DNA of 64,000 bases from an uncultured bacterium (GTDB lineage Bacteria > Cyanobacteriota > Vampirovibrionia > Gastranaerophilales > Gastranaerophilaceae), in the NCBI GenBank assembly GCA_950022695.1, contig CATLLN010000001.1, positions 62,001-126,000 on the forward strand, in the 5' to 3' direction. The translations under genes and the position numbers were made by a program. Positions 1-64,000 of the stretch are shown piece by piece (positions within the stretch are counted from its first letter, which is position 1; every line of letters begins with the position of its first letter). The notes under the pieces were generated by a model, which had not been told where the DNA came from, did no database searches, and saw nothing but the letters and a program-made list of their open reading frames with translations.

Positions 1-570
1 ATATATAACAAAGTTTTCAGGACATAGCATTTTTAACTCTGTTACTTTATCCATATCAGGGAAGCTTTGTTTTAAACCTACGATGTTATTATATTTTTCT
101 GCCAAAAATGCGACTGTTTCAGGAAGCATATTAACCCCTGTTCTACCTGGAATATTGTATAAAATAATTGGTAAATCAGTGCTTTCTGCAATAGCTGAAA
201 AGTGTTCAATCATACCTTTCTGGTTCGGTTTGTTATAGTATGGTACAACTGATAAAATTGCATCCACTTCTTCTTTTTGTGCAAATTTTGTGTATTCAAT
301 AGCAGAAGCTGTAGAATTTGAGCCTGCGCCAAGAATAATTTTAGCTTTATTTGCAACCGCTCTTTTTACGGAATTTACCAGTTCAATTTCTTCTTCGTTA
401 GTTAATGTAGGAGATTCTCCTGTGGTTCCGGCAACAAGAATAGCATCACTTCCGGAACTGATTAAATGTGCTGCAAGAGATTCTACTTTATCGTAATCAA
501 TAGCGCCTGATTTTTCCATAGGCGTTACCATAGCTGTAATAACCTCTCCGCAATCATATCTTAGTGCCAT
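1..570 (-). CDS. dapA: 4-hydroxy-tetrahydrodipicolinate synthase (partial, C-terminus outside window)
   Basis: Condenses pyruvate with aspartate semialdehyde in the lysine and meso-diaminopimelate pathway, in the cytoplasm. The reverse strand reads MALRYDCGEVITAMVTPM, then the family signature AGTTGESPTLT near residues 45-55, and YYNKPNQKG and YNIPGRTG further on. About 190 of the usual 290 or so residues are in the window; the catalytic lysine is near VGLKQS close to the edge. The ATG at 570 follows an AAGAGGAT ribosome site. A -10 box TATAAT lies on the minus strand at 610-605. It is divergent from lptC; dapF of the same pathway lies at 11.2-12.0 kb. Confidence 0.95.
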   Translation of the reverse strand, partial: MALRYDCGEVITAMVTPMEKSGAIDYDKVESLAAHLISSGSDAILVAGTTGESPTLTNEEEIELVNSVKRAVANKAKIILGAGSNSTASAIEYTKFAQKEEVDAILSVVPYYNKPNQKGMIEHFSAIAESTDLPIILYNIPGRTGVNMLPETVAFLAEKYNNIVGLKQSFPDMDKVTELKMLCPENFVIY

Positions 571-687
571 ATATATATCCTCTTCCCTAATCTATAACAC
601 ATTAATTATAGTACAAAAGTAATAATAGTGTGTAAATATTAAGATATTTAATTATTACGGCAGAAAATTTTATTTTGTAATCTTTTG

Positions 688-696
688 TGTTAAAAT
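688..696 (+). promoter_or_regulatory. extended -10 promoter of lptC, leaderless geometry
   Basis: TG-T-TAAAAT is an extended -10 box. Seven bases separate it from the ATG at 704, so transcription should begin at or next to the start codon. No Shine-Dalgarno sequence precedes this ATG and no good -35 box is visible. Confidence 0.55.
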
Positions 697-703
697 TTTG
701 AAT

Positions 704-1285
704 ATGAAATGGAATGATTTACCGAAGAAAAAAAGGTTATATGCAGCTGCATTATTGACTATCGGAGGGGTATTAGCCTGGGCTTTTATTACTGCCGGTA
801 TTATTACACATGATTTTAACCGTAAGCAGCTGGAATCCCGTGGAGATGAGCAGGAAGCTGTTGTGAACGGTATAATTTTGACTGAAACAAAAGATGACCA
901 AAAATACTGGGAAATATACGGTGAAACCGGAAAATGGGACAGCTCAAACGGGGTAGCTCAGTTAAATAAAGTTATCGGAAATTTCTATAAAGATAATGAA
1001 GTTTCGATGAGTTTTGAATCTTCAAAAGGTACTTATAATTCAAAAGAAGGTGATATAACTCTTCATGAAGATACTTTTATTGTCTTAAAAGACGGGATTA
1101 CATTAAATGCCGATAACCTTCATTGGATAAATTCGCACACGCCTATTGTTGCGGAAGGGCATGTTAAAATTCAAAAAGGAAAAGAATTACTTTCAACTGC
1201 GGATAAAATCGTAATCAGTCCGGAGTATGACAGTTTTAAAATAATCGGAAACACTGTTTCAAAAGTTTATGAGGATAAAAAATAG
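704..1285 (+). CDS. lptC: LptC-like LPS export periplasmic protein
   Basis: Probable inner-membrane anchored member of the Lpt bridge that moves lipopolysaccharide to the outer membrane. One N-terminal membrane segment (about residues 14-35, AAALLTIGGVLAWAFITAG) is followed by a soluble beta-rich domain of about 155 residues with the LptC/OstA-type pattern (SSKGTYNSKEGDITLHEDTFIVLKDG). Length 193 aa fits LptC. It starts a tight operon with the LptA-like gene one base downstream. The ATG at 704 is preferred to the TTG at 698 because the promoter sits exactly one spacer upstream. Family assignment rests on fold pattern, membrane anchor and neighbour. Confidence 0.75.
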   Translation: MKWNDLPKKKRLYAAALLTIGGVLAWAFITAGIITHDFNRKQLESRGDEQEAVVNGIILTETKDDQKYWEIYGETGKWDSSNGVAQLNKVIGNFYKDNEVSMSFESSKGTYNSKEGDITLHEDTFIVLKDGITLNADNLHWINSHTPIVAEGHVKIQKGKELLSTADKIVISPEYDSFKIIGNTVSKVYEDKK

Positions 1286-1286
1286 T

Positions 1287-2261
1287 ATGAAAAAGATATT
1301 ACTGGGATTTGTATCGTTAATGTTATTGGCGGGGCTTGGTGTTCAGGCTTCTGATTTAATTATTGAATCTAAAAACCAATCGTTTAACGAATCTGATAAT
1401 AAAATTAAATTTAACGGGAATGTAAAAGTTACTGTTGATGATTTAAAGGTTGTTGGTGACAGTGCGGATGTTAATGTTACAAACGATCAAAAACTTGATA
1501 CTGCAACTTTTTATGATAAACCTTATGCTTTTGAAATTAAGAAAAATAAAAAAAGAGAAGTTAAAGCAAATATTTTGAAAGTTTCTTTGATTACAAAGAT
1601 TATCAGAGCGGAAGGTGACACTCAATCAATTGTATTTGAAGGTAAGACTCCTGTTGTTGTAATCAACGCGGATGTTCAGGAATACGATACAAAAACCGGG
1701 GTTATGACTGCAACCGGTGCTGTTACTATGCTTTATAAAGATATTGAAACTTTCTCAAACGGAGCACAAATTACAACTGATAAAAACGGTGATTTAAAAC
1801 GTCTTGTATTGACAGGTAATGCTAAAGTTAAGCAAGAAAATAACGAATCATATGCTGATAAATTTGTTTATGAAGCTTCAACCGGTAACCTTACAGCGTA
1901 TGGTAATACAACATCAAATGCTGTGATGGATGACGGTTCAAAATTGGTTCTAAAATCAAGCTATCAGGAATACAACCAGAAAAAATCAATATTTAATGCA
2001 AGCGGTAATGTAAGAATCTGGTATCAGGATTACTATGCGGCAGGACCTAAGGTTACATTGTACCCGACACCGGGCTCAACTAAACCTAACGAAGCATATT
2101 TTACAGGACGTTCAAGTATAACTCAAGGTGTTCGTACAATCTATGCTGACAAAATTAAAATGACAATGACTCCAAAAAGTTTTGATGCTCAAGGCAACAC
2201 AAGAACTGTTATTAAAAATATCGGTTCAGGTTCAGACGATAATGTAACATTAGGTTTATAG
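1287..2261 (+). CDS. lptA: LptA/OstA-like periplasmic LPS transport protein
   Basis: Secreted protein of 324 aa with a signal peptide (MKKILLGFVSLMLLAGLGVQA). It is followed by repeated OstA-like beta stretches: FNGNVKVTVDDLKVVGDSADV near residue 40, ATGAVTMLYKDIETFSNGAQI in the middle, and SGNVRIWYQDYYAAGPKVTLYP near the end. The repeats suggest two or three OstA-type modules, longer than the single-module E. coli LptA. The ATG at 1287 follows GAGGAT at 1271-1276, inside the end of lptC, one base after its stop. The likely role is the periplasmic LPS bridge. Confidence 0.8.
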   Translation: MKKILLGFVSLMLLAGLGVQASDLIIESKNQSFNESDNKIKFNGNVKVTVDDLKVVGDSADVNVTNDQKLDTATFYDKPYAFEIKKNKKREVKANILKVSLITKIIRAEGDTQSIVFEGKTPVVVINADVQEYDTKTGVMTATGAVTMLYKDIETFSNGAQITTDKNGDLKRLVLTGNAKVKQENNESYADKFVYEASTGNLTAYGNTTSNAVMDDGSKLVLKSSYQEYNQKKSIFNASGNVRIWYQDYYAAGPKVTLYPTPGSTKPNEAYFTGRSSITQGVRTIYADKIKMTMTPKSFDAQGNTRTVIKNIGSGSDDNVTLGL

Positions 2262-2271
2262 GGAATTGGCA

Positions 2272-3045
2272 ATGCAGGAAAAGATTGATAAAGCGATAGA
2301 ATGTTTTAAGAAAAAAGACTGGAATGGTGCAATTGATTTATTTACATCAATTCTGGAAGTTGAAACTGATAATGCTGAAATTTATAACAACTTAGGTTTG
2401 TGTTATGCAAACGTTGGAGATGTTGAAAAAGCTGAGAAAAACTACTTAAAATGTATTGAACATAATCCGCAAATTCCACAGTGTTATATTAATCTTGTGG
2501 ATTTATATTACACTCAAAGGCGTCTTGGCGAAGGGATAAATATTTTATCTTACGCGATTGATATGCTTCCTGATGATATTATTTTCAGACATTATCTTGC
2601 TCGTTTTTATATGGAAGATGCAAAAGGCGATCTTGCAATTGATGAGCTTGTTTATATTCTGGAAAAACAGCCGGAAAATTATGATGCTTATTATGATTTA
2701 GCAAAAATTTATTTTGAATTCGGGAATTATGATTCTGCAATTGAAAATTTAGAAAATGTTCTGGAATTCAAACAGGATAACGAATTGATTTACTATTACC
2801 TTGCAGAAGCTTATCAGGCAAATGATGAGATTGACAAAGCTTTGTCCAATTTCTTAAAAGCAATTGCAGCGAATAATAAATTTCATCCTGCATATAAAAA
2901 AGCTGCAATTTTATTTATGGCACGCGGGGATTACGCGGATGCAATTGAATATCTGGAAGATTATTTGAATTTTGAGATTCCTGATGAAGAAAAACAAAGT
3001 GTTAACGGCTTAATTCAGAATATTAAAGGTAAGATGAACGGCTAA
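2272..3045 (+). CDS. tetratricopeptide repeat protein
   Basis: A 257-residue protein made almost entirely of TPR units, for example EIYNNLGLCYANVGDVEKAE, DAYYDLAKIYFEFGNYDSAI and ELIYYYLAEAYQANDEIDKAL. There is no signal peptide, so it is probably a cytoplasmic scaffold. The ATG at 2272 follows GGGA at 2261-2264 and is better than the TTG at 2266. It sits between lptA and dprA in one operon; its partner is unknown. Confidence 0.85.
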   Translation: MQEKIDKAIECFKKKDWNGAIDLFTSILEVETDNAEIYNNLGLCYANVGDVEKAEKNYLKCIEHNPQIPQCYINLVDLYYTQRRLGEGINILSYAIDMLPDDIIFRHYLARFYMEDAKGDLAIDELVYILEKQPENYDAYYDLAKIYFEFGNYDSAIENLENVLEFKQDNELIYYYLAEAYQANDEIDKALSNFLKAIAANNKFHPAYKKAAILFMARGDYADAIEYLEDYLNFEIPDEEKQSVNGLIQNIKGKMNG

Positions 3046-4134
3046 ATGAAAAGGAAGTATTGGATAGCATTTTCTTCTATAGAACAGATTGACAGCAGCT
3101 TTATTCAAAAGCTGTATGAACATTTTGGTGATATAGAAACAGCATTTAATGCTTCAATTGCGCAGTTGAAGCAAATTGACGGTATAAGTGTTAAAAAATG
3201 CGAAAACTTTTTAAAATACCGTGATAAGGTTGATATAGACAGAACCTTTACGGATGTTGAAACTCGCGGGATAAATTTTTTGACTCTTGAGGATGAAAAT
3301 TATCCGAAAATGTTAAGACAAATTTCAAACCCGCCTGCTGTTTTGTATTATAAGGGCAAGCTTTTTGAATGTAATCTGGATAAAACTCTTGCTGTTGTTG
3401 GTTCACGAAGAGCAAGTATGCATGGCAGAGGAGATTTAAAAAAGATTTTATCTGAACTTGCAGGAACTGATATTTGTATAGTATCAGGATTGGCATCAGG
3501 GATTGATACTGTAGCTCACACTTGTGCAATCGAAAATAATCTGAAAACAATAGGTGTAATTGCAAGCGGTTTTGATTTCACTTATCCTGCAAGCAACAAA
3601 ACACTTTATCAAAATATAGAAAACGGATATGGCGCTATATTGAGCGAATATTATCCGACATTTGAGCCTATAAAATTCCGTTTTCCTCAAAGAAATCGAA
3701 TTGTTTCAGGCTTGTCTTACGGAACACTTGTTGCAGAAGCTTCATTAAAAAGCGGAGCATTGATAACCGCGAATTTAACACTGGAGCAGGGACGTGAGTT
3801 GATGTGTATCCCGGGGCTTATTTCAAACCCGAATACTGAAGGAATTTATAAACTTTTAAAAAATGGTGCAACCCTTGTTACTGAAAGCGCAGATATTTTA
3901 AATGCTCTGAACTGGGAGATTAAAACAGAAGCACAAGGTGAACAGCTTACGCTTCCAATGCTGACTCCTGATGAAGAAAAAATTTATAAAAATCTGGAAA
4001 TTGAAGAAAAAGGAGTGGATGAATTGTTGGCTTTAACAAAATTAAAGCTTGACGATTTATTGATAAACTTGACAACGATGGAGCTTAAAGGCATAATAAA
4101 ACAGAGCGGCGGGGATAGATATAAAAAGGTATAA
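3046..4134 (+). CDS. dprA: DNA processing protein DprA
   Basis: Loads RecA on incoming single-stranded DNA in natural transformation. The Rossmann-type core is clear: AVVGSRRASMHGRGDLKK, IVSGLASGIDTVAHTCAI, FPQRNRIVSGLS and EASLKSGALITANLTLEQGRE (about residues 115-250). It is followed by a C-terminal winged-helix-like stretch (about 295-360). Length 362 aa is normal. The ATG directly abuts the TPR gene stop, implying translational coupling. Its presence next to topA is common in bacteria, and it hints at competence together with the prepilin genes elsewhere in the window. Confidence 0.95.
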   Translation: MKRKYWIAFSSIEQIDSSFIQKLYEHFGDIETAFNASIAQLKQIDGISVKKCENFLKYRDKVDIDRTFTDVETRGINFLTLEDENYPKMLRQISNPPAVLYYKGKLFECNLDKTLAVVGSRRASMHGRGDLKKILSELAGTDICIVSGLASGIDTVAHTCAIENNLKTIGVIASGFDFTYPASNKTLYQNIENGYGAILSEYYPTFEPIKFRFPQRNRIVSGLSYGTLVAEASLKSGALITANLTLEQGRELMCIPGLISNPNTEGIYKLLKNGATLVTESADILNALNWEIKTEAQGEQLTLPMLTPDEEKIYKNLEIEEKGVDELLALTKLKLDDLLINLTTMELKGIIKQSGGDRYKKV

Positions 4135-4144
4135 GAGAAGATAA

Positions 4145-6469
4145 ATGGCAGAAACAAAAAGTAAATCCAAAGAAAAATCGTTAGTTATAGTCGAGTCACC
4201 GGCAAAATCAAAAACAATTAAAAAAATTCTCGGGGGAGAGTTTCAAATAGAAGCAAGTTATGGTCATATTCGTAATTTGCCGACAAAAGATTCTGCAACT
4301 GATAACCTCGGGTTTGATGTTAATAACAATTTTGAACCGAAATTTGAAGTAATTCCGGGTAAACAACAGGTTGTAAAAAAATTAAATGATTTAGCAAAAA
4401 AAGTTGATAAAATTTATCTTGCTTCCGACCCCGACCGTGAGGGAGAAGCTATTGCATGGCACGTTAGACAGGTTTTGAAAGTGCCGGATGAAAAGATTTA
4501 CCGTATTGTATTTAACGAAATTACACCAAAAGCCGTAAAACATTCAGTTGCAAATCCGCGTACAATTGATATGGATATGGTGCAAGCACAGCAAACCCGT
4601 CAGATTTTGGATAAACTTGTAGGTTTTAAATTAAGTCCTGTGTTGTGGAAACAAATTGGTAATCGTAATCTTTCTGCAGGCCGCGTGCAATCTGTTGCGC
4701 TTCGTATGATATGTGAGCGCGAAGAAGAAATCGAAAAATTTATTCCGCAGGAATACTGGTCAATTCACGCGAACCTTGATAAAGACGGCAAAATGTTTGA
4801 AGCTGAATTATCAAAGATTAAAGGCAAAGCGGTTGAAAAAACTATTAAAAATAAAGATGAAGCACAGAAAATTGTTGATTATTTATTAAATCCTGAAACT
4901 CAATACGAGGTTTCAAAGGTTACTAAAAAAACAACAAAACGTAAGCCGACTGCTCCGTTTATCACATCAACCATGCAGCGTGCGGCTTCTTCTAAGCTTG
5001 GTTTTGGGGTATCCAAAACAATGCAGGTTGCTCAAAAACTTTATGAAGGTATTGAAATTGATGGAACACCTGTCGGTTTGATTACCTATATGAGAACAGA
5101 CTCTGTTCGTATTTCAGATGACGCGCAAGGTATGGCGCAAGAATTTATCTTGCAGAATTACGGTGAAAAATATTATCCTGAAAAACCTAATATTTACGTA
5201 AAAGGCAAGCAAAATGTTCAAGACGCGCACGAAGCTATCCGTCCGTCATACCCTGAAAGAACACCGGAAAGTATTAAACAGTATCTGGATAATGACCAGT
5301 ATAAACTTTATAAACTTATTTGGGAAAAATTTATGTCATCTCAAATGGCGCCTGCTGAAATTGCAAACAAAACAATTGAAATTCAATCAGGTGATTACAC
5401 GCTTCGTGCAGGTACAAGCAAAGTTATGTTTGACGGTTTCCTGACACTTTATAACGATGCGGAAGATGACGAAGATAAAGCAACAGACGCTAAGATTCCT
5501 GATTTAGAAAAAGGTGACAAAGTTGTTTGTAAGAAAATTACACCAAAACAACACTTCACTCAGCCGCCTCCAAGATACAATGAAGCATCTCTAGTTAAGG
5601 CACTGGAAGAATACGGAATCGGGCGTCCGTCAACGTATGCTACAATTATTACTGTAATTCAAACCCGTAAATATGTTGAAAAGAAAGATAAAGCGCTTCA
5701 TCCGACACTTTTAGGCAGAACTGTTTCAAAACAATTGGTAAGTCAGTTCTCTGATATTATGGATTACAAGTTTACGGCAGGCATGGAAGAAAAACTTGAT
5801 AAAATTGCAGAAAAACAAGCTATATGGGTAAAAGTTTTGCAAGATTTTTATACTCCGTTTATGGAAGAAGTTAATTCTGTAATGAAAACTGCGCAAAAAG
5901 TTACCATAGAAACAAAAATTAATTGTCCAAACTGCGGCAAACCAATGGTTCTTCGCTCAAGCAAAACCGGTTCGCAATTCTTAGGATGCTCAGGCTACCC
6001 TGATTGTAAAACTACAATGTCACTCAATGTTTTACAAGAGATGGAAGCAGGAGGAAATGATGAAGAATCATCTGAAAAACCTCAAGAAATTTGTGAAGAA
6101 AAATGTGAAAAATGCGGTTCTGATATGATATTTAAGCTTGGACCGTATGGCAAATACATGGAATGTACAAACGCAGATTGTAAGCACCGCAAACCATATC
6201 GTAAATCTACAGGTGTCACCTGTCCGAAATGCGGAAATGGTGATATTGTTGAACGTAAATCAAAACGCGGAACAGTATTTTTTGGCTGTAACAAATATCC
6301 TGACTGTGATTTTGTACTTTGGAATGAACCTACCGGTGAAACCTGTCCGACTTGCGGCAGTCTGCTAGTTAAAAAAGTTCTTAAAAAAGGTACAGTTATT
6401 GCTTGCTCTAGCATGAAATGCTCATATAAAGTAGAACCGGAGCAAGAAACAGCTTCAGAAGAAGTCTAA
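4145..6469 (+). CDS. topA: DNA topoisomerase I
   Basis: Type IA topoisomerase that relaxes negative supercoils. The TOPRIM domain is at the start (SLVIVESPAKSKTIKKILGG; LASDPDREGEAIAWH with the DxD metal motif). The catalytic tyrosine lies in GLITYMRTDSVRIS near residue 315. The C-terminus from about residue 590 holds four zinc-ribbon units of the CxxC type (CPNCGKPM, CEKCGSDM, CPKCGNGD, CPTCGSLL), the last one with an atypical second half (CSSMKC). Length 774 aa. It is ten bases after dprA and has an AGAGAAG ribosome site. Confidence 0.97.
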   Translation: MAETKSKSKEKSLVIVESPAKSKTIKKILGGEFQIEASYGHIRNLPTKDSATDNLGFDVNNNFEPKFEVIPGKQQVVKKLNDLAKKVDKIYLASDPDREGEAIAWHVRQVLKVPDEKIYRIVFNEITPKAVKHSVANPRTIDMDMVQAQQTRQILDKLVGFKLSPVLWKQIGNRNLSAGRVQSVALRMICEREEEIEKFIPQEYWSIHANLDKDGKMFEAELSKIKGKAVEKTIKNKDEAQKIVDYLLNPETQYEVSKVTKKTTKRKPTAPFITSTMQRAASSKLGFGVSKTMQVAQKLYEGIEIDGTPVGLITYMRTDSVRISDDAQGMAQEFILQNYGEKYYPEKPNIYVKGKQNVQDAHEAIRPSYPERTPESIKQYLDNDQYKLYKLIWEKFMSSQMAPAEIANKTIEIQSGDYTLRAGTSKVMFDGFLTLYNDAEDDEDKATDAKIPDLEKGDKVVCKKITPKQHFTQPPPRYNEASLVKALEEYGIGRPSTYATIITVIQTRKYVEKKDKALHPTLLGRTVSKQLVSQFSDIMDYKFTAGMEEKLDKIAEKQAIWVKVLQDFYTPFMEEVNSVMKTAQKVTIETKINCPNCGKPMVLRSSKTGSQFLGCSGYPDCKTTMSLNVLQEMEAGGNDEESSEKPQEICEEKCEKCGSDMIFKLGPYGKYMECTNADCKHRKPYRKSTGVTCPKCGNGDIVERKSKRGTVFFGCNKYPDCDFVLWNEPTGETCPTCGSLLVKKVLKKGTVIACSSMKCSYKVEPEQETASEEV

Positions 6470-6509
6470 GAAAAATCGGCAGAAATTCTCAGATTCTGAA
6501 TTAGTTTTA

Positions 6510-6538
6510 TTGTACAAAAGGAAGAAATTTTGTATAAT
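6510..6538 (+). promoter_or_regulatory. strong sigma-70 type promoter of aroE
   Basis: TTGTAC and TATAAT are separated by exactly 17 bases. The expected start is near 6545, giving a leader of about 25 bases with GAGGT ahead of the GTG start at 6570. Confidence 0.75.
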
Positions 6539-6569
6539 TATTATAAGTAAATAAAATGAGGTAAGAATT

Positions 6570-7841
6570 GTGGCTGTTGATAAGATGGAACTTTTAAAGC
6601 GTTACAAAGAGTTAAAGGCTCAAGGGGTTAATATTACTTTTATGGAGCTTAAAAAGCAAATGGACTCCTCTCCGGAAGAGGTAGGGGTAAATATCGCTGA
6701 AACCTCAAATGCAACAACTGTTGAAGTTCCATTAAGGTCAGGTTTTAGTGCGTTAAATTCTCAGTCTGAACCGCAGGCGCAATCTTCGACTTGGACAACT
6801 TCTTACTATTCGCAAACAGAACAAATTGCAACGCCTGAATCTTATTCTGGAAAAATTTCAACAGAACCTGTTCAAAATTCAACATATTCAGATAATTTTA
6901 ACGCAAATTTCTCATGGGATGCTCCGGCGCAGACTGAAACTCCAGCTTCTGTAATTGAATCTCAGCCGGTTGAAGCGATGCAAAAAAAAGTATATAATGG
7001 TCCTGAAAAATATTGTTTAATCGGTTATCCTTTAGGACATTCATTGTCAACTTTTATTCATAAAGCAGGCTTTAAAAGTCTTGGTTTAGATTCAACTTAT
7101 GATATTCTTGAAACTCCGCCGGATAGTCTTGTTGACAGGATTAAATATCTGAAAGCTAATAATTTTGCAGGTTTTAATGTAACTATTCCATTGAAGCTGC
7201 CTGTTACTTTGTTTTTGGATGAGGTTGATTCTTCAGCTGATGTTGTAGGTGCAGTGAATACTGTCGTGATTAATCCTGATAAAATAATGAAGGGCTATAA
7301 TACGGATGTAATAGGGTTTAGGAATGCAATTCCTGATGATATAATTCTAGCAGGAAAAGTTGCCGGTGTGCTTGGAACAGGTGGGGCTGCGCGTGCTGCA
7401 ATTACTGCACTTGCTCAATCCCAAGTGAGAAAAATTAAAGTTTATACAAGAAATATCCCGAACTGTTCGGAACTTATGACATTTTTGCGTTCAAAATTTC
7501 CGCTTGTTGAATTTGAAGTTCTGCAAATTGAGCGTATAAGAGATTTATCTGATGTCAATATTCTGGTAAATACTACACCAATTGGTATGCAAGGGCGCGC
7601 TGCTGATTTAACTCCTGTTGAAGAACCAGAATTGAGAACACTTCCGATGGGTGCGATTGTTTATGATGTAATCTATAACCCGAAAAAAACAGTTCTGTTA
7701 AAGTTAGCAGAAAAAAACGGATATAGAATAATTAATGGTGTTGATATGTTTATTCATCAAGCACTTGCCGCAGAACAAATCTGGACAGGAAAAACTCCTG
7801 ATTTTAAAGATATGAAAATTGCGGCTTTAGAAAATCTTTAA
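6570..7841 (+). CDS. aroE: shikimate dehydrogenase with long N-terminal extension
   Basis: Reduces 3-dehydroshikimate to shikimate with NADPH. The enzyme begins near residue 145 (YCLIGYPLGHSLST), with the catalytic lysine in NVTIPLK, NTD in GYNTDVIG, a nucleotide-binding loop GTGGAARA, and the C-terminal motif DVIYNPKKT. The enzyme part alone is normal size. Before it lies an unusual extension: a charged helical stretch (residues 1-35, LLKRYKELKAQG) and then about 105 residues rich in Ser, Thr, Gln and Pro that look disordered. The GTG start has GAGGT seven bases upstream and a strong promoter. The extension's function is unknown. Confidence 0.93.
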   Translation: MAVDKMELLKRYKELKAQGVNITFMELKKQMDSSPEEVGVNIAETSNATTVEVPLRSGFSALNSQSEPQAQSSTWTTSYYSQTEQIATPESYSGKISTEPVQNSTYSDNFNANFSWDAPAQTETPASVIESQPVEAMQKKVYNGPEKYCLIGYPLGHSLSTFIHKAGFKSLGLDSTYDILETPPDSLVDRIKYLKANNFAGFNVTIPLKLPVTLFLDEVDSSADVVGAVNTVVINPDKIMKGYNTDVIGFRNAIPDDIILAGKVAGVLGTGGAARAAITALAQSQVRKIKVYTRNIPNCSELMTFLRSKFPLVEFEVLQIERIRDLSDVNILVNTTPIGMQGRAADLTPVEEPELRTLPMGAIVYDVIYNPKKTVLLKLAEKNGYRIINGVDMFIHQALAAEQIWTGKTPDFKDMKIAALENL

Positions 7842-7847
7842 TAATTA

Positions 7848-7876
7848 TGGCGCCGGCATTTTTAATGCCGGCGCCA
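7848..7876. terminator. bidirectional hairpin between aroE and bioB
   Basis: A perfect 12-bp GC-rich inverted repeat (TGGCGCCGGCAT / ATGCCGGCGCCA) with a five-base loop lies between the convergent aroE and bioB stops. T-rich flanks are short, so it may act mainly as a shared barrier. Confidence 0.75.
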
Positions 7877-7881
7877 TTTAG

Positions 7882-8805
7882 TTATAATAAATTTTTACCA
7901 AGTTTTTCAATGGTTTTAATATCTTCTTCCGGTTCTTTTCCGATTGTTGTGAGGTAATTCCCGATTAAAATTCCTTCTACACAAGTTTTTAGTGCAAGTT
8001 CTTGGTTTTCCTGTGACAGTTTCATTCTTCCGCCGCAAAAACGAATTACGGCTTTCGGGTTTGCAATCTTAAATACTGCAATAGTTCTTAAAATATTTTC
8101 TTCATCAATTTTATTATAGTAATTTTCAAACGGGGTTTCAGGAATTGGCATTAAAATATTAATTGGGATTGAATCCGGTTCAATTTCAGCAAGTTCCATT
8201 GCCATTTCAATACGTTGTTCAATGCTTTCGCCCATTCCTAAAATAACACCGCAGCAAAGTTCCATTCCGTATTTTTTAACAAGTTTACAGGTATTTATTC
8301 TGTCCTCGTATGTATGTGTTGTGCAAACTTCCGGATAATATGAACGGCAGGTGTTAATATTGTGATGGAATCTTTTTAAGCCTGCATCTGCAAGCTGTTT
8401 TGCCTGATCTTCATTTAAAATCCCGATTGAGGCGCAAGAATTTAATCCTTCTTCATTGATTTTTTTAATCATTTCAAGCTCAATTGCAAAATCACGTCCC
8501 TCATCAGGTGTTCTACCGCTTGTAACAATTGCAAATCGGGAAACGTGGTTTGTTTTAGATTCTTTTGCCGTTTTTATAACTTCATCAGTATCAACTAATG
8601 GATATGATTCAATATTTGTGCAGTAATGAGAGCTTTGTGCACAGTATTTGCAATTTTGTGAACATTTGCCGTTTCTTGCGTTGATTAATGAACAAAATTC
8701 AATATTATTTGACATATATTTTGATGATTCTTTTAATAGTTCATCAAGGGGTAAATTATATAATTTTAGTAAATCTTCTTTTGTGTAACTTGTAGTGCTA
8801 TTCAT
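7882..8805 (-). CDS. bioB: biotin synthase
   Basis: Radical SAM enzyme that inserts sulfur into dethiobiotin. The [4Fe-4S] motif is CSQNCKYC near residue 48, after NARNGK. Other family marks are SRFAIVTSGR, HHNINTCRSYY, CCGVILGMGES and the arginine-containing IRFCGGR near the end. 307 aa. The start at 8805 has AGGAG eight bases upstream. It is unlinked to bioF-bioG-bioC at 21.4-23.9 kb and has no recognisable BirA-type operator. It is divergent from the nitrilase-family gene. Confidence 0.95.
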   Translation of the reverse strand: MNSTTSYTKEDLLKLYNLPLDELLKESSKYMSNNIEFCSLINARNGKCSQNCKYCAQSSHYCTNIESYPLVDTDEVIKTAKESKTNHVSRFAIVTSGRTPDEGRDFAIELEMIKKINEEGLNSCASIGILNEDQAKQLADAGLKRFHHNINTCRSYYPEVCTTHTYEDRINTCKLVKKYGMELCCGVILGMGESIEQRIEMAMELAEIEPDSIPINILMPIPETPFENYYNKIDEENILRTIAVFKIANPKAVIRFCGGRMKLSQENQELALKTCVEGILIGNYLTTIGKEPEEDIKTIEKLGKNLL

Positions 8806-8897
8806 ATCCCATTCTCCTTTTATATGATATTAGCGCGGGCAAAGTCCTGTGTCAATTTTATTGTGCGTATGATAAAATAAGTGAAAAGGAGAAAATT

Positions 8898-9710
8898 ATG
8901 GCAGGAATTTTAAATATACAATTAAAACCGACTCTTGGTGATAAGCAAATTAATCTTAAAAAAGTTGAGCATTTTATCAAAAAATATTCTGATAAAAAAC
9001 TTGATTTAGTAGTCTTGCCGGAATTTTTCTCAACAGGTGTTCATCACGAATTTTTTTTAAACGCGCCGGAAGATGAAAACGGGGGACAAACGATTGCTGC
9101 GGTTTGTGAATTGGCAAAAAAATATAATACCAATATTATTGCCGGAACTGTTATAGAAAAGTCAGGTGAAAAACTTTATAACACTTCATTTGCGATAAAT
9201 AGAAACGGTGAAATTATTGAAAAATATCGTAAAATTCACTTGTTTAATTATATGGGCGGAACAGAAGGCGATAGGATTACACCGGGTGAGAGGTATGTGG
9301 TTGCGCAGTTTGATTTTGCAAAAGTCGGAATGGCAATTTGTTTTGATATGAGATATCCTCAGCATTACCGTAAGCTTACACAAATGGGTGCAGAAATAAT
9401 TGTCTTGCCGACTGCGTGGATTGTGCCAAATGAGGTTTATCAAGATAAAGAAGCTTTAGCTTTTGCGCAGGATACCTGGATTGCAATGAATAAAACACGA
9501 GCTTATGATAATCTGGTTTATCTTGTCTCTTGTAATCAAACAGGTCAGGTAAATAATGAATTCGGCGGTATTGGAAATTCAGTAATTGTTGCGCCGACTT
9601 CTCAAATTCTTGCAATTGCAAAAGAAGATCAAACCGCGATTTTCGCAGATGTGGATTTAGAAATTGTAAAATACTATAAATCAATCTATCCAATTGCAAA
9701 TATTGACTAG
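8898..9710 (+). CDS. carbon-nitrogen (nitrilase superfamily) hydrolase
   Basis: Hydrolyses a nonpeptide C-N bond, probably an amide. The Glu-Lys-Cys triad is visible: VVLPEFFSTG (residue near 42), YRKIHLFNYMG (near 112) and MAICFDMRYPQHYR (near 148). The length of 270 aa is typical of the omega-amidase / carbamoyl-putrescine amidase size class; the exact substrate cannot be told. The ribosome site AAAGGAG precedes the ATG. It is a single gene divergent from bioB. Confidence 0.88.
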   Translation: MAGILNIQLKPTLGDKQINLKKVEHFIKKYSDKKLDLVVLPEFFSTGVHHEFFLNAPEDENGGQTIAAVCELAKKYNTNIIAGTVIEKSGEKLYNTSFAINRNGEIIEKYRKIHLFNYMGGTEGDRITPGERYVVAQFDFAKVGMAICFDMRYPQHYRKLTQMGAEIIVLPTAWIVPNEVYQDKEALAFAQDTWIAMNKTRAYDNLVYLVSCNQTGQVNNEFGGIGNSVIVAPTSQILAIAKEDQTAIFADVDLEIVKYYKSIYPIANID

Positions 9711-9721
9711 GGTTAAGGTAA

Positions 9722-9868
9722 ATGATATTAAAATGTACCGATTGTGGGTCTGCTCAAATATGGAGAGTATTGCTAATGTGTCTTGTGAAAGTTTTTTATT
9801 CTTGCAATTTTTACATTTATATCAAAAATAAGTATATGTTAAAGCTAAGTTGTAAATTTTTACCATGA
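9722..9868 (+). CDS. possible 48-residue CxxC peptide or gene remnant
   Basis: A short frame begins MILKCTDCGSAQIW, which resembles the first half of a zinc ribbon (KCxDCGS). It then turns into a non-zinc-like hydrophobic and basic tail. AAGG precedes the ATG, 11 bases after the hydrolase stop. The missing second CxxC suggests a decayed zinc-ribbon gene. Low confidence that it is translated. Confidence 0.3.
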   Translation: MILKCTDCGSAQIWRVLLMCLVKVFYSCNFYIYIKNKYMLKLSCKFLP

Positions 9869-9904
9869 AAAAACGGCGCGGATACAAAATTGTATCTGCG
9901 CCGT
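9867..9904 (-). terminator. terminator of the rpsF-ssb-rpsR operon
   Basis: Inverted repeat ACGGCGCGGATACA / TGTATCTGCGCCGT with a four-base loop. On the minus strand it is followed by six T residues, so it ends transcripts that come from rpsR. Confidence 0.85.
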
Positions 9905-9922
9905 CTGAATTGTTTTTAATTA

Positions 9923-10150
9923 TTAGTCAAAAACGTAGCTGATAATTGCAGCTTCTCTAGCTTTTTTAATTGCTTTAGCAATCATTCTTTGGTGAGCTGC
10001 ACAGTTGCCTGTGATTCTGCGCGGAATGATTTTTCCTGCTTCTGTTAAGTATCTTTTTAACTTAGCAGCATCTTTGTAGTCGATAGATTCAACTTTGTCA
10101 GCACATAGACTGCAATTTTTGCGTTTTTTCTTATCTTCTTGTCTTGCCAT
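9923..10150 (-). CDS. rpsR: 30S ribosomal protein S18
   Basis: 75 aa, with the S18 core DYKDAAKLKRYLTEAGKIIPRRITG and KAIKKAREAAIISY. The N-terminus carries CSLC and a later C (NCAAH), the zinc-ribbon (C+) form of S18. It is last in the rpsF-ssb-rpsR operon and is preceded by a 172-base spacer that holds a structured repeat. Confidence 0.97.
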   Translation of the reverse strand: MARQEDKKKRKNCSLCADKVESIDYKDAAKLKRYLTEAGKIIPRRITGNCAAHQRMIAKAIKKAREAAIISYVFD

Positions 10151-10211
10151 TTTTCTAATTTGCCTTTCTAGCCTTATGTTTTACTGTTAATTTCTTTTTG
10201 ATTTCGAGGAC

Positions 10212-10314
10212 TTTTCCGCCTGTGCAATCAGAGATTGCTTCGCTCATTTACATTCGCAACGGCGGTCATATAATGTTCATCCCTGCTCGCCACACACCGG
10301 ACTCACACCGGCTT
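10212..10314 (-). repeat. structured element, copy 1 (before rpsR)
   Basis: On the minus strand the order is: hairpin CCGG-tgtgagt-CCGG (10312-10297), the conserved block GAGCAGGGATGAACATTATAT, an outer arm CCGCC, a hairpin CAATC-TCT-GATTG (10237-10225) and a closing arm GGCGG. The same order is found at 24.4-24.5 kb on the plus strand with compensating base changes. It lies in sense orientation about 60 bases before rpsR. Confidence 0.6.
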
Positions 10315-10322
10315 ACGGCTTT

Positions 10323-10733
10323 TTAAAACGGAACTTCTTCGTCATCCATTAACACATCGGTGTTAGCTTCAGGTGATGATTCCATTTCACCAAATGTTAG
10401 GATATCGCCATCATCATTTGAAGATGATGATGATGAATTTCCGCCCATTAGCTCAATAGTAGAGGCTTCAATTTCAAAAACTTTCTTTTCTGTACCATCG
10501 TCCATTTTGCTGATTCCGTTTTGTAAACGTCCTTCAACTAATACTTTTTGGTTTTTTGAAAGTCCTGACACAACTTCTTCTAAAGCTTGTCTTTTTGAAA
10601 TTACTCTAACAAGGGTTTCTTCTTGAGTTCCAACGTTCATTACGAATGATGAAACTGCAACATTGTTTGCTGTAAACCCTGTTTTAGGTGTTTTATAAAC
10701 TATACCTGTTACTACTGCTTTTGCTAATGTCAT
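10323..10733 (-). CDS. ssb: single-stranded DNA-binding protein
   Basis: A 136-residue OB-fold protein. The N-terminal part matches SSB (KAVVTGIVYKTPKTGFTANN, SFVMNV) and QKVLVEGRLQNG lies in the core. A flexible Ser/Asp-rich linker (SSSSSSNDDGD) follows, then the acidic tip DDEEVPF, the usual partner-binding tail. The N-terminal half is shorter and more divergent than E. coli SSB. It is the middle gene between rpsF and rpsR, the classic arrangement. Confidence 0.93.
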   Translation of the reverse strand: MTLAKAVVTGIVYKTPKTGFTANNVAVSSFVMNVGTQEETLVRVISKRQALEEVVSGLSKNQKVLVEGRLQNGISKMDDGTEKKVFEIEASTIELMGGNSSSSSSNDDGDILTFGEMESSPEANTDVLMDDEEVPF

Positions 10734-10760
10734 TATTTTTCCTTCTTGATTTAATATGTC

Positions 10761-10781
10761 ACCCTGAACGTGATTCAGGGT
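10761..10781. repeat. REP-like palindrome between rpsF and ssb
   Basis: Perfect 8-bp inverted repeat ACCCTGAA / TTCAGGGT with a five-base loop. The core resembles a palindrome (CACCCTGAA...TTCAGGGTC) that recurs between genes in many unrelated bacteria. It has no T-run, so a terminator role is unlikely. Confidence 0.6.
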
Positions 10782-10801
10782 CTATAATTTATTGGCTTTT
10801 A

Positions 10802-11101
10802 TTAAGCCATAGCTTTTGCTGAAACTTCCATAAACATTGTTCTTAAGATGTTGTCGTTTAATCTTAATTGTCTTTTGAATTCAGCGATTTTTTCAGCAGG
10901 AATAGATAAAACTGTTGTAGCAAAGAAACCGTCTCTGAAGTTTTGGATTTCATAAGCTAATTTTTTTCTGCCGCCTTTATCTGTAGAAACAACGTTTCCG
11001 CCGAATTCAGTAATAACTGAGTTGATTTTTTCAATAACTTTATCAACTTCTTCAGCATCTAAGTTTGGTTTGAATATAGTCATTAATTCATAAGTTTTCA
11101 T
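10802..11101 (-). CDS. rpsF: 30S ribosomal protein S6
   Basis: 99 aa beginning MKTYELMTIFKPNLDAEEVD. The family motifs GRKKLAYEI and DGFFATTVLSIPAEKI are present, and NDNILRTMF lies near the end. It is the first gene of the rpsF-ssb-rpsR operon, with an AAAGGAG ribosome site. Confidence 0.97.
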   Translation of the reverse strand: MKTYELMTIFKPNLDAEEVDKVIEKINSVITEFGGNVVSTDKGGRKKLAYEIQNFRDGFFATTVLSIPAEKIAEFKRQLRLNDNILRTMFMEVSAKAMA

Positions 11102-11166
11102 TTAAATTTTCTCCTTTTACTATTTTTCTAGTGTATGGTTAAATCTTACCATGAAAAAAGAAATTT

Positions 11167-12003
11167 TTACAACATGTACTGTGCATCGAAGCTGTATTCA
11201 GCCGGTCCGATTAAGAAAATATCTTTGTTTGGATTTTCCTGATTCCCGCTCCATTCAACGTTTACAGACCCGCCTAAGAGGTTAACTTTTACGTTTTGTT
11301 CTGTTAAGTTATTTAAAACACAGGCAACGACACTTGCACAAGCTCCTGTTCCGCAGGCAAGAGTTATTCCGCATCCGCGCTCGTATACTCTCATATCTAT
11401 TTCATTGCGAGAAAGGATTTTAACAAATTCAGTGTTGGTTTTTTCAGGGAAGTATGGGTGTTTTTCCATATCAGGTCCGTAATTCTGAGCTAGATGCATC
11501 GGATCTTCCTGTGTAAATATTATACAGTGCGGATTTCCCATTGATACCGGTGTTAAATCAAATTTTTTGTCGCGGATTTGAACAGTTCGCTCTCCTTTGA
11601 ATGGGATTTTAGCATCTTCAAGAATTGGTGTTCCCATATTAACTTTTACAGTGCCATTATCTTGAATCTCAGGTTTTATTACGCCGGCGAGTGTTTTTAC
11701 ACTGAATTGTTTTTTATCAACAAGTTTTTTGTCATAAACGTATTTTGCAAAACATCTCATGCCGTTTCCGCACATTTGAGCGGTCGAACCGTCAGAATTA
11801 TAAAAATACCACGCGATATCTGTTTCATCATTTGGTTTTGTATCAGGAATAATCATTCCGTCTGCGCCGATTCCAAAATGTCTGTCGCAAAGTTTTACGG
11901 CTAAATCGCTCATTGTCATATTTGTTTTTTCGTATTCTGAATAATCAAGTACTACAAAATCATTACCGCAGCCTTGCATTTTTGTTATGTTAATTGTTGT
12001 CAT
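11167..12003 (-). CDS. dapF: diaminopimelate epimerase
   Basis: Converts LL- to meso-diaminopimelate for lysine and peptidoglycan. Both catalytic cysteines are present: AQMCGNGMRCFAKY near residue 78 and LACGTGACASVVA near residue 220. The N-terminal KMQGCGNDFVVLD and the middle GNPHCIIF fit the family. 278 aa. AGAGGTGA precedes the ATG, and an extended -10 box lies just upstream (12030-12022). Confidence 0.97.
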   Translation of the reverse strand: MTTINITKMQGCGNDFVVLDYSEYEKTNMTMSDLAVKLCDRHFGIGADGMIIPDTKPNDETDIAWYFYNSDGSTAQMCGNGMRCFAKYVYDKKLVDKKQFSVKTLAGVIKPEIQDNGTVKVNMGTPILEDAKIPFKGERTVQIRDKKFDLTPVSMGNPHCIIFTQEDPMHLAQNYGPDMEKHPYFPEKTNTEFVKILSRNEIDMRVYERGCGITLACGTGACASVVACVLNNLTEQNVKVNLLGGSVNVEWSGNQENPNKDIFLIGPAEYSFDAQYML

Positions 12004-12021
12004 AATTCACCTCTGGGGTAG

Positions 12022-12030
12022 ATTATAACA
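12022..12030 (-). promoter_or_regulatory. extended -10 promoter of dapF
   Basis: On the minus strand TG-T-TATAAT lies 18 bases before the dapF ATG, leaving a short leader that holds AGAGGTGA. Confidence 0.6.
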
Positions 12031-12035
12031 CAAAT

Positions 12036-12608
12036 TTAACTTTTATAATTCATTGGTTCGTAAACTTTTTGTTCTTGTTTTTCTTCATTTACAAGCGGTT
12101 TATCCCAATATTCGGCAGCTTTTTTACCGATTTTTTGTCCGACTGTTGAAGAACCTATTGAACCCGTAACAAATACAATACCTTTAATTATCGGAATCCA
12201 TTTTTTATTTACAGGTAATTTTTCTAAAATTTTATCAAGATGTTTTTTCATCAAGCCTTCGCCAAGAAACATACCGGCTAAACATCCAGATTCAGTGATT
12301 ATAGTATTTTTTCTTTCTCCTTTATCAGCTAATACTACTTTTAGACCGCTTGATGCGACAATTAAAGGGTTAATATTATCGCTTGCGAATTTAACAACTT
12401 TGCCTAATTTACTTACCACTTTATCGCTTTTTGCTATATCTAAACCTTGACTCAAAGCTTTTGAAATCGGATTATTCATTTGTGCGGCAGCTTTTACGGC
12501 AGCAGCACCTTGTCCGACAGTAACAGGTAATCTCCCGATGTCTCCGGAAGTGGTTTTATCTGCATTTCTCACAGAAAATAAAGCTGTTGCTACATTACTG
12601 TATGCCAT
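12036..12608 (-). CDS. uncharacterised protein, 190 aa
   Basis: Not recognised. The protein begins MAYSNVATALFSVRNADKTT. Gly/Ala-rich helical stretches follow (AAVKAAAQMNNPISKALSQG, IIKGIVFVTGSIGSSTVGQK) that could be weakly membrane-associated, and there is a charged C-terminus with a QEQK stretch. There is no signal peptide. Its promoter region shares a run of identical bases with that of the unknown gene at 27281 (see 12638-12659). Confidence 0.7.
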   Translation of the reverse strand: MAYSNVATALFSVRNADKTTSGDIGRLPVTVGQGAAAVKAAAQMNNPISKALSQGLDIAKSDKVVSKLGKVVKFASDNINPLIVASSGLKVVLADKGERKNTIITESGCLAGMFLGEGLMKKHLDKILEKLPVNKKWIPIIKGIVFVTGSIGSSTVGQKIGKKAAEYWDKPLVNEEKQEQKVYEPMNYKS

Positions 12609-12637
12609 AAAACAATATACCTTTTCACACTATAACC

Positions 12638-12659
12638 TACATTTATATAAAGTATTTTT
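12638..12659 (-). promoter_or_regulatory. 22-base block shared with the promoter at 27226-27247
   Basis: The minus-strand block contains ACTTTATATAAATG and is identical over 22 bases to the block upstream of the unknown gene at 27281. It probably includes a -10 box (TATAAA), with TTTACA 16 bases upstream in this copy. Both copies continue with a GGTT-TAG stretch. Confidence 0.5.
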
Positions 12660-12700
12660 CTTGTGTAAAATTGCAAAAGGTAATAAAAAGTTTACAATTT

Positions 12701-13693
12701 TTAATCTTTTTCACAAACTGTTTTAGCAACTTGTTCTGCAGTAATTTTCAGACAGTCTAATTTATCGCAGGTAGTTTGTCGCCTTGCCCAAAGACAAGGT
12801 TTGAGTTTGCAATTGTCATTTGCCATAATTGGTGTAACATTTTCACATTTCGGGATAAGTGCGTTTACATCTGTTGGACCGAAAATTACATAAGTTTTTA
12901 CTCCTAATGCAACTGCCGCATGTAATGGGGCTGAATCAGAACATAAAAACTTATCGGCTGATGAAACCAGTTCTGCCAGTTCTTTTAGATTTTTTGTTGT
13001 ATCGTAAAGGTTTTCAAAATTTTGGGTACGAACTGTTTTTAAAATTGTTTCAATACATTCTTTATCATCAGGTCCGCCGACAAGCATTACTTTTTTACCC
13101 TCTGAAACAAGTAAATCAATTACATTTGCCCAAGTCTCCGGAGTAATGGTTTTAATACATTTTTTTTGAACGCTTAATTTACTGACTCCGGGATGGATTA
13201 GAACTGAATTAGCGATTTTTTCTTTTTTATCAATATTTATTTCGGGAAGTTCGGTGTTATGCTTTGTAAGCGGGCGAATTAAATCATGATACATTTTGCA
13301 GGCATACTGATTTTTATTAAGAGGTACGGCATATGTTAAAAGTTTTTGGCTTAATGAGCCTGTATTATAGCCGCAGCGTGTTTTTATGCCTGTTAAAAAC
13401 AGTAAAATACTTATAAGTTTATTTCCGCCTGATGAAACTACGATATCATACTTCCCTTTTTGTGCTTTGAATAAAAGTTTAAGCATTTCAAGGTATTTAT
13501 TTTTTCCTTTGACATCAATTAGTATAAAATTATCTATTTTGTCTGTTAAATCTTTAACACCTTTGCTTCGTGGTTCTAAGGCAAGTGTAATTTCGGAATC
13601 TGGGAATTCTTTTTTTAAAGATATAAGAGTCGGGAGGAAAAATATTTCATCCCCGATACCGCCAAAATTTATTGCAAGAATTCTTTTTCTCAT
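12701..13693 (-). CDS. glycosyltransferase family 9 (heptosyltransferase-like)
   Basis: Probably adds a sugar to lipopolysaccharide core. The GT9 marks are ILAINFGGIGDEIFFLPTLISLK at the N-terminus, VLIHPGVS near residue 180, and the donor-site region VMLVGGPDDKE and CSDSAPLHAAVALGVKTYVIFGPTD in the C-terminal half. 330 aa. It lies seven bases after the PBP1A gene and is probably cotranscribed. The donor sugar cannot be told. Confidence 0.85.
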   Translation of the reverse strand: MRKRILAINFGGIGDEIFFLPTLISLKKEFPDSEITLALEPRSKGVKDLTDKIDNFILIDVKGKNKYLEMLKLLFKAQKGKYDIVVSSGGNKLISILLFLTGIKTRCGYNTGSLSQKLLTYAVPLNKNQYACKMYHDLIRPLTKHNTELPEINIDKKEKIANSVLIHPGVSKLSVQKKCIKTITPETWANVIDLLVSEGKKVMLVGGPDDKECIETILKTVRTQNFENLYDTTKNLKELAELVSSADKFLCSDSAPLHAAVALGVKTYVIFGPTDVNALIPKCENVTPIMANDNCKLKPCLWARRQTTCDKLDCLKITAEQVAKTVCEKD

Positions 13694-13700
13694 TTGAAAC

Positions 13701-15854
13701 TTACCTCAAACTTTCCGGAACAGCCATAGGTATTGGTGTAATTTTGTTAGCGGGTTTAGCAGGAACCGGTGCAGCCGGTGTTGCCGGTTTGTTTTCGGCA
13801 GGAGCTGTGGTTTCTTTTGGTTGAGCAGAGACTGGAGTTTCTTCCTGTTTTACAGGCTCTTCTGCTGCCGGTTCCGGTTGAACTGTTTCTTTACCTTCAT
13901 TAGATGGATTTTCTTCATCTCCTATGACTTTTGCATTACCGTAACCACTGCTGTAATTTTCAAGTTCAATTTCAGGATAATCGAAATCTTTTGAACCAAG
14001 ATCACGAGTTGCAACTGTCATAACTTCTTTCCAGATTTTAGCAGGAAGTGTTCCGCCGTAAAGTCCGTTTATACGTTTATTATTATCATCGCCAACCCAT
14101 ACACCTGTTACAATATCAGGTGTGTAGCCTACAAAGTAAGCGTCTTTATAGTCATCTGTAGTACCTGTTTTACCTGCAGCTGGTTTACCGATATTTGCGC
14201 CTGTACCTGTACCTGAGAGGATTACTGTTTTCATCATTGCAGTCATTTCAGCGGCAGTTTTTAAGCTTAATTGATGTGAAGATTTAGTTTTGCCGGCTCT
14301 GTATAAAACTCTTCCGCGTGAATCTTCAATTCGTTCGATTGCATAAGGCTGTACTACATAACCTCCGTTTGCAAAGGCACCGAAAGCTCTTACAAATTCG
14401 AACATTTTAACACCGTTAGAGCCTAAAGATATTGTATAATCGTATTCAAGCGGAGTTGATATTCCTAAAACTTTTGCAAGTTGTATTACAGAGCGAATTC
14501 CGACTTCTTGAATTATTCTTGCCGCACATACGTTTGATGATATCATTAGTGCTTTATAAACAGGGATTTTTCCTCTGTATTTGTGGCTTGAGTTGTGTGG
14601 TGACCAGTTTCCTATTGTAATAGGGCTGTCATCTACTAAATCATTTGGTGAAATACCTTTTTCCATAGCCGCAGCGTAAAGAATAGGTTTAAATGCAGAA
14701 CCCGGCGGTCTTATTGCCTGAGTAACACGGTCAAACTGGCTTTCTCCATAGTTTTTACCGCCTGCATATACTAAAATTCTGCCATCAATAGGACTGAACG
14801 AAAATACTGCAGCTTGTTGTGAAGCATTTGTTAAACCCCAGGATTTCATGTTTTTAATTATGGATTCATTTGCGGTATCTTGAGCTTTTGAGTCAAGTGT
14901 TGTTATAACTTTATAACCGCCGTGAATAATATCTGTTTCTGTAAAGCCCAGTTTTTCCATTTCTTTAATAACATAATCACTAAAGTATGGAGCTCTGTTT
15001 GTAGTATATATTTGAGGAACTGTACTTAATTTTAAATCAGCTTGAATAGCTTTTTCATAATCTTCTTTTGAAATATACTTCATTGTAAGCATTCTTTTCA
15101 AAACCTGATTCCGTCTTTGAACAGCTAAATCTTTGCTGTTGTAAGGGTTATATACAGACGGAGCTTGCGGCAAACCTGCGATTAAAGCAAGTTCTGGAAG
15201 TGTTAACTGGTTAAGCTTTTTATTAAAATATATTTTAGCAGCTGCAGAAACACCATATGCTCCGGCGCCAAGGTATACATTATTTAAGTACATTTCTAAG
15301 ATTTGATCTTTAGAAATTGTTTTTTCAATTCTTGCAGAAACCTCAAGTTCTTTAATTTTTCTGGTTATAGTTCTTTCATTAGACAGGAATAAAATCCTTG
15401 CTAACTGTTGTGTTAGAGTACTTGCACCTTGAACGGCTCTGCGTGCTACAACGTTTTGGATAGAAGATCTTATAATACCGATAATATCATATCCGTTGTG
15501 GCGGTAAAAGTTTTTATCTTCTGTTGCGATAAGTGCGTTTTTAAGTTCTTCGGGAACATCTTTTAAATCTACTCTGTCATAAGTGTAAGCAGTAAATGTT
15601 TTTATAACTTCACCATCTTGAGAGTAGAATTTTGTTACAATATTAGGTTTGTAATCTTCCAGGTTTTCGATTGGTGGCAGCGATGACAAATATAGGTTTA
15701 ATGCCACAAAACCTGCAAGCATAAATGCGGTCATTGTTAGTACAAATAATTTTAAATTTGCGAAAAATTTATTTTCTTTTTTTCTGGAAACATTTTCTCG
15801 TGCAATATCTTTTGCGGCTCTCTGCCTTTTGTATCTATCGTAAGAACTTGACAT
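13701..15854 (-). CDS. class A penicillin-binding protein 1A
   Basis: Bifunctional peptidoglycan glycosyltransferase and transpeptidase. The order is a basic cytoplasmic tail, a membrane segment (about residues 36-60), a GT51 domain with EDKNFYRHNGYD and QGASTLTQQLAR, then a transpeptidase domain with SAFK (near residue 390), SSN (MISSNVCA) and AGKTGTTDDYKDAYFVGYT. The C-terminal 80 residues are Pro/Ala/Glu-rich and look disordered. The ATG at 15854 has GGGAGAG eight bases upstream and is preferred to the TTG at 15872. 717 aa. Confidence 0.95.
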   Translation of the reverse strand: MSSSYDRYKRQRAAKDIARENVSRKKENKFFANLKLFVLTMTAFMLAGFVALNLYLSSLPPIENLEDYKPNIVTKFYSQDGEVIKTFTAYTYDRVDLKDVPEELKNALIATEDKNFYRHNGYDIIGIIRSSIQNVVARRAVQGASTLTQQLARILFLSNERTITRKIKELEVSARIEKTISKDQILEMYLNNVYLGAGAYGVSAAAKIYFNKKLNQLTLPELALIAGLPQAPSVYNPYNSKDLAVQRRNQVLKRMLTMKYISKEDYEKAIQADLKLSTVPQIYTTNRAPYFSDYVIKEMEKLGFTETDIIHGGYKVITTLDSKAQDTANESIIKNMKSWGLTNASQQAAVFSFSPIDGRILVYAGGKNYGESQFDRVTQAIRPPGSAFKPILYAAAMEKGISPNDLVDDSPITIGNWSPHNSSHKYRGKIPVYKALMISSNVCAARIIQEVGIRSVIQLAKVLGISTPLEYDYTISLGSNGVKMFEFVRAFGAFANGGYVVQPYAIERIEDSRGRVLYRAGKTKSSHQLSLKTAAEMTAMMKTVILSGTGTGANIGKPAAGKTGTTDDYKDAYFVGYTPDIVTGVWVGDDNNKRINGLYGGTLPAKIWKEVMTVATRDLGSKDFDYPEIELENYSSGYGNAKVIGDEENPSNEGKETVQPEPAAEEPVKQEETPVSAQPKETTAPAENKPATPAAPVPAKPANKITPIPMAVPESLR

Positions 15855-15930
15855 AGATTCTCTCCCTATCAATTAAACTATTATATTATATCACTTAAAA
15901 ATATATATCAAGGGGGGTATAAAAGTTTTT

Positions 15931-16809
15931 TTAAATGTTAAGATCTTCATAACTGTTGGGGAAATCTATTTCTTTTAAAACCTTTTTGGCAAGAGTAATT
16001 ACGTGTTTTTTTTGTTTATTTATTTTTACCGAAAAAATATTTTGAGCAAAGTAACGTAAAATTATTTTTTTGTTTTGCTTAAATGTATTATTGGATAAGA
16101 AATATTTATATAAGTTTATAGTAATTTGGAATATATCATTTAATTTTTTTTCAACATTATCGGAACTTGTTACTATTGAATTTTCTCTTAATTGATAATG
16201 ATAAAGTGGTTGAGTAATAAGATAAATTTCTGAAATATTTGAAAAGATTTTCAAGTAAAATTCTGAATCTTCAAAGTAAAGACCTTCAGGGAATTTGATG
16301 TTTAAACTTTTTAATTTTGATAGTTTAAAGGCTTTATTCCAAGCATATGATGCAAAATTATTTATATTATCCGGAGTAAGATAGATTTTTGTACTTTCTT
16401 TTAAATTATCTGTTAAAAAATAAGTTTGTCCGGTTTTTTGGTTATAAATATACGAATTGAACCATACACTATCTGTTTTATTTTGTTCAAAAGCGATAAC
16501 TATTTGTTCCAGTAAATTATTTTCAATCCAATCGTCTGAGTCAATAAATAAAATATATTTCCCTGTTGCATTATCAATACCGGTATTTCTGGCAGCAGAT
16601 AATCCACGATTGTTTTCGTGTTTTATAATTTTAAAACGAGAATCTTTTTGCACAAATTCTTGTGTTATTTTTATTGAATTGTCAGTACCGCAATCGTCAA
16701 TGCACAACACTTCAAAATTTTTGAAATTTTGTGCAGTGATACTTTCCAAACATTTTTTTATGTATTTTTCAACATTATAAATTGGTAAAACTATTGATAC
16801 ATCAGGCAT
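15931..16809 (-). CDS. glycosyltransferase family 2
   Basis: GT-A fold transferase. The N-terminus is VSIVLPIYNVEKYIKKCLES, with IDDCGTDNS, GLSAARNTGI and the metal-binding FIDSDDW (near residue 93). 292 aa. It is the last gene of a three-gene operon with a prepilin and an unknown protein, only three bases after the latter, so pilin or surface glycosylation is a reasonable guess but not shown. Confidence 0.88.
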   Translation of the reverse strand: MPDVSIVLPIYNVEKYIKKCLESITAQNFKNFEVLCIDDCGTDNSIKITQEFVQKDSRFKIIKHENNRGLSAARNTGIDNATGKYILFIDSDDWIENNLLEQIVIAFEQNKTDSVWFNSYIYNQKTGQTYFLTDNLKESTKIYLTPDNINNFASYAWNKAFKLSKLKSLNIKFPEGLYFEDSEFYLKIFSNISEIYLITQPLYHYQLRENSIVTSSDNVEKKLNDIFQITINLYKYFLSNNTFKQNKKIILRYFAQNIFSVKINKQKKHVITLAKKVLKEIDFPNSYEDLNI

Positions 16810-16812
16810 ATA

Positions 16813-17385
16813 TTAAGTTTCCTCCAGATTTAGAGCTTTTTGAATACATAAAACTTGATTAAAAATATCTTGTTTCGCATTATATACGTCAGAAAATTGC
16901 CACCAAAAATCCTTATCGTTATACAAATGTATTTCAATATCTTTATATATGTCAAAACATTCTTGTACTTCGTGAAAAATTGCGAATTTAATATTTGCAA
17001 TATATTGTAAGTATTTGTAATCTTTGGAAAATTTGAACATTTGTTCATAAATATTTATTGCTTCTTCATATTTTTGTTCGTTTTTGAGCTGTTCAACATA
17101 TATTGAATATTTGTCAAATAAACTTTTAGTTAAATAAATAATATTTAACAGAGATTTGTATTTGTCTTCCAGTAAAGATAAATCATTTGTCTGATTAGTA
17201 AGAACCTTAATTGATTGTTCACTGCAAAGAGAAGGATTTTGTATTATATAATTTCTTATACTATTTCCTAAATTAATTATTTTACAGTATTCACATTCTA
17301 AATCATAAAAGTCATCAAATTTCTTTGACTCAATATTTTTTATAAGTAAATTAAAATTTTCTAGCTCTTTATTTATATCTAACAT
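16813..17385 (-). CDS. uncharacterised helical protein, 190 aa
   Basis: Not recognised. It is all-helical and Lys/Glu/Tyr-rich. The C-terminal half has a TPR-like pattern (YEEAINIYEQMFKFSKDYKYLQYIANI, then DIYKDIEIHLYND). It ends QKALNLEET. It starts two bases after the prepilin stop and ends three bases before the GT2 gene, so the three are probably coupled. Confidence 0.75.
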   Translation of the reverse strand: MLDINKELENFNLLIKNIESKKFDDFYDLECEYCKIINLGNSIRNYIIQNPSLCSEQSIKVLTNQTNDLSLLEDKYKSLLNIIYLTKSLFDKYSIYVEQLKNEQKYEEAINIYEQMFKFSKDYKYLQYIANIKFAIFHEVQECFDIYKDIEIHLYNDKDFWWQFSDVYNAKQDIFNQVLCIQKALNLEET

Positions 17386-17387
17386 AT

Positions 17388-18083
17388 TTATTTAGAAGTA
17401 TTCAAAATATATTTTCCGGCATTTGATGATGGAACAACAGTGCTATCATAAAACATTATTGGGAATATATCACCTGTATTACCGGTTATTTTTACTGTGC
17501 ATTCTTTATAATTATCACTCCATATAGGTTTTGTATCATCCGGATTAGAACATTCTATTAAAGAATTTGGAAGCTGTTTCCCGTTAACATCAATAAAACC
17601 GCTACATCTAAGACCATACGCATTTTTATCTTTTCTGTAACTTTCTATTGTACAATCTTGCGGGGTCTGAGTCATTCCAATAATCATACCATCTGAAAGT
17701 TGATATAAAATATACCATGCTGAAGAACCTAAAAAATCATTCCATGTTACTTCGTCTTCAAAACTTTTAATAACGTAACCGTGTTTGTTTCTGTCGTATT
17801 CATAATTTCCTAGAAAAGTTTTACCTGAAAGATTTTCATCAAGTAAAGTAGTCATTTTCATTGTTGGATCACTGTAATTGACTGTGCCGAAATCCCAGTC
17901 GTTATTGGCAAGATTTAATCTTGCAGCTTGGTTAAGTGTTGAAATCCCTTTTTTTAATTGAGTTCTTATTCTAGCACCTTTTATATTTGCAATTAGAGTA
18001 GGTATAGTCATTGCGGCAACTACACCGATTATTCCTAAAGTAATTAACACTTCTGCCAGTGTAAATGCAGCACTTTTTTTCAT
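17388..18083 (-). CDS. type IV prepilin-like protein
   Basis: Begins MKKSAA then FTLAEVLITLGIIGVVAAMT, the processed N-terminal helix of type IV pilins and type II pseudopilins with the key Glu at position 5. The residue before the cleavage site is Ala rather than the usual Gly. The 200-residue C-terminal domain contains cysteines (QDCTIES, GLRCSGF, LIECSN, KECTVK) and the stretch FIDVNGKQLPN, similar to DVNGEGKPN in the second prepilin at 62.2 kb. Transcription should come from the promoter at 18156-18128, in which a palindrome lies. Confidence 0.92.
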   Translation of the reverse strand: MKKSAAFTLAEVLITLGIIGVVAAMTIPTLIANIKGARIRTQLKKGISTLNQAARLNLANNDWDFGTVNYSDPTMKMTTLLDENLSGKTFLGNYEYDRNKHGYVIKSFEDEVTWNDFLGSSAWYILYQLSDGMIIGMTQTPQDCTIESYRKDKNAYGLRCSGFIDVNGKQLPNSLIECSNPDDTKPIWSDNYKECTVKITGNTGDIFPIMFYDSTVVPSSNAGKYILNTSK

Positions 18084-18127
18084 AATTTAAAATCCTTTCA
18101 AGTATAACTTCCATGTATTATAACTAA

Positions 18128-18156
18128 ATTATGCATTGTTTGCATACTTTTGTCAA
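18128..18156 (-). promoter_or_regulatory. promoter of the prepilin operon
   Basis: On the minus strand, TTGACA (18156-18151) and CATAAT (18133-18128) are separated by exactly 17 bases, 45 bases before the prepilin ATG. Confidence 0.8.
18130..18146. promoter_or_regulatory. palindromic operator candidate for the adjacent XRE regulator
   Basis: TATGCA-ttgtt-TGCATA is a perfect 6-5-6 inverted repeat that fills the spacer and part of the -10 box of the prepilin promoter. The same 6-5-6 layout appears at 37578-37594, also beside an XRE gene. Binding there would block RNA polymerase. Confidence 0.6.
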
Positions 18157-18221
18157 TAAGTCGCAAAAAAGATGGTTTAACTTTAACGTAAAATAACATA
18201 CTCTTAGAATTGGAGAGACAT

Positions 18222-18539
18222 ATGGAAGATACGAAGAAATATATAGGGGCAAGAATAAAAGAACTACGTAAACTTAAAGGATTAAAACAGTCAGAGTTAG
18301 CGGAACTTGTTGGTATTGATTCAAAACATATGAGTAAACTTGAATGTGGAAGGTGTTTTCCTTCTTTTGATTTGCTTAGTAAAATCGCTAAAATTTTAGA
18401 TAAATCTATAGCTGATTTTTTCATTATTGAGCATTTACAATCAAGAGAAGAGCTAATAAAAAATTTTACAATGAAACTCCAAACAACAAGTGAAGATAAA
18501 TTTCAACTTATTTATAAAATATTAAATGAAATTTTGTAA
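18222..18539 (+). CDS. XRE-family transcriptional regulator
   Basis: 105 aa. An N-terminal helix-turn-helix (IGARIKELRKLKGLKQSELAELVGIDSKHMSKLECG) is followed by a short C-terminal helix region with FIIEHLQSREEL. The regulator at 37656 has the matching FDFEHLQPDNEL, so the two are paralogues. The ATG at 18222 has GGAG six bases upstream. It is divergent from the prepilin operon and probably controls it. Confidence 0.9.
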   Translation: MEDTKKYIGARIKELRKLKGLKQSELAELVGIDSKHMSKLECGRCFPSFDLLSKIAKILDKSIADFFIIEHLQSREELIKNFTMKLQTTSEDKFQLIYKILNEIL

Positions 18540-18655
18540 TACCGGTTAATGCGAAGTGTTATAAATTATTTAAAACAAAAATCTTTACAAAGCCTTTAAA
18601 ATAATTCTTGTTCGTTTTATACTTAAACGGTTGACAAAAACGGAGATGTAAAAAG

Positions 18656-20029
18656 ATGTATAACGTAGCAATAATCGGTGCCGGTCCTGCGGGAATTTTT
18701 GCGGCATTAGAGATAATGAAGTTAAAACCTGATTGGAAGGTTGTTTTAATTGAAAAAGGACAAAAAATTGAAAAAAGAAAATGTCCTATTCGTGAAGGTT
18801 CTCCAAAGTGTGTAAATTGCAGAAGATGCGGTTTATTATGCGGATGGGGCGGAGCAGGCGCTTTTTCTGACGGGAAATTAACATTAACACCTGATGTAGG
18901 TGGACATCTTGTTGATTATATGACAAGAAAACAAGCTGAAGATCTAATTGGTTATGCAGATGAGTTATACCTTCAATATGGTGCAACTGATGAGGTTTTC
19001 GGAACTGATATGAAGGTTTTTGAAGAAATTGAACATCAGGCTGTACTTGCTGAACTAAAACTTGTACACTCTCCTGTAAGACATTTGGGTACTGAAAGAA
19101 GCTTGGATGTACTTAAAAATATGCAGGATTATCTTGATGAACGAATTACAATCCTGAATAATGTTTCTGCTCAATCTTTAATTGTTGAGTGTGAACAAGT
19201 CAAAGGTATTAAACTTGATAACGGTGAAGTTATTTCTGCTGAGTATACAATTATTGCACCGGGCAGAGAAGGTGCTGATTGGCTTACTCAAGAATTTGCG
19301 CAGCATAAAATCGGTATGGTTAACAATGCTGTAGATATCGGGGTTAGGGTAGAACTTCCAGCTCCTGTATTTGAACCGTTAACATCAAAACTTTATGAAT
19401 CTAAATTAATTTATCATTCACCAACATTCGGAGATGAAGTCAGAACTTTCTGCATGAATCCGAACGGTGAAGTTGTTCAGGAAAATTATAACGGTATTGC
19501 AACAGTTAACGGTCACAGTTATGCAAATTACAAGACTCCTAATACAAACTTTGCACTTCTTGTAAGTGAAAAGTTCACAGAACCGTTTAAAGAACCTATC
19601 CAATACGGTCAGCATATCGCAAGACTTGCAAACATGCTTGGCGGCGGAATCCTTGTTCAAAGATTCGGTGATCTTCTTGAAGGCAGACGTTCTACTCCGG
19701 AAAGAATTAAATCAAGCGTGATTACACCAACTCTATCTTGTGCAACTCCGGGTGACTTAAGTCTTGTTATTCCATACAGACAAATGACAAGTATTATTGA
19801 AATGCTTCAGGCACTTGATAAAATTGCACCTGGTACAGCATCTCGCTATACACTTCTTTACGGTATCGAAGTTAAATTCTACTCAGCAAGAGTTAAATTG
19901 ACTAACGAGCTTGAAACCGAAGGCGTAAAAAATCTGTTCACTATAGGTGACGGCGCAGGTGTTACAAGAGGATTACTGCAAGCGTCAGCTTCAGGGGTTC
20001 ACGTTGCAAGAACAATCTGTGCAAGATAA
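18656..20029 (+). CDS. FAD-dependent oxidoreductase
   Basis: Flavoprotein of the uncharacterised FAD-dependent dehydrogenase group (COG2509 type). The FAD-binding Rossmann motif is VAIIGAGPAGIFAALE at residues 4-19 and LIEKG follows. A cysteine cluster PKCVNCRRCGLLCGWGGAGAF lies near residues 50-70, then GRRSTPERI and a C-terminal FTIGDGAGVTRGLLQASASG. 457 aa. GGAG precedes the ATG by 11 bases. It is a single gene ended by a strong terminator. Substrate unknown. Confidence 0.85.
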   Translation: MYNVAIIGAGPAGIFAALEIMKLKPDWKVVLIEKGQKIEKRKCPIREGSPKCVNCRRCGLLCGWGGAGAFSDGKLTLTPDVGGHLVDYMTRKQAEDLIGYADELYLQYGATDEVFGTDMKVFEEIEHQAVLAELKLVHSPVRHLGTERSLDVLKNMQDYLDERITILNNVSAQSLIVECEQVKGIKLDNGEVISAEYTIIAPGREGADWLTQEFAQHKIGMVNNAVDIGVRVELPAPVFEPLTSKLYESKLIYHSPTFGDEVRTFCMNPNGEVVQENYNGIATVNGHSYANYKTPNTNFALLVSEKFTEPFKEPIQYGQHIARLANMLGGGILVQRFGDLLEGRRSTPERIKSSVITPTLSCATPGDLSLVIPYRQMTSIIEMLQALDKIAPGTASRYTLLYGIEVKFYSARVKLTNELETEGVKNLFTIGDGAGVTRGLLQASASGVHVARTICAR

Positions 20030-20047
20030 GTTTATTTTAAAATAAAA

Positions 20048-20083
20048 GAGGCGCAGCCGAGAATCGGCTGCGCCTCTTTTTTT
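20048..20083. terminator. terminator after the FAD oxidoreductase
   Basis: 13-bp GC-rich stem GAGGCGCAGCCGA / TCGGCTGCGCCTC with a GAA loop and a T-run on the plus strand. The gene on the other strand ends at 20082, so it probably serves both. Confidence 0.93.
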
Positions 20084-20420
20084 ATTTGTTCATTTTATCA
20101 GCTCCGGAATTACTTCTGTTCATACAGTTTCCGAACTGGCAGTTAGCATCATAAGGCTGAGTATTTTCTTCCTGATTTGGTTCCATATTTATGTTATCAG
20201 GAATTTGCGGTTGTCCTAGCTGTGTTCTGTTTTCAAAAGTATTTTTCGGCTGCTTCATATTTTCTATGTTATTTGGCAGAATTTTATCTTGTAGTCTGTC
20301 ATTTATCCCAGCTCCTATGTCAGCTTTACACGCACCTAATTCTTCTATTTTGCAAGCGCTGAAAACGGGTAAAGTAAAGCACGATAGTAATAATGCTGTT
20401 AAAATTATAATCTTTTTCAT
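20082..20420 (-). CDS. small secreted protein, 112 aa
   Basis: Not recognised. It has a signal peptide (MKKIIILTALLLSCFTLPVFS) directly followed by ACKIEELGACKAD. The rest is Asn/Gln/Pro-rich and polar, with CQFGNCMN near the end. The four cysteines outside the signal peptide suggest disulfides or metal binding. The sequence does not fit a lipoprotein box well. The ribosome site AGGAG lies 11 bases before the ATG. Confidence 0.7.
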   Translation of the reverse strand: MKKIIILTALLLSCFTLPVFSACKIEELGACKADIGAGINDRLQDKILPNNIENMKQPKNTFENRTQLGQPQIPDNINMEPNQEENTQPYDANCQFGNCMNRSNSGADKMNK

Positions 20421-20675
20421 AATTGTATAGTCTCCTAAATATATCTACATGACTAATATAAAAGATGTGTCTGGAAGTTTCATTGTCTGAAAGTATAATT
20501 TTGGGGTAAATTTGGGAAAACTTTGGTTTGGGTAGGTTTATTTAAAGATACAATGCGTCCGGCCAAGGACCAGCCTCGCACAAAACGGAACCGCTCATAC
20601 TTGCAACGAAAACTCAACGTTTACGTTGACGCGTGTTCGTCTTTCGCTAACGCTTATTCCTCTGCTTGGCTGTGT

Positions 20676-20702
20676 AAAAAAAGACCTCCGGATGGGGAGG
20701 TC
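20676..20702 (-). terminator. minus-strand terminator with no gene in front
   Basis: GACCTCC / GGAGGTC stem with a six-base loop. On the minus strand it is followed by seven T residues. There is no minus-strand gene between it and the plus-strand gene at 20928, so it may end a small RNA made from about 20703-20900. Confidence 0.7.
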
Positions 20703-20889
20703 AAGGTTGGTTATTTTTGGTTATGTTATAGTATTATGTCAGTTAAAAACTGTATATAGGTTAAATATTTTAAGGTTAAGGGTAAATAATTTTTATAAAT
20801 ATCTTTGGGGTAATTTGTTTTTTCTTACATTTGGATAAATTACCCTCAAGATTTTGTTTTGCTTTTTTTGTTTTAAAGATTTACAATTC

Positions 20890-20918
20890 TTAACAGAAAT
20901 TGGGCAAGGTTGTACTAT
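20890..20918 (+). promoter_or_regulatory. promoter of the YkgJ-like gene, near-leaderless
   Basis: TTAACA and TACTAT are separated by 17 bases. The expected start is about 20925, three bases before the ATG at 20928, with no Shine-Dalgarno sequence. Confidence 0.6.
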
Positions 20919-20927
20919 CATGGTGTT

Positions 20928-21368
20928 ATGTGGGAAAGATTTAGAAAATTTATACTCTCAAAAGTATTGAAAAAACACTATTACCGTACAGGTAAATGTA
21001 AGGGATGCGGGCAGTGCTGTACCCATATTTATGTGAAACACTTTAAACATGTTTTGCAAGATGAAAAAGAGTTTGAAAAATTGCAATATTTGCATAAGTT
21101 TTATTCTGATTTAAAAATTATCGGAAAAGATGAATTAGGTTTGATTTTTGAGTGTAAGAATTTGGATTCTGAAACTAAGCGGTGCAAGATTCATTTTTGG
21201 CGTCCGGGGATTTGCAGAAGATATCCGCAGGAGGAGCTTTTTTCAATGGGTGGTACTCTATCAGAAGACTGCGGGTATAAAATGGAACCGATTATATCGT
21301 TTAAAAAAGTCTTGAAAGATGTTGAAAAAAGACAAAACAGACCTAAAATTATAAGAAAATTATTTTAA
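20928..21368 (+). CDS. YkgJ-family cysteine cluster protein
   Basis: 146 aa. Cysteines of the putative Zn/Fe-binding cluster are CKGCGQCCTHIYV near residue 28, ECKNLDSETKRCKIHFWRPGICRRYP in the middle, and EDCGYKM. Members of this family are of unknown biochemical function. The C-terminus is basic. Its end overlaps the convergent bioC by nine bases. The ATG at 20928 is chosen because the promoter sits just before it. Confidence 0.85.
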   Translation: MWERFRKFILSKVLKKHYYRTGKCKGCGQCCTHIYVKHFKHVLQDEKEFEKLQYLHKFYSDLKIIGKDELGLIFECKNLDSETKRCKIHFWRPGICRRYPQEELFSMGGTLSEDCGYKMEPIISFKKVLKDVEKRQNRPKIIRKLF

Positions 21369-22100
21369 TTTTGCGATAATTAATAATGGTGAATATGTAA
21401 GTTTTGTTTCTTTAAAATTTTTGTTAAAAGTATCGCAAAAATCTTTCACTTCTTTTACTGTCCAGGTTTTTGTTGAAAGTGAATTTACTCCTGTTTTTTT
21501 CATATGGGCAAGGAGTTCTAAAGGTGTTTTAAATGTTATTTCTTCGTAAAATTCTTCGCAATATAGGATTTCAAATCCTTGTGAGGTAAGAATGTTTAGT
21601 ATTTCGTCTTTTTGTTTATATTGTAGTGTTAGCCCTGAAATTTCTTTGATTTCTTTAAAGTTTTCGGGTGTAAATGTAGAAAATGCTAATAAGCTGTCTT
21701 TTTTTAATGAAAGTTTTATTATTGAGATTGCTTTTTCGAGGTTTTCAAACCATTGAAACATTGCATTTGATATAATTAAATCCATTTTTTTTGAAGGTTT
21801 TATTTTTAAGGCGTTTCCACAGATAAAGTTAGCATTCGGAATTGCTTTTTGTACGTAAAATTTTGATTTTTCAATTAGGTCGTTAGCTGTGAACAATTTA
21901 AAATGTAAATTTTTTGCAATGCGTTTTGTAAGTAAACCTGTACCGGAGCCAAGTTCAAGTATATTCTCAAAATCTGTTGAAATTTTAGATAATTCAATAA
22001 GTAATTTAGATGCCATTAAGTCTTGAACGGTTGCGTTTTTGTCATAATCGTTCATACTTTTTTCAAATTGTTTTTTTATTAGTTTGTAGTCTGTTGGCAT
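21360..22100 (-). CDS. bioC: malonyl-ACP O-methyltransferase BioC
   Basis: SAM-dependent methyltransferase that starts pimeloyl synthesis by masking malonyl-ACP. The SAM-binding motif ILELGSGTGLLTKRIA lies near residue 45; SNAMFQWFENLEKA and LLAFSTFTPENFKEI are characteristic of BioC. 246 aa. It overlaps bioG by 22 bases, with GGAGCG before the ATG. It is third in the bioF-bioG-bioC operon. Confidence 0.92.
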   Translation of the reverse strand: MPTDYKLIKKQFEKSMNDYDKNATVQDLMASKLLIELSKISTDFENILELGSGTGLLTKRIAKNLHFKLFTANDLIEKSKFYVQKAIPNANFICGNALKIKPSKKMDLIISNAMFQWFENLEKAISIIKLSLKKDSLLAFSTFTPENFKEIKEISGLTLQYKQKDEILNILTSQGFEILYCEEFYEEITFKTPLELLAHMKKTGVNSLSTKTWTVKEVKDFCDTFNKNFKETKLTYSPLLIIAKLK

Positions 22101-22762
22101 TTTAGAATTTCGCTCCAGGTGTTAAAATTGTAATACGGATTATGTCCGTGCGGTAATGTAATTACCGGAATATTATTTTTCTTGTGGCTTGCTGTTTGAT
22201 TTTTAGGTGGAATGATTTTATCAGAATCGCTTACAATTGCAAAATCGTAAAAGTTTTCATATCCCATATCTATTTTACTACGAATAAAATTGTATAAGTT
22301 TTCAAGTTCTGCTACTCTGTTTTCAATTGAGCGTTTGACAGGTTGTGTTTTATATTTTTCAAATTCGTTTTCAGTCAGGAATATATTTTGATAAAATTTA
22401 CCTTCAAGACCTTTTTGAGCGTGTTTGAGTGTTAATTCAAACATTTTAACGGGTATTCCGAAATTATCATCAACAGGAGTTGTTGTTCCGTTTATTGCAA
22501 GTTTACTGTTAAAATCTTTAAATAATTCTTTTAGTTGGTAAGCTGCAAAAACTCCCATTGACCAGGTTATAAGATTTTTATTTTCATAATTGGAAAGCTC
22601 TTTTAAGTCTTGCGGAACTGTTAAATCGTTGTAATCATATACAAATAAAACATCATAATTTTCGCAAGTTAAATGTTCAAAGGGATGATAATCAAAACTC
22701 CAGCCGGTGAAAAATACGATTAAATTTTTATTATTTTGTTTATTCAGCCAGAAGCTTTTCAT
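22079..22762 (-). CDS. bioG: pimeloyl-ACP methyl ester esterase BioG
   Basis: Removes the methyl mask from pimeloyl-ACP methyl ester. The N-terminus MKSFWLNKQNNKNLIVFFTG is typical of the BioG (DUF452) family. The nucleophile is in ITWSMGVFAAYQL (Ser near residue 72) and the histidine in TLPHGHNPYYNF near the end. The ATG at 22762 has AGGAGA upstream and overlaps the end of bioF by 23 bases. 227 aa. Confidence 0.88.
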   Translation of the reverse strand: MKSFWLNKQNNKNLIVFFTGWSFDYHPFEHLTCENYDVLFVYDYNDLTVPQDLKELSNYENKNLITWSMGVFAAYQLKELFKDFNSKLAINGTTTPVDDNFGIPVKMFELTLKHAQKGLEGKFYQNIFLTENEFEKYKTQPVKRSIENRVAELENLYNFIRSKIDMGYENFYDFAIVSDSDKIIPPKNQTASHKKNNIPVITLPHGHNPYYNFNTWSEILKCQQTTN

Positions 22763-23873
22763 TGATTTTCTCCTTGAGTATTTGTAATTCTGTTTCTTCA
22801 ATTTCGCAGGTTAAGGATAGTCTCAGGCGTGATGTTCCTGTCGGAACGGTCGGCGGTCTTATTGGTAGTGTAAAATATCCGTTATGGAATAGAACTTCGC
22901 ATAAATCAACAGTATCTTTGTTTTCGCCGATTACCACAGGTATAATATGGCTCTGGCTTCCAAAATTTTTAGCAATTTCAAGCATTTTTTTACGTTTTTG
23001 AAGTGTTTGCGGCAGTTTATTTTCAATAATCCACTTTGTAAATGCAATGTTTATCGGCGGCAGGGCTGTAGAAAAAATAAACGAACGTGATTTATTGATT
23101 AAAAAATCAATTAAAGTTCTTGAACCAACAGCAAAAGCTCCCATAGAACCGATTGCTTTACCGAAAGTCCCGACAAGTAAGTCAACATCATTAATTATTC
23201 CAAATTCTTCGGCAACCCCCAGACCCTTCTGTCCGAAAACCCCGAAAGCGTGAGCTTCATCAATAATTAAATTACAATTATATTTTATTTTTAATTCAAC
23301 AAGTTTTTTTAAATCTTCTATATCTCCATCCATAGAAAACACACTTTCAGAAACTATGAAAGCATTTTTGAAATTTTCTCTTTCACGGATAAGTAAGTTT
23401 TCTAGTGCTGTCATATCGTTATGAGGAAACCTGAAAAATTTGCCATCAGACAATTTCATCCCGTCAATTATACTGGCATGGTTTAATTTGTCTGAAAAAA
23501 TCACATCACCTTTTTGACAAAGTGCACTTGAAATTCCGACATTTGCGTGGTATCCACTGTTAAATAATAAAGCACCCTCTTTTTGATAAAGATTTGCCAA
23601 AAGTTCTTCCAATTCATTATAAACAGGCAATGTTCCTGTCAAAAGTCTTGCAGATGCGCTTCCAAAAGAGTATTCGCTGCCTGCTGTTTCTAAAAATTCT
23701 TTTGTAATAGCTTTGTTATCCGCGAAATTTAAATAATTGTTGGAAGAAAGGTTCAAAAGTTTCTTACCTTTATAGTAAATAAACTTTTCGTCCTTTCTTT
23801 CAAAATCTTTCAAATTTCTAAAATGAGAGCGGGTTTTCAGCTCCTCTAAAATATTTTGATAATCTTCATACAT
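22740..23873 (-). CDS. bioF: 8-amino-7-oxononanoate synthase
   Basis: PLP-dependent condensation of pimeloyl-ACP with alanine. Marks include LNLSSNNYLNFA near residue 40, SASARLLTGTLPVYNELE, NSGYHANVGIS, IDEAHAFGVFG and the PLP lysine in GTFGKAIGSMGAF near residue 240. 377 aa. It is the first gene of the biotin operon. A dispersed repeat lies just upstream at 23908-24001. Confidence 0.94.
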   Translation of the reverse strand: MYEDYQNILEELKTRSHFRNLKDFERKDEKFIYYKGKKLLNLSSNNYLNFADNKAITKEFLETAGSEYSFGSASARLLTGTLPVYNELEELLANLYQKEGALLFNSGYHANVGISSALCQKGDVIFSDKLNHASIIDGMKLSDGKFFRFPHNDMTALENLLIRERENFKNAFIVSESVFSMDGDIEDLKKLVELKIKYNCNLIIDEAHAFGVFGQKGLGVAEEFGIINDVDLLVGTFGKAIGSMGAFAVGSRTLIDFLINKSRSFIFSTALPPINIAFTKWIIENKLPQTLQKRKKMLEIAKNFGSQSHIIPVVIGENKDTVDLCEVLFHNGYFTLPIRPPTVPTGTSRLRLSLTCEIEETELQILKEKINEKLLAE

Positions 23874-23907
23874 ATCTTTAATTTATGACAAAATAGGGCT
23901 GATTTCA

Positions 23908-24001
23908 AGTCCTCGGCCGGACGGGGCATAACTGTTACCAACGGTAGCCTAAAGTAAGCGATACTGTTATTTTCGTATTAAAGATTTTCTGTAGCTCCTC
24001 A
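23908..24001 (+). repeat. dispersed repeat, copy R1
   Basis: Reads AGTCCTCGGCCGGACGGGG at one end, CCTAAAGTAAGC in the middle and TGTAGCTCCTCAAG at the other end. Copies R2 (26027-25925) and R3 (35897-35828) share the ends, and R2 also the middle block. It lies between the divergent bioF and the gene at 24113. Confidence 0.65.
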
Positions 24002-24076
24002 AGTATTTTTAATTGTAACAATATGTAAAGAATATATATAAAATATATAAATTCGCGCAATTTATTGTTTCAAAAA

Positions 24077-24105
24077 TTGTTTATTATAACATAACGAGGT
24101 ATAAT
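24077..24105 (+). promoter_or_regulatory. leaderless promoter of the 24113 gene
   Basis: TTGTTT and TATAAT are separated by 17 bases. Seven bases separate the -10 box from the ATG, so the transcript should start at the ATG. Confidence 0.65.
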
Positions 24106-24112
24106 TAGAATC

Positions 24113-24295
24113 ATGGTTGAGAAGTCTGAACAAAACTTAGAAGTAATCGAAACGACTCAAGAGATGAGAGAAAAAGAAGTTGTTGATCAACGTCAGAAAT
24201 CTCGCCAAACGAATCCTATTGCAAGAAAGCTGCTGGACTTTAGCTTGTCTAACAAAACCCGCAGATTTTCAGTCAAAGATTTGTTCACACGATAG
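24113..24295 (+). CDS. uncharacterised small basic protein, 60 aa
   Basis: Not recognised. The sequence starts MVEKSEQNLEVIETTQEMRE, with an acidic N-terminal half and a basic C-terminal half (NPIARKLLDFSLSNKTRRFS). It has a perfectly placed leaderless promoter, which supports expression. It lies upstream of an unknown gene and prmC. Confidence 0.6.
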   Translation: MVEKSEQNLEVIETTQEMREKEVVDQRQKSRQTNPIARKLLDFSLSNKTRRFSVKDLFTR

Positions 24296-24396
24296 GCTCG
24301 CGTAGCACGGTTTTATGAGGATCGATACGTACGTTGTACGGTTTGTGAGGAGCTGAAAAACTGATTATACTTCGTTTCCCTATGCGGGAACAGGGC

Positions 24397-24521
24397 GCAG
24401 CCGGTGTGAGTCCGGTGTCGGTACACGAGAGTGTGACGAGCAGGGACGAACATTATATCGCCGCTGTTGTGACTGAAACGATAGTGGAAGGAACGGACAA
24501 ATCTTTGATTTGACAGGTGGG
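24397..24521 (+). repeat. structured element, copy 2 (before the 24561 operon)
   Basis: CCGG-tgtgagt-CCGG hairpin (24401-24415), conserved GAGCAGGGACGAACATTATAT (24438-24458), arm CCGCT, hairpin CAAATC-TTT-GATTTG (24498-24512) and arm GGTGG. Relative to copy 1 at 10.2 kb the hairpin and outer arm change in a pairing-preserving way. A second partial unit (GCCGGTGTGAGT) follows at about 24532-24544. Confidence 0.6.
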
Positions 24522-24560
24522 GACAGAGCGCCGCCGGTGTGAGTTTAGTCAGGTAGAATT

Positions 24561-25073
24561 ATGTATGAGATAAAAAAACAAATTTATTTGGATTTATCAA
24601 AAAACCAAAAATCAGCGTTATGTAATTACTTGCGCGCACTTGTCAAAAAATCTCCGGATTTATCGGTTGATGAAATTTGGGAAAGTTTTGCCGCAGATGA
24701 AAAGTATTATCTTGAATTAAACTGTTCAAGATTTGAGTTTTTGACTGAACTTATTGATAAAGATTCGTTTAAAACTGATACACTAAAGTACCTGAAAGAA
24801 TGTAAAAAGTATTATGACTACAAAGAAAAGCAGCGTCCTATAATTGAAGCTAATAAAGAATTTGAAAAGAAAAAACGTAAATTCTTACAGGAAGTTAAAA
24901 TGTCAAAAGAAGCCCCGACAAAAAAACAGCTTTACTATTACGACAGATTATGCAAAAAATATAATATAGAAAAAATTGAATTAAATTCAAAACTTGAAGC
25001 TCGTAATGAAATTGATAAAATCATTACAGAACACGCTCCAAAACAGTATGATTATTTAGAGGAAGATGAATAA
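24561..25073 (+). CDS. uncharacterised protein, 170 aa
   Basis: Not recognised. It is helical and charged, with the core KKFLQEVKMSKE-like linker region. The C-terminal APTKKQLYYYDRLCKKYNIE...LEARNEIDKII resembles a short module found at protein ends that combines 'PT-x-KQL-x-Y' with a helix. It ends in an acidic EEDE tail. It is 40 bases after the structured element and three bases before prmC, so it is probably in one operon. Confidence 0.7.
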   Translation: MYEIKKQIYLDLSKNQKSALCNYLRALVKKSPDLSVDEIWESFAADEKYYLELNCSRFEFLTELIDKDSFKTDTLKYLKECKKYYDYKEKQRPIIEANKEFEKKKRKFLQEVKMSKEAPTKKQLYYYDRLCKKYNIEKIELNSKLEARNEIDKIITEHAPKQYDYLEEDE

Positions 25074-25076
25074 ATA

Positions 25077-25910
25077 ATGCTAATTCAAAATATAGTGAAA
25101 ATATTAACCGACTCAGGTATTGAACCTAATGAAGCAAATGTAGAAGTAAAACTTTTGATAGAACATTTTGCAGGATTTTCGCTTACAGATATTTTGATGG
25201 GTAAGAAACTAACTGAAGATAAGCTTAAAATCGTTGAAGAAAAGGCGATTTTGCGTGCAAAATCGCATCAGCCGATTCAATATATAATAGGTCAGGCTGA
25301 TTTTATGGGTGAGAAGTTTATTGTAAATCCTTCGGTATTGATTCCGCGTGATGAAACCGAGCTTCTGGTTCGGCAGGCTGTCGAAATTATCAAGCAGAAC
25401 AAATTTTCTCAAGTGCTTGATATGTGTACAGGATCTGGTTGTATCGCTTGTATGATTGCTAAACTTTCTGATGCTAAAGTTATCGGGGCGGATGTTTCAA
25501 CTGATGCTTTGCATGTCGCGTTTTCTAATATGGAAAAGTTTGAGCTTTTTAACAAGGCAAGTTTCAGAAAATCTGATTTATTTTCAAAAATTCGTGAGGA
25601 AGAAAAATTTGATATAATAGTTTCAAATCCTCCGTATATTCCGCCAAAATTTAAAGAAACTATTCAAAAAGAGGTCACCTTTGAACCTGATTTAGCGCTT
25701 TATACAACGGATGAAAAGGGGTTAGAGTTTTATGAAAAAATCACATCGGGAGCTAAGAAATTTTTAAATGAGGGCGGATATTTGATGTTTGAACTCGGAT
25801 TTGGGCAAAGCCGAGATGTCGCCGAGATTATGGATAAAAACGGGTTCAAGGAAATAAAGGTATTAAAAGATCTTGCAAATATTGACCGCTTAATCTTTGG
25901 CAGGGGATAG
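25077..25910 (+). CDS. prmC: release factor glutamine methyltransferase
   Basis: Methylates the GGQ glutamine of release factors. The N-terminal helical domain is followed by FIVNPSVLIPRDETELLV, the SAM motif VLDMCTGSGCIACMIAK and the diagnostic catalytic NPPY in IIVSNPPYIPPKF. It ends DRLIFGRG. 277 aa. It starts three bases after the preceding gene. The stop is followed by the dispersed repeat R2. Confidence 0.95.
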   Translation: MLIQNIVKILTDSGIEPNEANVEVKLLIEHFAGFSLTDILMGKKLTEDKLKIVEEKAILRAKSHQPIQYIIGQADFMGEKFIVNPSVLIPRDETELLVRQAVEIIKQNKFSQVLDMCTGSGCIACMIAKLSDAKVIGADVSTDALHVAFSNMEKFELFNKASFRKSDLFSKIREEEKFDIIVSNPPYIPPKFKETIQKEVTFEPDLALYTTDEKGLEFYEKITSGAKKFLNEGGYLMFELGFGQSRDVAEIMDKNGFKEIKVLKDLANIDRLIFGRG

Positions 25911-25924
25911 TTATAACATTTACC

Positions 25925-26027
25925 GCTGTGGAGCTGAAAAATTTTGCTTACTTTAGGTTATGGTTCTAGCTATTTACCCCTGACCTGGAAACAATATGTA
26001 GCATGATGCCCCGTCCGGCCGAGGACT
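25925..26027 (-). repeat. dispersed repeat, copy R2 (supplies a stop codon)
   Basis: On the minus strand it begins with the TAG stop of the chromate-transporter half (AGTCCTCGGCCGGACGGGG). It continues CATCATGC...ATTGTTTCCAGGTCA, then CCTAAAGTAAGC, and ends TTCAGCTCCACAG. Compared with R3 it has about 34 extra bases before the last block. Confidence 0.65.
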
Positions 26028-26565
26028 AGACGCCGATCCAGTTGAAGTGTCCAAGGATTAACCCGATTAGCGCAGATAAGCCAAGATAAATTAGTGGGTC
26101 TTGTTTTTTGAAAAAGCCTGAAATGAGTAATGCTATTAGTAAAAGTGTTCCTAAAAGATGAAGATTTGATGTAAATATAAGCTTTATACCAACAGCTGAC
26201 AAAAGCGCACAACCTGCGGCTTTTAATCCTCTTATTGCTCCTTTTACTGTTCTGTTTGTTTTGAATTTATCCAGTGCTTTTGAAATTATTGTAACTATAA
26301 TAAATGACGGCAGAATTACTGCGGTTGTGGCGATTAGTGCTCCAAGGATTCCGGAGGTTGTGAAACCTGCAAATGTAGCAACGTTAACTCCGACAGGACC
26401 GGGAGTTATTGAAGATATTGCAAGCATATCAGTTAATTGTTTTGGAGTGTACCAGTGAAATTTTTCCGCGATATCGTATAAAAACGGTAATGTTGCATAC
26501 CCACCGCCAAAAGAAAATACACCAACATGGAAAAATTGTAAGAATAATTGGAGATAAAGATTCAT
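26026..26565 (-). CDS. chromate transporter ChrA, C-terminal-type half
   Basis: One of two single-domain CHR proteins encoded in tandem. The signature FFHVGVFSFGGGYATLPFL at the start and ISSITPGPVGVNVATFAGF near residue 55 define the family. Five or six membrane segments follow. 179 aa. The ATG overlaps the stop of the preceding half by one base (TAATG). The C-terminus ends in the dispersed repeat, which supplies the stop codon. The pair should form a chromate/sulfate-type antiporter. Confidence 0.85.
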   Translation of the reverse strand: MNLYLQLFLQFFHVGVFSFGGGYATLPFLYDIAEKFHWYTPKQLTDMLAISSITPGPVGVNVATFAGFTTSGILGALIATTAVILPSFIIVTIISKALDKFKTNRTVKGAIRGLKAAGCALLSAVGIKLIFTSNLHLLGTLLLIALLISGFFKKQDPLIYLGLSALIGLILGHFNWIGV

Positions 26566-27131
26566 TATATTTCTTTGCCTCCTTTATTTTGTTTTTTGTC
26601 TTCGATTTTTTGCCAGAAAATTCCGAAAAATAAAGCAAAAATAACTGTAATTGACGGAGGAATTTTTCCAGAAAGTGCTAATGCAAGACAAATAGTATAA
26701 GTTAAAAGTGAAAATTCATCTGTAACTGATTTTTTCCACATTTCTTTAACTGCAAGAAATAACAGGACAATAACACCAATTCCTACGCCCCAGAAAATAT
26801 GCTGGATGGATGGTTTTGTGATAAGCTCAGACAGAATTGATGCAAATAGTACGATTGCCAAAAATGCAGGTAAAACCATTCCGACTGTTGCTGCGATTGC
26901 GCCTTTTGTTCCCAAGAGTTTTCTGCCTGTGAAAATGGCTGTGTTTGCTGCAATAATTCCAGGTAAAGATGCGCCAAGTGCGTAAAATTCACAGAGTTCT
27001 TCCGAGGTAATCCATTTTTTCTTATCAACAAGTTCACTTGTTAACAACGGTAATATTACGTATCCACCGCCAAGAAGAAGTGTTCCGACTTTGAAAAATG
27101 TTTTAAATATCCCGTAAAAATTCTTGTCCAT
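26565..27131 (-). CDS. chromate transporter ChrA, N-terminal-type half
   Basis: 188 aa. FFKVGTLLLGGGYVILPLL at the start and ALGASLPGIIAANTAIFTGRK near residue 58 match the other CHR domain. Several membrane segments follow, with a charged tail (KIEDKKQNKGGKEI). A -10 box TACAAT (27143-27138) is six bases before the ATG at 27131, so this gene may also be leaderless. An in-frame ATG at 27149 is the alternative start. Confidence 0.85.
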   Translation of the reverse strand: MDKNFYGIFKTFFKVGTLLLGGGYVILPLLTSELVDKKKWITSEELCEFYALGASLPGIIAANTAIFTGRKLLGTKGAIAATVGMVLPAFLAIVLFASILSELITKPSIQHIFWGVGIGVIVLLFLAVKEMWKKSVTDEFSLLTYTICLALALSGKIPPSITVIFALFFGIFWQKIEDKKQNKGGKEI

Positions 27132-27137
27132 AACTTT

Positions 27138-27143
27138 ATTGTA
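27138..27143 (-). promoter_or_regulatory. possible leaderless -10 box of the ChrA pair
   Basis: TACAAT on the minus strand lies six bases before the ATG at 27131; there is no Shine-Dalgarno sequence. The -35 region is weak. Confidence 0.35.
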
Positions 27144-27225
27144 TAACATAAAAAATATAGGTCGTAAATGTTATTGTGTGTTAAAAATATTTAATATTTT
27201 CATAGTTTAAGCAATTTTTAATTTC

Positions 27226-27247
27226 AAAAATACTTTATATAAATGTA
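27226..27247 (+). promoter_or_regulatory. 22-base block shared with the promoter at 12638-12659
   Basis: Identical over 22 bases (containing ACTTTATATAAATG) to the block upstream of the unknown gene at 12608. It lies 34 bases before the ATG at 27281. Confidence 0.5.
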
Positions 27248-27280
27248 AAGGTTGTAGGTTAATTTTTTTAGGGGAAATTT

Positions 27281-27949
27281 ATGGTAAGTCAAGTAGGTTT
27301 AAATCAAGGTTTAATAAATAATTCTTATCCGGCAGCAGCGCCGTTAAGTAATCCTTCCGTTACAAATAATAAAAACAGTTTATTTGATATGTCTAATCCG
27401 CCAGTAAATAATTATGCAAATGATTTTATGATGCAGAATTTAGATTTTAATGCGATGGCGGCAGGAATTTATCCGCAAGCAAGCAACGGACAGATTCCGC
27501 AAGTTCCTGCACAAAATCAACCGCAAACACAAACAATTGTGCCAAACCAACAGGCACAAGAGCAAGTTATTCCATCTTTTAGCGGAAATGATAATGTGAA
27601 TACATCAGAGCTTGATGGATGTTTGGTACAGCGAGATCCAAATTTGGTGCAGACTGAAAACGGAAATACATACCGTAAAACTTATACATTAACAAAACTA
27701 GGTGCTGCTGTAGGTTTAGGTACACCTGTTGCGGTGAAAGGTTTTGAACTGTTTAAAGCAGGAAATTTGAAAAATATATTTAAATCAAAAAATTTGTTAG
27801 TTTCTTGCCCGTTAGTTGCAGTGGCAGGACTTGGTATCGGTTGGTTGTTAGACGGATTTATTAATTCAAAACGAGCACAAAAAGCAGATGCCGTGGCTCA
27901 ACCTCAAGCTCAACCACAAATACAGGCTCAATTACAGGCAAATGTTTAA
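27281..27949 (+). CDS. uncharacterised protein with Pro/Gln-rich ends, 222 aa
   Basis: Not recognised. The N-terminal 130 residues are Asn/Pro/Gln-rich and look disordered (for example QIPQVPAQNQPQTQTIVP). A globular or membrane-interacting part follows from about residue 140 (TLTKLGAAVGLGTPVAVKGF, then LVSCPLVAVAGLGIGWLLDG). The C-terminus is a Gln/Ala repeat (AQPQAQPQIQAQLQAN). GGGG precedes the ATG. It shares a promoter block with the gene at 12608, which has a similar Gly/Ala-rich helix. Confidence 0.7.
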   Translation: MVSQVGLNQGLINNSYPAAAPLSNPSVTNNKNSLFDMSNPPVNNYANDFMMQNLDFNAMAAGIYPQASNGQIPQVPAQNQPQTQTIVPNQQAQEQVIPSFSGNDNVNTSELDGCLVQRDPNLVQTENGNTYRKTYTLTKLGAAVGLGTPVAVKGFELFKAGNLKNIFKSKNLLVSCPLVAVAGLGIGWLLDGFINSKRAQKADAVAQPQAQPQIQAQLQANV

Positions 27950-27983
27950 TGAAATGTTTATAATAAAATTTACTCCTATATAT

Positions 27984-28008
27984 GGCGGAGCGAAAGTTCC
28001 GTCTTTTT
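27984..28008 (+). terminator. terminator after the 27281 gene
   Basis: Eight-pair stem GGCGGAGC / GTTCCGTC closing a GAAA tetraloop, followed by TTTTT. Confidence 0.8.
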
Positions 28009-28720
28009 ATTTGAACCTGCGGACATAATAATTTTTATCATTCTGTAGTTCAATTTTGGCATCAGCCAGTTCTTCATCTTCAAATTTATAAGTCAAAATT
28101 TTTGCTGCTTTTTCTCGTATTGTGTATTCGTCTATCTCTTTTGCACGCAAAATTATTTGTTTTAAATCTTCAAAATTTAATTTGTCGTAAAATTCATAAA
28201 TTGTTTCGAGACACCAGTATAATTTGAAAACCTCTTTGTTTACTTTATATTTCCCATCTTGAAAGTCGAATTTTTCTATTTTTTCAAGTAAATCAAAAGT
28301 AAGTACTGTAAGTTTTTGGCAAAATATATTACAAAATTCTGAATCGGCTTTTAAATTTGATATTGCAGAGATTACATTACGACAGATATTTGCGTTGATA
28401 TCAATTATTGCATCCAAAAATACCTGATAATTTTCTGCAGATTGAAAAAATTTCAACATATCAGAATCTGACATGAATTCGTTTAACCTCAAAGAAACGG
28501 CTTCTCTTATTTTTCCATCCTGTCCAGTTAAGTTTGATACTAAAACCTGCGCATCGTTATTTGAATATATTCCGTCAAGTCTTAATGCAGCAATTTGTTT
28601 TTGGACGATATTCCCGCAATTTAAAAGCTCAATTAGCTCAGAGTGAGTGTACTCCTGTTCATATAATTTCAAGGCTTGTGTAAAATTTTCATCTAAAGTT
28701 TCATAATAACTGCTATTCAA
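28007..28720 (-). CDS. HEAT-repeat-like protein, 237 aa
   Basis: Not recognised as a named family. It is all-helical with repeated units of about 30-35 residues such as QIAALRLDGIYSNNDAQVLV and IREAVSLRLNEFMSDSDMLK, then ANICRNVISAISNLK and TIREKAAKILTYKFEDEELA. These resemble HEAT/armadillo repeats, usually protein-binding. A second HEAT-type gene lies at 29021. Confidence 0.7.
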   Translation of the reverse strand: MNSSYYETLDENFTQALKLYEQEYTHSELIELLNCGNIVQKQIAALRLDGIYSNNDAQVLVSNLTGQDGKIREAVSLRLNEFMSDSDMLKFFQSAENYQVFLDAIIDINANICRNVISAISNLKADSEFCNIFCQKLTVLTFDLLEKIEKFDFQDGKYKVNKEVFKLYWCLETIYEFYDKLNFEDLKQIILRAKEIDEYTIREKAAKILTYKFEDEELADAKIELQNDKNYYVRRFK

Positions 28721-28823
28721 ATTTTATTCCTCTTTATTTCTGTACTGATAATATAACATAAAGTATAATGTTTTTTGAGGGGATAATCGTTTAAATGTAT
28801 GATATACAGTAGAAAAGTTAAGC

Positions 28824-28829
28824 TATAAT
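28824..28829 (+). promoter_or_regulatory. -10 box of the 58-residue gene
   Basis: TATAAT, with AGGAG and then the ATG at 28848 downstream. The -35 region is not clear. Confidence 0.5.
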
Positions 28830-28847
28830 AGTAGCAGGAGAAATTTT

Positions 28848-29024
28848 ATGGGTAATATTATTTCAATTTTACAAGAAATCTTTATGATGAAAGAGGATAA
28901 CAGCTCAAAAGTCGGACTTTCAGCGTTCAAGGAAACTTCAACTCCGGTTGAAAAACCAAAAAGAACAATGCCGGCTCCAAAAGAGTTGAAATTGTCTGAT
29001 TTAATGAGAAAAGGCAGTTATTAA
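28848..29024 (+). CDS. uncharacterised small protein, 58 aa
   Basis: Not recognised. The N-terminus MGNIISILQEIFMMKEDNSS is hydrophobic-amphipathic; the C-terminal half is Pro/Lys-rich (PVEKPKRTMPAPKELKLSDL). It is supported by TATAAT, an AGGAG ribosome site seven bases before the ATG, and a stop that overlaps the convergent gene's stop by four bases. Confidence 0.65.
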   Translation: MGNIISILQEIFMMKEDNSSKVGLSAFKETSTPVEKPKRTMPAPKELKLSDLMRKGSY

Positions 29025-29698
29025 ATTTTCTTATTTTTTTGACAGCTCTGGTAAACTTTAGCTAATGTCAGAATTGCATTGGCTTGGACTATTGTGTTTG
29101 AATCGTTGCAGATTTCGCATAAGGGAATTATGAAACTCTCTAATTCTATCGTGCCGTTTTCTGCAAGGTTTGTAATACAGCTCAAAGCAGAGTTTCTGGT
29201 AACCCAGTTTGAGGATTTTAGGGATTCAATAATTTTGTTTTGAAGAATTTTTCCGTATCTGCAAATTCCTGAAATTGCGTTTTTTCTAATTAAATCGTTT
29301 TCTTCTCCGATTTTATCAAACAGAATTTCAAAGGTTTCTTCTGTCGGGAATTCAGAAATCGCAAGGATTGCGGCGGCTGAAACATTGGAATTTGTTGAGT
29401 TTATTTTTTCTTTTATAGTGTCAAAAATCATTTGATCATAGTTATTGGAATCTTTGGTAATGACTTTTTTGGCTGTTTGTTTAGAGCCTTTTTTACCGTC
29501 AGGTAAAATATATGAAAATCCTGCTAAAGTAACGGCATCTTTTGCTTCTTCAAGATTTTCATATGTTAAAATATCAGAACCGAGCGGGTGCGGTATTCTT
29601 TGAACAATTGCTTTATTAGTGTTTTTTAACGGAATTGCACTTACTGCAAATACTTCTTTTCCGTCTTTAATTTCTTTTTTTATTGCAATATATTGCAT
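29021..29698 (-). CDS. HEAT-repeat-like protein, 225 aa
   Basis: Not recognised as a named family. The first 75 residues form a separate small domain (MQYIAIKKEIKDGKEVFAVS...). Repeats follow: NVSAAAILAISEFPTEETFE, DLIRKNAISGICRYGKILQ, WVTRNSALSCITNLAENG and TIVQANAILTLAKVYQ. It starts three bases after the 29702 gene, so it ends a four-gene operon with a BamE-like protein. Confidence 0.7.
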   Translation of the reverse strand: MQYIAIKKEIKDGKEVFAVSAIPLKNTNKAIVQRIPHPLGSDILTYENLEEAKDAVTLAGFSYILPDGKKGSKQTAKKVITKDSNNYDQMIFDTIKEKINSTNSNVSAAAILAISEFPTEETFEILFDKIGEENDLIRKNAISGICRYGKILQNKIIESLKSSNWVTRNSALSCITNLAENGTIELESFIIPLCEICNDSNTIVQANAILTLAKVYQSCQKNKKI

Positions 29699-29701
29699 AA
29701 A

Positions 29702-30307
29702 TTAAATCCCTTCGTAAAAAATACTTTTATCTAATTGCGCGAAAAATTCCTGATAAACTTCAGGTTTATAAATTCTGATAATTCTTGCCGGAGCTGATTT
29801 TACATATGAATATCCGTCAGCATTTTGTAAGACTTTTTCAACAAGTACAAAGCGGACTTTTGTTTTATTCTTACCAAATTTTTCGACATTAACATTTGAA
29901 TCCACAACGACAGTTTTTTCTTGGATTTCGTTTGCAAGTTTTCTTGACGGATCTACCATATAGTACGCTGTTGAGCCATAAGTAAATACCGTGTATGTTG
30001 TATATAAAGCAAGTAAAAATGACTGACCTACAACACGTCCTTTGTTCATGAAACGTTTTTTAAATGTTTTTTGCGCGCGCATATAGCCAAGTTCAGGCTC
30101 TATTTCCTGAATTACAAACCCACTGTCTTGAAGGGTATTTGCTGCTGCTTTCATAACTTTCATAGTGTCAGCAGTGTCATAAAAACGAGTTTCAACTTCT
30201 CTGCGCTCCAATTGCGACAAAGCTTTGACTTTCCTTGCGTAAACACTGTTTCCTGAAAGTCCGAAAATTACTAATGCTAAAAATATTGTAAAAAGTCTTT
30301 TCATCAT
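29702..30307 (-). CDS. secreted protein, paralogue of the 30304 gene
   Basis: 201 aa with a signal peptide (MMKRLFTIFLALVIFGLSGN). The mature part has QLERREVETRFYDTADTMKVMKAA then TLQDSGFVIQEIEPELGYM. The gene just upstream has QLEKRQFQTRTYETIDKPLVMKAM and VLQDEGFIVYNANPLLGFI in the same places. Between these and the C-terminus there is a hydrophobic patch (GQSFLLALYTTYTVFTYG). Similar proteins, next to BamE-like ones, occur in other Gram-negative groups; function unknown. It overlaps the upstream gene by four bases. Confidence 0.75.
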   Translation of the reverse strand: MMKRLFTIFLALVIFGLSGNSVYARKVKALSQLERREVETRFYDTADTMKVMKAAANTLQDSGFVIQEIEPELGYMRAQKTFKKRFMNKGRVVGQSFLLALYTTYTVFTYGSTAYYMVDPSRKLANEIQEKTVVVDSNVNVEKFGKNKTKVRFVLVEKVLQNADGYSYVKSAPARIIRIYKPEVYQEFFAQLDKSIFYEGI

Positions 30308-30828
30308 ATCTTTTGTTTTTGAAGGAAAATTGCTTTATCAACTTTTGAGAAAAAGTCCTGGTAATAATTTTCGTCATTAATATCGTCAATAAACTGTGCA
30401 TTTCCGTAAATGTTTAAAAGTTTACGCTTAAAGTTGACCCTAACTCGCATACTCTTACCGTATTCGGTAACATTTGCAGTTGTTTCAACTGTTGCAACTT
30501 TTACACCGCTCCAATTGAGTCTTGCTTTAGATAGACCGAATTCTTTAGAAATATCGATATTCGGGTCAGCAGTATCAAAATCCTTAACCCCGTAAATGAA
30601 GCCTAAAAGCGGATTCGCGTTATACACAATGAATCCTTCATCTTGCAAAACGTTAAGCATAGCTTTCATAACAAGCGGTTTATCGATTGTTTCATAAGTT
30701 CTTGTCTGGAATTGTCGTTTTTCCAACTGTGTCATTGGAGTTATGATTTCTTCCTGAACTCGCTTTTTAGCACTGACAGGTAGCGCCAGGCATAAAATAA
30801 ATAATATCAATAATATTTTTTTTAGCAT
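30304..30828 (-). CDS. secreted protein, paralogue of the 29702 gene
   Basis: 174 aa. The signal peptide is MLKKILLILFILCLALPVSA. The conserved core reads QLEKRQFQTRTYETIDKPLV, NVLQDEGFIVYNANPLLGF and KSMRVRVNFKRKLLNIYG. It looks like a beta-rich periplasmic domain. It lies nine bases after the BamE-like gene and overlaps the next by four bases, so the cluster is an operon. Function unknown. Confidence 0.75.
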   Translation of the reverse strand: MLKKILLILFILCLALPVSAKKRVQEEIITPMTQLEKRQFQTRTYETIDKPLVMKAMLNVLQDEGFIVYNANPLLGFIYGVKDFDTADPNIDISKEFGLSKARLNWSGVKVATVETTANVTEYGKSMRVRVNFKRKLLNIYGNAQFIDDINDENYYQDFFSKVDKAIFLQKQKI

Positions 30829-30836
30829 TTTAACTC

Positions 30837-31331
30837 CTAGAAAGAACTCATATGATAAGAGAATGATGCTACATTATGATTATTATCAAATTTTAGGACA
30901 ACAGTTAAAGTTTTTTGATTAGATTGAACAGTACCGCCGTGTTTGTTGTGTCCTATATTAACAAGTCCTAATCCGCCTGCGCCTGAACCAAAACCGCCTG
31001 CTCCGCCGCCGATTCCGACACCAAACCCTGAGCTTCCGTAAGAAGTTATAGAAGAAACTTTATCATAAATCCAAGTTTCTTTACCGTCTGCATCTTGAGT
31101 TACAATGTTTGGAGAACCTAAAACCATTGCTACATCAGTTTGTGATGTTCCGATTTTGATATCACGTTGAACGATACCAAGTGTCATTTGCTGTTCTTGA
31201 ACCGGAGTTGTTAAAACCTGACATTTTTCAGGATGTTTTCTGCATTTTCGGCTAAGTTTTGGTGCATCATTAATCGCAAAGACAGGTGCACTAATCCCTA
31301 AAACTAAAAGTGAAATTAATAATTTTTTCAT
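30837..31331 (-). CDS. BamE/SmpA-like periplasmic protein
   Basis: 164 aa with a signal peptide (MKKLLISLLVLGISAPVFA). The BamE-like fold is seen in IVQRDIKIGTSQTDVAMVLG, SPNIVTQDADGKETWIYDKV and the last strand TLTVVLKFDNNHNVASFSYH. A Gly-rich loop (about residues 100-122) is inserted before the last strand. It lacks the lipoprotein cysteine after the signal, unlike classical BamE. It is the first gene of the 31331-29021 operon. Confidence 0.75.
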   Translation of the reverse strand: MKKLLISLLVLGISAPVFAINDAPKLSRKCRKHPEKCQVLTTPVQEQQMTLGIVQRDIKIGTSQTDVAMVLGSPNIVTQDADGKETWIYDKVSSITSYGSSGFGVGIGGGAGGFGSGAGGLGLVNIGHNKHGGTVQSNQKTLTVVLKFDNNHNVASFSYHMSSF

Positions 31332-31429
31332 CGTAAAATCCTTCTTCCAACTAATCTTATATATGCCTATATTATAGCAAATTAATTACTATTTTTAAAT
31401 AGAAAAGTAGCTATATTTAAAAAAATTAT

Positions 31430-31435
31430 TATAAA
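31430..31435 (+). promoter_or_regulatory. leaderless -10 box of the 31442 gene
   Basis: TATAAA is six bases before the ATG; no Shine-Dalgarno sequence is present. The -35 region is weak. Confidence 0.4.
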
Positions 31436-31441
31436 ACTAAT

Positions 31442-31852
31442 ATGAAATATATTTTTATAGTTATTTTAAATTTATTGATTATTCTACCTGTAAGTGCAGA
31501 AGTAATAACAGGCGGGGTTGAATATGGTACAGGAGTTATAGAGCTTGAAGACAGGACTATCGCGCAGTTTTCGGACGGAAGTTACGGAATATGTTATAAA
31601 GATTCTCCAAAGGAGGTTTTGTATTACTCAAAAGAAGACGGGCTTACTCATAAAGAAATAAAAGAGTCATTAGAATATCCTTATAAAGCTTATAAATACA
31701 GAGCTGACGGCAGGCTAGAAAATGTAAGTTTACGGGTTTCTGAAATTGAAACTTATATTTATACACCTTCAGGTAAACTGCTTGCGCACTGGGTTGGTAA
31801 AAATTGCTATAATGCTGCAGGTGAAATTATTATGACACGGCAGGTTTATTAG
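31442..31852 (+). CDS. small secreted protein, 136 aa
   Basis: Not recognised. The signal peptide is MKYIFIVILNLLIILPVSA. The mature protein has beta-like repeats with Tyr and Gly (GGVEYGTGVIELEDRTIAQF, SDGSYGICYKD, YKYRADGRLENVSLRVSEIE, TYIYTPSGKLLAHWVGKN). The pattern is like a YD-type beta wrap. Two cysteines. It is a single gene, perhaps leaderless. Confidence 0.7.
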   Translation: MKYIFIVILNLLIILPVSAEVITGGVEYGTGVIELEDRTIAQFSDGSYGICYKDSPKEVLYYSKEDGLTHKEIKESLEYPYKAYKYRADGRLENVSLRVSEIETYIYTPSGKLLAHWVGKNCYNAAGEIIMTRQVY

Positions 31853-31982
31853 TTGTAAAAATAATGTTTTTTTTGTCAAATTATATTTGTAACAAAAAAT
31901 TAACAAAATAAGATGTTTTTCTAAAGATTTTTACAGGATATGCCGAATATATATTTGTAAGGAAACAAAAGGGATACATCTA

Positions 31983-32513
31983 ATGAGTTTAAACGTGAAT
32001 TACAATTCATTATACAAAAACGGCATTGATACATCTGTATTAAAAGATGTTTCTAATGAAATTTTACGCCGTGCTGCTCAAAAGAATTCCCAATATGCAA
32101 ATTCTTCAGTGTCAGCACAAGTTCATTCAGTTGCAAAACCTGTTGAATTAGGAATTGATTTATATCAAGGTAAAATTGATATTTCTGTTCAAAAACAAAT
32201 TGCAATGAATAATGCCTTACAATTTCAATTAAATGAAGCAACATTAAATTCTATTCAGTATTTAAATTCTCAAGCTGCAGTTTCAAAGAAACTTGATGGC
32301 AAATATATGCCTGCTGTTAACGAAGTTGTTACTGAAACTCAAAAAGCTGCAGAAACAACATCAGCTTCTCGTTTTATGAGTATTTTTGCAGCAGCTACAG
32401 CTAAAGATAAAGATGGTTCAAACCCTTTTTATAACGGAGAACTTCTAATGGGTAAATCAGCTAAAAAAGAAGAAATACAAGATGTTGAACCGTTAAAAAG
32501 TATTTTTGCATAA
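31983..32513 (+). CDS. uncharacterised protein, 176 aa
   Basis: Not recognised. It starts MSLNVNYNSLYKNGIDTSVL, is helical, and is rich in Ala, Ser, Asn and Gln. There is no signal peptide. The region around residues 55-100 (LGIDLYQGKIDISVQKQIAM) is the best conserved-looking stretch. GGGA precedes the ATG and a terminator follows at 32569. Confidence 0.65.
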   Translation: MSLNVNYNSLYKNGIDTSVLKDVSNEILRRAAQKNSQYANSSVSAQVHSVAKPVELGIDLYQGKIDISVQKQIAMNNALQFQLNEATLNSIQYLNSQAAVSKKLDGKYMPAVNEVVTETQKAAETTSASRFMSIFAAATAKDKDGSNPFYNGELLMGKSAKKEEIQDVEPLKSIFA

Positions 32514-32859
32514 TATAGATTTCTCAATATAAAAAATTTAATTTTCCTTCCTTTTGTTTACTAAATTTATCTCCCTCGTGGAGATTTTTTTTTGGATTTT
32601 GAGTATGGATGAAGCAAAGCGAATTCGGATAGTGAACAGATTGAGTGAATAAGTGCAAAGCACTATTAGAGAAATTCTGTGAGCGTAGAGCAAATAAAAG
32701 AGCGGGGCAGGGGTTTAATTATTTCTATCGTGCTATAGAACTTGTGGATTTTCGCATAATAATGCTTAATTATATTTACCCCTAGCCTGTTGGCTGATTT
32801 AGTTTTTTATCAAATAGTTTAGCATATTGGTAATCAGATAATGAAAGGACGGGGATTAA
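32514..32859. other. 346-base region without a gene
   Basis: After the terminator at 32569-32593, a region of about 230 bases (32600-32830) carries short hairpins (GTGC-aaa-GCAC) and an imperfect inverted repeat GGGGTTTAATTA / ATTATATTTACCCC. The block TTTACCCCTAGCCTG resembles TTTACCCCTGACCTGG near repeat R2. No coding frame is seen. Confidence 0.5.
32569..32593 (+). terminator. terminator after the 31983 gene
   Basis: ATCTCC-ctcgt-GGAGAT stem followed by nine T residues. Confidence 0.85.
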
Positions 32860-33321
32860 ATGAAAAATAATATTTGGTTTATTATTGCGTGTGTTCTTGT
32901 TTTTTGCGTTGGTTACAATATGAACGATGTTGCTGTTTCTTTCCCGAAATACAAAGTCGCAGTAATTGATGTTCCGACAGTTTTGTCAAATTCAAGTGAA
33001 ATTCAAGAGCTGAAACGCTTGCAGGATAAAGATATGGAAGAATTAAATATTCTTATCTCAAAAGCCCAAAATGAATTATTGAACGAACCTGATAAATCTA
33101 AACTTCTTCAAAAAGAAGCGGCATACAGGAAGCAAATAGAAACAAAGAAAAAAGAAATTGACGAGAAATATAATTCTAAACTCGCAAAAATTAATGACAA
33201 TATCAAAAATGTCATAAATAAAGAAGCCCAGAAATCAAATTATAATCTTGTATTACCAACAGGAATGGTTATTTCCGGCGGTGAAGATATCACAGATAAC
33301 GTGGTTAAAAAGATGAAATAA
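32860..33321 (+). CDS. OmpH/Skp-like periplasmic protein
   Basis: 153 aa. An N-terminal membrane or signal segment (WFIIACVLVFCVGYNM) is followed by the strand KVAVIDVPTVLSNSSEIQEL, then a long coiled coil (about residues 50-115, Lys/Glu-rich), and a final strand YNLVLPTGMVISGGEDITDN. This is the jellyfish layout of Skp: beta body plus helical tentacles. The likely role is a holding chaperone for outer membrane proteins. The signal may stay uncleaved. It converges with lipA. Confidence 0.8.
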   Translation: MKNNIWFIIACVLVFCVGYNMNDVAVSFPKYKVAVIDVPTVLSNSSEIQELKRLQDKDMEELNILISKAQNELLNEPDKSKLLQKEAAYRKQIETKKKEIDEKYNSKLAKINDNIKNVINKEAQKSNYNLVLPTGMVISGGEDITDNVVKKMK

Positions 33322-33322
33322 A

Positions 33323-34165
33323 TTAAGCAAGGCTTGCCGCATTATAAGAACTTCTGACAAGCGGCCCAATTTGATGACGGGTTATTCCGACTGATGCGGC
33401 AAGTTCCTTCAATTTATCATACTCTTCCGGTTTATAGTATTTTGCAACCGGAAGATGGGCTTTTGACGGCTGAATATATTGACCAATTGTCAAAATATCA
33501 CAGCCGCAAGTTTGTAAGTCTTTTAAAGTTTCTTCTATTTGTTCAAAAGTTTCACCTAAACCTATCATAAGTCCTGATTTTGTTTCTATCTTGCTGTTTT
33601 CCTTTATGTACTTCAAGACTTCGAGTGAATTATCATAATTCCCTTGAGGTCTTGCTGTTTTAAATATAGCTCTTACTGTTTCTATATTGTGGTTGAAAAC
33701 ATCCGGACGGGCGTTTATTATTGTATCAAGTGCTGATTTGTTATTTTTAAAATCAGGTGTAAGAATCTCGATTTTTGTGTTCGGTAAAGTTTTTCTGATT
33801 TGATAAATACACTGCGCAAAATGTTCAGCCCCGCCGTCTTCTAAATCATCACGCGTAACAGATGTGATTACTGCATATTTTAATCCTAAATCCTTTACTG
33901 CTTTTGCAATGTGTTCAGGCTCATTTGAATCAAGCGGCTGCGGTTTTTCGCAGGAAATATTGCAGTAGCGGCAGTTTCTGGTGCAGACATTTCCCATAAT
34001 CAAAAATGTTGCTGTATTTTTTGTATAACATTCGTTTTTGTTAGGACATCTCGCATTTTCACAGACGGTGTTCAGGCAGTTGTGTTTTAAGATTTTTCTT
34101 ACATTTCTTGTTGTATCTGTGTCAATTATCGGTCTTTTTAAATATTCGGGTAATCTTTCGCGCAT
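33323..34165 (-). CDS. lipA: lipoyl synthase
   Basis: Radical SAM enzyme that inserts two sulfurs into octanoyl domains. The auxiliary cluster CENARCPNKNEC lies near residue 35, the SAM cluster CTRNCRYCN near residue 61, VTSVTRDDLEDGGA in the middle and the C-terminal RSSY serine. 280 aa. It ends two bases from the convergent OmpH-like gene. It is the second sulfur-inserting radical SAM enzyme in the window besides bioB. Confidence 0.96.
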   Translation of the reverse strand: MRERLPEYLKRPIIDTDTTRNVRKILKHNCLNTVCENARCPNKNECYTKNTATFLIMGNVCTRNCRYCNISCEKPQPLDSNEPEHIAKAVKDLGLKYAVITSVTRDDLEDGGAEHFAQCIYQIRKTLPNTKIEILTPDFKNNKSALDTIINARPDVFNHNIETVRAIFKTARPQGNYDNSLEVLKYIKENSKIETKSGLMIGLGETFEQIEETLKDLQTCGCDILTIGQYIQPSKAHLPVAKYYKPEEYDKLKELAASVGITRHQIGPLVRSSYNAASLA

Positions 34166-34279
34166 TTTTATTTCCTTTTTGTTTTTTATAATTATATAAC
34201 AAATTTTTTCATGTTTGATTTTTATATGATTAAGTTATATAAGTATATTATCAGGATAAAATATAATAGGAGTAACTAA

Positions 34280-34636
34280 ATGAAAAAATTAGCATTATTA
34301 CTAACATTAATTTCGTTAACATCAGTGTCTGCGATTGCAGCAGAACCTCTATTACTAGAACCGCTTAGTCCTGCAGTTTTATCAGGAACAAAACCTGTTA
34401 CAATACCTGCACCGGATGCAAAAAATGGTGTACAAGTATCAGTTCCCGGGGCTACAGATGCAACTTTCACACCTGTAAGCCAGTTAAACCCGAATATGGT
34501 TCCACAAAATGCGGCAGCAGAAGGAAAACCTGTTCCTGAAAGACGTCAGCCAAAAGTTAAGGTTCAGACAAAACAAAGAAGTCAGGGAAATTCTTATTGG
34601 AATGCCGGCGGTAAAGGTACAAAATCATTCTTTTAA
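34280..34636 (+). CDS. small secreted protein, 118 aa
   Basis: Not recognised. It has a signal peptide (MKKLALLLTLISLTSVSAIA). The mature chain is Pro/Ala/Val-rich and apparently unstructured (PLLLEPLSPAVLSGTKPVTI), with a basic, Gln/Gly-rich tail (KVKVQTKQRSQGNSYWNAGG). AGGAG precedes the ATG, and TATAAT is just upstream. It ends at a shared terminator with tgt. Confidence 0.7.
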   Translation: MKKLALLLTLISLTSVSAIAAEPLLLEPLSPAVLSGTKPVTIPAPDAKNGVQVSVPGATDATFTPVSQLNPNMVPQNAAAEGKPVPERRQPKVKVQTKQRSQGNSYWNAGGKGTKSFF

Positions 34637-34640
34637 GCAG

Positions 34641-34666
34641 AAAAAACTTCCCGAAAGGGAAGTTTT

Positions 34667-34668
<2 letters not shown>
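34641..34668. terminator. bidirectional terminator between the 34280 gene and tgt
   Basis: AAAAAACTTCCC / GGGAAGTTTTTT with a GAAA loop. It overlaps the tgt stop codon region and has A/T runs on both sides, so it works in both directions. Confidence 0.93.
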
Positions 34669-35791
<1,123 letters not shown>

Positions 35792-35827
35792 TTATGATGG
35801 TATTTCTTTGCCTTGCCTAAAACTTCC

Positions 35828-35897
35828 TTGCGGAGCTGAATCATTGATATGACTTGGAAATAATTAGTCGCAATGATACCCCGTCCTGCCGAGGACT
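35828..35897 (-). repeat. dispersed repeat, copy R3 (supplies the ndk stop codon)
   Basis: On the minus strand it begins with the TAG stop of ndk (AGTCCTCGGCAGGACGGGG), continues TATCATTGCGACTAATTATTT-CCAAGTCA and ends TTCAGCTCCGCAAG. It aligns with R2 except that the CCTAAAGTAAGC section is missing. Confidence 0.65.
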
Positions 35898-36369
35898 AAT
35901 CGGCGTCTAAGCTTTCAATAACAAGTTCCGACATACATTTTCCTTCAGGGAAAAGCTCGTTTTCGTTGAAGTAGATTTTGATTTCTCTTTCAGCGCTTTC
36001 AACAGAATCAGAGCCGTGTACAATATTATATTCCATAACTTGTGCAAAATCTGCTCTGATTGTACCTACTTCTGCAGTATCAGGGTTTGTTGAGCCCATA
36101 ATATGACGAGAACCTGCTACAGCATTATAGCCCTGTACTACCATTGCAACGATTGGACCGCTTTGAATATATCTGATAAGTCTAGGATAGAAAGGTTTTC
36201 CTTCGTGTTCAGCGTAATGAGCTTTTGCTTGTTCATCTGTAACGTGAAGCATTTTTAACCCTATTACTTTATAGCCTTTGGTTTCAAATCTTTTAACAAT
36301 TTCACCGATTAAACCTCTTTGAACACCGTCAGGTTTTACTGCGATAAAGGTTCTTTCTTCTGTACGCAT
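35896..36369 (-). CDS. ndk: nucleoside diphosphate kinase
   Basis: Makes NTPs from NDPs. The N-terminus ERTFIAVKPDGVQRGLIGEI, the YQ-type ligand region HAEHEGKPFYPRLIRYIQSG and the active-site NIVHGSDSVESAERE (phospho-His near residue 118) are typical. 157 aa after taking the ATG at 36369 with GAGGAG upstream. The stop lies in repeat R3. Confidence 0.97.
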   Translation of the reverse strand: MRTEERTFIAVKPDGVQRGLIGEIVKRFETKGYKVIGLKMLHVTDEQAKAHYAEHEGKPFYPRLIRYIQSGPIVAMVVQGYNAVAGSRHIMGSTNPDTAEVGTIRADFAQVMEYNIVHGSDSVESAEREIKIYFNENELFPEGKCMSELVIESLDAD

Positions 36370-36428
36370 ATTTTTTCTCCTCTTCAAAATACAATATAAG
36401 CTGATTGTATCATAAAATTTTTATTTTG

Positions 36429-37517
36429 TTAATGTTTTAAAAACTTTTGGGTGATGAATTTATTTACCGGAGATTCGATAAAATAGTAAGTCAAGATTCC
36501 GATGACAATTGTGATAGCTAATTCACCCCAGAAACAAAGTGCCAGATGTGATTGTACAAAATCAAGATGTGGTTTGAATATTGTATATAAGATTGTGCAA
36601 AGTACTGCAGAATGCATCACATAAATACTGTATGAATACTGTCCGAGTTTTGCAAGGTATTTGTTATCCAGTAATCTTGATATAAATCCTTGTTTTACTA
36701 AAAATAAATAAAATAAGGTTGAAAAACAAATAATATAAGTCATTGCGGTTTTTCCCGGCAGCTTAGGGGAGAAAAACAGGTAATATGTAAAAAATCCTAC
36801 AAGTCCGAATTCGATTACAGATATGAATGCTTGAACTTTTTTTGTGCAATTCTGTAAAAATCCTGATTTATAAAACATTGCAATAAAGTATCCGACACCC
36901 AGTCCTGCAAGTCCTCTAAGAACACCGGTATTACAGAAGTAAAATACATTTTTAACAATGATGTTATATGAAAAATGATTAAAGTTGAGTATTGTTCCGT
37001 AACAAAATACAATAATAGAGGCTATAATTAGATTAAGGTATTTTTTATCAAAAATTTTATATATATAAAAGTAGAACAATGAGCACCAAAATAATACAGA
37101 AACGAACCATATTGTACCATTAATTGTTCCGCCGGTTATACTTGTTGGTGTAAAGCCAATCGAATGCATCAACGGTATTGTTAAAATATTTCCGTCATAT
37201 GAAAATTTTACATTAATTACTGGTGAAATTATTGCAGAAATAATTACTAAAAACCACACTAAAGGCGCAAGTCTTAGGAATCTTTTCTTGGCAAAGTCCA
37301 GAGTATCAGTTTCTTTTTTTATCCCTAGAAACATGAAAAATCCTGCAAGTATGAAAAAGAATTCAACAGCTATTGACCATAAATTAAATTTTGAAGATAC
37401 AAGTGCAGTAAAATCGTCTAACCCTGCCCATTTACAAATTTGGTGGCGTACAACAATTTGGACAGCTAATAAAAATCTTAAAAAATCTACATTATAAAAT
37501 CTTATTTTCTTTTCCAT
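36429..37517 (-). CDS. acyltransferase 3 family membrane protein
   Basis: About ten membrane segments. The N-terminal part matches the AT3 family (NVDFLRFLLAVQIVVRHQICK with the catalytic His-like residue, and FFFILAGFFMFLG). The end has YSYSIYVMHSAVLCTILY and FIESPVNKF. 362 aa. Such enzymes O-acylate polysaccharide or surface glycans. It is divergent from the XRE gene at 37656, and a palindrome lies in its promoter spacer. Confidence 0.88.
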   Translation of the reverse strand: MEKKIRFYNVDFLRFLLAVQIVVRHQICKWAGLDDFTALVSSKFNLWSIAVEFFFILAGFFMFLGIKKETDTLDFAKKRFLRLAPLVWFLVIISAIISPVINVKFSYDGNILTIPLMHSIGFTPTSITGGTINGTIWFVSVLFWCSLFYFYIYKIFDKKYLNLIIASIIVFCYGTILNFNHFSYNIIVKNVFYFCNTGVLRGLAGLGVGYFIAMFYKSGFLQNCTKKVQAFISVIEFGLVGFFTYYLFFSPKLPGKTAMTYIICFSTLFYLFLVKQGFISRLLDNKYLAKLGQYSYSIYVMHSAVLCTILYTIFKPHLDFVQSHLALCFWGELAITIVIGILTYYFIESPVNKFITQKFLKH

Positions 37518-37572
37518 ATGTGAATTGTCTATTCCTAATTATTTAATTTATTGAACTTTTAATACCTAATAT

Positions 37573-37602
37573 ATGATATAACAATACCTGTTATTATGTC
37601 AA
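37573..37602 (-). promoter_or_regulatory. promoter of the acyltransferase gene
   Basis: On the minus strand TTGACA (37602-37597) and TATCAT (37578-37573) are separated by 18 bases, about 55 bases before the ATG. Confidence 0.7.
37578..37594. promoter_or_regulatory. palindromic operator candidate
   Basis: ATAACA-atacc-TGTTAT, a perfect 6-5-6 inverted repeat inside the -35/-10 spacer of the acyltransferase promoter and about 50 bases upstream of the XRE promoter. Its layout equals that at 18130-18146. Confidence 0.6.
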
Positions 37603-37642
37603 TCGGCACTGATGATACCTTTTATTAGAGTGTTTGGGCGGA

Positions 37643-37648
37643 TATAAT
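37643..37648 (+). promoter_or_regulatory. leaderless -10 box of the 37656 XRE gene
   Basis: A perfect TATAAT ends seven bases before the ATG at 37656. No Shine-Dalgarno sequence is present. Confidence 0.65.
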
Positions 37649-37655
37649 ATAAAAC

Positions 37656-37976
37656 ATGGGTATGACTTTTCAACAAAAATTTGGTTTAAGGGTAAAAGAA
37701 ATACGTAAACGTAAAGGGCTAACACAGGAAAAACTTGCAGAAATGATAAGTATAGGCGTGCGTTCGCTTGTTAAAATTGAAACAGGAAACAGTTTCCCTT
37801 CCTGTGATACTCTGGAAAAGTTAATAAAAGCTTTAGATACTTCAAATATAGAAATTTTTGATTTTGAACACCTTCAGCCGGATAATGAATTACGAGAATT
37901 AATTATAGATATGATGGATTCAAATCCTAATAAGATTATTGATATTTATAAAGTTGTAAAAGCTTTGGTTGTTTAG
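37656..37976 (+). CDS. XRE-family transcriptional regulator
   Basis: 106 aa. The helix-turn-helix is GLRVKEIRKRKGLTQEKLAEMISIGVRSLVKIETG. The C-terminal part IFDFEHLQPDNELRELIIDM matches the regulator at 18222 (FFIIEHLQSREEL). It is divergent from the acyltransferase, with the palindrome between them. Its stop overlaps the convergent metallophosphatase stop by four bases. Expected to be translated from a leaderless transcript. Confidence 0.9.
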   Translation: MGMTFQQKFGLRVKEIRKRKGLTQEKLAEMISIGVRSLVKIETGNSFPSCDTLEKLIKALDTSNIEIFDFEHLQPDNELRELIIDMMDSNPNKIIDIYKVVKALVV

Positions 37977-39370
37977 TTTTCATTAATTTTGAAACTCGGA
38001 TATTCGCTGTTGCCGTTAAAGTTTTTTTCAGCTTGTTTCAAGGCTTCATAGAATAATTCGTTTAAAGCAATTTCTTTTCCGTTTTTAATAATTGTTGTTT
38101 TTGGTATGTTTTTTAAAATCTCAAACCCCTGTTCTCCTGCTCCTATATAGCGGTCAATTGTACAGGTGAATTTTTGGTCAGGATTTATCAAGTTTTGATT
38201 TTGGTCAAACAGATTTTTCCCATTTATTGTGATTTGAAGTATTTTATAGGAGTTGTCTTTTTTGTTACCTTGTCCTGTGATTGAGATGTTTTGTGAACAC
38301 TGTAAAAATCTTGAATTTCCGCGATCTTTCAGCATTCTGTATAAAAAAGCATTTTCAAAAACTTTTTTTAAATCTTTTGCAGTAATTTCTATTTTCTCAA
38401 TACTTGTAGAGGCACAAATTACACGTTCTATGTCATATTTTGTTATAAACGGACTATCCTCAAGCCTTAACGGATACATAGTAAACCCCGTAGAATGGAA
38501 CGCTATATCTGTTTCTCCTGCTTCTTTCATTTTATCTGAAATAAATGTTCCTAAAGGACAGGTGTCCGAGTATTTTTTTGTAAGATTTAAAACTCGTTTT
38601 ATTACAGGTTCTTTTAATTTTGTTTTTTGTTCATATTCTATTATCGGGATTTCGAATTCCGGAATAAATTGCAGTGAGTCAGCCGGGATGTTTTCAATTT
38701 TTTCTGATGTGATTTTGCACATTGAACGGGCAAACGAATACGGGTAAAAGATATTTCTTTCAAAATCCGGTTCTATAGGGGAATGTTCGTGCCCGCCTAT
38801 TATTAAATCAATTTGTGGAAATTTATCTTTTAGATTTTTGCTGTATGTGTACCAATGATGATTTAGGACGATAATTTTATCATACTCTTCATTTATTGAT
38901 TCAATTAGTTTTTCGAAGCTTTCTTCTGGCGGCGTTAGTTCATAGCCGAATTTTTTAGCACAAGAATTATTCAGACAAAATCCTGTGATGAGAATTTTTT
39001 CACTGTTTATGTGGATAATTTCGTATTCAGGTACAAATTTTGGTGAAAGATTTGCGCAAACAACTTTTATTCCTGTATTTTGGAATTTTTTAACAGTATC
39101 TTTTAAATACTCAAAATCGGATTTTTTGAATCCAAAGTCGTTGTTGCCTAAAGTTATAACAATCTCTGACTGCGGTAGTAATTCTTTAAGTTTCAAATAC
39201 GCGTTAACAGATAAATCTTTATCGTAAATCCCTTTGAATAAATCACCCGCATCAAGAATTAAAAAAGGTCTATTCAAATCCTTTTCAATGTTATAAATCC
39301 CGCTTAAAAGTCTGCTTAGATTTCTGCTTTCCTGATGAGAATCTGTTATTGCGTAAATATTGGTTGTCAT
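37973..39370 (-). CDS. 5'-nucleotidase/UDP-sugar hydrolase-type metallophosphatase
   Basis: Two-domain enzyme of 465 aa. The N-terminal calcineurin-like domain is IYAITDSHQ (D-x-H-like), ILDAGDLFKG, TLGNNDFGF (GNND), NHHW and GGHEHS (GHE/H). The C-terminal 5'-nucleotidase domain runs from about 250 (GTFISDKMKEAGETDIAFHS, then TCTIDRYIGAGEQGFE). There is no signal peptide, unlike the usual periplasmic members, so it is probably cytoplasmic. Divergent from uvrC. Confidence 0.85.
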   Translation of the reverse strand: MTTNIYAITDSHQESRNLSRLLSGIYNIEKDLNRPFLILDAGDLFKGIYDKDLSVNAYLKLKELLPQSEIVITLGNNDFGFKKSDFEYLKDTVKKFQNTGIKVVCANLSPKFVPEYEIIHINSEKILITGFCLNNSCAKKFGYELTPPEESFEKLIESINEEYDKIIVLNHHWYTYSKNLKDKFPQIDLIIGGHEHSPIEPDFERNIFYPYSFARSMCKITSEKIENIPADSLQFIPEFEIPIIEYEQKTKLKEPVIKRVLNLTKKYSDTCPLGTFISDKMKEAGETDIAFHSTGFTMYPLRLEDSPFITKYDIERVICASTSIEKIEITAKDLKKVFENAFLYRMLKDRGNSRFLQCSQNISITGQGNKKDNSYKILQITINGKNLFDQNQNLINPDQKFTCTIDRYIGAGEQGFEILKNIPKTTIIKNGKEIALNELFYEALKQAEKNFNGNSEYPSFKINEN

Positions 39371-39401
39371 AATATTATAATAGCAGAAAAAATCACCCTA
39401 T

Positions 39402-39409
39402 GGTATAAT
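39402..39409 (+). promoter_or_regulatory. extended -10 promoter of uvrC, leaderless
   Basis: TG-G-TATAAT (39402-39409 covers TGG and the hexamer less the last base run) ends six bases before the ATG at 39416, so transcription should start at the ATG. There is no Shine-Dalgarno sequence. Confidence 0.6.
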
Positions 39410-39415
39410 ATTTGT

Positions 39416-41086
39416 ATGAATGATAAGTTAAAAGAGAGTTTAAAGCTTTTGCCGTCTCTGCCGGGATGTTATATTTATTACAATTCCGACAACGAAATCA
39501 TTTACGTTGGGAAAGCAAAAATTCTAAAACGCCGTGTTATGTCTTATTTTAACCGTAAGCACCATGATAGCGTAAAGGTTAATGTTCTGGTCTCTCAGAT
39601 TGAGCGTTTCGAATATATAATTACAAATACTGAGGTCGAAGCTTTAATTCTTGAAAGTCATTTGATAAAAAAACACAAACCCCGTTATAATATTTTGTTA
39701 AAGGATGACAAAAAATATCCGTATTTTCTTATTACAAATGAGGATTTCCCGAGAATTTCCATTGTCAGAAAACGTAATATGAATCCTGAAAAAGGAAAGT
39801 ATTACGGACCTTACACAGATGTTCGCGCTATGCATTCCACTCTGGATTTTTTAAAAAAGATTTTTCCGCTCAAGCAATGCAAGTCACCTAAGTTTAAATC
39901 TCGTCCGTGTCTTTATTATCATATCGGGAAATGCCTTGCACCTTGTCAAAACCTTGTGACAAGTGAAGAATATAAAGCTATTGTTCACCAGGCGGAACTG
40001 TTTTTATCAGGTAAACAATCTGAACTTATGAAACAGCTTATGGAACAAATTCAAAGATATTCAGATAGCGAACAGTTTGAAAAAGCCGCAAAGCTTCGGG
40101 ATAGCTATCTTGACCTTAAAAAAACACTTGAAAAACAAAAAGTTGTGTATGAAAATACCAAGCTTAATGAAGATATAATATCTTTGGCGCATGAGGACGG
40201 AATCCTTGCTATTGTTATTATGATGATTAGAGAAGGACGGCTTATTGATAAAAAAGATTTTACATATGATGTAGAAGAAGAAGATAAAACCGAATTTTTT
40301 GCTACATTTTTCAAGGAATATTATAATACTTTAACTCTGGAATTTCCTGATAAAATCGTTTCTAATGAATTAGAAGCTGTTGGGGATAAAGCTTTGTATG
40401 AAGAGTGGCTGAATATAATTTCAGGGAAAAAGGTTAAAATAAGTTATGGTAAATCAACACAAGGAAAAGAACTTCAAACATTAGCCGATAAAAACTGCCG
40501 TGTTGTTCTTGATAATGCTAAACTGAAAAAAATGTCCAAAATCAATGAGGATTTTAATAATATTGGTTCTTATCTAAAAGAAAAATTAAAATTAAATAAT
40601 TTCCCGTATCGCATGGAATGTTACGATATTTCGCATATTCAGGGAACAAATACTGTTGCTTCTATGGTAACTTTTGTTAACGGATTAAGTAAAAAATCCG
40701 ATTACCGTAAATTTAAAATTAAAACAACAGAAGGCAAGCCTGATGATTTTCTTTCAATGAAAGAAGTTTTAACCCGAAGACTTTCTCGGCTTGGTGAAAA
40801 AGGTTGGGAAAAACCTGATTTAATAATAATTGACGGTGGCAAAGGGCAGTTATCAAGTGTTATGCAAATTGTTGAGGATATGGGAGTCTCCGGAATAGAT
40901 TTTGTCAGTCTTGCAAAACGTCAGGAAGAAGTTTTCCTTCCTCATCAGTCTAAATCTATTCTTTTACCCAGAGAATCCAGTGCATTGTTTTTAATTCAGC
41001 GTATAAGAGATGAAGCGCACAGGTTTGCAATTACATATCACAGAAAATTAAGATCTAAAAAAGCTGTCAGTCAGGATGGAAAATAA
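39416..41086 (+). CDS. uvrC: excinuclease ABC subunit C, C-terminally short
   Basis: Nuclease subunit of nucleotide excision repair. The GIY-YIG domain is at the N-terminus (GCYIYYNSDNEIIYVGKAK), then a cysteine-rich region (KSRPCLYYHIGKCLAPC), UvrB-binding motif near residue 205 (EQFEKAAKLRDSYLDL), and the RNase H-like domain (MECYDISHIQGTNTVASMV, IIIDGGKGQL, RDEAHRFAITYHRKLRSK). It stops about 10 residues after that domain. The C-terminal helix-hairpin-helix pair of usual UvrC (about 60 residues) is absent. 556 aa. Confidence 0.93.
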   Translation: MNDKLKESLKLLPSLPGCYIYYNSDNEIIYVGKAKILKRRVMSYFNRKHHDSVKVNVLVSQIERFEYIITNTEVEALILESHLIKKHKPRYNILLKDDKKYPYFLITNEDFPRISIVRKRNMNPEKGKYYGPYTDVRAMHSTLDFLKKIFPLKQCKSPKFKSRPCLYYHIGKCLAPCQNLVTSEEYKAIVHQAELFLSGKQSELMKQLMEQIQRYSDSEQFEKAAKLRDSYLDLKKTLEKQKVVYENTKLNEDIISLAHEDGILAIVIMMIREGRLIDKKDFTYDVEEEDKTEFFATFFKEYYNTLTLEFPDKIVSNELEAVGDKALYEEWLNIISGKKVKISYGKSTQGKELQTLADKNCRVVLDNAKLKKMSKINEDFNNIGSYLKEKLKLNNFPYRMECYDISHIQGTNTVASMVTFVNGLSKKSDYRKFKIKTTEGKPDDFLSMKEVLTRRLSRLGEKGWEKPDLIIIDGGKGQLSSVMQIVEDMGVSGIDFVSLAKRQEEVFLPHQSKSILLPRESSALFLIQRIRDEAHRFAITYHRKLRSKKAVSQDGK

Positions 41087-41087
41087 A

Positions 41088-41681
41088 TTATTTTCTTCGG
41101 AACATTGATTTTAGCATATCTTTTAAGCCTTTTTTAACCTGTTCAACTGTTTCCGGTTCATCTTCTACTGTTTCATCAACAGCAGATTCATGATGAAGAC
41201 TTTCTTCTACTGATAATAATTCTTCGTTATCTTCGTTTTCACTTTCGGTTTCTTCAGCTATTGGCATTGCAGCATTTAAAAGTTCTCTGAATTTTTGTTT
41301 GCGCGGTGTATCTTTTTTGGCTTCATCAGCTTCACCTTCAAGAGCGATTGCTTTATTTTCATCTTCAGCTTTAATTAAATCACTCATCGCAATATAAATT
41401 TCTCTCAAATCAGATATTACAGAATTGCCTCCAAGCCATTTTTTTACATATCTTTCATCCGGTCCGAGGCTGCCATCGGTTTTTGTACCTTCTTTGATGT
41501 TAAAAGTTGCTTCTGAAATCCCAATTGAGATAATAACATTAGGATAATGGAGTTTTGTTTCCATTCTTAATTTAAGGTTATTATATTTTGTTATGTTCAT
41601 GTTTGTAGAGTTGTGAGCATCTTGCTGGGATTTAATAATATATTGCTGTAACTTTGTGACAAGCTCGTGAAGTGTTTTCAT
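41088..41681 (-). CDS. uncharacterised protein, paralogue of the 41696 gene
   Basis: 197 aa, not recognised. The N-terminal half contains YNNLKLRMETKLHYPNVIIS, IGISEATFNIKEGTKTDGSLG and PDERYVKKWLGGNS. The C-terminal half is very acidic (ESENEDNEELLSVEESLHHE) and ends in a basic stretch. The same core is in the next upstream gene, so the two are tandem duplicates with different tails. It is last in the operon that starts with rimI. Confidence 0.75.
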   Translation of the reverse strand: MKTLHELVTKLQQYIIKSQQDAHNSTNMNITKYNNLKLRMETKLHYPNVIISIGISEATFNIKEGTKTDGSLGPDERYVKKWLGGNSVISDLREIYIAMSDLIKAEDENKAIALEGEADEAKKDTPRKQKFRELLNAAMPIAEETESENEDNEELLSVEESLHHESAVDETVEDEPETVEQVKKGLKDMLKSMFRRK

Positions 41682-41695
41682 ATATGAATCCTTAT

Positions 41696-42208
41696 TTACT
41701 TATTATTATCTATATCTTTTTTGAAACCTTTTAACCTGTTTCTTTTTCTTTGAAGTTCTTCTTGTTTAGTTGTATTGATACCTGTACCTGTCATATCAAC
41801 GCCTAAGTCTACATTTGCAGATTCTGCCCGTCTTAATCTTGCTGCAGCTGATGCTTTTTTATTAAGATCTTCGGATTCTTCGGCGGTTATGGCATCTTTT
41901 AATAATTTCCAGTGGCTCATTAATTCTTTATTGATGTTATTTCTTTCAATCCATCTTTTTACATAACCGTCTTCCGGTCCTAAGCCGCCTTCCATTTTCT
42001 TCCCGTCAATTATTGAAAAAACAGCTTCAGATATGCCTACAGTAACAAAAATATGTGGGTCAGAAAATGCTCTGGGATCCATAGATACTTTCAGGTTGTT
42101 ATATCTGTATGCATGACTTTTTGCATCCCCGTATTTGTCTGACATTGCTTTTATTAAAAATTCAATTAATGAATTATCAAATTTTGAAATGGATCTAGTT
42201 CTTGCCAT
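41696..42208 (-). CDS. uncharacterised protein, paralogue of the 41088 gene
   Basis: 170 aa, not recognised. The core YNNLKVSMDPRAFSDPHIFV, TVGISEAVFSIIDGKKMEGG and LGPEDGYVKRWIERNN matches the downstream gene at the same relative positions. The C-terminus is basic and helical (RKRNRLKGFKKDIDNNK). It lies 12 bases after the UPF0210 gene, in an operon with a stator-like ion channel pair. Confidence 0.75.
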   Translation of the reverse strand: MARTRSISKFDNSLIEFLIKAMSDKYGDAKSHAYRYNNLKVSMDPRAFSDPHIFVTVGISEAVFSIIDGKKMEGGLGPEDGYVKRWIERNNINKELMSHWKLLKDAITAEESEDLNKKASAAARLRRAESANVDLGVDMTGTGINTTKQEELQRKRNRLKGFKKDIDNNK

Positions 42209-42220
42209 TTTTATTTCCTT

Positions 42221-43582
42221 TTAGTTATTAAGACTGTGTATTGGTGCAGGAATTCTGCCGCCGCGTTGTACAAAAGTTGCTGATGAAAGTTCATTTACAG
42301 GCATAATTGGAGCTTCTCCGAGAAGTCCGCCGTATGAAATTCTATCGCCGACATCTTTTCCGTAGGCAGGAATAATTCTTACCGCGGTTGTTTTTTTGTT
42401 AATCATACCAATTGCCATTTCATCTGCTATTATACCTGCAATTGTGCTTGCCGGAGTTTTACCCGGGATTGCAATCATATCAAGACCTACAGAACAAACA
42501 GATGTCATTGCTTCAAGTTTATCAAAGACAAGATATCCTTTTGTTGCGGCTTCAATCATTCCGGCATCTTCCGATACTGGAATAAATGCTCCTGATAATC
42601 CCCCAACGTGTGAACTTGCCATAATTCCGCCTTTTTTTACCGCATCATTAAGCATTGCTAAAGCGGCTGTAGTGCCGTGAGCTCCTGCGTGCTCCAAGCC
42701 CATTGCCTGAAAAATCCCTGCAACACTATCTCCGGGAGCCGGTGTTGGTGCTAAAGAAAGATCAATTACACCAAATGGTATGTCAAGTTTTTTAGCAAGT
42801 TTTCTTCCGACCAGTTCACCGGTTGAAGTTATTTTATATGCAATTTCTTTAATTTTGTTTGCCAGTTCGCTCATATCTGCATCTTTTGGTAATGCTTCGA
42901 CTGCGGCTCTTACAACACCCGGACCTGAAACTCCGACGTTTAATGCGCATTCAGGTTCTCCCATTCCGCAAAAAGCACCTGCCATAAACGGATTATCTCC
43001 CGGCACATTACAAAATACTACAAGTTTTGCCGCACCTATCCCGTCGCGATCGGCTGTAATTTCTGCAGCCTTTTTAATGATTTCAGACATCTTTAAAACA
43101 GCATCCATATTTATTCCGGCTTTTGAAGTCGCCAGATTAACTGATGAACAAACTCTTTCAGTTTGAGCTAAAGCTTCTGGAATACTTTCTATTAAAAGTT
43201 TATCGCCTTTAGTACAGCCTTTTTCAACCAGTGCTGAAAAGCCGCCGATAAAGTTTACTCCGACTTCTTCTGCCGCTTTATCAAGAGTTTTTGCTATTTT
43301 TACATAATCAGGATTTTTGCAGGATTCTCCGATAAATGAAATTGGAGTAACTGCGATTCTTTTATTAATAATCGGTATAGAATACTCGTCAGCAAGTTCA
43401 TCTGCATATTCTACAAGATTTTTTGCATATTTTTTTATCTTGTTATAAATGTTTTCGCAAACTGTATCAATATCTTCTGCAATACAATCTCTTAAGCTCA
43501 AAGCTAATGTAACTGTTCTGATATCAAGGTTGTACAGTTTAATCATATTTATGGTTTCTATTATATTATTTTCATCTAGCAT
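42221..43582 (-). CDS. UPF0210/PFL-family protein
   Basis: 453 aa. The family is recognised by [61 protein letters not shown] and [15 protein letters not shown]. It is a conserved, uncharacterised enzyme-like family of cytoplasmic proteins. It starts three bases after the ZorB-like stop, so it is in one operon with it. Confidence 0.9.
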
Positions 43583-43585
43583 AAT

Positions 43586-44281
43586 TTAATCTTTCTTTAA
43601 TCCTAGGGCTGTCGATACATTCCAATCTTTGACTTTTAATTTTAACTCAACACGGCGGCTTTTGTCAAAATCTTCAATTCCGTTAACTAAGATTGGTTCA
43701 TTAAAACTTTTACCTTCTACAACGATAATTTTTCTAAATTGTTCAGAATATTTTTTATCATAATTTGTTTTAAAAATGTACTTTGCAACTGCATTAGCAC
43801 GTTTTAAGCTTAAATCCATATTGCGTAAGAACTGTTCATCTTTAGAGTTTATGCCTGCAAACATCTGAGAATCTGTGTGACCTTGAATGTAAATATACTG
43901 AATTTGTTCAGCCAGTTCCTTATCTGCAAAGATTGAATTTATATAAATCGGAGCAACTTTGTCCAAAAGTTTTTTCCCATTTTCAGAAAGTTCCCAGCTG
44001 GAGAGTTCAAAAAGTTCTACATCCGAGATTTTTAAGTCTCCTGTCATTTTATCAATATCAACCTGAATATTTTCTTTCTCAAGTTCACTGCTGATTTTTT
44101 CAGAAACTTCCATCTGAACCTTTTGCTGTTGAACAGATTGCTGTGAAAATCCTGTCATCGCAAGCACAAACAGTGTAATAAAAATAATTGCCAAACCTAA
44201 TAAAAGGTCTGCCATTGTTACCCAGGAGATATTACCTTCCGAATCTGAATTATTCTGTTGTGCTCTGAATTTTATACCCAT
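43586..44281 (-). CDS. ZorB/MotB-like OmpA-domain protein
   Basis: 231 aa. A single N-terminal membrane segment holds the stator-type aspartate (VTMADLLLGLAIIFITLFVL). A linker follows, then a peptidoglycan-binding OmpA/MotB domain (SSWELSENGKKLLDKVAPIY, IQGHTDSQMF, RANAVAKYIF, SRRVELKLK). With the neighbouring channel gene it forms a proton-driven stator pair. ZorB of Zorya anti-phage systems has this layout, but no ZorC, D or E genes are nearby. MotB of a flagellar motor is unlikely without flagellar genes. Confidence 0.75.
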   Translation of the reverse strand: MGIKFRAQQNNSDSEGNISWVTMADLLLGLAIIFITLFVLAMTGFSQQSVQQQKVQMEVSEKISSELEKENIQVDIDKMTGDLKISDVELFELSSWELSENGKKLLDKVAPIYINSIFADKELAEQIQYIYIQGHTDSQMFAGINSKDEQFLRNMDLSLKRANAVAKYIFKTNYDKKYSEQFRKIIVVEGKSFNEPILVNGIEDFDKSRRVELKLKVKDWNVSTALGLKKD

Positions 44282-44290
44282 TATTATCCT

Positions 44291-45199
44291 TTAAAATAAC
44301 TCATCCACAACATCTGCGGCTTTCTTTTCTTTCATTGATTCTTTGAGCTGTTTATTAAGTTGATTTAACCCAAAAATCAGGTTTTCAAGATATGGAACAA
44401 GGTTTGTTGCCATACTTGAGTTAAATGCTGTTTTAAATTGTACAGGAATTTCTGTTACAAGGTTGTTTGAGGTGTTGTTTTGAACTTTGGATTCTCTTAA
44501 AAGTTCATATAAGAATTTTTCAGCTGAAATACTTGCAAACAATCCGCCCATAATTTCTTGAATTCTTATCATTGGAGTTTTGCAAAGTTTGTTGTACATG
44601 ATTCTTTCAAGCATCAAATATATAAGTGAAGAACCAACCGCAATAACAGATACTAATGCTGCAGTCTGCATACTTGTCATAAAGCTTGAAACAGATGCGA
44701 TTGTTTTTTCCTGAGTTGAAAAATCAATTTTTCCGAATGCAATTGCAATATTTAAAAAAGTGAACAACGGACCAAAACCTGTTAAAATTGTCGGTATTGT
44801 TTGAATCATTTTGAAATTGAATTTTGATGTAACAAGTGTTTCTTCGTTGAAATAATACAAAGGGTCAGATGTTGTTTGAACATTTTGAACTGTTGATGAT
44901 ATATCTTGATATTTAACGTTGTCGCTGCCGGATTTCAGTGCGATGGATTCAGAAAACACAAGAGTGTTTTTAAATTCAATCCAGGCGGCTGAAACATAAG
45001 GATTCTGGCTCATCCAGGTATCAATTTCTTTGAATCTGAAGTTTAAGTCGTTTTTCTTAAAGCCTTCCATGTAATTTATTATTAACTGAAGATTTTTTCC
45101 TGTTGCCAGATACTTTGAAAAACAATAAATTGTAGAAGAGATAAATACTACCACTACAATCAAAATCGGTATATCTGAAATAACATTTAAAAAGTTCAT
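44291..45199 (-). CDS. ZorA/MotA-like proton channel protein
   Basis: 302 aa. The membrane segments are at about residues 7-30 (IPILIVVVVFISSTIYCF) and in IPTILTGFGPLFTFLNIAIA plus AALVSVIAVGSSLIYLML, the usual MotA/TolQ/ExbB core. A basic/helical cytoplasmic tail follows. The short length lacks the very long tail helix of defence ZorA. The ATG at 45199 has AAGGAAGG upstream and is better than the ATG at 45250. Paired with the OmpA-domain gene ten bases downstream. Confidence 0.7.
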   Translation of the reverse strand: MNFLNVISDIPILIVVVVFISSTIYCFSKYLATGKNLQLIINYMEGFKKNDLNFRFKEIDTWMSQNPYVSAAWIEFKNTLVFSESIALKSGSDNVKYQDISSTVQNVQTTSDPLYYFNEETLVTSKFNFKMIQTIPTILTGFGPLFTFLNIAIAFGKIDFSTQEKTIASVSSFMTSMQTAALVSVIAVGSSLIYLMLERIMYNKLCKTPMIRIQEIMGGLFASISAEKFLYELLRESKVQNNTSNNLVTEIPVQFKTAFNSSMATNLVPYLENLIFGLNQLNKQLKESMKEKKAADVVDELF

Positions 45200-45254
45200 A
45201 AATTCACCTTCCTTGACTGTTATTGTAGCATAGAAAGCATTAACTGGCAATAAG

Positions 45255-45920
45255 TTAGTCTATAATGAACTTTAAGCCTTTGTGTAAATATTTCCCGATA
45301 AGGATTAATACAAAACTTACAATCAGGTCGTATATTATTTTTAAACCGCTTTGAGCTTCGATCCAACCGGAAATAAAAGTTCCGCCTGCGTGTTTTATCA
45401 ACGCAATAACAATCATATATAGGATTCCAAGGATATGGATTGTTAATACACCTGTTGTTGCCGCAAGAATCATATTTTTAAATGAATATTTATTGCTTAA
45501 AAATCTTCCTGCTATCAATACAGCCGGAATGTATGCCAGGATGTAGCCAAATCCATATTGAGCCAAATATTTTATTCCGCCGCCAAGTCCGAACACTGGA
45601 GCTAAAAATAAACCAATTATTATATAAAGCATAATACTTGTTAGTGAAAGCTTGCGGCCTAAAACAGAACAAACAAACATTACTATAGGTATCTGCGGAA
45701 TTAAAAAGAAACTGTATACAAAATCTTCTGCTGACAATACTTTGTTAGAGAAGATGTCTGGCGGAATTATGTAATGTCTGATATTAAAATTTATAAAAGT
45801 TGAGCCTATAATTATTAAAGTGCAAAAAAAGATTGCGGCAAGATTAATAAGAGGGATTTTTATCCTTCTTTTATTTCTGTCTATCCGTTTCATTTTTGGT
45901 ATTAAAATATCCTGGTTCAT
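45255..45920 (-). CDS. BioY-like substrate-capture membrane protein
   Basis: 221 aa with about six membrane segments. Conserved-looking BioY features are SLTSIMLYIIIGLFLAPVFG, GLGGGIKYLAQYGFGYILAY and IPAVLIAGRFL. BioY is the S component that captures biotin for ECF transporters. The cell also has biotin synthesis genes here, so uptake and synthesis may coexist. The ATG overlaps the rimI stop by four bases. Substrate is inferred. Confidence 0.65.
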   Translation of the reverse strand: MNQDILIPKMKRIDRNKRRIKIPLINLAAIFFCTLIIIGSTFINFNIRHYIIPPDIFSNKVLSAEDFVYSFFLIPQIPIVMFVCSVLGRKLSLTSIMLYIIIGLFLAPVFGLGGGIKYLAQYGFGYILAYIPAVLIAGRFLSNKYSFKNMILAATTGVLTIHILGILYMIVIALIKHAGGTFISGWIEAQSGLKIIYDLIVSFVLILIGKYLHKGLKFIID

Positions 45921-46450
45921 TTTATTATAATTTTTTCCTGCAAATCTTTTATAATTTTTTCATAGTTGTTTTTAAACTCATCAAAGAAAATATTTTTTGT
46001 CCACATAATGAGTGCATCTTCATTGTTGTTCTGGTAGTAACCTTTTCTGGTTCCAAATGAAGAAAATCCGTATTTAGTATAAAGATTAATAGCGGCTGTA
46101 TTGCTTACTCTGACTTCAAGGGTAATATATTTTATTTTTTCGTTGTAACAGTCATCTATAATTTGTTTTAAAAGACATTGACCGTAATTTTTTCTGCGAT
46201 AATCCGGGGCAACAGCAACTGTTGTTATGTGTGCTTCTTCTAATATGTGCCAGCATCCGGCATAGCCTGCTAATATCCCATCAGGTGTGTAAAGAGTATA
46301 ATACCTTGCAAGTTCGTTATTAACTTCATTTAAGAAAGAATCTTTTGACCAATGGTGATCACCATAGGCGGATTCTTCGATCTTTATAACCCCGTCAATA
46401 TCTTCAGGGGTCATTCTTTTGATAATAACAGTTTCAAGATTAGTTTGCAT
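45917..46450 (-). CDS. rimI: RimI-like ribosomal protein alanine N-acetyltransferase
   Basis: 177 aa GNAT enzyme. The start is IKRMTPEDIDGVIKIEESAY, with the acetyl-CoA loop VAPDYRRKNYGQCLLKQIID and VRVSNTAAINLYTKYGFSS. RimI acetylates S18; rpsR lies elsewhere in the window. It has a C-terminal extension of about 30 charged residues. It is the first gene of the minus-strand operon ending at 41088. Confidence 0.85.
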   Translation of the reverse strand: MQTNLETVIIKRMTPEDIDGVIKIEESAYGDHHWSKDSFLNEVNNELARYYTLYTPDGILAGYAGCWHILEEAHITTVAVAPDYRRKNYGQCLLKQIIDDCYNEKIKYITLEVRVSNTAAINLYTKYGFSSFGTRKGYYQNNNEDALIMWTKNIFFDEFKNNYEKIIKDLQEKIIIK

Positions 46451-46764
46451 AATTTTATGTTATCACGAGTTTTTTACAGTTGCAATAATGTTTACAATCC
46501 TGATTGGTTGTTTAATTAAATTTTTGCACATTAAAAATCTTAATAAAAATTTACAAACATGGTAAAGCTATCATTTTGAAAGACTTTTTGACGAAACTGC
46601 CGCAGAGTGGTTGTGTTGTATTTTTATAAAAACATTAAATAAGCCATAATGTTAAGTATCCTTAAAATCCTATTCAAAACCGCTTGCAATCAAATATTTT
46701 GCAAGTAGAATTAAAATAGCCCATGTATTGTGGGTAGATTTACAAAGCCGAAAATGAGGAAAAT
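46451..46764. other. 314-base region between rimI and infA
   Basis: It holds the promoter of the ribosomal protein operon at 46684-46711. An AT-rich stretch with an inverted repeat CTTGCAA / TTGCAAG (46683-46705) overlaps that promoter. Nothing else coding is seen. Confidence 0.6.
46684..46711 (+). promoter_or_regulatory. probable promoter of the infA operon
   Basis: TTGCAA and TAGAAT are separated by 16 bases. The inverted repeat CTTGCAA / TTGCAAG spans the -35 box and the spacer and could be a regulatory site. GAGG precedes infA. Confidence 0.55.
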
Positions 46765-46980
46765 ATGGCAAAAGACGTAATAGAACTAGAAGGTACGATT
46801 ATTGAATCCATGCCAAATGCAATGTTCAGGGTGAAACTCGAAAATGATCATGAAATTTTGGCACATATATCAGGTAAAATCAGAAAAAATTTCATCAGAA
46901 TATTACCTGGTGATAAGGTAAAAGTCGAAATGACTCCATACGACCTTACCAGAGGAAGAATAACCTTTAGGCTAAAATAA
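46765..46980 (+). CDS. infA: translation initiation factor IF-1
   Basis: 71 aa, OB fold: [20 protein letters not shown], then [20 protein letters not shown] and [13 protein letters not shown]. The first gene of the ribosomal protein cluster. Confidence 0.98.
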
Positions 46981-47022
46981 CAAAAAATCTCACGTACAAA
47001 CTTATATATAAAGGAAAACAAA

Positions 47023-47136
47023 ATGAAAGTAAGATCATCAGTAAAAAAAATGTGCGACAAATGTAAGTGCATTAAAAGAAAAGGCAGAATTGCCGTAATT
47101 TGTGAAAACCCTAAGCACAAACAAAGACAGGGTTAG
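47023..47136 (+). CDS. rpmJ: 50S ribosomal protein L36
   Basis: 37 aa: [20 protein letters not shown] then [17 protein letters not shown]. Zinc ligands are CDKC, C and H (the C+ form). AAGGAAAA precedes the ATG. Too short for usual length filters but unmistakable. Confidence 0.97.
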
Positions 47137-47467
47137 ATTTTGCGTAGAGTGGCGCGAACGTAAGTGAGCAAACTCGAAGTAGCGTGGAGCTAATGAACGA
47201 AAATTTTATGAAATAAAATGAAGTGAATGACCGCGAAGCGTGAAGCAAGAATCTAATACAATTGGAAGTCTGAGCCTAAGACTAAAAACGGGGCTGGTGA
47301 GGAAGTATTTATCCCTCATACCAAAAAAAATCTAACACCCGGTGCAATAAGGGGTGGCAGTAAATAGGGCAGTTACCTTTATAGGGCGCTTACTATGATA
47401 GGAAAATAAAATTCCAAAACTGAAAATTCCGAAGTTGCACAAAAGCCAAGAAAAGGAGAAAAAGAAA
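47137..47467. other. 331-base rpmJ-rpsM spacer
   Basis: Long for a ribosomal protein operon. The first part (47133-47256) is bounded by an imperfect inverted repeat TTAGATTTTGC / GCAAGAATCTAA. The later part has two short hairpins (TGAGG / CCTCA near 47298-47320, CACCC / GGGTG near 47336-47355). It may be an insertion plus a leader for S13. Confidence 0.5.
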
Positions 47468-47833
47468 ATGGCAAGACTAGTAGGGGTAGACCTACCTCGT
47501 AACAAAAGAATGGAAATCGCATTAACTTATATTTTCGGTATAGGACCGACTAGAGCTAAAAAAATCTTAGCTGCTACAGGTATTTCACCGGACTTAAGAA
47601 CAGACGACTTAACAGATGAAGATATTAAATTATTACGTAACGAGTTATCTAACTATCACATCGAAGGTGATTTGAGACGTGAAATTACAATGAACATTAA
47701 ACGTCTTCAAGAAATCGGTTCATTCAGAGGAATGCGTCACAAACGTAAACTTCCATGCCGCGGTCAAAGAACTAAAACAAACGCAAGAACTCAACGCGGT
47801 AAAAAAACTGGCCCAGTTTCTAAAAAGAAATAA
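47468..47833 (+). CDS. rpsM: 30S ribosomal protein S13
   Basis: 121 aa starting [20 protein letters not shown], with [34 protein letters not shown] and a basic end. The ATG at 47468 is preferred to the in-frame one at 47435 because the homology starts here and AAAGAAA precedes. Confidence 0.98.
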
Positions 47834-47909
47834 TAGATTTTGTATAAAGCAAAAATCTTAAGCGATTTAATGATAAATAAAATAAAGTAACAAAATAAAG
47901 GAAATAAAA

Positions 47910-48296
47910 ATGGCAAGACCACAAAAAACAAAAAGAAAAGAAAAGAAAAATGTATTGCAAGGGGTTGTACATATTCAGTCAACTTTCAACAATACAATTG
48001 TAACTTCTACAGATACTCAAGGTAATGCTATTGCTTGGGCAACAGCAGGTGCTTCAGGTTTCAAAGGAGCTAGAAAAGGTACTCCGTTTGCAGCTCAATC
48101 AGCAGCTGAAATGGTAGCTAAAAAATCAATCGATCAAGGTATGAAAAAAGTTGAAGTTCATATCAAAGGACCTGGTTCAGGTAGAGAAACTGCAATCAGA
48201 GCAATCCAAGCTGCAGGTTTAGAAATTACTCTTATTAAAGACGTAACTCCTATCCCTCACAACGGATGCCGTCCACCTAAGAAAAGACGTGTTTAA
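47910..48296 (+). CDS. rpsK: 30S ribosomal protein S11
   Basis: 128 aa: [40 protein letters not shown], then [16 protein letters not shown] and [16 protein letters not shown]. The N-terminus is very basic. GAAATAAA precedes the ATG. Confidence 0.98.
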
Positions 48297-48468
48297 TATG
48301 CGTTTCTCGATGCCCAAGCACTAACGTAGTATGGACATTGCGGATAGAATATTATTTACGGAATAAGTCAAAGGTAAATTCAACAAAAGTAGTTATCGCG
48401 GGGGCTTGCGAATTAGTCCAAACGCAAACCATAGATGCCCCGCACAAGTTAAAGGAGAAAATTAAAAA
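48297..48468 (+). promoter_or_regulatory. rpsD leader with a long hairpin
   Basis: The outer arms GCGGGG (48398-48403) and CCCCGC (48438-48443) enclose an inner stem TTGCG (48406-48410) / CGCAA (48423-48427), just before the AAAGGAG site of rpsD. S4 is known to autoregulate through leader RNA in other bacteria, so an S4-binding leader is possible. Confidence 0.55.
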
Positions 48469-49071
48469 ATGTCAAGATATACAGGACCAACTAATAAATT
48501 ATTTAGAAATAAAAAAGTTAAAGATTTGTCAAATAGAAAATTAACATCTTCTATGAGACAAACAGCATCAGGACAACACGGTGCTGTTAGAAAAAAACTT
48601 TCAGAATATGCTATTCATTTGGCAGAAAAACAAAAAATCAGATTCACATATTTAGTAAGTGAAAAACAATTCGTAAAATACTATAACGAAGCTGCTAGAA
48701 GAAAAGGCGTTACAGGTACAATTCTTTTACAATTATTAGAATCAAGACTTGATAACATCTTATTCAGAGCAGGATTCGGTATTACTCGTAAACAAACAAG
48801 ACAAATCGTTAACCACGGTCACGTTTTAGTTAACGGTAAAAAAGTTGATATTCCATCATACTTAGTTAAAGCGGGTGATGTAGTTACAGTTAAATCAAAA
48901 AGCTCTAAGTACTTAAACGATGTAATCGGAATGATCGATATGGCTTGTGCTCCAGCTTGGATGACAATCGATAAAGAAGCATTGAAGATTACTTTCGACA
49001 GAATTCCTGAAAGAGAAGAATTAGATCCGGAAATCAAGGAACAACTTGTAATCGAATACTATTCTAAGTAG
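48469..49071 (+). CDS. rpsD: 30S ribosomal protein S4
   Basis: 200 aa. Typical motifs: SRYTGPTNKLFRNKK at the start, LSEYAIHLAEKQKIRFTYLV, the S4 RNA-binding domain RLDNILFRAGFGITRKQTRQ and INHGHVLVNGKKVDIPSYLV. AAAGGAG precedes the ATG. It is between rpsK and rpoA, preceded by a 172-base spacer. Confidence 0.98.
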   Translation: MSRYTGPTNKLFRNKKVKDLSNRKLTSSMRQTASGQHGAVRKKLSEYAIHLAEKQKIRFTYLVSEKQFVKYYNEAARRKGVTGTILLQLLESRLDNILFRAGFGITRKQTRQIVNHGHVLVNGKKVDIPSYLVKAGDVVTVKSKSSKYLNDVIGMIDMACAPAWMTIDKEALKITFDRIPEREELDPEIKEQLVIEYYSK

Positions 49072-49139
49072 GAATTGTAGGTAATTAAGCATTAGCTTAT
49101 ATAACTAGCAAAGTAGATTATAACTAGGAGAATAAAAGA

Positions 49140-50108
49140 ATGGAATTAAAAATTAAATGTGTTAATACAGCAACCAGCTCTGACGGTTCACAATACGGTA
49201 AATTTGTAATTGAACCGTTAGAAAGAGGATTCGGTACTACTATCGGTAACTCTTTGAGACGCGTATTATTATCAAGTCTTGAAGGTACAGCTGTTACAAG
49301 TGCAAGAATCGAAGGTATTACTCACGAATATACAGCAATTCCGGGTGTTTTAGAAGACGTTATTGACGTTATGCTAAATCTTAAAGGTTTAGTTGTTAAA
49401 ACTGATTCTAAAGAATCTCAACACTTAAGAATTGACGTTGATAAACCTGGTCCTGTTTTAGCAAGTGATATCCAATTGCCTGCAGGCGTTAAAGTTGTTA
49501 ACCCTGACTGGTTAATTTGTACAGTTGCTGACGGCGGTTCATTCCATGCTGATGTAATCGTTGATTCAGGAAAAGGATATGTTCCAAATGATGTTCCAAG
49601 AGATGCTAAAGATGCTTCAATTGACGTATTACCTATTGATGCAACATTTATGCCAATTAAAAGAGTAAGCTACAATGTTGAAAGCGCTCGTGTAGGGGAT
49701 GCTTTAGACTTTGATAAATTAACTCTTGAAATCTGGTCAAATGGTTCAGTAGATGTTCAAAATGCTTTAAGCCAAGCATCAAATTTATTAATTGAACACT
49801 TTATGCAAATTGCTTCAATTACAGGTCAGCCTGTTGCAGCTCCTTCAATTCAAATTGAAGAAACTGTAGATGATGTTGAAGAAGCTCCTACAATGACAAT
49901 TGAAGAATTGGAACTTTCTGTAAGAGCTTATAACTGCTTAAAAAGAGCAAGCATCAATTCAATGTCAGAATTGTTGAAAAAATCAGAACATGATTTATTA
50001 AATATTAAAAACTTCGGTAAAAAATCATCAGATGAAGTTATCGAAAGATTACACCACTTCGGTTTAGACTTAGCTCCAAGCCCTGTGGAAGAAGATTTAA
50101 TCGGTTAA
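49140..50108 (+). CDS. rpoA: RNA polymerase alpha subunit
   Basis: 322 aa. The N-terminal dimerisation domain starts KIKCVNTATSSDGSQYGKFV, with GTTIGNSLRRVLLSSLEGTA. The C-terminal domain (about residue 250 on) has LELSVRAYNCLKRASINSMS, then NFGKKSSDEVIERLHHFGLD. The linker is acidic. The ribosome site is AGGAG. Confidence 0.98.
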   Translation: MELKIKCVNTATSSDGSQYGKFVIEPLERGFGTTIGNSLRRVLLSSLEGTAVTSARIEGITHEYTAIPGVLEDVIDVMLNLKGLVVKTDSKESQHLRIDVDKPGPVLASDIQLPAGVKVVNPDWLICTVADGGSFHADVIVDSGKGYVPNDVPRDAKDASIDVLPIDATFMPIKRVSYNVESARVGDALDFDKLTLEIWSNGSVDVQNALSQASNLLIEHFMQIASITGQPVAAPSIQIEETVDDVEEAPTMTIEELELSVRAYNCLKRASINSMSELLKKSEHDLLNIKNFGKKSSDEVIERLHHFGLDLAPSPVEEDLIG

Positions 50109-50160
50109 TTCCGGTTAATTAATGGACAATACAATTAATTAATAAGTAAAGGATACAAAA

Positions 50161-50589
50161 ATGAGACACCAAACAAAAAAACATACGCTTGGTAAAGCAC
50201 AAGACCAAAGAAAGGCTTTGTTGCGTTCATTGGCTACTGAACTTTTTGTACACGGTGAAATCACAACAACTATGGCTAGAGCAAAAGCTTTAAAACCATA
50301 CGCTGAAAAGATTATCACTCTTGCAAAAAAAGGTGACCTTCACTCAATCCGCCAAGCTGCAAGATATATTTACAATAAAGAAACAGGTAAATACATCGAC
50401 CTAACTTCAGGCGAAGTATTTGAAACTCAACAAGCAGATAAAAAATTAGCTTCACAAACAGTTCTTAGAAAATTGTTCGTAGTTATCGGAAAACAATATT
50501 CTGAGAAAAAAGGCGGATATACAAGAATTTACCACTTACCGCCAAGACGTGGTGATGCTTCAGAAATGGCACTTATTCAATTGGTGTAA
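50161..50589 (+). CDS. rplQ: 50S ribosomal protein L17
   Basis: 142 aa; MRHQTKKHTLGKAQDQRKAL then LRSLATELFVHGEITTTMAR and LKPYAEKIITLAKKGDLHSI. Longer than the E. coli protein because of an insertion (about residues 66-88) before the conserved end YTRIYHLPPRRGDASEMALI. AAAGGA precedes the ATG. Confidence 0.97.
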   Translation: MRHQTKKHTLGKAQDQRKALLRSLATELFVHGEITTTMARAKALKPYAEKIITLAKKGDLHSIRQAARYIYNKETGKYIDLTSGEVFETQQADKKLASQTVLRKLFVVIGKQYSEKKGGYTRIYHLPPRRGDASEMALIQLV

Positions 50590-50595
50590 TTCCTG

Positions 50596-51390
50596 ATGCG
50601 ATACGCAATTTCGGTTCAGTATATCGGAAAAAACTACTCCGGAAGCCAGATTCAATTTGAAAACGGTAAAGAATTAGAAGCTCCGACAATACAAGGTGAA
50701 CTTGAAAAAGCACTTCGAACTTTGATATTAAGCGGGCGTAAAGCCAAAAGCAATACTCCCGCAAAATATAATAATAACCGGCAAATACGTGCAATTTTTT
50801 CCGGAAGAACTGATAAGGGTGTTAATTCACTCGGTCAGGTTGTTCATTTTGATACAGATGAAACAATTGTTGCTTCAAAGTTTCTCTATCAGATGAATGA
50901 AATTCTGCCAGATGATATATCAGTTTCAGATTTACGAGAAGTGGATGAATCATTTCACGCTCAAAAATCAGCAATAAAACGTCATTATAGGTTTGAATTT
51001 ATAAACAGACGCTGTAAAAATGCTTTTGATGGTGATTTGATGAGGGTAAAATATCCGACAGATGCAGTCAGGATGCAAAAATCTTTGGATTATCTGTTAG
51101 GAGAACACGATTTTTCCAGTTTTAAAAGCTCCGGAACGCTTAACCCGAGCAAAATTTGCATAATATACGAAGCGAAAGTTTCAAAAGCCGGCGACAAGGT
51201 TATTATTGATATTGTAGGAAACAGATTTTTGTACAATATGGTAAGAACAATTGTCGGAACTCTTCTTTTTATAGAAGGACACAACTTGCAGCCTGAACAT
51301 ATGAAAGATGTTCTGGATGCAAAAGACCGCCGAAAGGCTGGAATGACAGTTAGTCCACATGGATTAACACTTATGAAAGTAATGTATTAG
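50596..51390 (+). CDS. truA: tRNA pseudouridine synthase A
   Basis: 264 aa; the catalytic aspartate is in [15 protein letters not shown] near residue 76. Other motifs are [25 protein letters not shown] and [18 protein letters not shown]. There is an insertion of about 20 residues ([16 protein letters not shown]) before the catalytic loop. It lies six bases after rplQ. Confidence 0.95.
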
Positions 51391-51412
51391 AATAATAAAA
51401 CGGAGAAAAGCA

Positions 51413-51850
51413 ATGAAAACATATTCAGCTAAACCTCTAGAAGTTGAAAGAAAATGGTATGTAATCGATGCAGAAGGCGAAATTTTAGGTCGCTTAGCTG
51501 TAAGAGTTGCTAACATTTTAAGAGGTAAAAACAAACCTGAATACACTCCACACGTTGATACAGGCGATTTTGTAATCGTTATCAATGCTGATAAAGTGAG
51601 AGTTACAGGTAAAAAAGAAACTGATAAGATTTATTTACACCACACAGGATATCCGGGTGGTTTGAAATCAGCAAGTTTCAAAGAATTAATGGAAAAAGAT
51701 CCTAGAATCGTTATTGAACATGCTGTTCGCGGTATGTTACAACACAATACATTGGGTGCAGAACAGTTCAACAAATTGAAAGTATATGTTGGTCCTGAAC
51801 ATCCTCACGCAGCACAAAAACCAATCGTATTAGAAAAGGAGGCTAAATAA
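51413..51850 (+). CDS. rplM: 50S ribosomal protein L13
   Basis: 145 aa: [20 protein letters not shown], then [20 protein letters not shown] and [18 protein letters not shown] precedes the ATG. Its last base overlaps the rpsI ATG. Confidence 0.98.
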
Positions 51851-52242
51851 TGGCAGATGAAATTAAAGCAACAGGCCGTAGAAAAACCTCTATTGCAGTT
51901 GTAAAATTAGTAAAAGGCAGCGGCAGAATTTTCGTTAACGGTAAAAAATTAACAGATTATATCGGTAACAGACCTGCTATCGAAATGTTAGTATATAGAC
52001 CTCTTGTTTTAACTGAAACTCAAGACAGATTTGATGTAAGAGTTAAAGCAGTAGGCGGTGGTGTTGTATCACAATGTGGCGCTATTCGTCACGGTATTTC
52101 AAGAGCTCTTGTAAAATCTAACGAAGAATTCAAAAATGTTCTTAAACTTGAAGGTTTACTAACTCGTGACCCACGTGTTAAAGAACGTAAAAAATATGGT
52201 AGAAAGAAAGCTCGTAAGAGATTCCAATTCTCAAAACGTTAA
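51850..52242 (+). CDS. rpsI: 30S ribosomal protein S9
   Basis: 130 aa: [20 protein letters not shown], then [20 protein letters not shown] and [20 protein letters not shown], ending QFSKR. The ATG overlaps the rplM stop by one base (TAATG). Last gene of the operon. Confidence 0.98.
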
Positions 52243-52260
52243 TCTTTATATCAAATTATC

Positions 52261-52290
52261 AAAAAGACCGCCCAATGGGCGGTCTTTTTT
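52261..52290. terminator. terminator of the ribosomal operon
   Basis: AAGACCGCCC-aat-GGGCGGTCTT followed by seven T residues; A-rich on the other side, so it can also serve the convergent gene ending at 52310. Confidence 0.95.
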
Positions 52291-52309
52291 TATTATATTT
52301 TTTTATTTT

Positions 52310-53521
52310 TTAAATTTTTGATTTATGTATTGCTTTTAATAAGCCACGTTCATTTAGTGCATCAAGAATTCTAAAATTTAGTAGATTTCTGTAATCGAAC
52401 ATTGCAGGTGTGAATGATGACATTGTTCTTGCATTAGTTGCTCTTAGTTCTTTTAGCATTTGTTTTACTTTTTTCATATCAGTTATCAAGCCTGTTTTGA
52501 ATCTGTCAGGTTTGTATATTGTCCAGGTTTCGTGCGGATAATAAGTTGAGCGGCATTCGTTTGTATTCTGATTAATAAGCATTTCTTTAAACATATTATG
52601 TTCCATGTCATGAAATTCCTGAGTTATGTTGTAACTCCATAGTCCGCTTTTTTCAAATGGAAGCATTCTGTCAGGCATTGTAACTTTTGGTGAATATGTA
52701 GTTTCTTTTTTTGTTCTTTGTTCTATATTATAAAGTGAGCCAATTCCAACGATATGTATTGATTTGCAAAATTCTTCAAGAATACCTAAATCCTCGGCAT
52801 AATGAGACATTACATCAAGGAAAGATGTAACACCTTTACCTGTATCTATGTAATCTGTAATAACAGTTTTTTTGCCGGTTTCCTTCATATGATTAACAAT
52901 AGTTTGCGGATCTGCTTTTATTCGTTTTAAGTATTTACGGTAAGCTTTTTCTTCTTTTAAGGTTGGTGCCATATTGTCGACTCTTTCTATTTCACCTGTA
53001 AAATAGTCTGACCTATACCAGTTTTTAGAGAATGCAACAAATTTATAATCATTAATACCATCTTTCATCCAAAGAACTGTATTTAAGAACCATTTTGGAC
53101 TACGCCCCAGACAAATTATAGGATTATCTTTATATTTAGTATAAATTCTTGATGTTTTTAGAAATTCATCCATTGTAGTTTCTGATTGAAGTGGCATATT
53201 TAGATATTTTTGATCAATCATTTCATTAGTGTCGATTAGATTATCTTTGAAAAAGTTTTTGTATCTTTTTCTAAATCTTTTTTTGGCAATATCGCTCATT
53301 GCCATATATTCTTCATAGTCAATATGAGGAACAGTTCTGTTAGGATTAAAGAATTCTCCAAAATGAATATCTGCACCGTAATGATAGCCGGCAGGAACTT
53401 TATAAAAATCCGATTTAGATGGTTTTTCGCCGCTTGTTAAATTATTGGCCCGGTTTTTCGCCGCTTGTATTTGATTATTGTAATTTGTAAAATAATTGCT
53501 TTGTATTTTAGAAATTAACAT
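52310..53521 (-). CDS. uncharacterised protein with PRTase-like loop, 403 aa
   Basis: Not recognised as a named family. The stretch KKTVITDYIDTGKGVTSFLD near residues 218-236 resembles the PRPP-binding loop of phosphoribosyltransferases, where two acidic residues and TG-x-G follow a hydrophobic strand. NPIICLGRSPKWFLNTVLW near residues 133-151 could be the first strand and loop of that fold. The N-terminal 40 residues are helical and charged. The C-terminal half has conserved-looking YPHETWTIYKPDRFK. No signal peptide. A single gene ended by the shared terminator. Confidence 0.7.
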   Translation of the reverse strand: MLISKIQSNYFTNYNNQIQAAKNRANNLTSGEKPSKSDFYKVPAGYHYGADIHFGEFFNPNRTVPHIDYEEYMAMSDIAKKRFRKRYKNFFKDNLIDTNEMIDQKYLNMPLQSETTMDEFLKTSRIYTKYKDNPIICLGRSPKWFLNTVLWMKDGINDYKFVAFSKNWYRSDYFTGEIERVDNMAPTLKEEKAYRKYLKRIKADPQTIVNHMKETGKKTVITDYIDTGKGVTSFLDVMSHYAEDLGILEEFCKSIHIVGIGSLYNIEQRTKKETTYSPKVTMPDRMLPFEKSGLWSYNITQEFHDMEHNMFKEMLINQNTNECRSTYYPHETWTIYKPDRFKTGLITDMKKVKQMLKELRATNARTMSSFTPAMFDYRNLLNFRILDALNERGLLKAIHKSKI

Positions 53522-53570
53522 ATTATCTCCTATTTTTTTCTTTAATGAGTTATAAAACCTGTAAAATAAA

Positions 53571-53621
53571 TTTTTGCCACTTTAAATAAATGAATTTAAC
53601 ATTTATTCAAAGTGGCAAAAA
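53571..53621 (-). terminator. large AT-rich hairpin after the M29 gene
   Basis: Arms of 22 bases containing TTTTTGCCACTTTAAATAAA and its near-complement around a seven-base loop, one mismatch. It lies between two minus-strand genes, downstream of the aminopeptidase, with T-rich flanks. Confidence 0.8.
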
Positions 53622-53644
53622 TAATTAGTAAAAAATTGATATAG

Positions 53645-54751
53645 TTAAATAATCATTTTACCGTTTTCGTAAATAAGAATTCCGTCAGCGTATATTTTCC
53701 CGCTATTTTTCATGTTTTTGATTAAGTCCCAATGGAGTCCTGAGACATTTTTACCGCCTGTTTCAGGATATGATGCTCCGACTGCCATATGTATTGCTCC
53801 GCCGATTTTTTCATCAAACAGTATGTTTCCGGTGATTTCCTGAATTTCATCGTTTGTGCCGATTGCGATTTCACCGATTCCGTGGGAGCCTTCATCCATA
53901 TTAATCATTGCATTTAGGAATTCTTCGCCTTGTTCTGCTTCTGCTTTTACAACAAGTCCGTTTTCAATCCATAGATGAACTCCTTTAGCTGAGTTCCCGC
54001 GGTAGTTTTGCGGGTAATCAAAGTAAATTTCGCCATTAATGCCGTCTTCAACAGGGGAAGTGAATACTTCACCGTCCGGATAGTTGTTCAAGCCTGAACA
54101 GCTAATCCATTTTCTGCCTTCTACGTTAAATGTAATATCTGTTTTTTCACCTGTAATTCTGAGTAATTTTACACCATTTAAGTAATTTGCCCATTCGGTT
54201 TGTTTTTTATCAAGTTCTTTTAATTTTGCAACGGGATCGTCTAAATCAAGGTAGCAGGATTTGAATAGAAATTCTGCATATTCATACAGTGACATTTTAG
54301 CTTCTTGTGCGAGTGCGTTTGTCGGAACATCTGCGATAACCCATTTTGCTGTTCCTTCTGCAGAACGTTTCATAAGCTTTTCTGATAATTGTTTTGTTGC
54401 TTTTCCTCTGCGAGCAAGTTTAGAAAGATCTGCGCGTGCCATATTTTTAGTGTTTAACGGTGCGCCAAGTGATATAAATTTATCCACTGTTTCATATTCA
54501 AGTTTTGTAATCGGGTCAATGTAATCTAATTGTTCATCAGTCGCGTTTTTTAAGAAAACTTCAGACAGGTCGCCTAATGATACTTTTACAATAGGGTTTG
54601 CTCCTTTTTCCAAAACTCTTTTATAAATTGCTTTAACTAAGTCGCGAGCTTCAAAAGATTGCGCGCTAATCATTACCAAATCACCTTTTTGTACGTCTGT
54701 TGAATAGTCAACAAGGACTTGTGCGTATTTGTCCCAAATTGTTTTATGCAT
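53645..54751 (-). CDS. M29-family aminopeptidase
   Basis: 368 aa. The thermophilic aminopeptidase T family marks are NNYPDGEVFTSPVEDGINGE (metal-binding Glu), GVHLWIENGLVVKAEAEQGE, GSHGIGEIAIGTNDE, FDEKIGGAIHMAVGASYPET and a final HWDLI. No signal peptide. Function: cytoplasmic release of N-terminal residues from peptides. A single gene. Confidence 0.93.
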   Translation of the reverse strand: MHKTIWDKYAQVLVDYSTDVQKGDLVMISAQSFEARDLVKAIYKRVLEKGANPIVKVSLGDLSEVFLKNATDEQLDYIDPITKLEYETVDKFISLGAPLNTKNMARADLSKLARRGKATKQLSEKLMKRSAEGTAKWVIADVPTNALAQEAKMSLYEYAEFLFKSCYLDLDDPVAKLKELDKKQTEWANYLNGVKLLRITGEKTDITFNVEGRKWISCSGLNNYPDGEVFTSPVEDGINGEIYFDYPQNYRGNSAKGVHLWIENGLVVKAEAEQGEEFLNAMINMDEGSHGIGEIAIGTNDEIQEITGNILFDEKIGGAIHMAVGASYPETGGKNVSGLHWDLIKNMKNSGKIYADGILIYENGKMII

Positions 54752-54886
54752 AATTTACCTCTCTTCTTTTTTTAGATAATATAATATTTTTCCCTTGTTG
54801 TAAATATTAAAATAATATAAAGGTTTTTAATATTGCCGCGGTTTGTAATATAATTGACATAACGGACAGTAAGAAAGAGGGTAAAA

Positions 54887-55690
54887 ATGATAGATAAAAC
54901 AGCAATAATCCATCCGTCAGCACAGATTGCAGAAGATGCAATTATAGGACCATATGTTGTAATTGGCGAAGGTGTAAAAATCGGAAGCGGAACAAGAGTA
55001 ATTTCTAATGCTCATATTGAACACGCCGAAATTGGTAAAAATTGTACTATTTCACCTTTTGCGACAATTGGTTCAGAACCTCAGGATTTAGGTTATAAAG
55101 GTGAGGATACAAAAGTTATTATCGGTGATGAAACAATAATCAAAGAAAACGTAACAATCCACAGAGCTGCAGCTTGCGGAGATTTTACAACAAGAATTGG
55201 TAACAAATGCTTGCTAATGGTTGGCTCGCACATTGCTCATAACTGCGTGCTTGACGATCAGGTAATATTAGCTAACCTTGTAACTCTTGGCGGTCACGTT
55301 CATGTTGGTTTTGGTGCTTTTGTTGGCGGAATGAGTGTATTCCATCAAAATATCAGAATCGGTGATATGGCTATTGTAAGCGGATTTTCAGCTTCACGTC
55401 AGGATATTTTGCCATATTCAAAAGGCGAAGGCAGACCTCCTGTTCCGCGCGGAATTAATGTTATTGCTCTTAAACGCCGCGGTGTGCCGTTAGAAGTTAG
55501 AACTGCAACAAATGAAGCTTTCAAATTGTTGATTTCCGAAGATTATAATACATCTCAAGCAATCGAAAAAATTAAAGCTGAAATCCCAATGAACGAATAT
55601 ATTGAAAAAATGATTGATTTTATTCAAACTTCAAAACGCGGAGTTTTACTAAAATCACATAAATCAGGTCACGAATCATTAGAGGACTAA
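54887..55690 (+). CDS. lpxA: UDP-N-acetylglucosamine acyltransferase
   Basis: First step of lipid A synthesis. Left-handed beta helix of hexapeptide repeats (AIIGPYVVIGEGVKIGSGTR, ISPFATIGSEPQDLGYKGED), catalytic His in MVGSHIAHNC near residue 124, and a C-terminal helical end. 267 aa. GAGGG precedes the ATG and TATAAT is just upstream. It confirms a lipopolysaccharide-type outer membrane together with lptA, lptC and GT9. Confidence 0.95.
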   Translation: MIDKTAIIHPSAQIAEDAIIGPYVVIGEGVKIGSGTRVISNAHIEHAEIGKNCTISPFATIGSEPQDLGYKGEDTKVIIGDETIIKENVTIHRAAACGDFTTRIGNKCLLMVGSHIAHNCVLDDQVILANLVTLGGHVHVGFGAFVGGMSVFHQNIRIGDMAIVSGFSASRQDILPYSKGEGRPPVPRGINVIALKRRGVPLEVRTATNEAFKLLISEDYNTSQAIEKIKAEIPMNEYIEKMIDFIQTSKRGVLLKSHKSGHESLED

Positions 55691-55700
55691 GGTATTTACA

Positions 55701-55737
55701 ACAAAAATCGGCGGGTTTGAAAAACCCGCCGATTTTT
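55701..55737. terminator. bidirectional terminator between lpxA and the iron ADH
   Basis: AAAAATCGGCGGGTTT and AAACCCGCCGATTTTT with a GAA loop. It serves both convergent genes. Confidence 0.95.
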
Positions 55738-55743
55738 GTTTTC

Positions 55744-56943
55744 TTATAAAGAATCTTTATAAATTTTACTAACAACTTCTCTTGAGTTTCCGCTTGGTCC
55801 GATATTTATCAAACTGTCAAGGGATGGAGTTGTAAAAGCTAAATCAGTTAATCTTTCAACATCGTTTTCGCTGAATCCGATATCTGTAAGTTTTTCAGGA
55901 ACATCAACTGATTTTAACCAATTATAAACCCCTTCTGCGGCTTTTTCTGCTTCTGACGGGTCGCCTGTTAAATCAGGAACAATTGGAGTCAGTATTTCTG
56001 CTAAAGTTGCCGGTCTGTCTTTGTAGATTGTTTTTACAACTGCAGGTAAAAGGATGGCTAAGCCTAACCCATGTGCAAGGTCAGGTTTTACGGCACTTAG
56101 CGGGTGCTCAAGTGCGTGAGTATAATGTAAAAGTCCGTTATCAAAACAAACTCCGCCCATCATTGCAGCGTAAGCTAGGAAATATCTTGCTTCTAAATCA
56201 TCAGGATTTGCAAGTGCTTTTGGAAGATATTTTACAACAAGTGCGATTACCTGTTTTGCAAGTTCAATTGAATAAGGAGAAGCAACAGCAGATGTTGCTG
56301 CTTCTATAACGTGGTTGACTGCATCAATTGAAACATATCTGGTTTGTTTTGGTGATAATTTTGTCATTAATTGCGGGTCATCTATTGCATACATCGGATA
56401 AATACAATCATATGCAATTGCAGGTTTAAAATCTTTTTCAAGGTTTGTTACAACTGCAAATCTGTTGGTTTCTGTACCAGTTCCGTGTGTTAAATTTATT
56501 GAAATTATCGGAGCGGCTTTAATCGGTGCAAATGTAAAATCATAAATATCTTCTGCAGTTTTATCAGGATATTCAAGTAGAATTGCAACTGATTTCCCCG
56601 CATCTGTAGGAGAACCGCCGCCAATTGCGATAACTGCTTTTGCTCCAAAATCTTTTGCTAATTTTGCAGCTTCATTAACATGAACTGTTGTCGGATTTGG
56701 GGTTACCTGATCATAATTAATATAACCAATTTGATTATCTTTTAATGCTTTTTCAACAACATCCCATGCTCCTGTTGCTTTGTATGCATTTCTTCCTGAC
56801 ATAACAATAACTTTGTCTATTCCTTTTTCTTTAATATCGTGCGCAATGTCATGAATTTTTTGGATTGCCCCGACTCCGAAATATACATTTGTTCTTGTAC
56901 GGATTTCACGAATGTCATTGATGTTAATGTCTTTTTCCCACAT
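55744..56943 (-). CDS. iron-containing alcohol dehydrogenase
   Basis: 399 aa. The N-terminal NAD-binding region has VIAIGGGSPTDAGKSVAI (near residue 100) and LTHGTGTETNRFAVV. The metal-binding residues are in SIDAVNHVIEAATS, LLHYTHALEHPLSAV and HGLGLAILLP. AGGAG precedes the ATG. Likely role in fermentation or redox balance; the exact substrate is unknown. Confidence 0.9.
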   Translation of the reverse strand: MWEKDININDIREIRTRTNVYFGVGAIQKIHDIAHDIKEKGIDKVIVMSGRNAYKATGAWDVVEKALKDNQIGYINYDQVTPNPTTVHVNEAAKLAKDFGAKAVIAIGGGSPTDAGKSVAILLEYPDKTAEDIYDFTFAPIKAAPIISINLTHGTGTETNRFAVVTNLEKDFKPAIAYDCIYPMYAIDDPQLMTKLSPKQTRYVSIDAVNHVIEAATSAVASPYSIELAKQVIALVVKYLPKALANPDDLEARYFLAYAAMMGGVCFDNGLLHYTHALEHPLSAVKPDLAHGLGLAILLPAVVKTIYKDRPATLAEILTPIVPDLTGDPSEAEKAAEGVYNWLKSVDVPEKLTDIGFSENDVERLTDLAFTTPSLDSLINIGPSGNSREVVSKIYKDSL

Positions 56944-57057
56944 ATAAATTCTCCTTTCTTTAAATAATAATTAATTTTATAAGAATTATAGAAAGGATAA
57001 AATATTATTTCAAGCAAATTAAGTAGCAAAAAAATTTTGTTTGGTTTTCATGCCTAT

Positions 57058-57960
57058 ATGAAAGTACAATCAATTAATTCTATAAGCTCTTATAACCAAA
57101 TTAAATTTAGAGCAAATAATAACATAAAACCGGAAGTTTCAAATGATAATGCTTCAGATTCAAAAAATCGTGAAAACAAACCTTTGCCGGAATGGGCAAG
57201 AAAAAGTATGCTCGCAGCATTAGTATTTTTTGCAGTTAAAAATGATCCGGCAGTGCAAAATTATCTTTATCCGTATGAACCTACTCAAGAAGAATTAGAT
57301 AAAACTGAATTTGTTCACGATTATGGTAAACTTATTAAAGATAAAGGTGTAAGTTCTGCTTTTTATCATTTAAGTCAACTTACTGACATTGAACAACCAA
57401 AAGTAAAAGCTCTTGGTAAAAATGCTTATTCTTTAGAATTTGACCTTGATAAACAAAAAGTTATTATGGAAATGACTTTGGACAAAAACAATAAAGATAC
57501 AATTCGCGGAAGAGTCAAACTTGGGGAACGCAATTTTGTAAATTATGCCGCTGTCTTCCCAAATGACAATAAGGATGAATTTAAGATTCTTATAAAGGAT
57601 AAGAATAAAAAATATGTGTTTGGCAGAGATTATTTTGGTGATTTGTATCAAATTCGTGATGGTAAAAAAGTTCAATTGAACAAGAAAAATGTTCAGCGTA
57701 ATGAAGAATATCAAGAAGAACTGAAGTTACTTGAAAAATTTAAATTTTTTACAAACGAAAATGATTTCTGGCGTAAAGCAAATTTAGTATTATTAATATT
57801 TTTAGTTTTTAATGAAATGGTTCATGACCATGTTAAAAGAAAACAAAAAATGAGAGATGAAATTATTAAAAAACTTGATAAAATGTTGGAAGAGATTGAT
57901 AAACTGGAAAATGACAGCCATAAAGATGACAAAATAGATGACGATAGTAAGGATGTTTAA
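57058..57960 (+). CDS. uncharacterised protein with one membrane segment, 300 aa
   Basis: Not recognised. The start is MKVQSINSISSYNQIKFRAN, a short N-terminal region that resembles the anchor-less starts of other lineage-specific proteins. KSMLAALVFFAVKNDPAVQN is near residue 50, a central beta-rich domain runs from about 85 to 215, and a hydrophobic segment (LVLLIFLVFNEMVHDH) is near 250. The C-terminus is a charged coiled coil (IIKKLDKMLEEIDKLEND). The ATG at 57058 is preferred to the TTG at 57037; no clear ribosome site. Confidence 0.7.
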   Translation: MKVQSINSISSYNQIKFRANNNIKPEVSNDNASDSKNRENKPLPEWARKSMLAALVFFAVKNDPAVQNYLYPYEPTQEELDKTEFVHDYGKLIKDKGVSSAFYHLSQLTDIEQPKVKALGKNAYSLEFDLDKQKVIMEMTLDKNNKDTIRGRVKLGERNFVNYAAVFPNDNKDEFKILIKDKNKKYVFGRDYFGDLYQIRDGKKVQLNKKNVQRNEEYQEELKLLEKFKFFTNENDFWRKANLVLLIFLVFNEMVHDHVKRKQKMRDEIIKKLDKMLEEIDKLENDSHKDDKIDDDSKDV

Positions 57961-57977
57961 TTTTTTTTACAAAACTT

Positions 57978-58000
57978 GGCTAACTGCTACAAGGTTAGCC
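57978..58000 (+). terminator. possible hairpin after the 57058 gene
   Basis: GGCTAAC / GTTAGCC stem with a nine-base loop. The T-run is before, not after, the stem on the plus strand, so it is weak as a plus-strand terminator. Confidence 0.4.
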
Positions 58001-58035
58001 ATGTTTGTAATATAATCTAAGTCAAGAGGTTAGAA

Positions 58036-59358
58036 TTGAAACATTCAAGACTTACATTACTGATATTTATAGCGCTTATATTAGGTGTGGTAGTTGGTCA
58101 TTTTGCCCCGCATGTTGCGATAAAAATGCGTGCTTTCGCATTGATTTTCCTTCGTATGGTAAAAATGATTATTGCACCTTTATTGTTTGCAACCCTTGTA
58201 ACAGGGATTGCAGGGCATGGTGATACCAAAAAACTTGGTAAAATCGGTGTTAAGACTATTATTTATTTTGAAATAGTTACTACTTTGGCACTTATAATCG
58301 GGTTAACCATGGGTAATATTTTTAACCCGGGTAAAGGCTTTGTGTCAGGTACGGTTGCTAATCCGGAGCTTTTAAAAGAAGCAGGATTGATGGCTGTAAC
58401 AACTCCTCACACTTCAATATCAGAGATGATTGTAAATATCTTCCCGACAAGTATTGTTCAGGCAATGTCTGAAGGTAATTTGCTTCAAATTGTTGTGTTT
58501 TCAATATTTATGGCAGTTGCAATTTGTGCTATCGGAAAGAAAGCTCAGCCGGTTATGGATGTTTTGAATTCTGTTTCTCAGATAATGTTTAAATTTACCG
58601 AATATGTTATGTATTTTGCTCCTTTAGGTATTTTTGGTGCAATTGCTTCAACTGTCGGAATGAACGGATTGTCTATCCTTAAAAATTATGCAAAAATTAT
58701 TTTTTCATTATACACGGCGCTTGCAGTATTTGTGTTAATCGTATTTTTTGTGGCTTGCAAATATGCAAGAATTTCATTCAGAAGTTTGTTAAAAGCTATT
58801 CAAGAACCGGCGATTTTAGCATTTTCAACAGCAAGTTCAGAGGCTGCTTTCCCTAAAGCAATTGAGATTATGGAAAGGTTCGGTGTGCCGCAAAATATTG
58901 TAAGTTTTGTAATGCCGACAGGCTATACATTCAACCTTGACGGAAGTACATTATACCTTGCAATGGCTGTAATCTTCTCATCTCAAATTTGCGGAATTGA
59001 TTTAAGTCTTAATCAACAATTGATGATGATGCTTGCACTTATGCTTACAAGTAAAGGTATTGCAGGTGTTCCGAGAGTTTCTCTTGTTGTTCTTGCAGGA
59101 ACTTTATCAAGCTTTAATATTCCGATTATCGGGGTTGCAATTTTGCTTGGTATCGACCAGATTCTTGATATGGGAAGAACAACTGTTAACCTAATCGGTA
59201 ACTGCCTTGCAACCGTAGTTATCGCGCGCTGGGAAAACGCCTTTGATTATGAAAAAATGAAATTATTTATTAAAGAAACTGAAGCAGAACGTTCGGATTG
59301 GAACTTCGGCGGTTTGAAAAAGATTTGTGAAAAAGTAACTAACAAAACAGAGGGATAA
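58036..59358 (+). CDS. dicarboxylate/amino acid:cation symporter
   Basis: 440 aa of the DAACS (GltP/DctA) family with eight or so membrane segments. The re-entrant hairpin motifs are AFSTASSEAAFPKAIEIMER near residue 270, MPTGYTFNLDGSTLYLAMAV near 300, and the last helix motif DMGRTTVNLIGNCLATVVIA near 390. The GAGG ribosome site lies before a TTG start. TATAAT at 58011-58016 is the likely promoter. It probably takes up glutamate, aspartate or C4-dicarboxylates. It is three bases before ileS. Confidence 0.93.
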   Translation: MKHSRLTLLIFIALILGVVVGHFAPHVAIKMRAFALIFLRMVKMIIAPLLFATLVTGIAGHGDTKKLGKIGVKTIIYFEIVTTLALIIGLTMGNIFNPGKGFVSGTVANPELLKEAGLMAVTTPHTSISEMIVNIFPTSIVQAMSEGNLLQIVVFSIFMAVAICAIGKKAQPVMDVLNSVSQIMFKFTEYVMYFAPLGIFGAIASTVGMNGLSILKNYAKIIFSLYTALAVFVLIVFFVACKYARISFRSLLKAIQEPAILAFSTASSEAAFPKAIEIMERFGVPQNIVSFVMPTGYTFNLDGSTLYLAMAVIFSSQICGIDLSLNQQLMMMLALMLTSKGIAGVPRVSLVVLAGTLSSFNIPIIGVAILLGIDQILDMGRTTVNLIGNCLATVVIARWENAFDYEKMKLFIKETEAERSDWNFGGLKKICEKVTNKTEG

Positions 59359-59361
59359 AAT

Positions 59362-62169
59362 ATGGCAGAAAGTACTAAAACCGAGTATAAAAATACTCTT
59401 AATTTGCCTCAAACAACTTTAGCGATGAGAGCAAATGCTACTGTTAGAGAATTAGAAATACAAAAATTCTGGGAAGAAAATAACATTTATGAAAAAATGA
59501 CTTCTCAAAGAGATAAAGCAAATTCGTTTGTTTTACATGACGGTCCGCCGTATTTGAGCTCAGAAAAAATTCACGTGGGAACGGCTCTTAATAAAATTTT
59601 AAAAGATATTTTGATTAAATATAAATCTCAACAAGGTTTTTATGCGCCATATGTACCGGGTTATGACGGACACGGTCTTCCGATTGAAAACGCTGTAGTT
59701 AAAAATATTAAAGGCGGACGCCATGCGATTACAGAAGTTGAATTGCGTGCAAAGTGTAGAGAATTTGCTCACAAAAACCTTAAAGGTCAGGAGTCTGAAT
59801 TCAAACGCTTAGGTGTTTTAGGTAACTGGGAAAATCCGTATTTGACAATTAACCCAGAATACGAAGCTGAACAGGTTCGTGTTTTTGGTGAAATGTACAA
59901 AAAAGGCTATATTGAAAAAGGTTTGAAACCGGTTTACTGGTGTGCATCTTGCGAAACCGCTTTGGCAGAAGCTGAAGTTGAATACGCTGATCATACTTCA
60001 ACCTCAATTTATGTAAGATTTAAGTTCGATGACGAAGGGGTTAATAAAATCGGGCAGTTAGTAGATTTGCCGAATAACAATGTATATGCAATTATCTGGA
60101 CAACTACTCCTTGGACAATTCCTTCTAACATGGCAATTTCTATGCACCCGAGATTTGAATATAGTTTCTTTAGCTATAAAGGTGATGTTTATGTTGCCGC
60201 AACTGATCTTTTGGGTTCATTCTTGAAAGATGTTGAGTGGGATGAAGCTGATATTAAAATTTGGGGAACTTGCAGTGGTCAGGATTTAGAACTTTTAAAT
60301 ACAAAACATCCGTTAGTAGATAGAAAATCTCCGATAATTTTAGGTGAACACGTAACTCTTGACGCTGGTACAGGTTCTGTACATACAGCACCGGGTCACG
60401 GTCTGGAAGATTACGAAGTTGGATGCAGATATAATATTGAAGTATTCTCACCTTTAGATGGTGCAGGTGTTTGGACAGATGTTGTCGGAATTCCTGAACT
60501 AGTTGGTGTACCTTATTACAAAGGCAATTCAATGGTTATTGAAATGCTTGAAGACTGCGGAGCATTGTTAAAACAACAAGATATTCAGCACAGTTACCCT
60601 CACTGTTGGAGATGTAAAAAACCTGTAATTTACCGTGCTACACCGCAATGGTTTGTTAAGGTTGATAAATTCAGAAAAGAAACACTTGATGCAATTCATA
60701 ATGTAAAATGGATTCCTGCAAGCGGCGAAAACAGAATCGGTAATATGGTTGAAAGCCGTACAGATTGGTGTATTTCACGTCAGCGTGCGTGGGGTGTTCC
60801 TATCCCGATTTTCTATTGCGAAGATTGCGGCGAAGTAGTTTGTACAGATGAAACAATTGAAAATGTTGCTAAAATCTTTGATAAAGAAAGTTCTGATGCG
60901 TGGGTTAAATATTCAGCAGAAGAATTGTTACCGCAAGGTTTTGTATGTCCTAAATGCGGTAAAAACCACTTTAGAAAAGAAAAAGATATTATGGATGTTT
61001 GGTTTGATTCCGGTGTGTCTTGGCGTGCTGTAGTTGAAAAACGCGCTGATGAATTAGGTCATACACCTGTTGATATGTATCTTGAAGGTTCAGATCAACA
61101 CAGAGGATGGTTCCAATCTTCATTATTAACATCAATTGCAACTCAGGGCAAAGCTCCTTATAAAGAAGTTTTAACTCACGGGTTTGTATTTGGTGAAGAT
61201 GGCAGAAAAATGTCTAAATCTTTAGGTAATTACATCAGACCTGATGATATTATCAAAAACTATGGTGCTGATATCTTAAGACTTTGGGCTGCATCAGTTG
61301 ACTACAGAAACGATATAAAAATTGGTAATAATATCGTAGGTCAGTTGACAGAAATCTTCAAAAAAACAAGAAATACTGCAAGATTTTTAAGCGGTAACCT
61401 GTTTGATTTTGATCCTGCTGTTGATTATGTAGAATATGACGAACTTAAAAATATCGATAAGTTCGCATTACATAAGTTAAATAAACTTATTGCAGAAGTA
61501 ACAGAAGCTTTTGAAAATTACGAATTCTACAAATATTTCCAATGCTTGCAAAATTTTGCGGCAAATGACTTGAGTTCATTCTACCTTGATATCGTAAAAG
61601 ACAGACTTTATACAGCAGGTAAAAAATCATTTTCACGTCGCGCTTGTCAAACGGTTCTTTATGAAAACCTGATGGCGCTTGTAAGAATGCTTGCTCCTGT
61701 AATGCCTCATCAGGCAGAAGATATCTGGCAAAATATTCCAGAATGTCAACGTGGCGGCTTAATCAGTATTTTACTTTCAGATTGGCCGGGGGTAAATAAA
61801 AAGTGGGATTCTCCACAACTAGAGGAGGAGTTTTCTAAAATTCTTAAATCACGTGAAGTCGTTTCCCGTGCAATTGAACCGCTAAGAGCTGATAAAAAAG
61901 TCGGAAGTTCATTAGAAGTTTCGGTTTATATAAAAGCCGATGATAACTCAGTATTAAAAGCAAATGAAACTGATTTGGCAGATATTTATATCGTTTCTCA
62001 GGCAGTTTTAACAGACTCTAAACCTGCTGATGTATTAAATGAACACACAGAGGATGGCTACAACGTATGGGTTGTTAAAGCTCAAGGTGAAAAATGTACA
62101 AGATGTTGGAAATACCGTTCGTTGAATGAAGACGGAATTTGTGACGACTGTCTTGAAGCTATTAAATAA
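59362..62169 (+). CDS. ileS: isoleucyl-tRNA synthetase
   Basis: 935 aa class I synthetase. The HIGH motif is KIHVGTALNK near residue 68 (HVGT variant), the KMSKS loop is GRKMSKSLGN near residue 615, the editing domain has TTPWTIPSNMAI, and the last 40 residues are a zinc ribbon (CTRCWKY...CDDCL). The gene follows the symporter by three bases and could share its transcript. GAGGGA is upstream. Confidence 0.97.
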   Translation: MAESTKTEYKNTLNLPQTTLAMRANATVRELEIQKFWEENNIYEKMTSQRDKANSFVLHDGPPYLSSEKIHVGTALNKILKDILIKYKSQQGFYAPYVPGYDGHGLPIENAVVKNIKGGRHAITEVELRAKCREFAHKNLKGQESEFKRLGVLGNWENPYLTINPEYEAEQVRVFGEMYKKGYIEKGLKPVYWCASCETALAEAEVEYADHTSTSIYVRFKFDDEGVNKIGQLVDLPNNNVYAIIWTTTPWTIPSNMAISMHPRFEYSFFSYKGDVYVAATDLLGSFLKDVEWDEADIKIWGTCSGQDLELLNTKHPLVDRKSPIILGEHVTLDAGTGSVHTAPGHGLEDYEVGCRYNIEVFSPLDGAGVWTDVVGIPELVGVPYYKGNSMVIEMLEDCGALLKQQDIQHSYPHCWRCKKPVIYRATPQWFVKVDKFRKETLDAIHNVKWIPASGENRIGNMVESRTDWCISRQRAWGVPIPIFYCEDCGEVVCTDETIENVAKIFDKESSDAWVKYSAEELLPQGFVCPKCGKNHFRKEKDIMDVWFDSGVSWRAVVEKRADELGHTPVDMYLEGSDQHRGWFQSSLLTSIATQGKAPYKEVLTHGFVFGEDGRKMSKSLGNYIRPDDIIKNYGADILRLWAASVDYRNDIKIGNNIVGQLTEIFKKTRNTARFLSGNLFDFDPAVDYVEYDELKNIDKFALHKLNKLIAEVTEAFENYEFYKYFQCLQNFAANDLSSFYLDIVKDRLYTAGKKSFSRRACQTVLYENLMALVRMLAPVMPHQAEDIWQNIPECQRGGLISILLSDWPGVNKKWDSPQLEEEFSKILKSREVVSRAIEPLRADKKVGSSLEVSVYIKADDNSVLKANETDLADIYIVSQAVLTDSKPADVLNEHTEDGYNVWVVKAQGEKCTRCWKYRSLNEDGICDDCLEAIK

Positions 62170-62171
62170 GT

Positions 62172-62204
62172 AAAAATGGCGGAGCCGAAGGCTCCGCCAT
62201 TTTT
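62172..62204. terminator. bidirectional terminator between ileS and the second prepilin
   Basis: AAAAATGGCGGAGCC-gaa-GGCTCCGCCATTTTT. It ends both convergent genes, overlapping the prepilin stop. Confidence 0.95.
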
Positions 62205-62922
62205 ACTTTGGTAAACATTTAAAATATTCTTTGTGACTTCCATTAGGACATTTATTACTCATTGCATAGTAAGCACAGTAGCGTCCATTTGACTGATGTG
62301 TATATCCGCCGCCCGTATCGTACCAGTCATCTTCATAACTTGATGGTTCTAATGAACAATAATTCATTCCTTTTTTAGCATGATATGGTTGTGCATTTTG
62401 TTTTATTTGCAGTTCCCATACATCAAAACCGCCACGGTTAGGTTTGCCCTCTCCGTTTACATCAAAATCTACTACCCAACCAAGATTACCATAACTGCCT
62501 ATACTACCGCTTTGTATAAAGCAAACTGTCATTCCTGATAATAAAACATAGCTTTTCTCGTTTATACTATTAAGGCAGGTATTAAATAGTGTTGTGTTTG
62601 AAAAATTCATTTTTTTATAGCGTGTGCTATTTTTATTGTTAGGGCTTGTGTATGTATGCGAAACTTTTAGATGTGATAATAGTATGGGTAAAAAATATGT
62701 ATTGAAATCTTCTTTTGACATTCCTTCTAATGAATCAATTCCATATTCTTCCATAGATAGAGAAATCGCGTTTTGGATAATTGAAACAGATTTAAGAAAT
62801 GAGGTTCTTAAAACGTGTAATTTATAATTTTGAATTAATCCGGGAATACTTATTGCAGCCACAATACCGATTATTCCAATAGTAATTAGGGTTTCAGCTA
62901 ATGTAAATGCTTTTAATTTCAT
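62203..62922 (-). CDS. type IV prepilin-like protein
   Basis: 239 aa. It begins MKLKA then FTLAETLITIGIIGIVAAIS, with Glu at position 5 and Ala before the cleavage site. The C-terminal part has DFDVNGEGKPNRGGFDVWEL and several cysteines (YCSLEP, RYCAYY, NKCPNG, FKCLPK). The matching DVNG-x-PN motif is present in the prepilin at 17.4 kb. The ATG at 62922 has AAAGGAAG upstream; the ATG farther upstream at 62991 is not supported. Divergent from the XRE gene at 62986. Confidence 0.92.
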   Translation of the reverse strand: MKLKAFTLAETLITIGIIGIVAAISIPGLIQNYKLHVLRTSFLKSVSIIQNAISLSMEEYGIDSLEGMSKEDFNTYFLPILLSHLKVSHTYTSPNNKNSTRYKKMNFSNTTLFNTCLNSINEKSYVLLSGMTVCFIQSGSIGSYGNLGWVVDFDVNGEGKPNRGGFDVWELQIKQNAQPYHAKKGMNYCSLEPSSYEDDWYDTGGGYTHQSNGRYCAYYAMSNKCPNGSHKEYFKCLPK

Positions 62923-62948
62923 ATCTTCCTTTCTATTGAGAAATCTCA

Positions 62949-62977
62949 ATGACTTTATTTTTATTGTATTGCATAAT
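62949..62977 (+). promoter_or_regulatory. leaderless promoter of the 62986 XRE gene
   Basis: ATGACT and CATAAT are separated by 17 bases; the transcript should begin within a base or two of the ATG at 62986. No Shine-Dalgarno sequence. Confidence 0.55.
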
Positions 62978-62991
62978 TGCAATAAATGCAA
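62963..62991 (-). promoter_or_regulatory. promoter of the second prepilin gene
   Basis: On the minus strand TTGCAT (62991-62986, overlapping the XRE ATG) and TACAAT (62968-62963) are separated by exactly 17 bases, 41 bases before the ATG. Confidence 0.65.
62968..62983. promoter_or_regulatory. palindromic operator candidate
   Basis: ATTGCA-taat-TGCAAT, a 6-4-6 inverted repeat in the -35/-10 spacer of the prepilin promoter and over the -10 box of the XRE gene. Both promoters would be covered at once. Confidence 0.6.
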
Positions 62992-63201
62992 TATTCAGAA
63001 TTAGGGAAATTTATAAAATTAAAAAGAGAACAAGCCGGGCTGTCTTTGAACAAGTTTGCAAATCTTGCTGAAATTGATCCGGCAATCCAGTGTCGTATTG
63101 AAAATCTTAAACAGGGGATAAAGGTTAATATTTTGGAAAATATTTCTCGCGCATTTGGCACTACTCCAGCTAAATTTTTGGAAGAATTTGAAAAATCTTA
63201 A
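62986..63201 (+). CDS. XRE-family transcriptional regulator, short
   Basis: 71 aa, consisting of just a helix-turn-helix: LGKFIKLKREQAGLSLNKFANLAEIDPAIQCRIENLKQGI, then a short helical end. No separate C-terminal domain. It is divergent from the second prepilin and, from its promoter, leaderless. The stop TAA overlaps the ATG of a 20-residue reading frame. Confidence 0.9.
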   Translation: MQYSELGKFIKLKREQAGLSLNKFANLAEIDPAIQCRIENLKQGIKVNILENISRAFGTTPAKFLEEFEKS

Positions 63202-63263
63202 TGTTTTTTAAAATTTTAGCAATTTTATTTTTTACTGCCGTTTTTTATCTCAGAAAGCGGTAA
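63201..63263 (+). CDS. candidate 20-residue membrane microprotein
   Basis: Reads MFFKILAILFFTAVFYLRKR: one hydrophobic segment followed by LRKR. The ATG overlaps the XRE stop (TAATG), suggesting coupled translation. It ends two bases before the ATG of the next gene. Could be chance, but the exact fit between two genes argues for a real frame. Confidence 0.4.
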   Translation: MFFKILAILFFTAVFYLRKR

Positions 63264-63265
63264 AA

Positions 63266-63961
63266 ATGACTCCAATTCCTCAAAAATTAATTACTCAATT
63301 TAGTTCAGTATCCGGATTACAAAGATTTTCTGTATTCGTTTTGAATAATCAAAAACAGATTAGTCCAAGAGTTTTTGCTGATGAGTTTGGTAAGCTTCAA
63401 AGAGTTTATCTTAAAGATAAACAACAGGATTTATTTTGTTCTGAAGCGGATGTATTAGCTCAAAAACTACTTGAAACAGAAAATCATGATTTTGCAAGTA
63501 TTATTATGAGTGCTCTTTGTAAAATAACAGAATTTTTACCTGATCAGCTTGAAGGTTTTGCCAAAAAAGGTTATGAAATAGCTAAAAAGAATGGTGATTA
63601 TGTTCATATGATGGCAAGATTGAATAATTTGCGCAAAGTCTATCAGGGTGATTATGATAAGTTGTATGATTATATTCAGGTTTTGTATAAGCAGGAAAAG
63701 TGTTTAAAAGAGCTGACTAATCATTATGAATCTGCGATTGCATCTTTTCAAACGGTAGTAAGAAATGCAGCTTCGCGCAGCGATTATGAAAATATGCTTG
63801 CTTATGTACAAACAGAAATCGGTAAATTGACACGTAAGAAACACCCTCAAGATGCTTATAATAAACTTATAAATGCTAGAGAAATTTTTGAAAAACGCGG
63901 TAATCATCAAAGTGTAAGTTATATTGATATGCTGATTTCCAAAATAAATAATAAAAATTAA
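63266..63961 (+). CDS. uncharacterised helical protein, 231 aa
   Basis: Not recognised. It is all-helical and Lys/Gln-rich, with TPR-like pattern GYEIAKKNGDYVHMMARLNN, LRKVYQGDYDKLYDYIQVLY and NHYESAIASFQTVVRNAASR. The end KLINAREIFEKRGNHQSVSY is like another TPR helix pair. No signal peptide. It follows the microprotein by two bases and may be cotranscribed with the XRE gene. The window ends shortly after. Confidence 0.7.
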   Translation: MTPIPQKLITQFSSVSGLQRFSVFVLNNQKQISPRVFADEFGKLQRVYLKDKQQDLFCSEADVLAQKLLETENHDFASIIMSALCKITEFLPDQLEGFAKKGYEIAKKNGDYVHMMARLNNLRKVYQGDYDKLYDYIQVLYKQEKCLKELTNHYESAIASFQTVVRNAASRSDYENMLAYVQTEIGKLTRKKHPQDAYNKLINAREIFEKRGNHQSVSYIDMLISKINNKN

Positions 63962-64000
63962 ATTTTGTAACTTTTACTTTTTTTCATTTTATTTGTGTAA

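What the first reader, a model, noticed from the sequence alone, without database searches (positions are those of the whole stretch)
41088..42208. Tandem paralogues of an unrecognised family
Seen: two adjacent genes share YNNLK...GISEA-F-I..G-K..G-LGP...YVK-W and then diverge into an acidic tail (41088) and a basic tail (41696). The shared core of about 80 residues with the order strand, strand, loop is compact enough for a small domain. The acidic and basic tails could bind each other or nucleic acid. They end the stator operon.
Basis: partly seen in the sequence, partly recalled or inferred. Interest (0 to 1): 0.6.

Follow-up and report, generated by a model that had tools for sequence, protein, structure and literature searches.

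The report
Histidine-less DUF4160 cousins beside stator genes
Two neighbouring genes of an uncultured gut bacterium are old duplicates of a small protein that is a distant, histidine-stripped cousin of a known bacterial toxin domain (DUF4160) and is usually inherited next to genes for a tiny membrane motor, which suggests it helps that motor, although what it does is still untested.

Summary
In detail: two adjacent minus-strand genes (41088-41681, 41696-42208) are tandem paralogues (BLASTP E 1e-21) ending an operon with ZorA/ZorB-like stator genes; a DUF711 gene lies between. The family is not wholly unrecognised: its core is a divergent branch of DUF4160, the domain of toxin DhiT (sub-threshold Pfam/NCBIfam hits, reciprocal HMM hits, profile-profile 96%, matching AlphaFold topology). 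It lacks the histidine invariant in DUF4160 (0 of 77 against 27 of 27). It was found in 194 of 286 genomes of the order, all in one family of gut Gastranaerophilales. The acidic/basic-tail idea fails: most same-genus loci show one copy, outside the genus paralogue A has almost no tail, and tail charges vary. The A/B split predates the genus. Strong members co-occur with ZorB (144 of 148 genomes) and stay beside ZorB where DUF711 is lost; but ZorAB often persists without them, and some members sit beside DUF711 only. Best reading, moderate to low confidence: a cytoplasmic accessory of a rod-less ZorAB-like stator, not a toxin and not Zorya defence.

The parts
41696..42208 (-). Paralogue B ('basic'), 170 aa: N-terminal helices, DUF4160-like core, basic C-terminal tail with a conserved GTG-type motif
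   Evidence: ORF; DUF4160 hit 16.8 bits and DhiT hit 19.8 bits, both below curated cut-offs; clade B in the tree; AlphaFold model mean pLDDT 84.7
41891..42112 (-). DUF4160-like core of paralogue B (residues 33-106)
   Evidence: hhalign alignment to the DUF4160 profile, probability 96.0, E 4e-9 for one comparison
42047..42058 (-). Residues P51 H52 I53 F54: the site of the H-x-H of DUF4160, second His replaced
   Evidence: His at this second position in 0 of 77 family rows, 27 of 27 DUF4160 rows
41777..41800 (-). VDMTGTGI motif in the tail of paralogue B
   Evidence: tail listing: similar GTG-type motif in B copies of other genera
41088..41681 (-). Paralogue A ('acidic'), 197 aa: same core, acidic linker, basic C-terminal segment
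   Evidence: ORF; BLASTP to B E 1e-21; clade with all A copies of the genus
41361..41681 (-). Core of paralogue A (residues 1-107) shared with B
41091..41138 (-). C-terminal basic segment of paralogue A (residues 182-197); a similar pattern recurs in many A copies of the genus
42221..43582 (-). DUF711 protein, 453 aa, between stator genes and the pair
   Evidence: Pfam E 1.6e-188
43586..44281 (-). ZorB/MotB-like protein, 231 aa, invariant Asp25, OmpA-type domain
   Evidence: PADLOC ZorB1 E 7.5e-48; OmpA E 6.4e-8; D25 invariant in 16 of 16 rows
44291..45250 (-). ZorA/MotA-like protein, 319 aa as listed (an internal start would give about 302 aa), without a long rod
   Evidence: PADLOC ZorA1 E 1.8e-19, profile positions 16-240 of 727; lengths in relatives
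45255..45920 (-). BioY-type transporter, same operon
   Evidence: Pfam E 3.9e-20
45917..46450 (-). RimI acetyltransferase, first gene of the run
   Evidence: TIGR01575 E 7.6e-39
39335..41086 (+). UvrC, convergent neighbour that bounds the operon
   Evidence: ORF; same neighbour in many relatives; the name UvrC is recalled from the sequence, no family search was run on it

Best explanation
The two genes encode small soluble proteins built on a divergent DUF4160 domain that has lost the invariant histidine of that domain. Shown by computation: they are ancient tandem paralogues (A and B) of one family, found only in family f1 (gut Gastranaerophilales) in the genomes sampled, and usually encoded just after a ZorA/ZorB-like stator, with or without DUF711. 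Inferred: they are not DhiT-type toxins. They sit on the cytoplasmic side of the rod-less ZorAB-like stator as accessory or adaptor subunits, which would couple or gate its ion-driven motion to a cytoplasmic partner. The fast-evolving tails would be partner-specific binding segments, longest in this genus.
For: DUF4160 kinship: 18 of 77 members reach Pfam DUF4160 at E<=1, the next family 5. The DUF4160 HMM finds the window gene at 18 bits. The family HMM finds bona fide DUF4160 genes at E 8e-6, 9e-6 and 1.8e-4, among them the only match outside family f1. hhalign gives 96% and E 4e-9; with a 90-row family alignment DUF4160 gave 9e-10 while 12 unrelated control families gave E 0.18 or worse. 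Secondary structure matches element by element from strand 2 of the DUF4160 model onward. Histidine loss: 0 of 77 against 27 of 27. Stator link: 31 of 33 same-genus loci hold ZorA-ZorB-DUF711-member in order, the other 2 are cut by contig ends. Same order in 11 other genera, several loci without DUF711. In 11 genomes where the member abuts ZorB, DUF711 is absent from the whole genome, 0 of 11. Strong members: 144 of 148 genomes also have ZorB. G008 of the same genus shows neither ZorB, DUF711 nor the member.
Against: 53 of 197 ZorB-bearing genomes have no member, and there are loci with ZorAB-DUF711 kept and no member (L214, L215, L169, L170), so the stator does not need it. In 7 loci of genera g30, g31 and g50 the member sits beside DUF711 while ZorAB is not adjacent. 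The 46 weak members all lack ZorB; over all 194 genomes with any match, 144 have ZorB. The cut between strong and weak was made after seeing the tables, and the genomes are related, so the Fisher value is not a probability. No contact between the proteins was tested. Pfam's curated DUF4160 cut-off is not reached by the window proteins.
Confidence: 0.4

Rival explanations
1. The proteins work with DUF711 (a protein of the RNR/PFL barrel superfamily, function unknown), for example as its regulators, and the stator is only an operon neighbour.
For: In 7 loci (L151-L157; g30, g31, g50) the member follows DUF711 with no ZorAB adjacent. DUF711 directly precedes it in the window and in the genus. DUF711 is placed in the same barrel superfamily as RNR and PFL in PMC4390871 (passage seen).
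Against: In 11 genomes of 6 genera the member sits next to ZorB and DUF711 is absent from the genome, 0 of 11; G276 also keeps the member without DUF711. G107, G112, G160 and G040 keep DUF711 and show no member.
Confidence: 0.2
2. A and B are a toxin-antitoxin pair, or live DUF4160 toxins of the DhiT kind kept in check by the operon.
For: DhiT of Dickeya dadantii is a DUF4160 protein that arrests growth and is neutralised by a DUF2442 protein (PMC8198452, passages seen). B hits the DhiT model at E 9e-4. Two adjacent small genes.
Against: Invariant His lost in all 77 rows. 22 of 33 same-genus loci show one copy, two of these at contig ends where a second copy cannot be excluded. The operon neighbour of the pair is DUF711, not DUF2442. 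Both copies share one fold, unlike most toxin and antitoxin pairs.
Confidence: 0.08
3. The locus is a vertically inherited Zorya-like envelope sensor and the DUF4160-like proteins are its recruited effectors, as ZorE or ZorCD are in Zorya.
For: ZorB matches a Zorya I ZorB model at E 7.5e-48 and ZorA one at 1.8e-19. In Zorya soluble effectors are recruited by ZorAB (PMC11890865, passages seen). D25 of ZorB is invariant. Linkage of the member to ZorB survives loss of DUF711.
Against: ZorA lacks the long rod that PMC11890865 reports to be important for defence. No ZorC, D, E, F or G among the other operon genes scanned. Near-universal, syntenic inheritance in the genus, not the patchy pattern usual for defence genes (recalled).
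Confidence: 0.1
4. They are the cytoplasmic partner of a flagellar motor.
For: A stator-like pair is in the operon; FlhA-type export genes occur in 40 of 40 relatives.
Against: FliG_C was not found in the own genome nor in 4 other genomes of the genus, 0 of 5. Genomes with FliG carry separate canonical MotA genes of 257-270 aa.
Confidence: 0.03

Closest known systems
DUF4160 (PF13711), including toxin DhiT (NF048015)
   Same: Core sequence pattern, profile-profile match, strand order and two closing helices.
   Different: Lacks the invariant His (0 of 77 against 27 of 27) and mostly the upstream His; has N-terminal helices in place of the first strand; no DUF2442 gene next to it in the operon; chromosomal operon conserved in the genus.
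Zorya systems (ZorAB plus soluble effectors)
   Same: ZorB-like and ZorA-like stator genes near small proteins without membrane-protein matches.
   Different: No long ZorA rod, no ZorC/D/E/F/G in the operon, inherited in synteny across the genus.
MotAB flagellar stators
   Same: MotB-like Asp, OmpA-type domain.
   Different: ZorA was not matched by the MotA_ExbB model in the own genome (its only match lies elsewhere); no FliG in the genus members tested.
DUF711 (PF05167)
   Same: Neighbour gene, not a homologue.
   Different: A separate protein that is absent from 11 genomes keeping the ZorB-member pair.

Membership tests
DUF4160 (PF13711) | Score over Pfam's curated cut-off (23 bits) | tested here: not met
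   16.8 bits for B, none for A; best of 77 members E 5.3e-4
DUF4160 superfamily (homology) | Profile-profile and reciprocal HMM similarity over the whole domain | tested here: met
   hhalign 96%, E 4e-9; 12 controls E 0.18 or worse; reciprocal hits
DUF4160 (PF13711) | Conserved H-x-H at the second long strand | tested here: not met
   second His 0 of 77, first His 59 of 77; in DUF4160 27 of 27 and 26 of 27
DUF4160 (PF13711) | Strand order followed by two helices | tested here: met
   AlphaFold E40-42 E52-57 E60-65 E71-74 H79-88 H90-130 against E10-13 E23-28 E31-36 E42-46 H49-61 H63-74; not superposed
DhiT toxin | DUF2442 antitoxin gene adjacent | tested here: not met
   operon neighbour is DUF711; the convergent neighbour is a long UvrC-like ORF
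DhiT toxin | Growth inhibition on expression | not testable with these tools
   needs an experiment
Zorya | ZorB with ion-carrying Asp and peptidoglycan-binding domain | tested here: met
   D25 in 16 of 16 rows; OmpA domain E 6.4e-8
Zorya | ZorA with long cytoplasmic rod | tested here: not met
   match ends at profile position 240 of 727 with about 60 residues left; relatives mostly 292-327 aa
Zorya | ZorC, D, E, F or G effector in the operon | tested here: not met
   none among the operon proteins scanned; the rest of the genome was not searched for them
Flagellar motor partner | Rotor protein FliG in the genome | tested here: not met
   0 of 5 genomes of the genus, G000 included

The most novel reading that the evidence does not exclude
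A toxin-type domain (DUF4160) was disarmed by loss of its histidine and domesticated as a moving or gating part of a rod-less ZorAB-like ion motor, giving a vertically inherited, housekeeping relative of the Zorya machine in non-flagellated gut relatives of cyanobacteria.
Probability: 0.15. Interest if true: 0.75.

Novelty: new variant of a known kind. Interest (0 to 1): 0.45.

Why it matters
If the link is functional, it would show a ZorAB-type motor serving the cell rather than fighting phages, with a soluble partner derived from a toxin fold. That bears on where the Zorya motor came from and on what stator-like motors do in bacteria without flagella. It also offers a testable sequence rule (loss of the DUF4160 H-x-H) for separating likely toxins from likely non-toxins in a domain for which no solved structure was found here by sequence.

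Tried and rejected
Tail-tail binding: rejected as a conserved feature. Charge complementarity is confined to the window and its closest B-A relatives (L031-L035), and A tails range from -21 to +11 in the genus.

Recent duplication in this genome: rejected. B of the window groups with B copies of six loci of other genera (18 rows, SH-aLRT 96; 119 columns, many forks unresolved). Other tandem pairs arose separately: one in the ancestor of L054, L055, L056 and L059, another in L142/L149.

Fold search of the B model against PDB and BFVD: no match at E<=0.001; VIA-align best Z 5.5 to MHC-like folds, below the level that means anything. The DUF4160 model also had no match in PDB. No conclusion about fold novelty is drawn.

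PDB by sequence: nothing for the family or for DUF4160. Viral contigs: 169 pattern matches, none a relative. PHROGs and PADLOC gave only weak, unconnected hits for the pair. The promoter scan gave counts near those of shuffles and was not used.

Docking peptide on ZorA: ZorA ends in a conserved acidic D-x-V-D-[DE]-L-F-like peptide, but lineages without the member have it too (L169, L170, L214, L215), so it does not mark the partner.

Papers: 'Zorya' with 'DUF4160' together, 0 papers; DUF4160, 6 papers; DhiT with toxin, 4; DUF711, 1 paper; ZorA+ZorB+stator, 1 paper. Only this library was searched, so absence elsewhere is not claimed. A search of Gastranaerophilales with 'MotA' listed only papers on other matters. 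PMC12654330 and PMC5877343: passages seen.

Full report
What is there. Two minus-strand ORFs, 170 aa (41696-42208, here B) and 197 aa (41088-41681, here A), lie 14 bases apart at the end of a run of minus-strand genes: RimI, BioY, a ZorA-like protein, a ZorB-like protein, DUF711, B, A; UvrC (name recalled) converges from the other side. B and A share 32% identity over 107 residues, E 1e-21. Against the nearest relative (G001) both show dN/dS near 0.06, so both are real, constrained genes.

Distribution. In the first search 34 of 60 genomes had the family, all in the window's genus, 34 of its 37 genomes (genus count made by hand from its table). A profile found it in 194 of 286 genomes of the order, 24 of 50 genera, all in one family, f1. 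In 194 genomes drawn from the phylum 65 matched, all but one in f1; the exception, G310, is at a DUF4160 gene. Named records with close relatives are Candidatus Gastranaerophilales and Candidatus Melainabacteria metagenome genomes, so the host is almost certainly a gut member of that group (inference).

What the domain is. B reaches Pfam DUF4160 at E 0.0079 and the NCBIfam toxin DhiT at E 9e-4, both below the curated cut-offs; A reaches neither. Of 77 members scanned one by one, 18 hit DUF4160 at E<=1 (best 5e-4), the next family 5. The DUF4160 HMM run over the order picks up the window's B gene at 18 bits, and the family HMM picks up real DUF4160 genes. Profile-profile comparison gives 96% and E 4e-9; with a 90-row family alignment DUF4160 gave E 9e-10 and 12 unrelated families used as controls gave E 0.18 or worse. 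AlphaFold of B with 77 rows has mean pLDDT 84.7; AlphaFold of a cyanobacterial-phylum DUF4160 protein with 27 rows has 96.6. From the second DUF4160 strand on, the elements follow in the same order; in B two helices replace the first strand. I conclude homology with DUF4160, as a divergent branch. No structure superposition was made.

What it has lost. In 27 DUF4160 proteins the His at position 25 is present in 27, His23 in 26 and His19 in 26; in 77 family members the position of His25 is never His, the position of His23 is His in 59, and only 8 have any His in the stretch that would hold His19. Genuine DUF4160 proteins occur separately in the same order (L064-L068). That these histidines are catalytic is my inference; no mechanism of DhiT is given in the passages of PMC8198452 that I saw.

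Paralogue history. The tree (90 rows, 119 columns, quick method) joins all 12 B copies of the genus with six copies of other genera at SH-aLRT 96, and all 33 A copies of the genus at 98. So the A/B split is older than the genus; an A+A tandem arose separately in the ancestor of L054/L055/L056/L059 and a further tandem pair in L142/L149. In the 33 same-genus loci read, 11 show two copies and 22 one, of which 2 (L037, L063) are at contig ends where a second copy cannot be excluded (counted by hand).

Tails. Outside the genus A has a tail of 0-23 residues; within it 44-127 residues with net charge -21 to +11; B has 45-71 residues, mostly positive, -7 to +10 (tail boundaries set by a script). Clearly opposite charges occur only in the window and L031-L035. 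Better conserved than charge are short motifs: a basic segment at the end of many A copies and a GTG-type motif in B. In G018/G036 the A tail evolves faster than its core (dN/dS 0.18 against 0.02).

Linkage. All 33 same-genus loci show the neighbourhood, 31 with ZorA, ZorB, DUF711 and the member in order and 2 cut by contig ends. Beyond the genus, in 58 loci examined, the same order, or ZorB-member without DUF711, recurs in 11 other genera; 7 loci (L151-L157) have DUF711-member without adjacent ZorAB; L158 has the member without either; weak members in g33/g34 sit by a Tgt gene. I chose most of those loci because they had matches, so they are not a random sample. In 11 genomes where the member abuts ZorB (7 read as loci, 4 judged by coordinates), DUF711 is missing from the genome, 0 of 11. 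Over the order: 148 strong members, 144 with ZorB; 53 ZorB genomes without any member; 46 weak members, none with ZorB. The strong/weak border (between E 2e-18 and 4e-15) was set after seeing the data. Other families of the order, and several genera of f1, have ZorAB alone or ZorAB-DUF711, so the motor can do without the member and may be older than the partnership.

The motor. ZorB matches a Zorya I model at E 7.5e-48 and keeps its Asp and OmpA domain; ZorA matches only the first 240 of 727 positions and has no long rod. PMC11890865 (passages seen) reports that the rod, the Asp and peptidoglycan binding are important for Zorya, and that soluble effectors are recruited. FliG_C was not found in the genus (0 of 5 genomes), and genomes with FliG have separate MotA genes, so this is unlikely to be a flagellar stator here. 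PMC4040986 (passages seen) also reports that only three of nine Gastranaerophilales genomes had complete flagellar gene sets.

Mechanism, shown and inferred. Shown by computation: DUF4160 kinship, loss of the invariant His, ancient paralogy, and recurrent synteny with ZorB that survives loss of DUF711. Inferred: the proteins are soluble and cytoplasmic (no signal or membrane test was run), are not toxins, and act as accessory adaptors of the stator. Confidence in the identity part is high (about 0.9), in the adaptor role low to moderate (about 0.4).

Verdict. A correctly spotted but partly misnamed pair: a new, lineage-restricted variant of a known domain, of moderate interest because of its partnership with a Zorya-like motor outside defence.

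Noticed in passing
44291-45250 (C-terminus of the ZorA-like protein): ZorA ends in a conserved acidic D-x-V-D-[DE]-L-F-like C-terminal peptide in most lineages of the family, also where the DUF4160-like member is absent; it looks like a docking peptide.
   Followed up: partly
own genome G000, contigs C5 and C6 (outside the window): A full-length FlhA-type gene and a second protein of about 496 aa matching only the C-terminal half of FHIPEP occur in nearly all relatives searched, although FliG_C is absent in the genus members tested.
   Followed up: no
41401-41700: The core of paralogue A is only about 80% identical in DNA to the nearest relative G001 while most of the operon is about 90-97%, mostly through synonymous change (pS 0.79 in the A core); possible recombination or hotspot.
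   Followed up: partly
42221-43582 (DUF711): DUF711 is absent from 13 of 21 genomes tested, several times missing from between ZorB and the paralogues.
   Followed up: partly
L176, L178, L181, L185-L187: Very divergent members sit next to a Tgt gene in genera without the ZorAB-like stator, suggesting another partner there.
   Followed up: no
L188 (genome G032, same genus): Only a C-terminal fragment-like match (model positions 82-162, E 2.4e-4) remains in a genome without the ZorB-like gene.
   Followed up: no

Follow-up and report, generated by a model that had tools for sequence, protein, structure and literature searches.

A core ZorAB-type motor pair of Gastranaerophilales and its evolutionary link to Dzr1, a zinc-ribbon, cyclase-fold, STAND and TPR protein

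Background

To our knowledge, ZorAB motors have so far been known only within phage defence. The closest described systems are the ZorAB complexes of Zorya type I (E. coli, PDB 8QYD/8QYK; Shewanella ANA-3) and type II (Sulfuricurvum kujiense, PDB 8VVI); features are also shared with the flagellar stator MotAB, which has a MotB-like axle with an OmpA domain and a stator aspartate. In Zorya types I and II the tail of ZorA is required for defence (PMC11890865); in type I this tail comprises roughly 460 aa or more, and the E. coli ZorA chain is 729 aa long. A literature search limited to open-access papers, in which absence is no proof, returned no paper joining Zorya with the Gastranaerophilales.

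The window (the whole stretch of DNA analysed, 64,000 nucleotides from an uncultured member of this order of gut bacteria) contains a gene pair which an earlier note had described as an orphan ZorA/ZorB-like stator pair in a conserved-looking operon.

Results and discussion

The pair and its surroundings comprise the following features, with positions given for the window:

45255-45920, minus strand: BioY-family gene upstream of zorA, outside the system
45222-45250, minus strand: zorAB promoter-like site, TTGCCA-17-TACAAT with an extended -10 (TG), between bioY and zorA
44291-45199, minus strand: ZorA-like stator subunit, 302 aa, ATG start (open reading frame and profile matches)
44759-44761, minus strand: codon of ZorA Thr147, aligned with the Thr at the same position of E. 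coli ZorA
44648-44650, minus strand: codon of ZorA Ser184, aligned with a Ser of E. coli ZorA
44294-44314, minus strand: DVVDELF (D-x-[VI]-D-x-[LI]-F), the C-terminal motif with which the ZorA tail ends, candidate docking motif
43586-44281, minus strand: ZorB-like subunit, 231 aa, with stator Asp25 in its single TM helix and an OmpA-type peptidoglycan-binding domain
44207-44209, minus strand: codon of the ZorB stator aspartate D25 (in MADLLLG), from the alignment
43871-43882, minus strand: ZorB GHTD motif, residues 134-137, in the peptidoglycan-binding domain, from the alignment
42221-43582, minus strand: UPF0210 (DUF711) protein, conserved housekeeping neighbour, no phyletic partner
41696-42208, minus strand: small paralogue 1 (PAR), frequent, non-obligate neighbour with very weak DUF4160/DhiT similarity
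41088-41681, minus strand: small paralogue 2 (PAR)

The description of the two genes as a ZorA/ZorB-like stator pair proved sound. ZorA matches the ZorA1 models of PADLOC (1.6e-19) and NCBIfam (1.1e-17), and ZorB matches PADLOC ZorB1 along residues 6-223 (7.5e-48) as well as Pfam OmpA (E 6.4e-8). Family profiles run against PDB sequences retrieved E. coli ZorA at 1.9e-17, with the Thr147 and Ser184 positions identical, and Sulfuricurvum ZorB at 7.6e-21 as the best solved match for ZorB; the closest solved relatives of the pair are ZorAB complexes. Hydrophobic segments of ZorA lie near residues 1-33, 135-156 and 170-201. In an alignment of 19 relatives, Thr147 and Ser184 of ZorA are invariant, as are D25 and GHTD of ZorB, in agreement with the stator aspartate and GHTD motif noted previously in the MotB/OmpA-like partner. 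Pfam MotA_ExbB gave no match to ZorA, and the Pfam match of ZorB was to OmpA, with none to ExbD, which rules out a TolQR/ExbBD identity; a placement with TolQ/ExbB-TolR, named in the earlier note as one outcome that would refute its reading, is thus not what the profiles indicate. Sequence comparison establishes kinship with ZorAB, together with the stator aspartate, polar channel residues, a peptidoglycan-binding fold and a short tail. Judged by its residues, the pair is a member of a wider ZorAB-type motor family, having a single-TM axle with an aspartate, the channel Thr/Ser and an OmpA-type domain, and by homology a 5:2 stoichiometry and ion-driven rotation would be expected.

The pair shares with Zorya type I the ZorA Thr147/Ser184 positions, the ZorB stator aspartate and the OmpA-type peptidoglycan domain, and has its best profile and PDB matches there. 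In contrast to type I, the ZorA tail, correctly noted before as short, is only about 85 aa long, and ZorA measures 292-309 aa in 61 full-length loci; the rod-like tail required by Zorya defence is therefore absent here. With type II it shares the ZorB profile match given above, whereas ZorA best matches the type I model, the tail is shorter and no ZorE is linked. Indeed, no ZorC/ZorD, ZorE or ZorF/ZorG was found among the neighbours of zorAB, and the ZorC marker EH_Signature occurs in 1 of 192 genomes of the order (G045), beside a different, long-tailed ZorA, so that the pair can rightly be called an orphan of ZorC/D/E. Its scores are below the NCBIfam equivalog/subfamily cut-offs (63.7 against 750 and 59.4 against 100 bits for ZorA; 58 and 51 against 400 bits for ZorB). 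The short tail, the absence of effectors and the scores below cut-off rule out Zorya proper.

Other ZorAB pairs were also encountered. The locus in G045 (L077:3223-6870; G045:C200) is genuinely Zorya-like, with a ZorA of 542 aa, a ZorB of 220 aa and the EH_Signature (ZorC) protein; carrying true Zorya plus the housekeeping ZorAB plus Dzr1 (see below), this genome represents a natural control. Family f3 (L078:97-2828, L079, L093) contains a type II-like pair (NCBIfam ZorB2 3e-63, ZorA2 3e-37), after which an unknown protein of 275 aa is encoded; this pair falls outside the housekeeping family. Finally, a second, distant ZorB (307 aa) and ZorA (387 aa) are located near an H2TH-domain protein at L099:4911-6985 (G011:C61).

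At the locus itself rimI, bioY, zorA, zorB, the UPF0210 gene and the two PAR genes follow each other on one strand with small gaps, and a convergent uvrC comes next. The order rimI-bioY-zorA-zorB-UPF0210-PAR-uvrC is kept throughout the genus, as the earlier note required of a conserved neighbourhood, and its recurrence both within the genus and outside it is far beyond chance; in more distant relatives bioY is gone from the neighbourhood of zorAB. Directly upstream of zorA, most loci contain TTGCC-N17/18-TGnTAnAAT; our scan, whose 65 upstream stretches included some that were cut or mis-registered, matched it in 43. This conserved extended -10 promoter-like site between bioY and zorA indicates that zorAB probably has a transcript of its own. 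The conserved-looking operon therefore stands as regards order, single strand and tiny gaps, but bioY is probably set apart from it. Further downstream, the 5' ends of a 5'-nucleotidase-like gene (37973-39370, minus strand) and uvrC (39335-41086, plus strand) overlap.

ZorA was detected in 138 of the 192 sampled genomes of the order, in one copy each except in G045, whose second copy is the genuine Zorya, distinct from the housekeeping pair. A further sample of class genomes outside the families of this order yielded no ZorA. On a species tree of ribosomal proteins and RpoA, the genera without ZorAB make up three distinct clades of the family; a further one is found in f4, which is split. zorAB is a vertically inherited, fixed housekeeping (core) pair in Gastranaerophilales.

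A gene that does co-vary with this pair is located elsewhere in the genome. Dzr1, a zinc-ribbon / cyclase-fold / STAND / TPR protein of 1,193 aa, is represented in the genome of the window by a strong profile match at G000:C1:209452-212931, about 83 kb past the window end. Counting as presence a match with E<1e-200 or a diverged orthologue placed by the tree (g42), Dzr1 occurs in 137 of 138 genomes with ZorAB and in 1 of 54 without. In the deep lineages f4, f5, g30, g35 and g46, zorA is divergently adjacent to dzr1 (product 1,094-1,175 aa); in the genus of the window's genome the two are unlinked and both retained. In a tree of 40 sequences the Dzr1 clade contains only genomes with ZorAB (bootstrap 98-100), while the clade of its paralogue Dzr2 includes both groups. 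Pagel's test on a 60-genome species tree of ribosomal proteins and RpoA, some nodes of which are weakly supported (34-72), favoured the correlated model for ZorAB and Dzr1 (LR 29, p 8e-6), a result which depends on only about four to five changes. Because zorA and dzr1 are adjacent in f4, and perhaps were so in the ancestor of the large clade, some of the co-losses may be single deletions. The evolutionary link between ZorAB and Dzr1 is nevertheless well supported.

There are two exceptions to this pattern. G102, a metagenome-assembled genome (MAG), has ZorAB without Dzr1, which may be a gap, and G032 has Dzr1 without ZorAB. We do not regard the latter as a counter-example: ZorA, PAR and UPF0210 are all missing together from this 220-contig MAG, and an assembly gap is therefore likelier. 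The Dzr1 gene of G032 (L126:6066-9542; G032:C106) is split by one in-frame TAA, due to either gene decay or assembly error. A strongly diverged Dzr1 that lacks the zinc ribbon was found in genus g42 (L127:4169-7282; G174), where ZorAB is still present. In the window's genome a glgA-type glycogen synthase gene (L111:9074-10525) directly follows dzr1, and a similarly sized gene (about 480-520 aa) also does so in most relatives in which dzr1 is not beside zorA.

In a predicted structure of the copy from the window's genome (pLDDT 81.8), Dzr1 consists of zinc ribbons (residues 1-70; Pfam DZR), a class III cyclase fold (residues 75-264; CyaB, Z 17.1, 171 aligned, rmsd 2.8), a STAND core (residues 336-770; compared over residues 336-787, Z was 16.3 for MalT and 16.0 for Apaf-1) and, at about residues 720-1144, a TPR array; Foldseek matches include Avs3 (8dgc), and the paralogue Dzr2 matches AAA_16 and TPR. 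A cyclase fold, a STAND core and a TPR array are thus shared with MalT, Avs and Apaf-1 (STAND and TPR) and with class III cyclase-AAA-TPR proteins. Dzr1 differs from these in its N-terminal zinc ribbons, in its association with ZorAB and in the absence of both Walker A and conserved cyclase metal aspartates. Walker A is lost in the Dzr1 orthologues, being partly retained in G045 and G131, and is present in most paralogues; the candidate positions of the cyclase metal aspartates, aligned by eye, hold D in 9/22 and 2/22 sequences. With both sites degraded, Dzr1 is most likely a pseudo-enzyme scaffold. A search for nuclease or other effector domains in Dzr1 found none.

We propose, with moderate confidence, that the pair is a peptidoglycan-anchored ion motor driving a STAND hub devoid of catalytic activity, and that it probably serves surveillance or growth of the envelope. 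ZorB would take hold of peptidoglycan that comes within its reach, the flow of ions past D25 of ZorB would turn or re-pose the ZorA ring, and the short ZorA tail ending in D-x-V-D-x-L-F would dock cytoplasmic Dzr1, with the status of peptidoglycan or envelope serving as input to the motor. In STAND proteins, ATP normally governs the change between a closed and an open state; as the P-loop is lost in Dzr1, the motor and not ATP would set its state, which the TPR and zinc-ribbon parts of Dzr1 would pass on to clients. The end of the ZorA tail is a putative docking motif, conserved in most lineages (it is missing in f5, L075, and g42, L069), and as it is found in PAR-less lineages too, Dzr1 is a better candidate for docking than PAR. 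A physical contact between ZorA and Dzr1 is a guess on our part, as is the purpose of the motor; the peptidoglycan-binding ZorB suggests that the process would concern the envelope. Rather than phage defence or flagellar rotation, the motor would most likely serve to survey or control the growth of envelope or peptidoglycan. The specific notion that a non-defence ZorAB exerts mechanical control over a pseudo-STAND/pseudo-cyclase hub, with the ATP switch replaced by ion flow at the peptidoglycan, is tentative and on the doubtful side.

It seems unlikely that we are dealing with an anti-phage system derived from Zorya, with the STAND-TPR protein Dzr1 acting as its sensor or effector in place of ZorC/D/E. 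The nearest relatives of the pair are Zorya ZorAB, and STAND-TPR folds are common to Avs defence proteins such as the Avs3 matched here. However, defence systems of the Zorya type are sporadic, whereas this single-copy core gene has near-constant synteny between the housekeeping genes rimI and uvrC and is not patchy; Dzr1 has neither a P-loop nor a detected effector domain; the ZorA tail is short even though defence by Zorya I and II depends on it (PMC11890865); and G045 retains a true Zorya besides its housekeeping pair. The previous suspicion that the pair is probably not a defence system is thus supported by its core status, short tail and lack of linked effectors.

The earlier note had considered the two PAR paralogues as working partners, which would make ZorAB-PAR the machine, and this we likewise find improbable. 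PAR adjoins ZorAB even where UPF0210 is missing (L051, L055, L083, L084, L089), and strong PAR matches occur only in genomes with ZorAB. Yet the correlated-evolution test for PAR and ZorAB on the 60-genome species tree gave p 0.98, seven genera with ZorAB (g19, g25, g29, g37, g39, g42, g44) lack PAR, and weak PAR relatives persist in genera without ZorAB; moreover, g30/g31 (L072, L074) keep PAR with UPF0210 while ZorAB is elsewhere. All pairings are seen: ZorAB-PAR without UPF0210, UPF0210-PAR with ZorAB elsewhere, and ZorAB-UPF0210 without PAR. This absent phyletic coupling rules out PAR as an obligate partner, and the proposal of the earlier note is not supported. UPF0210 is ruled out as a component as well; it is near-universal with or without ZorAB (167/192 genomes, including the genera lacking ZorAB), and its evolution is not correlated with ZorAB (p 0.65). 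The scores of PAR are below the DUF4160 / DhiT family cut-offs (16.8/23 bits and 19.8/100 bits), Foldseek gave no confident match for its fold (best E 0.33), the best VIA-align score against solved structures (Z 6.5) is within background, and the PAR and Dzr1 profiles had no useful match among PDB sequences. Weak PAR relatives beside tgt/yajC-type genes were seen in genera without ZorAB (L080, L100, L101, L102).

Rather improbable is a generic Tol/Ton/gliding-like energiser of a process in the periplasm or outer membrane for which a cytoplasmic partner would be of no importance. The organisms are diderm (PMC4040986) and the OmpA-type domain of ZorB is consistent with peptidoglycan anchoring, but ZorB is built to the MotB/ZorB design of an anchored axle, which directs force to the cytoplasm, and has no TolR/ExbD fold; the genome has a separate TolQ/ExbB-type protein, and Dzr1, which has no evident export signal, co-varies with ZorAB. 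Finally, despite the remote MotAB kinship and the flagella of some Gastranaerophilales (PMC4040986), a stator for a flagellum or flagellar remnant can practically be dismissed: ZorA differs from MotA in lacking the Pfam match, FliG (FliG_C) was not found in the window's own genome or any sampled genome of the genus, ZorAB occurs with and without FliG, and FliG also occurs without ZorAB.

Conclusions

That ZorAB is a core pair here, inherited vertically and accompanied by an obligate partner of its own, implies another job for this type of motor, and the joint inheritance with Dzr1, whose own ATP-binding site is lost, suggests a new use of it. ZorAB now has a named candidate partner in Dzr1. 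Tools for finding defence systems will label such housekeeping genes as Zorya. As the P-loop was lost in the motor-associated STAND protein and not in its paralogues, the idea that the motor replaces nucleotide switching is directly testable. If true, signalling from the envelope to the cytoplasm would have a new class of machine in the pair and Dzr1, and Zorya would seem to have had a housekeeping branch in its past.
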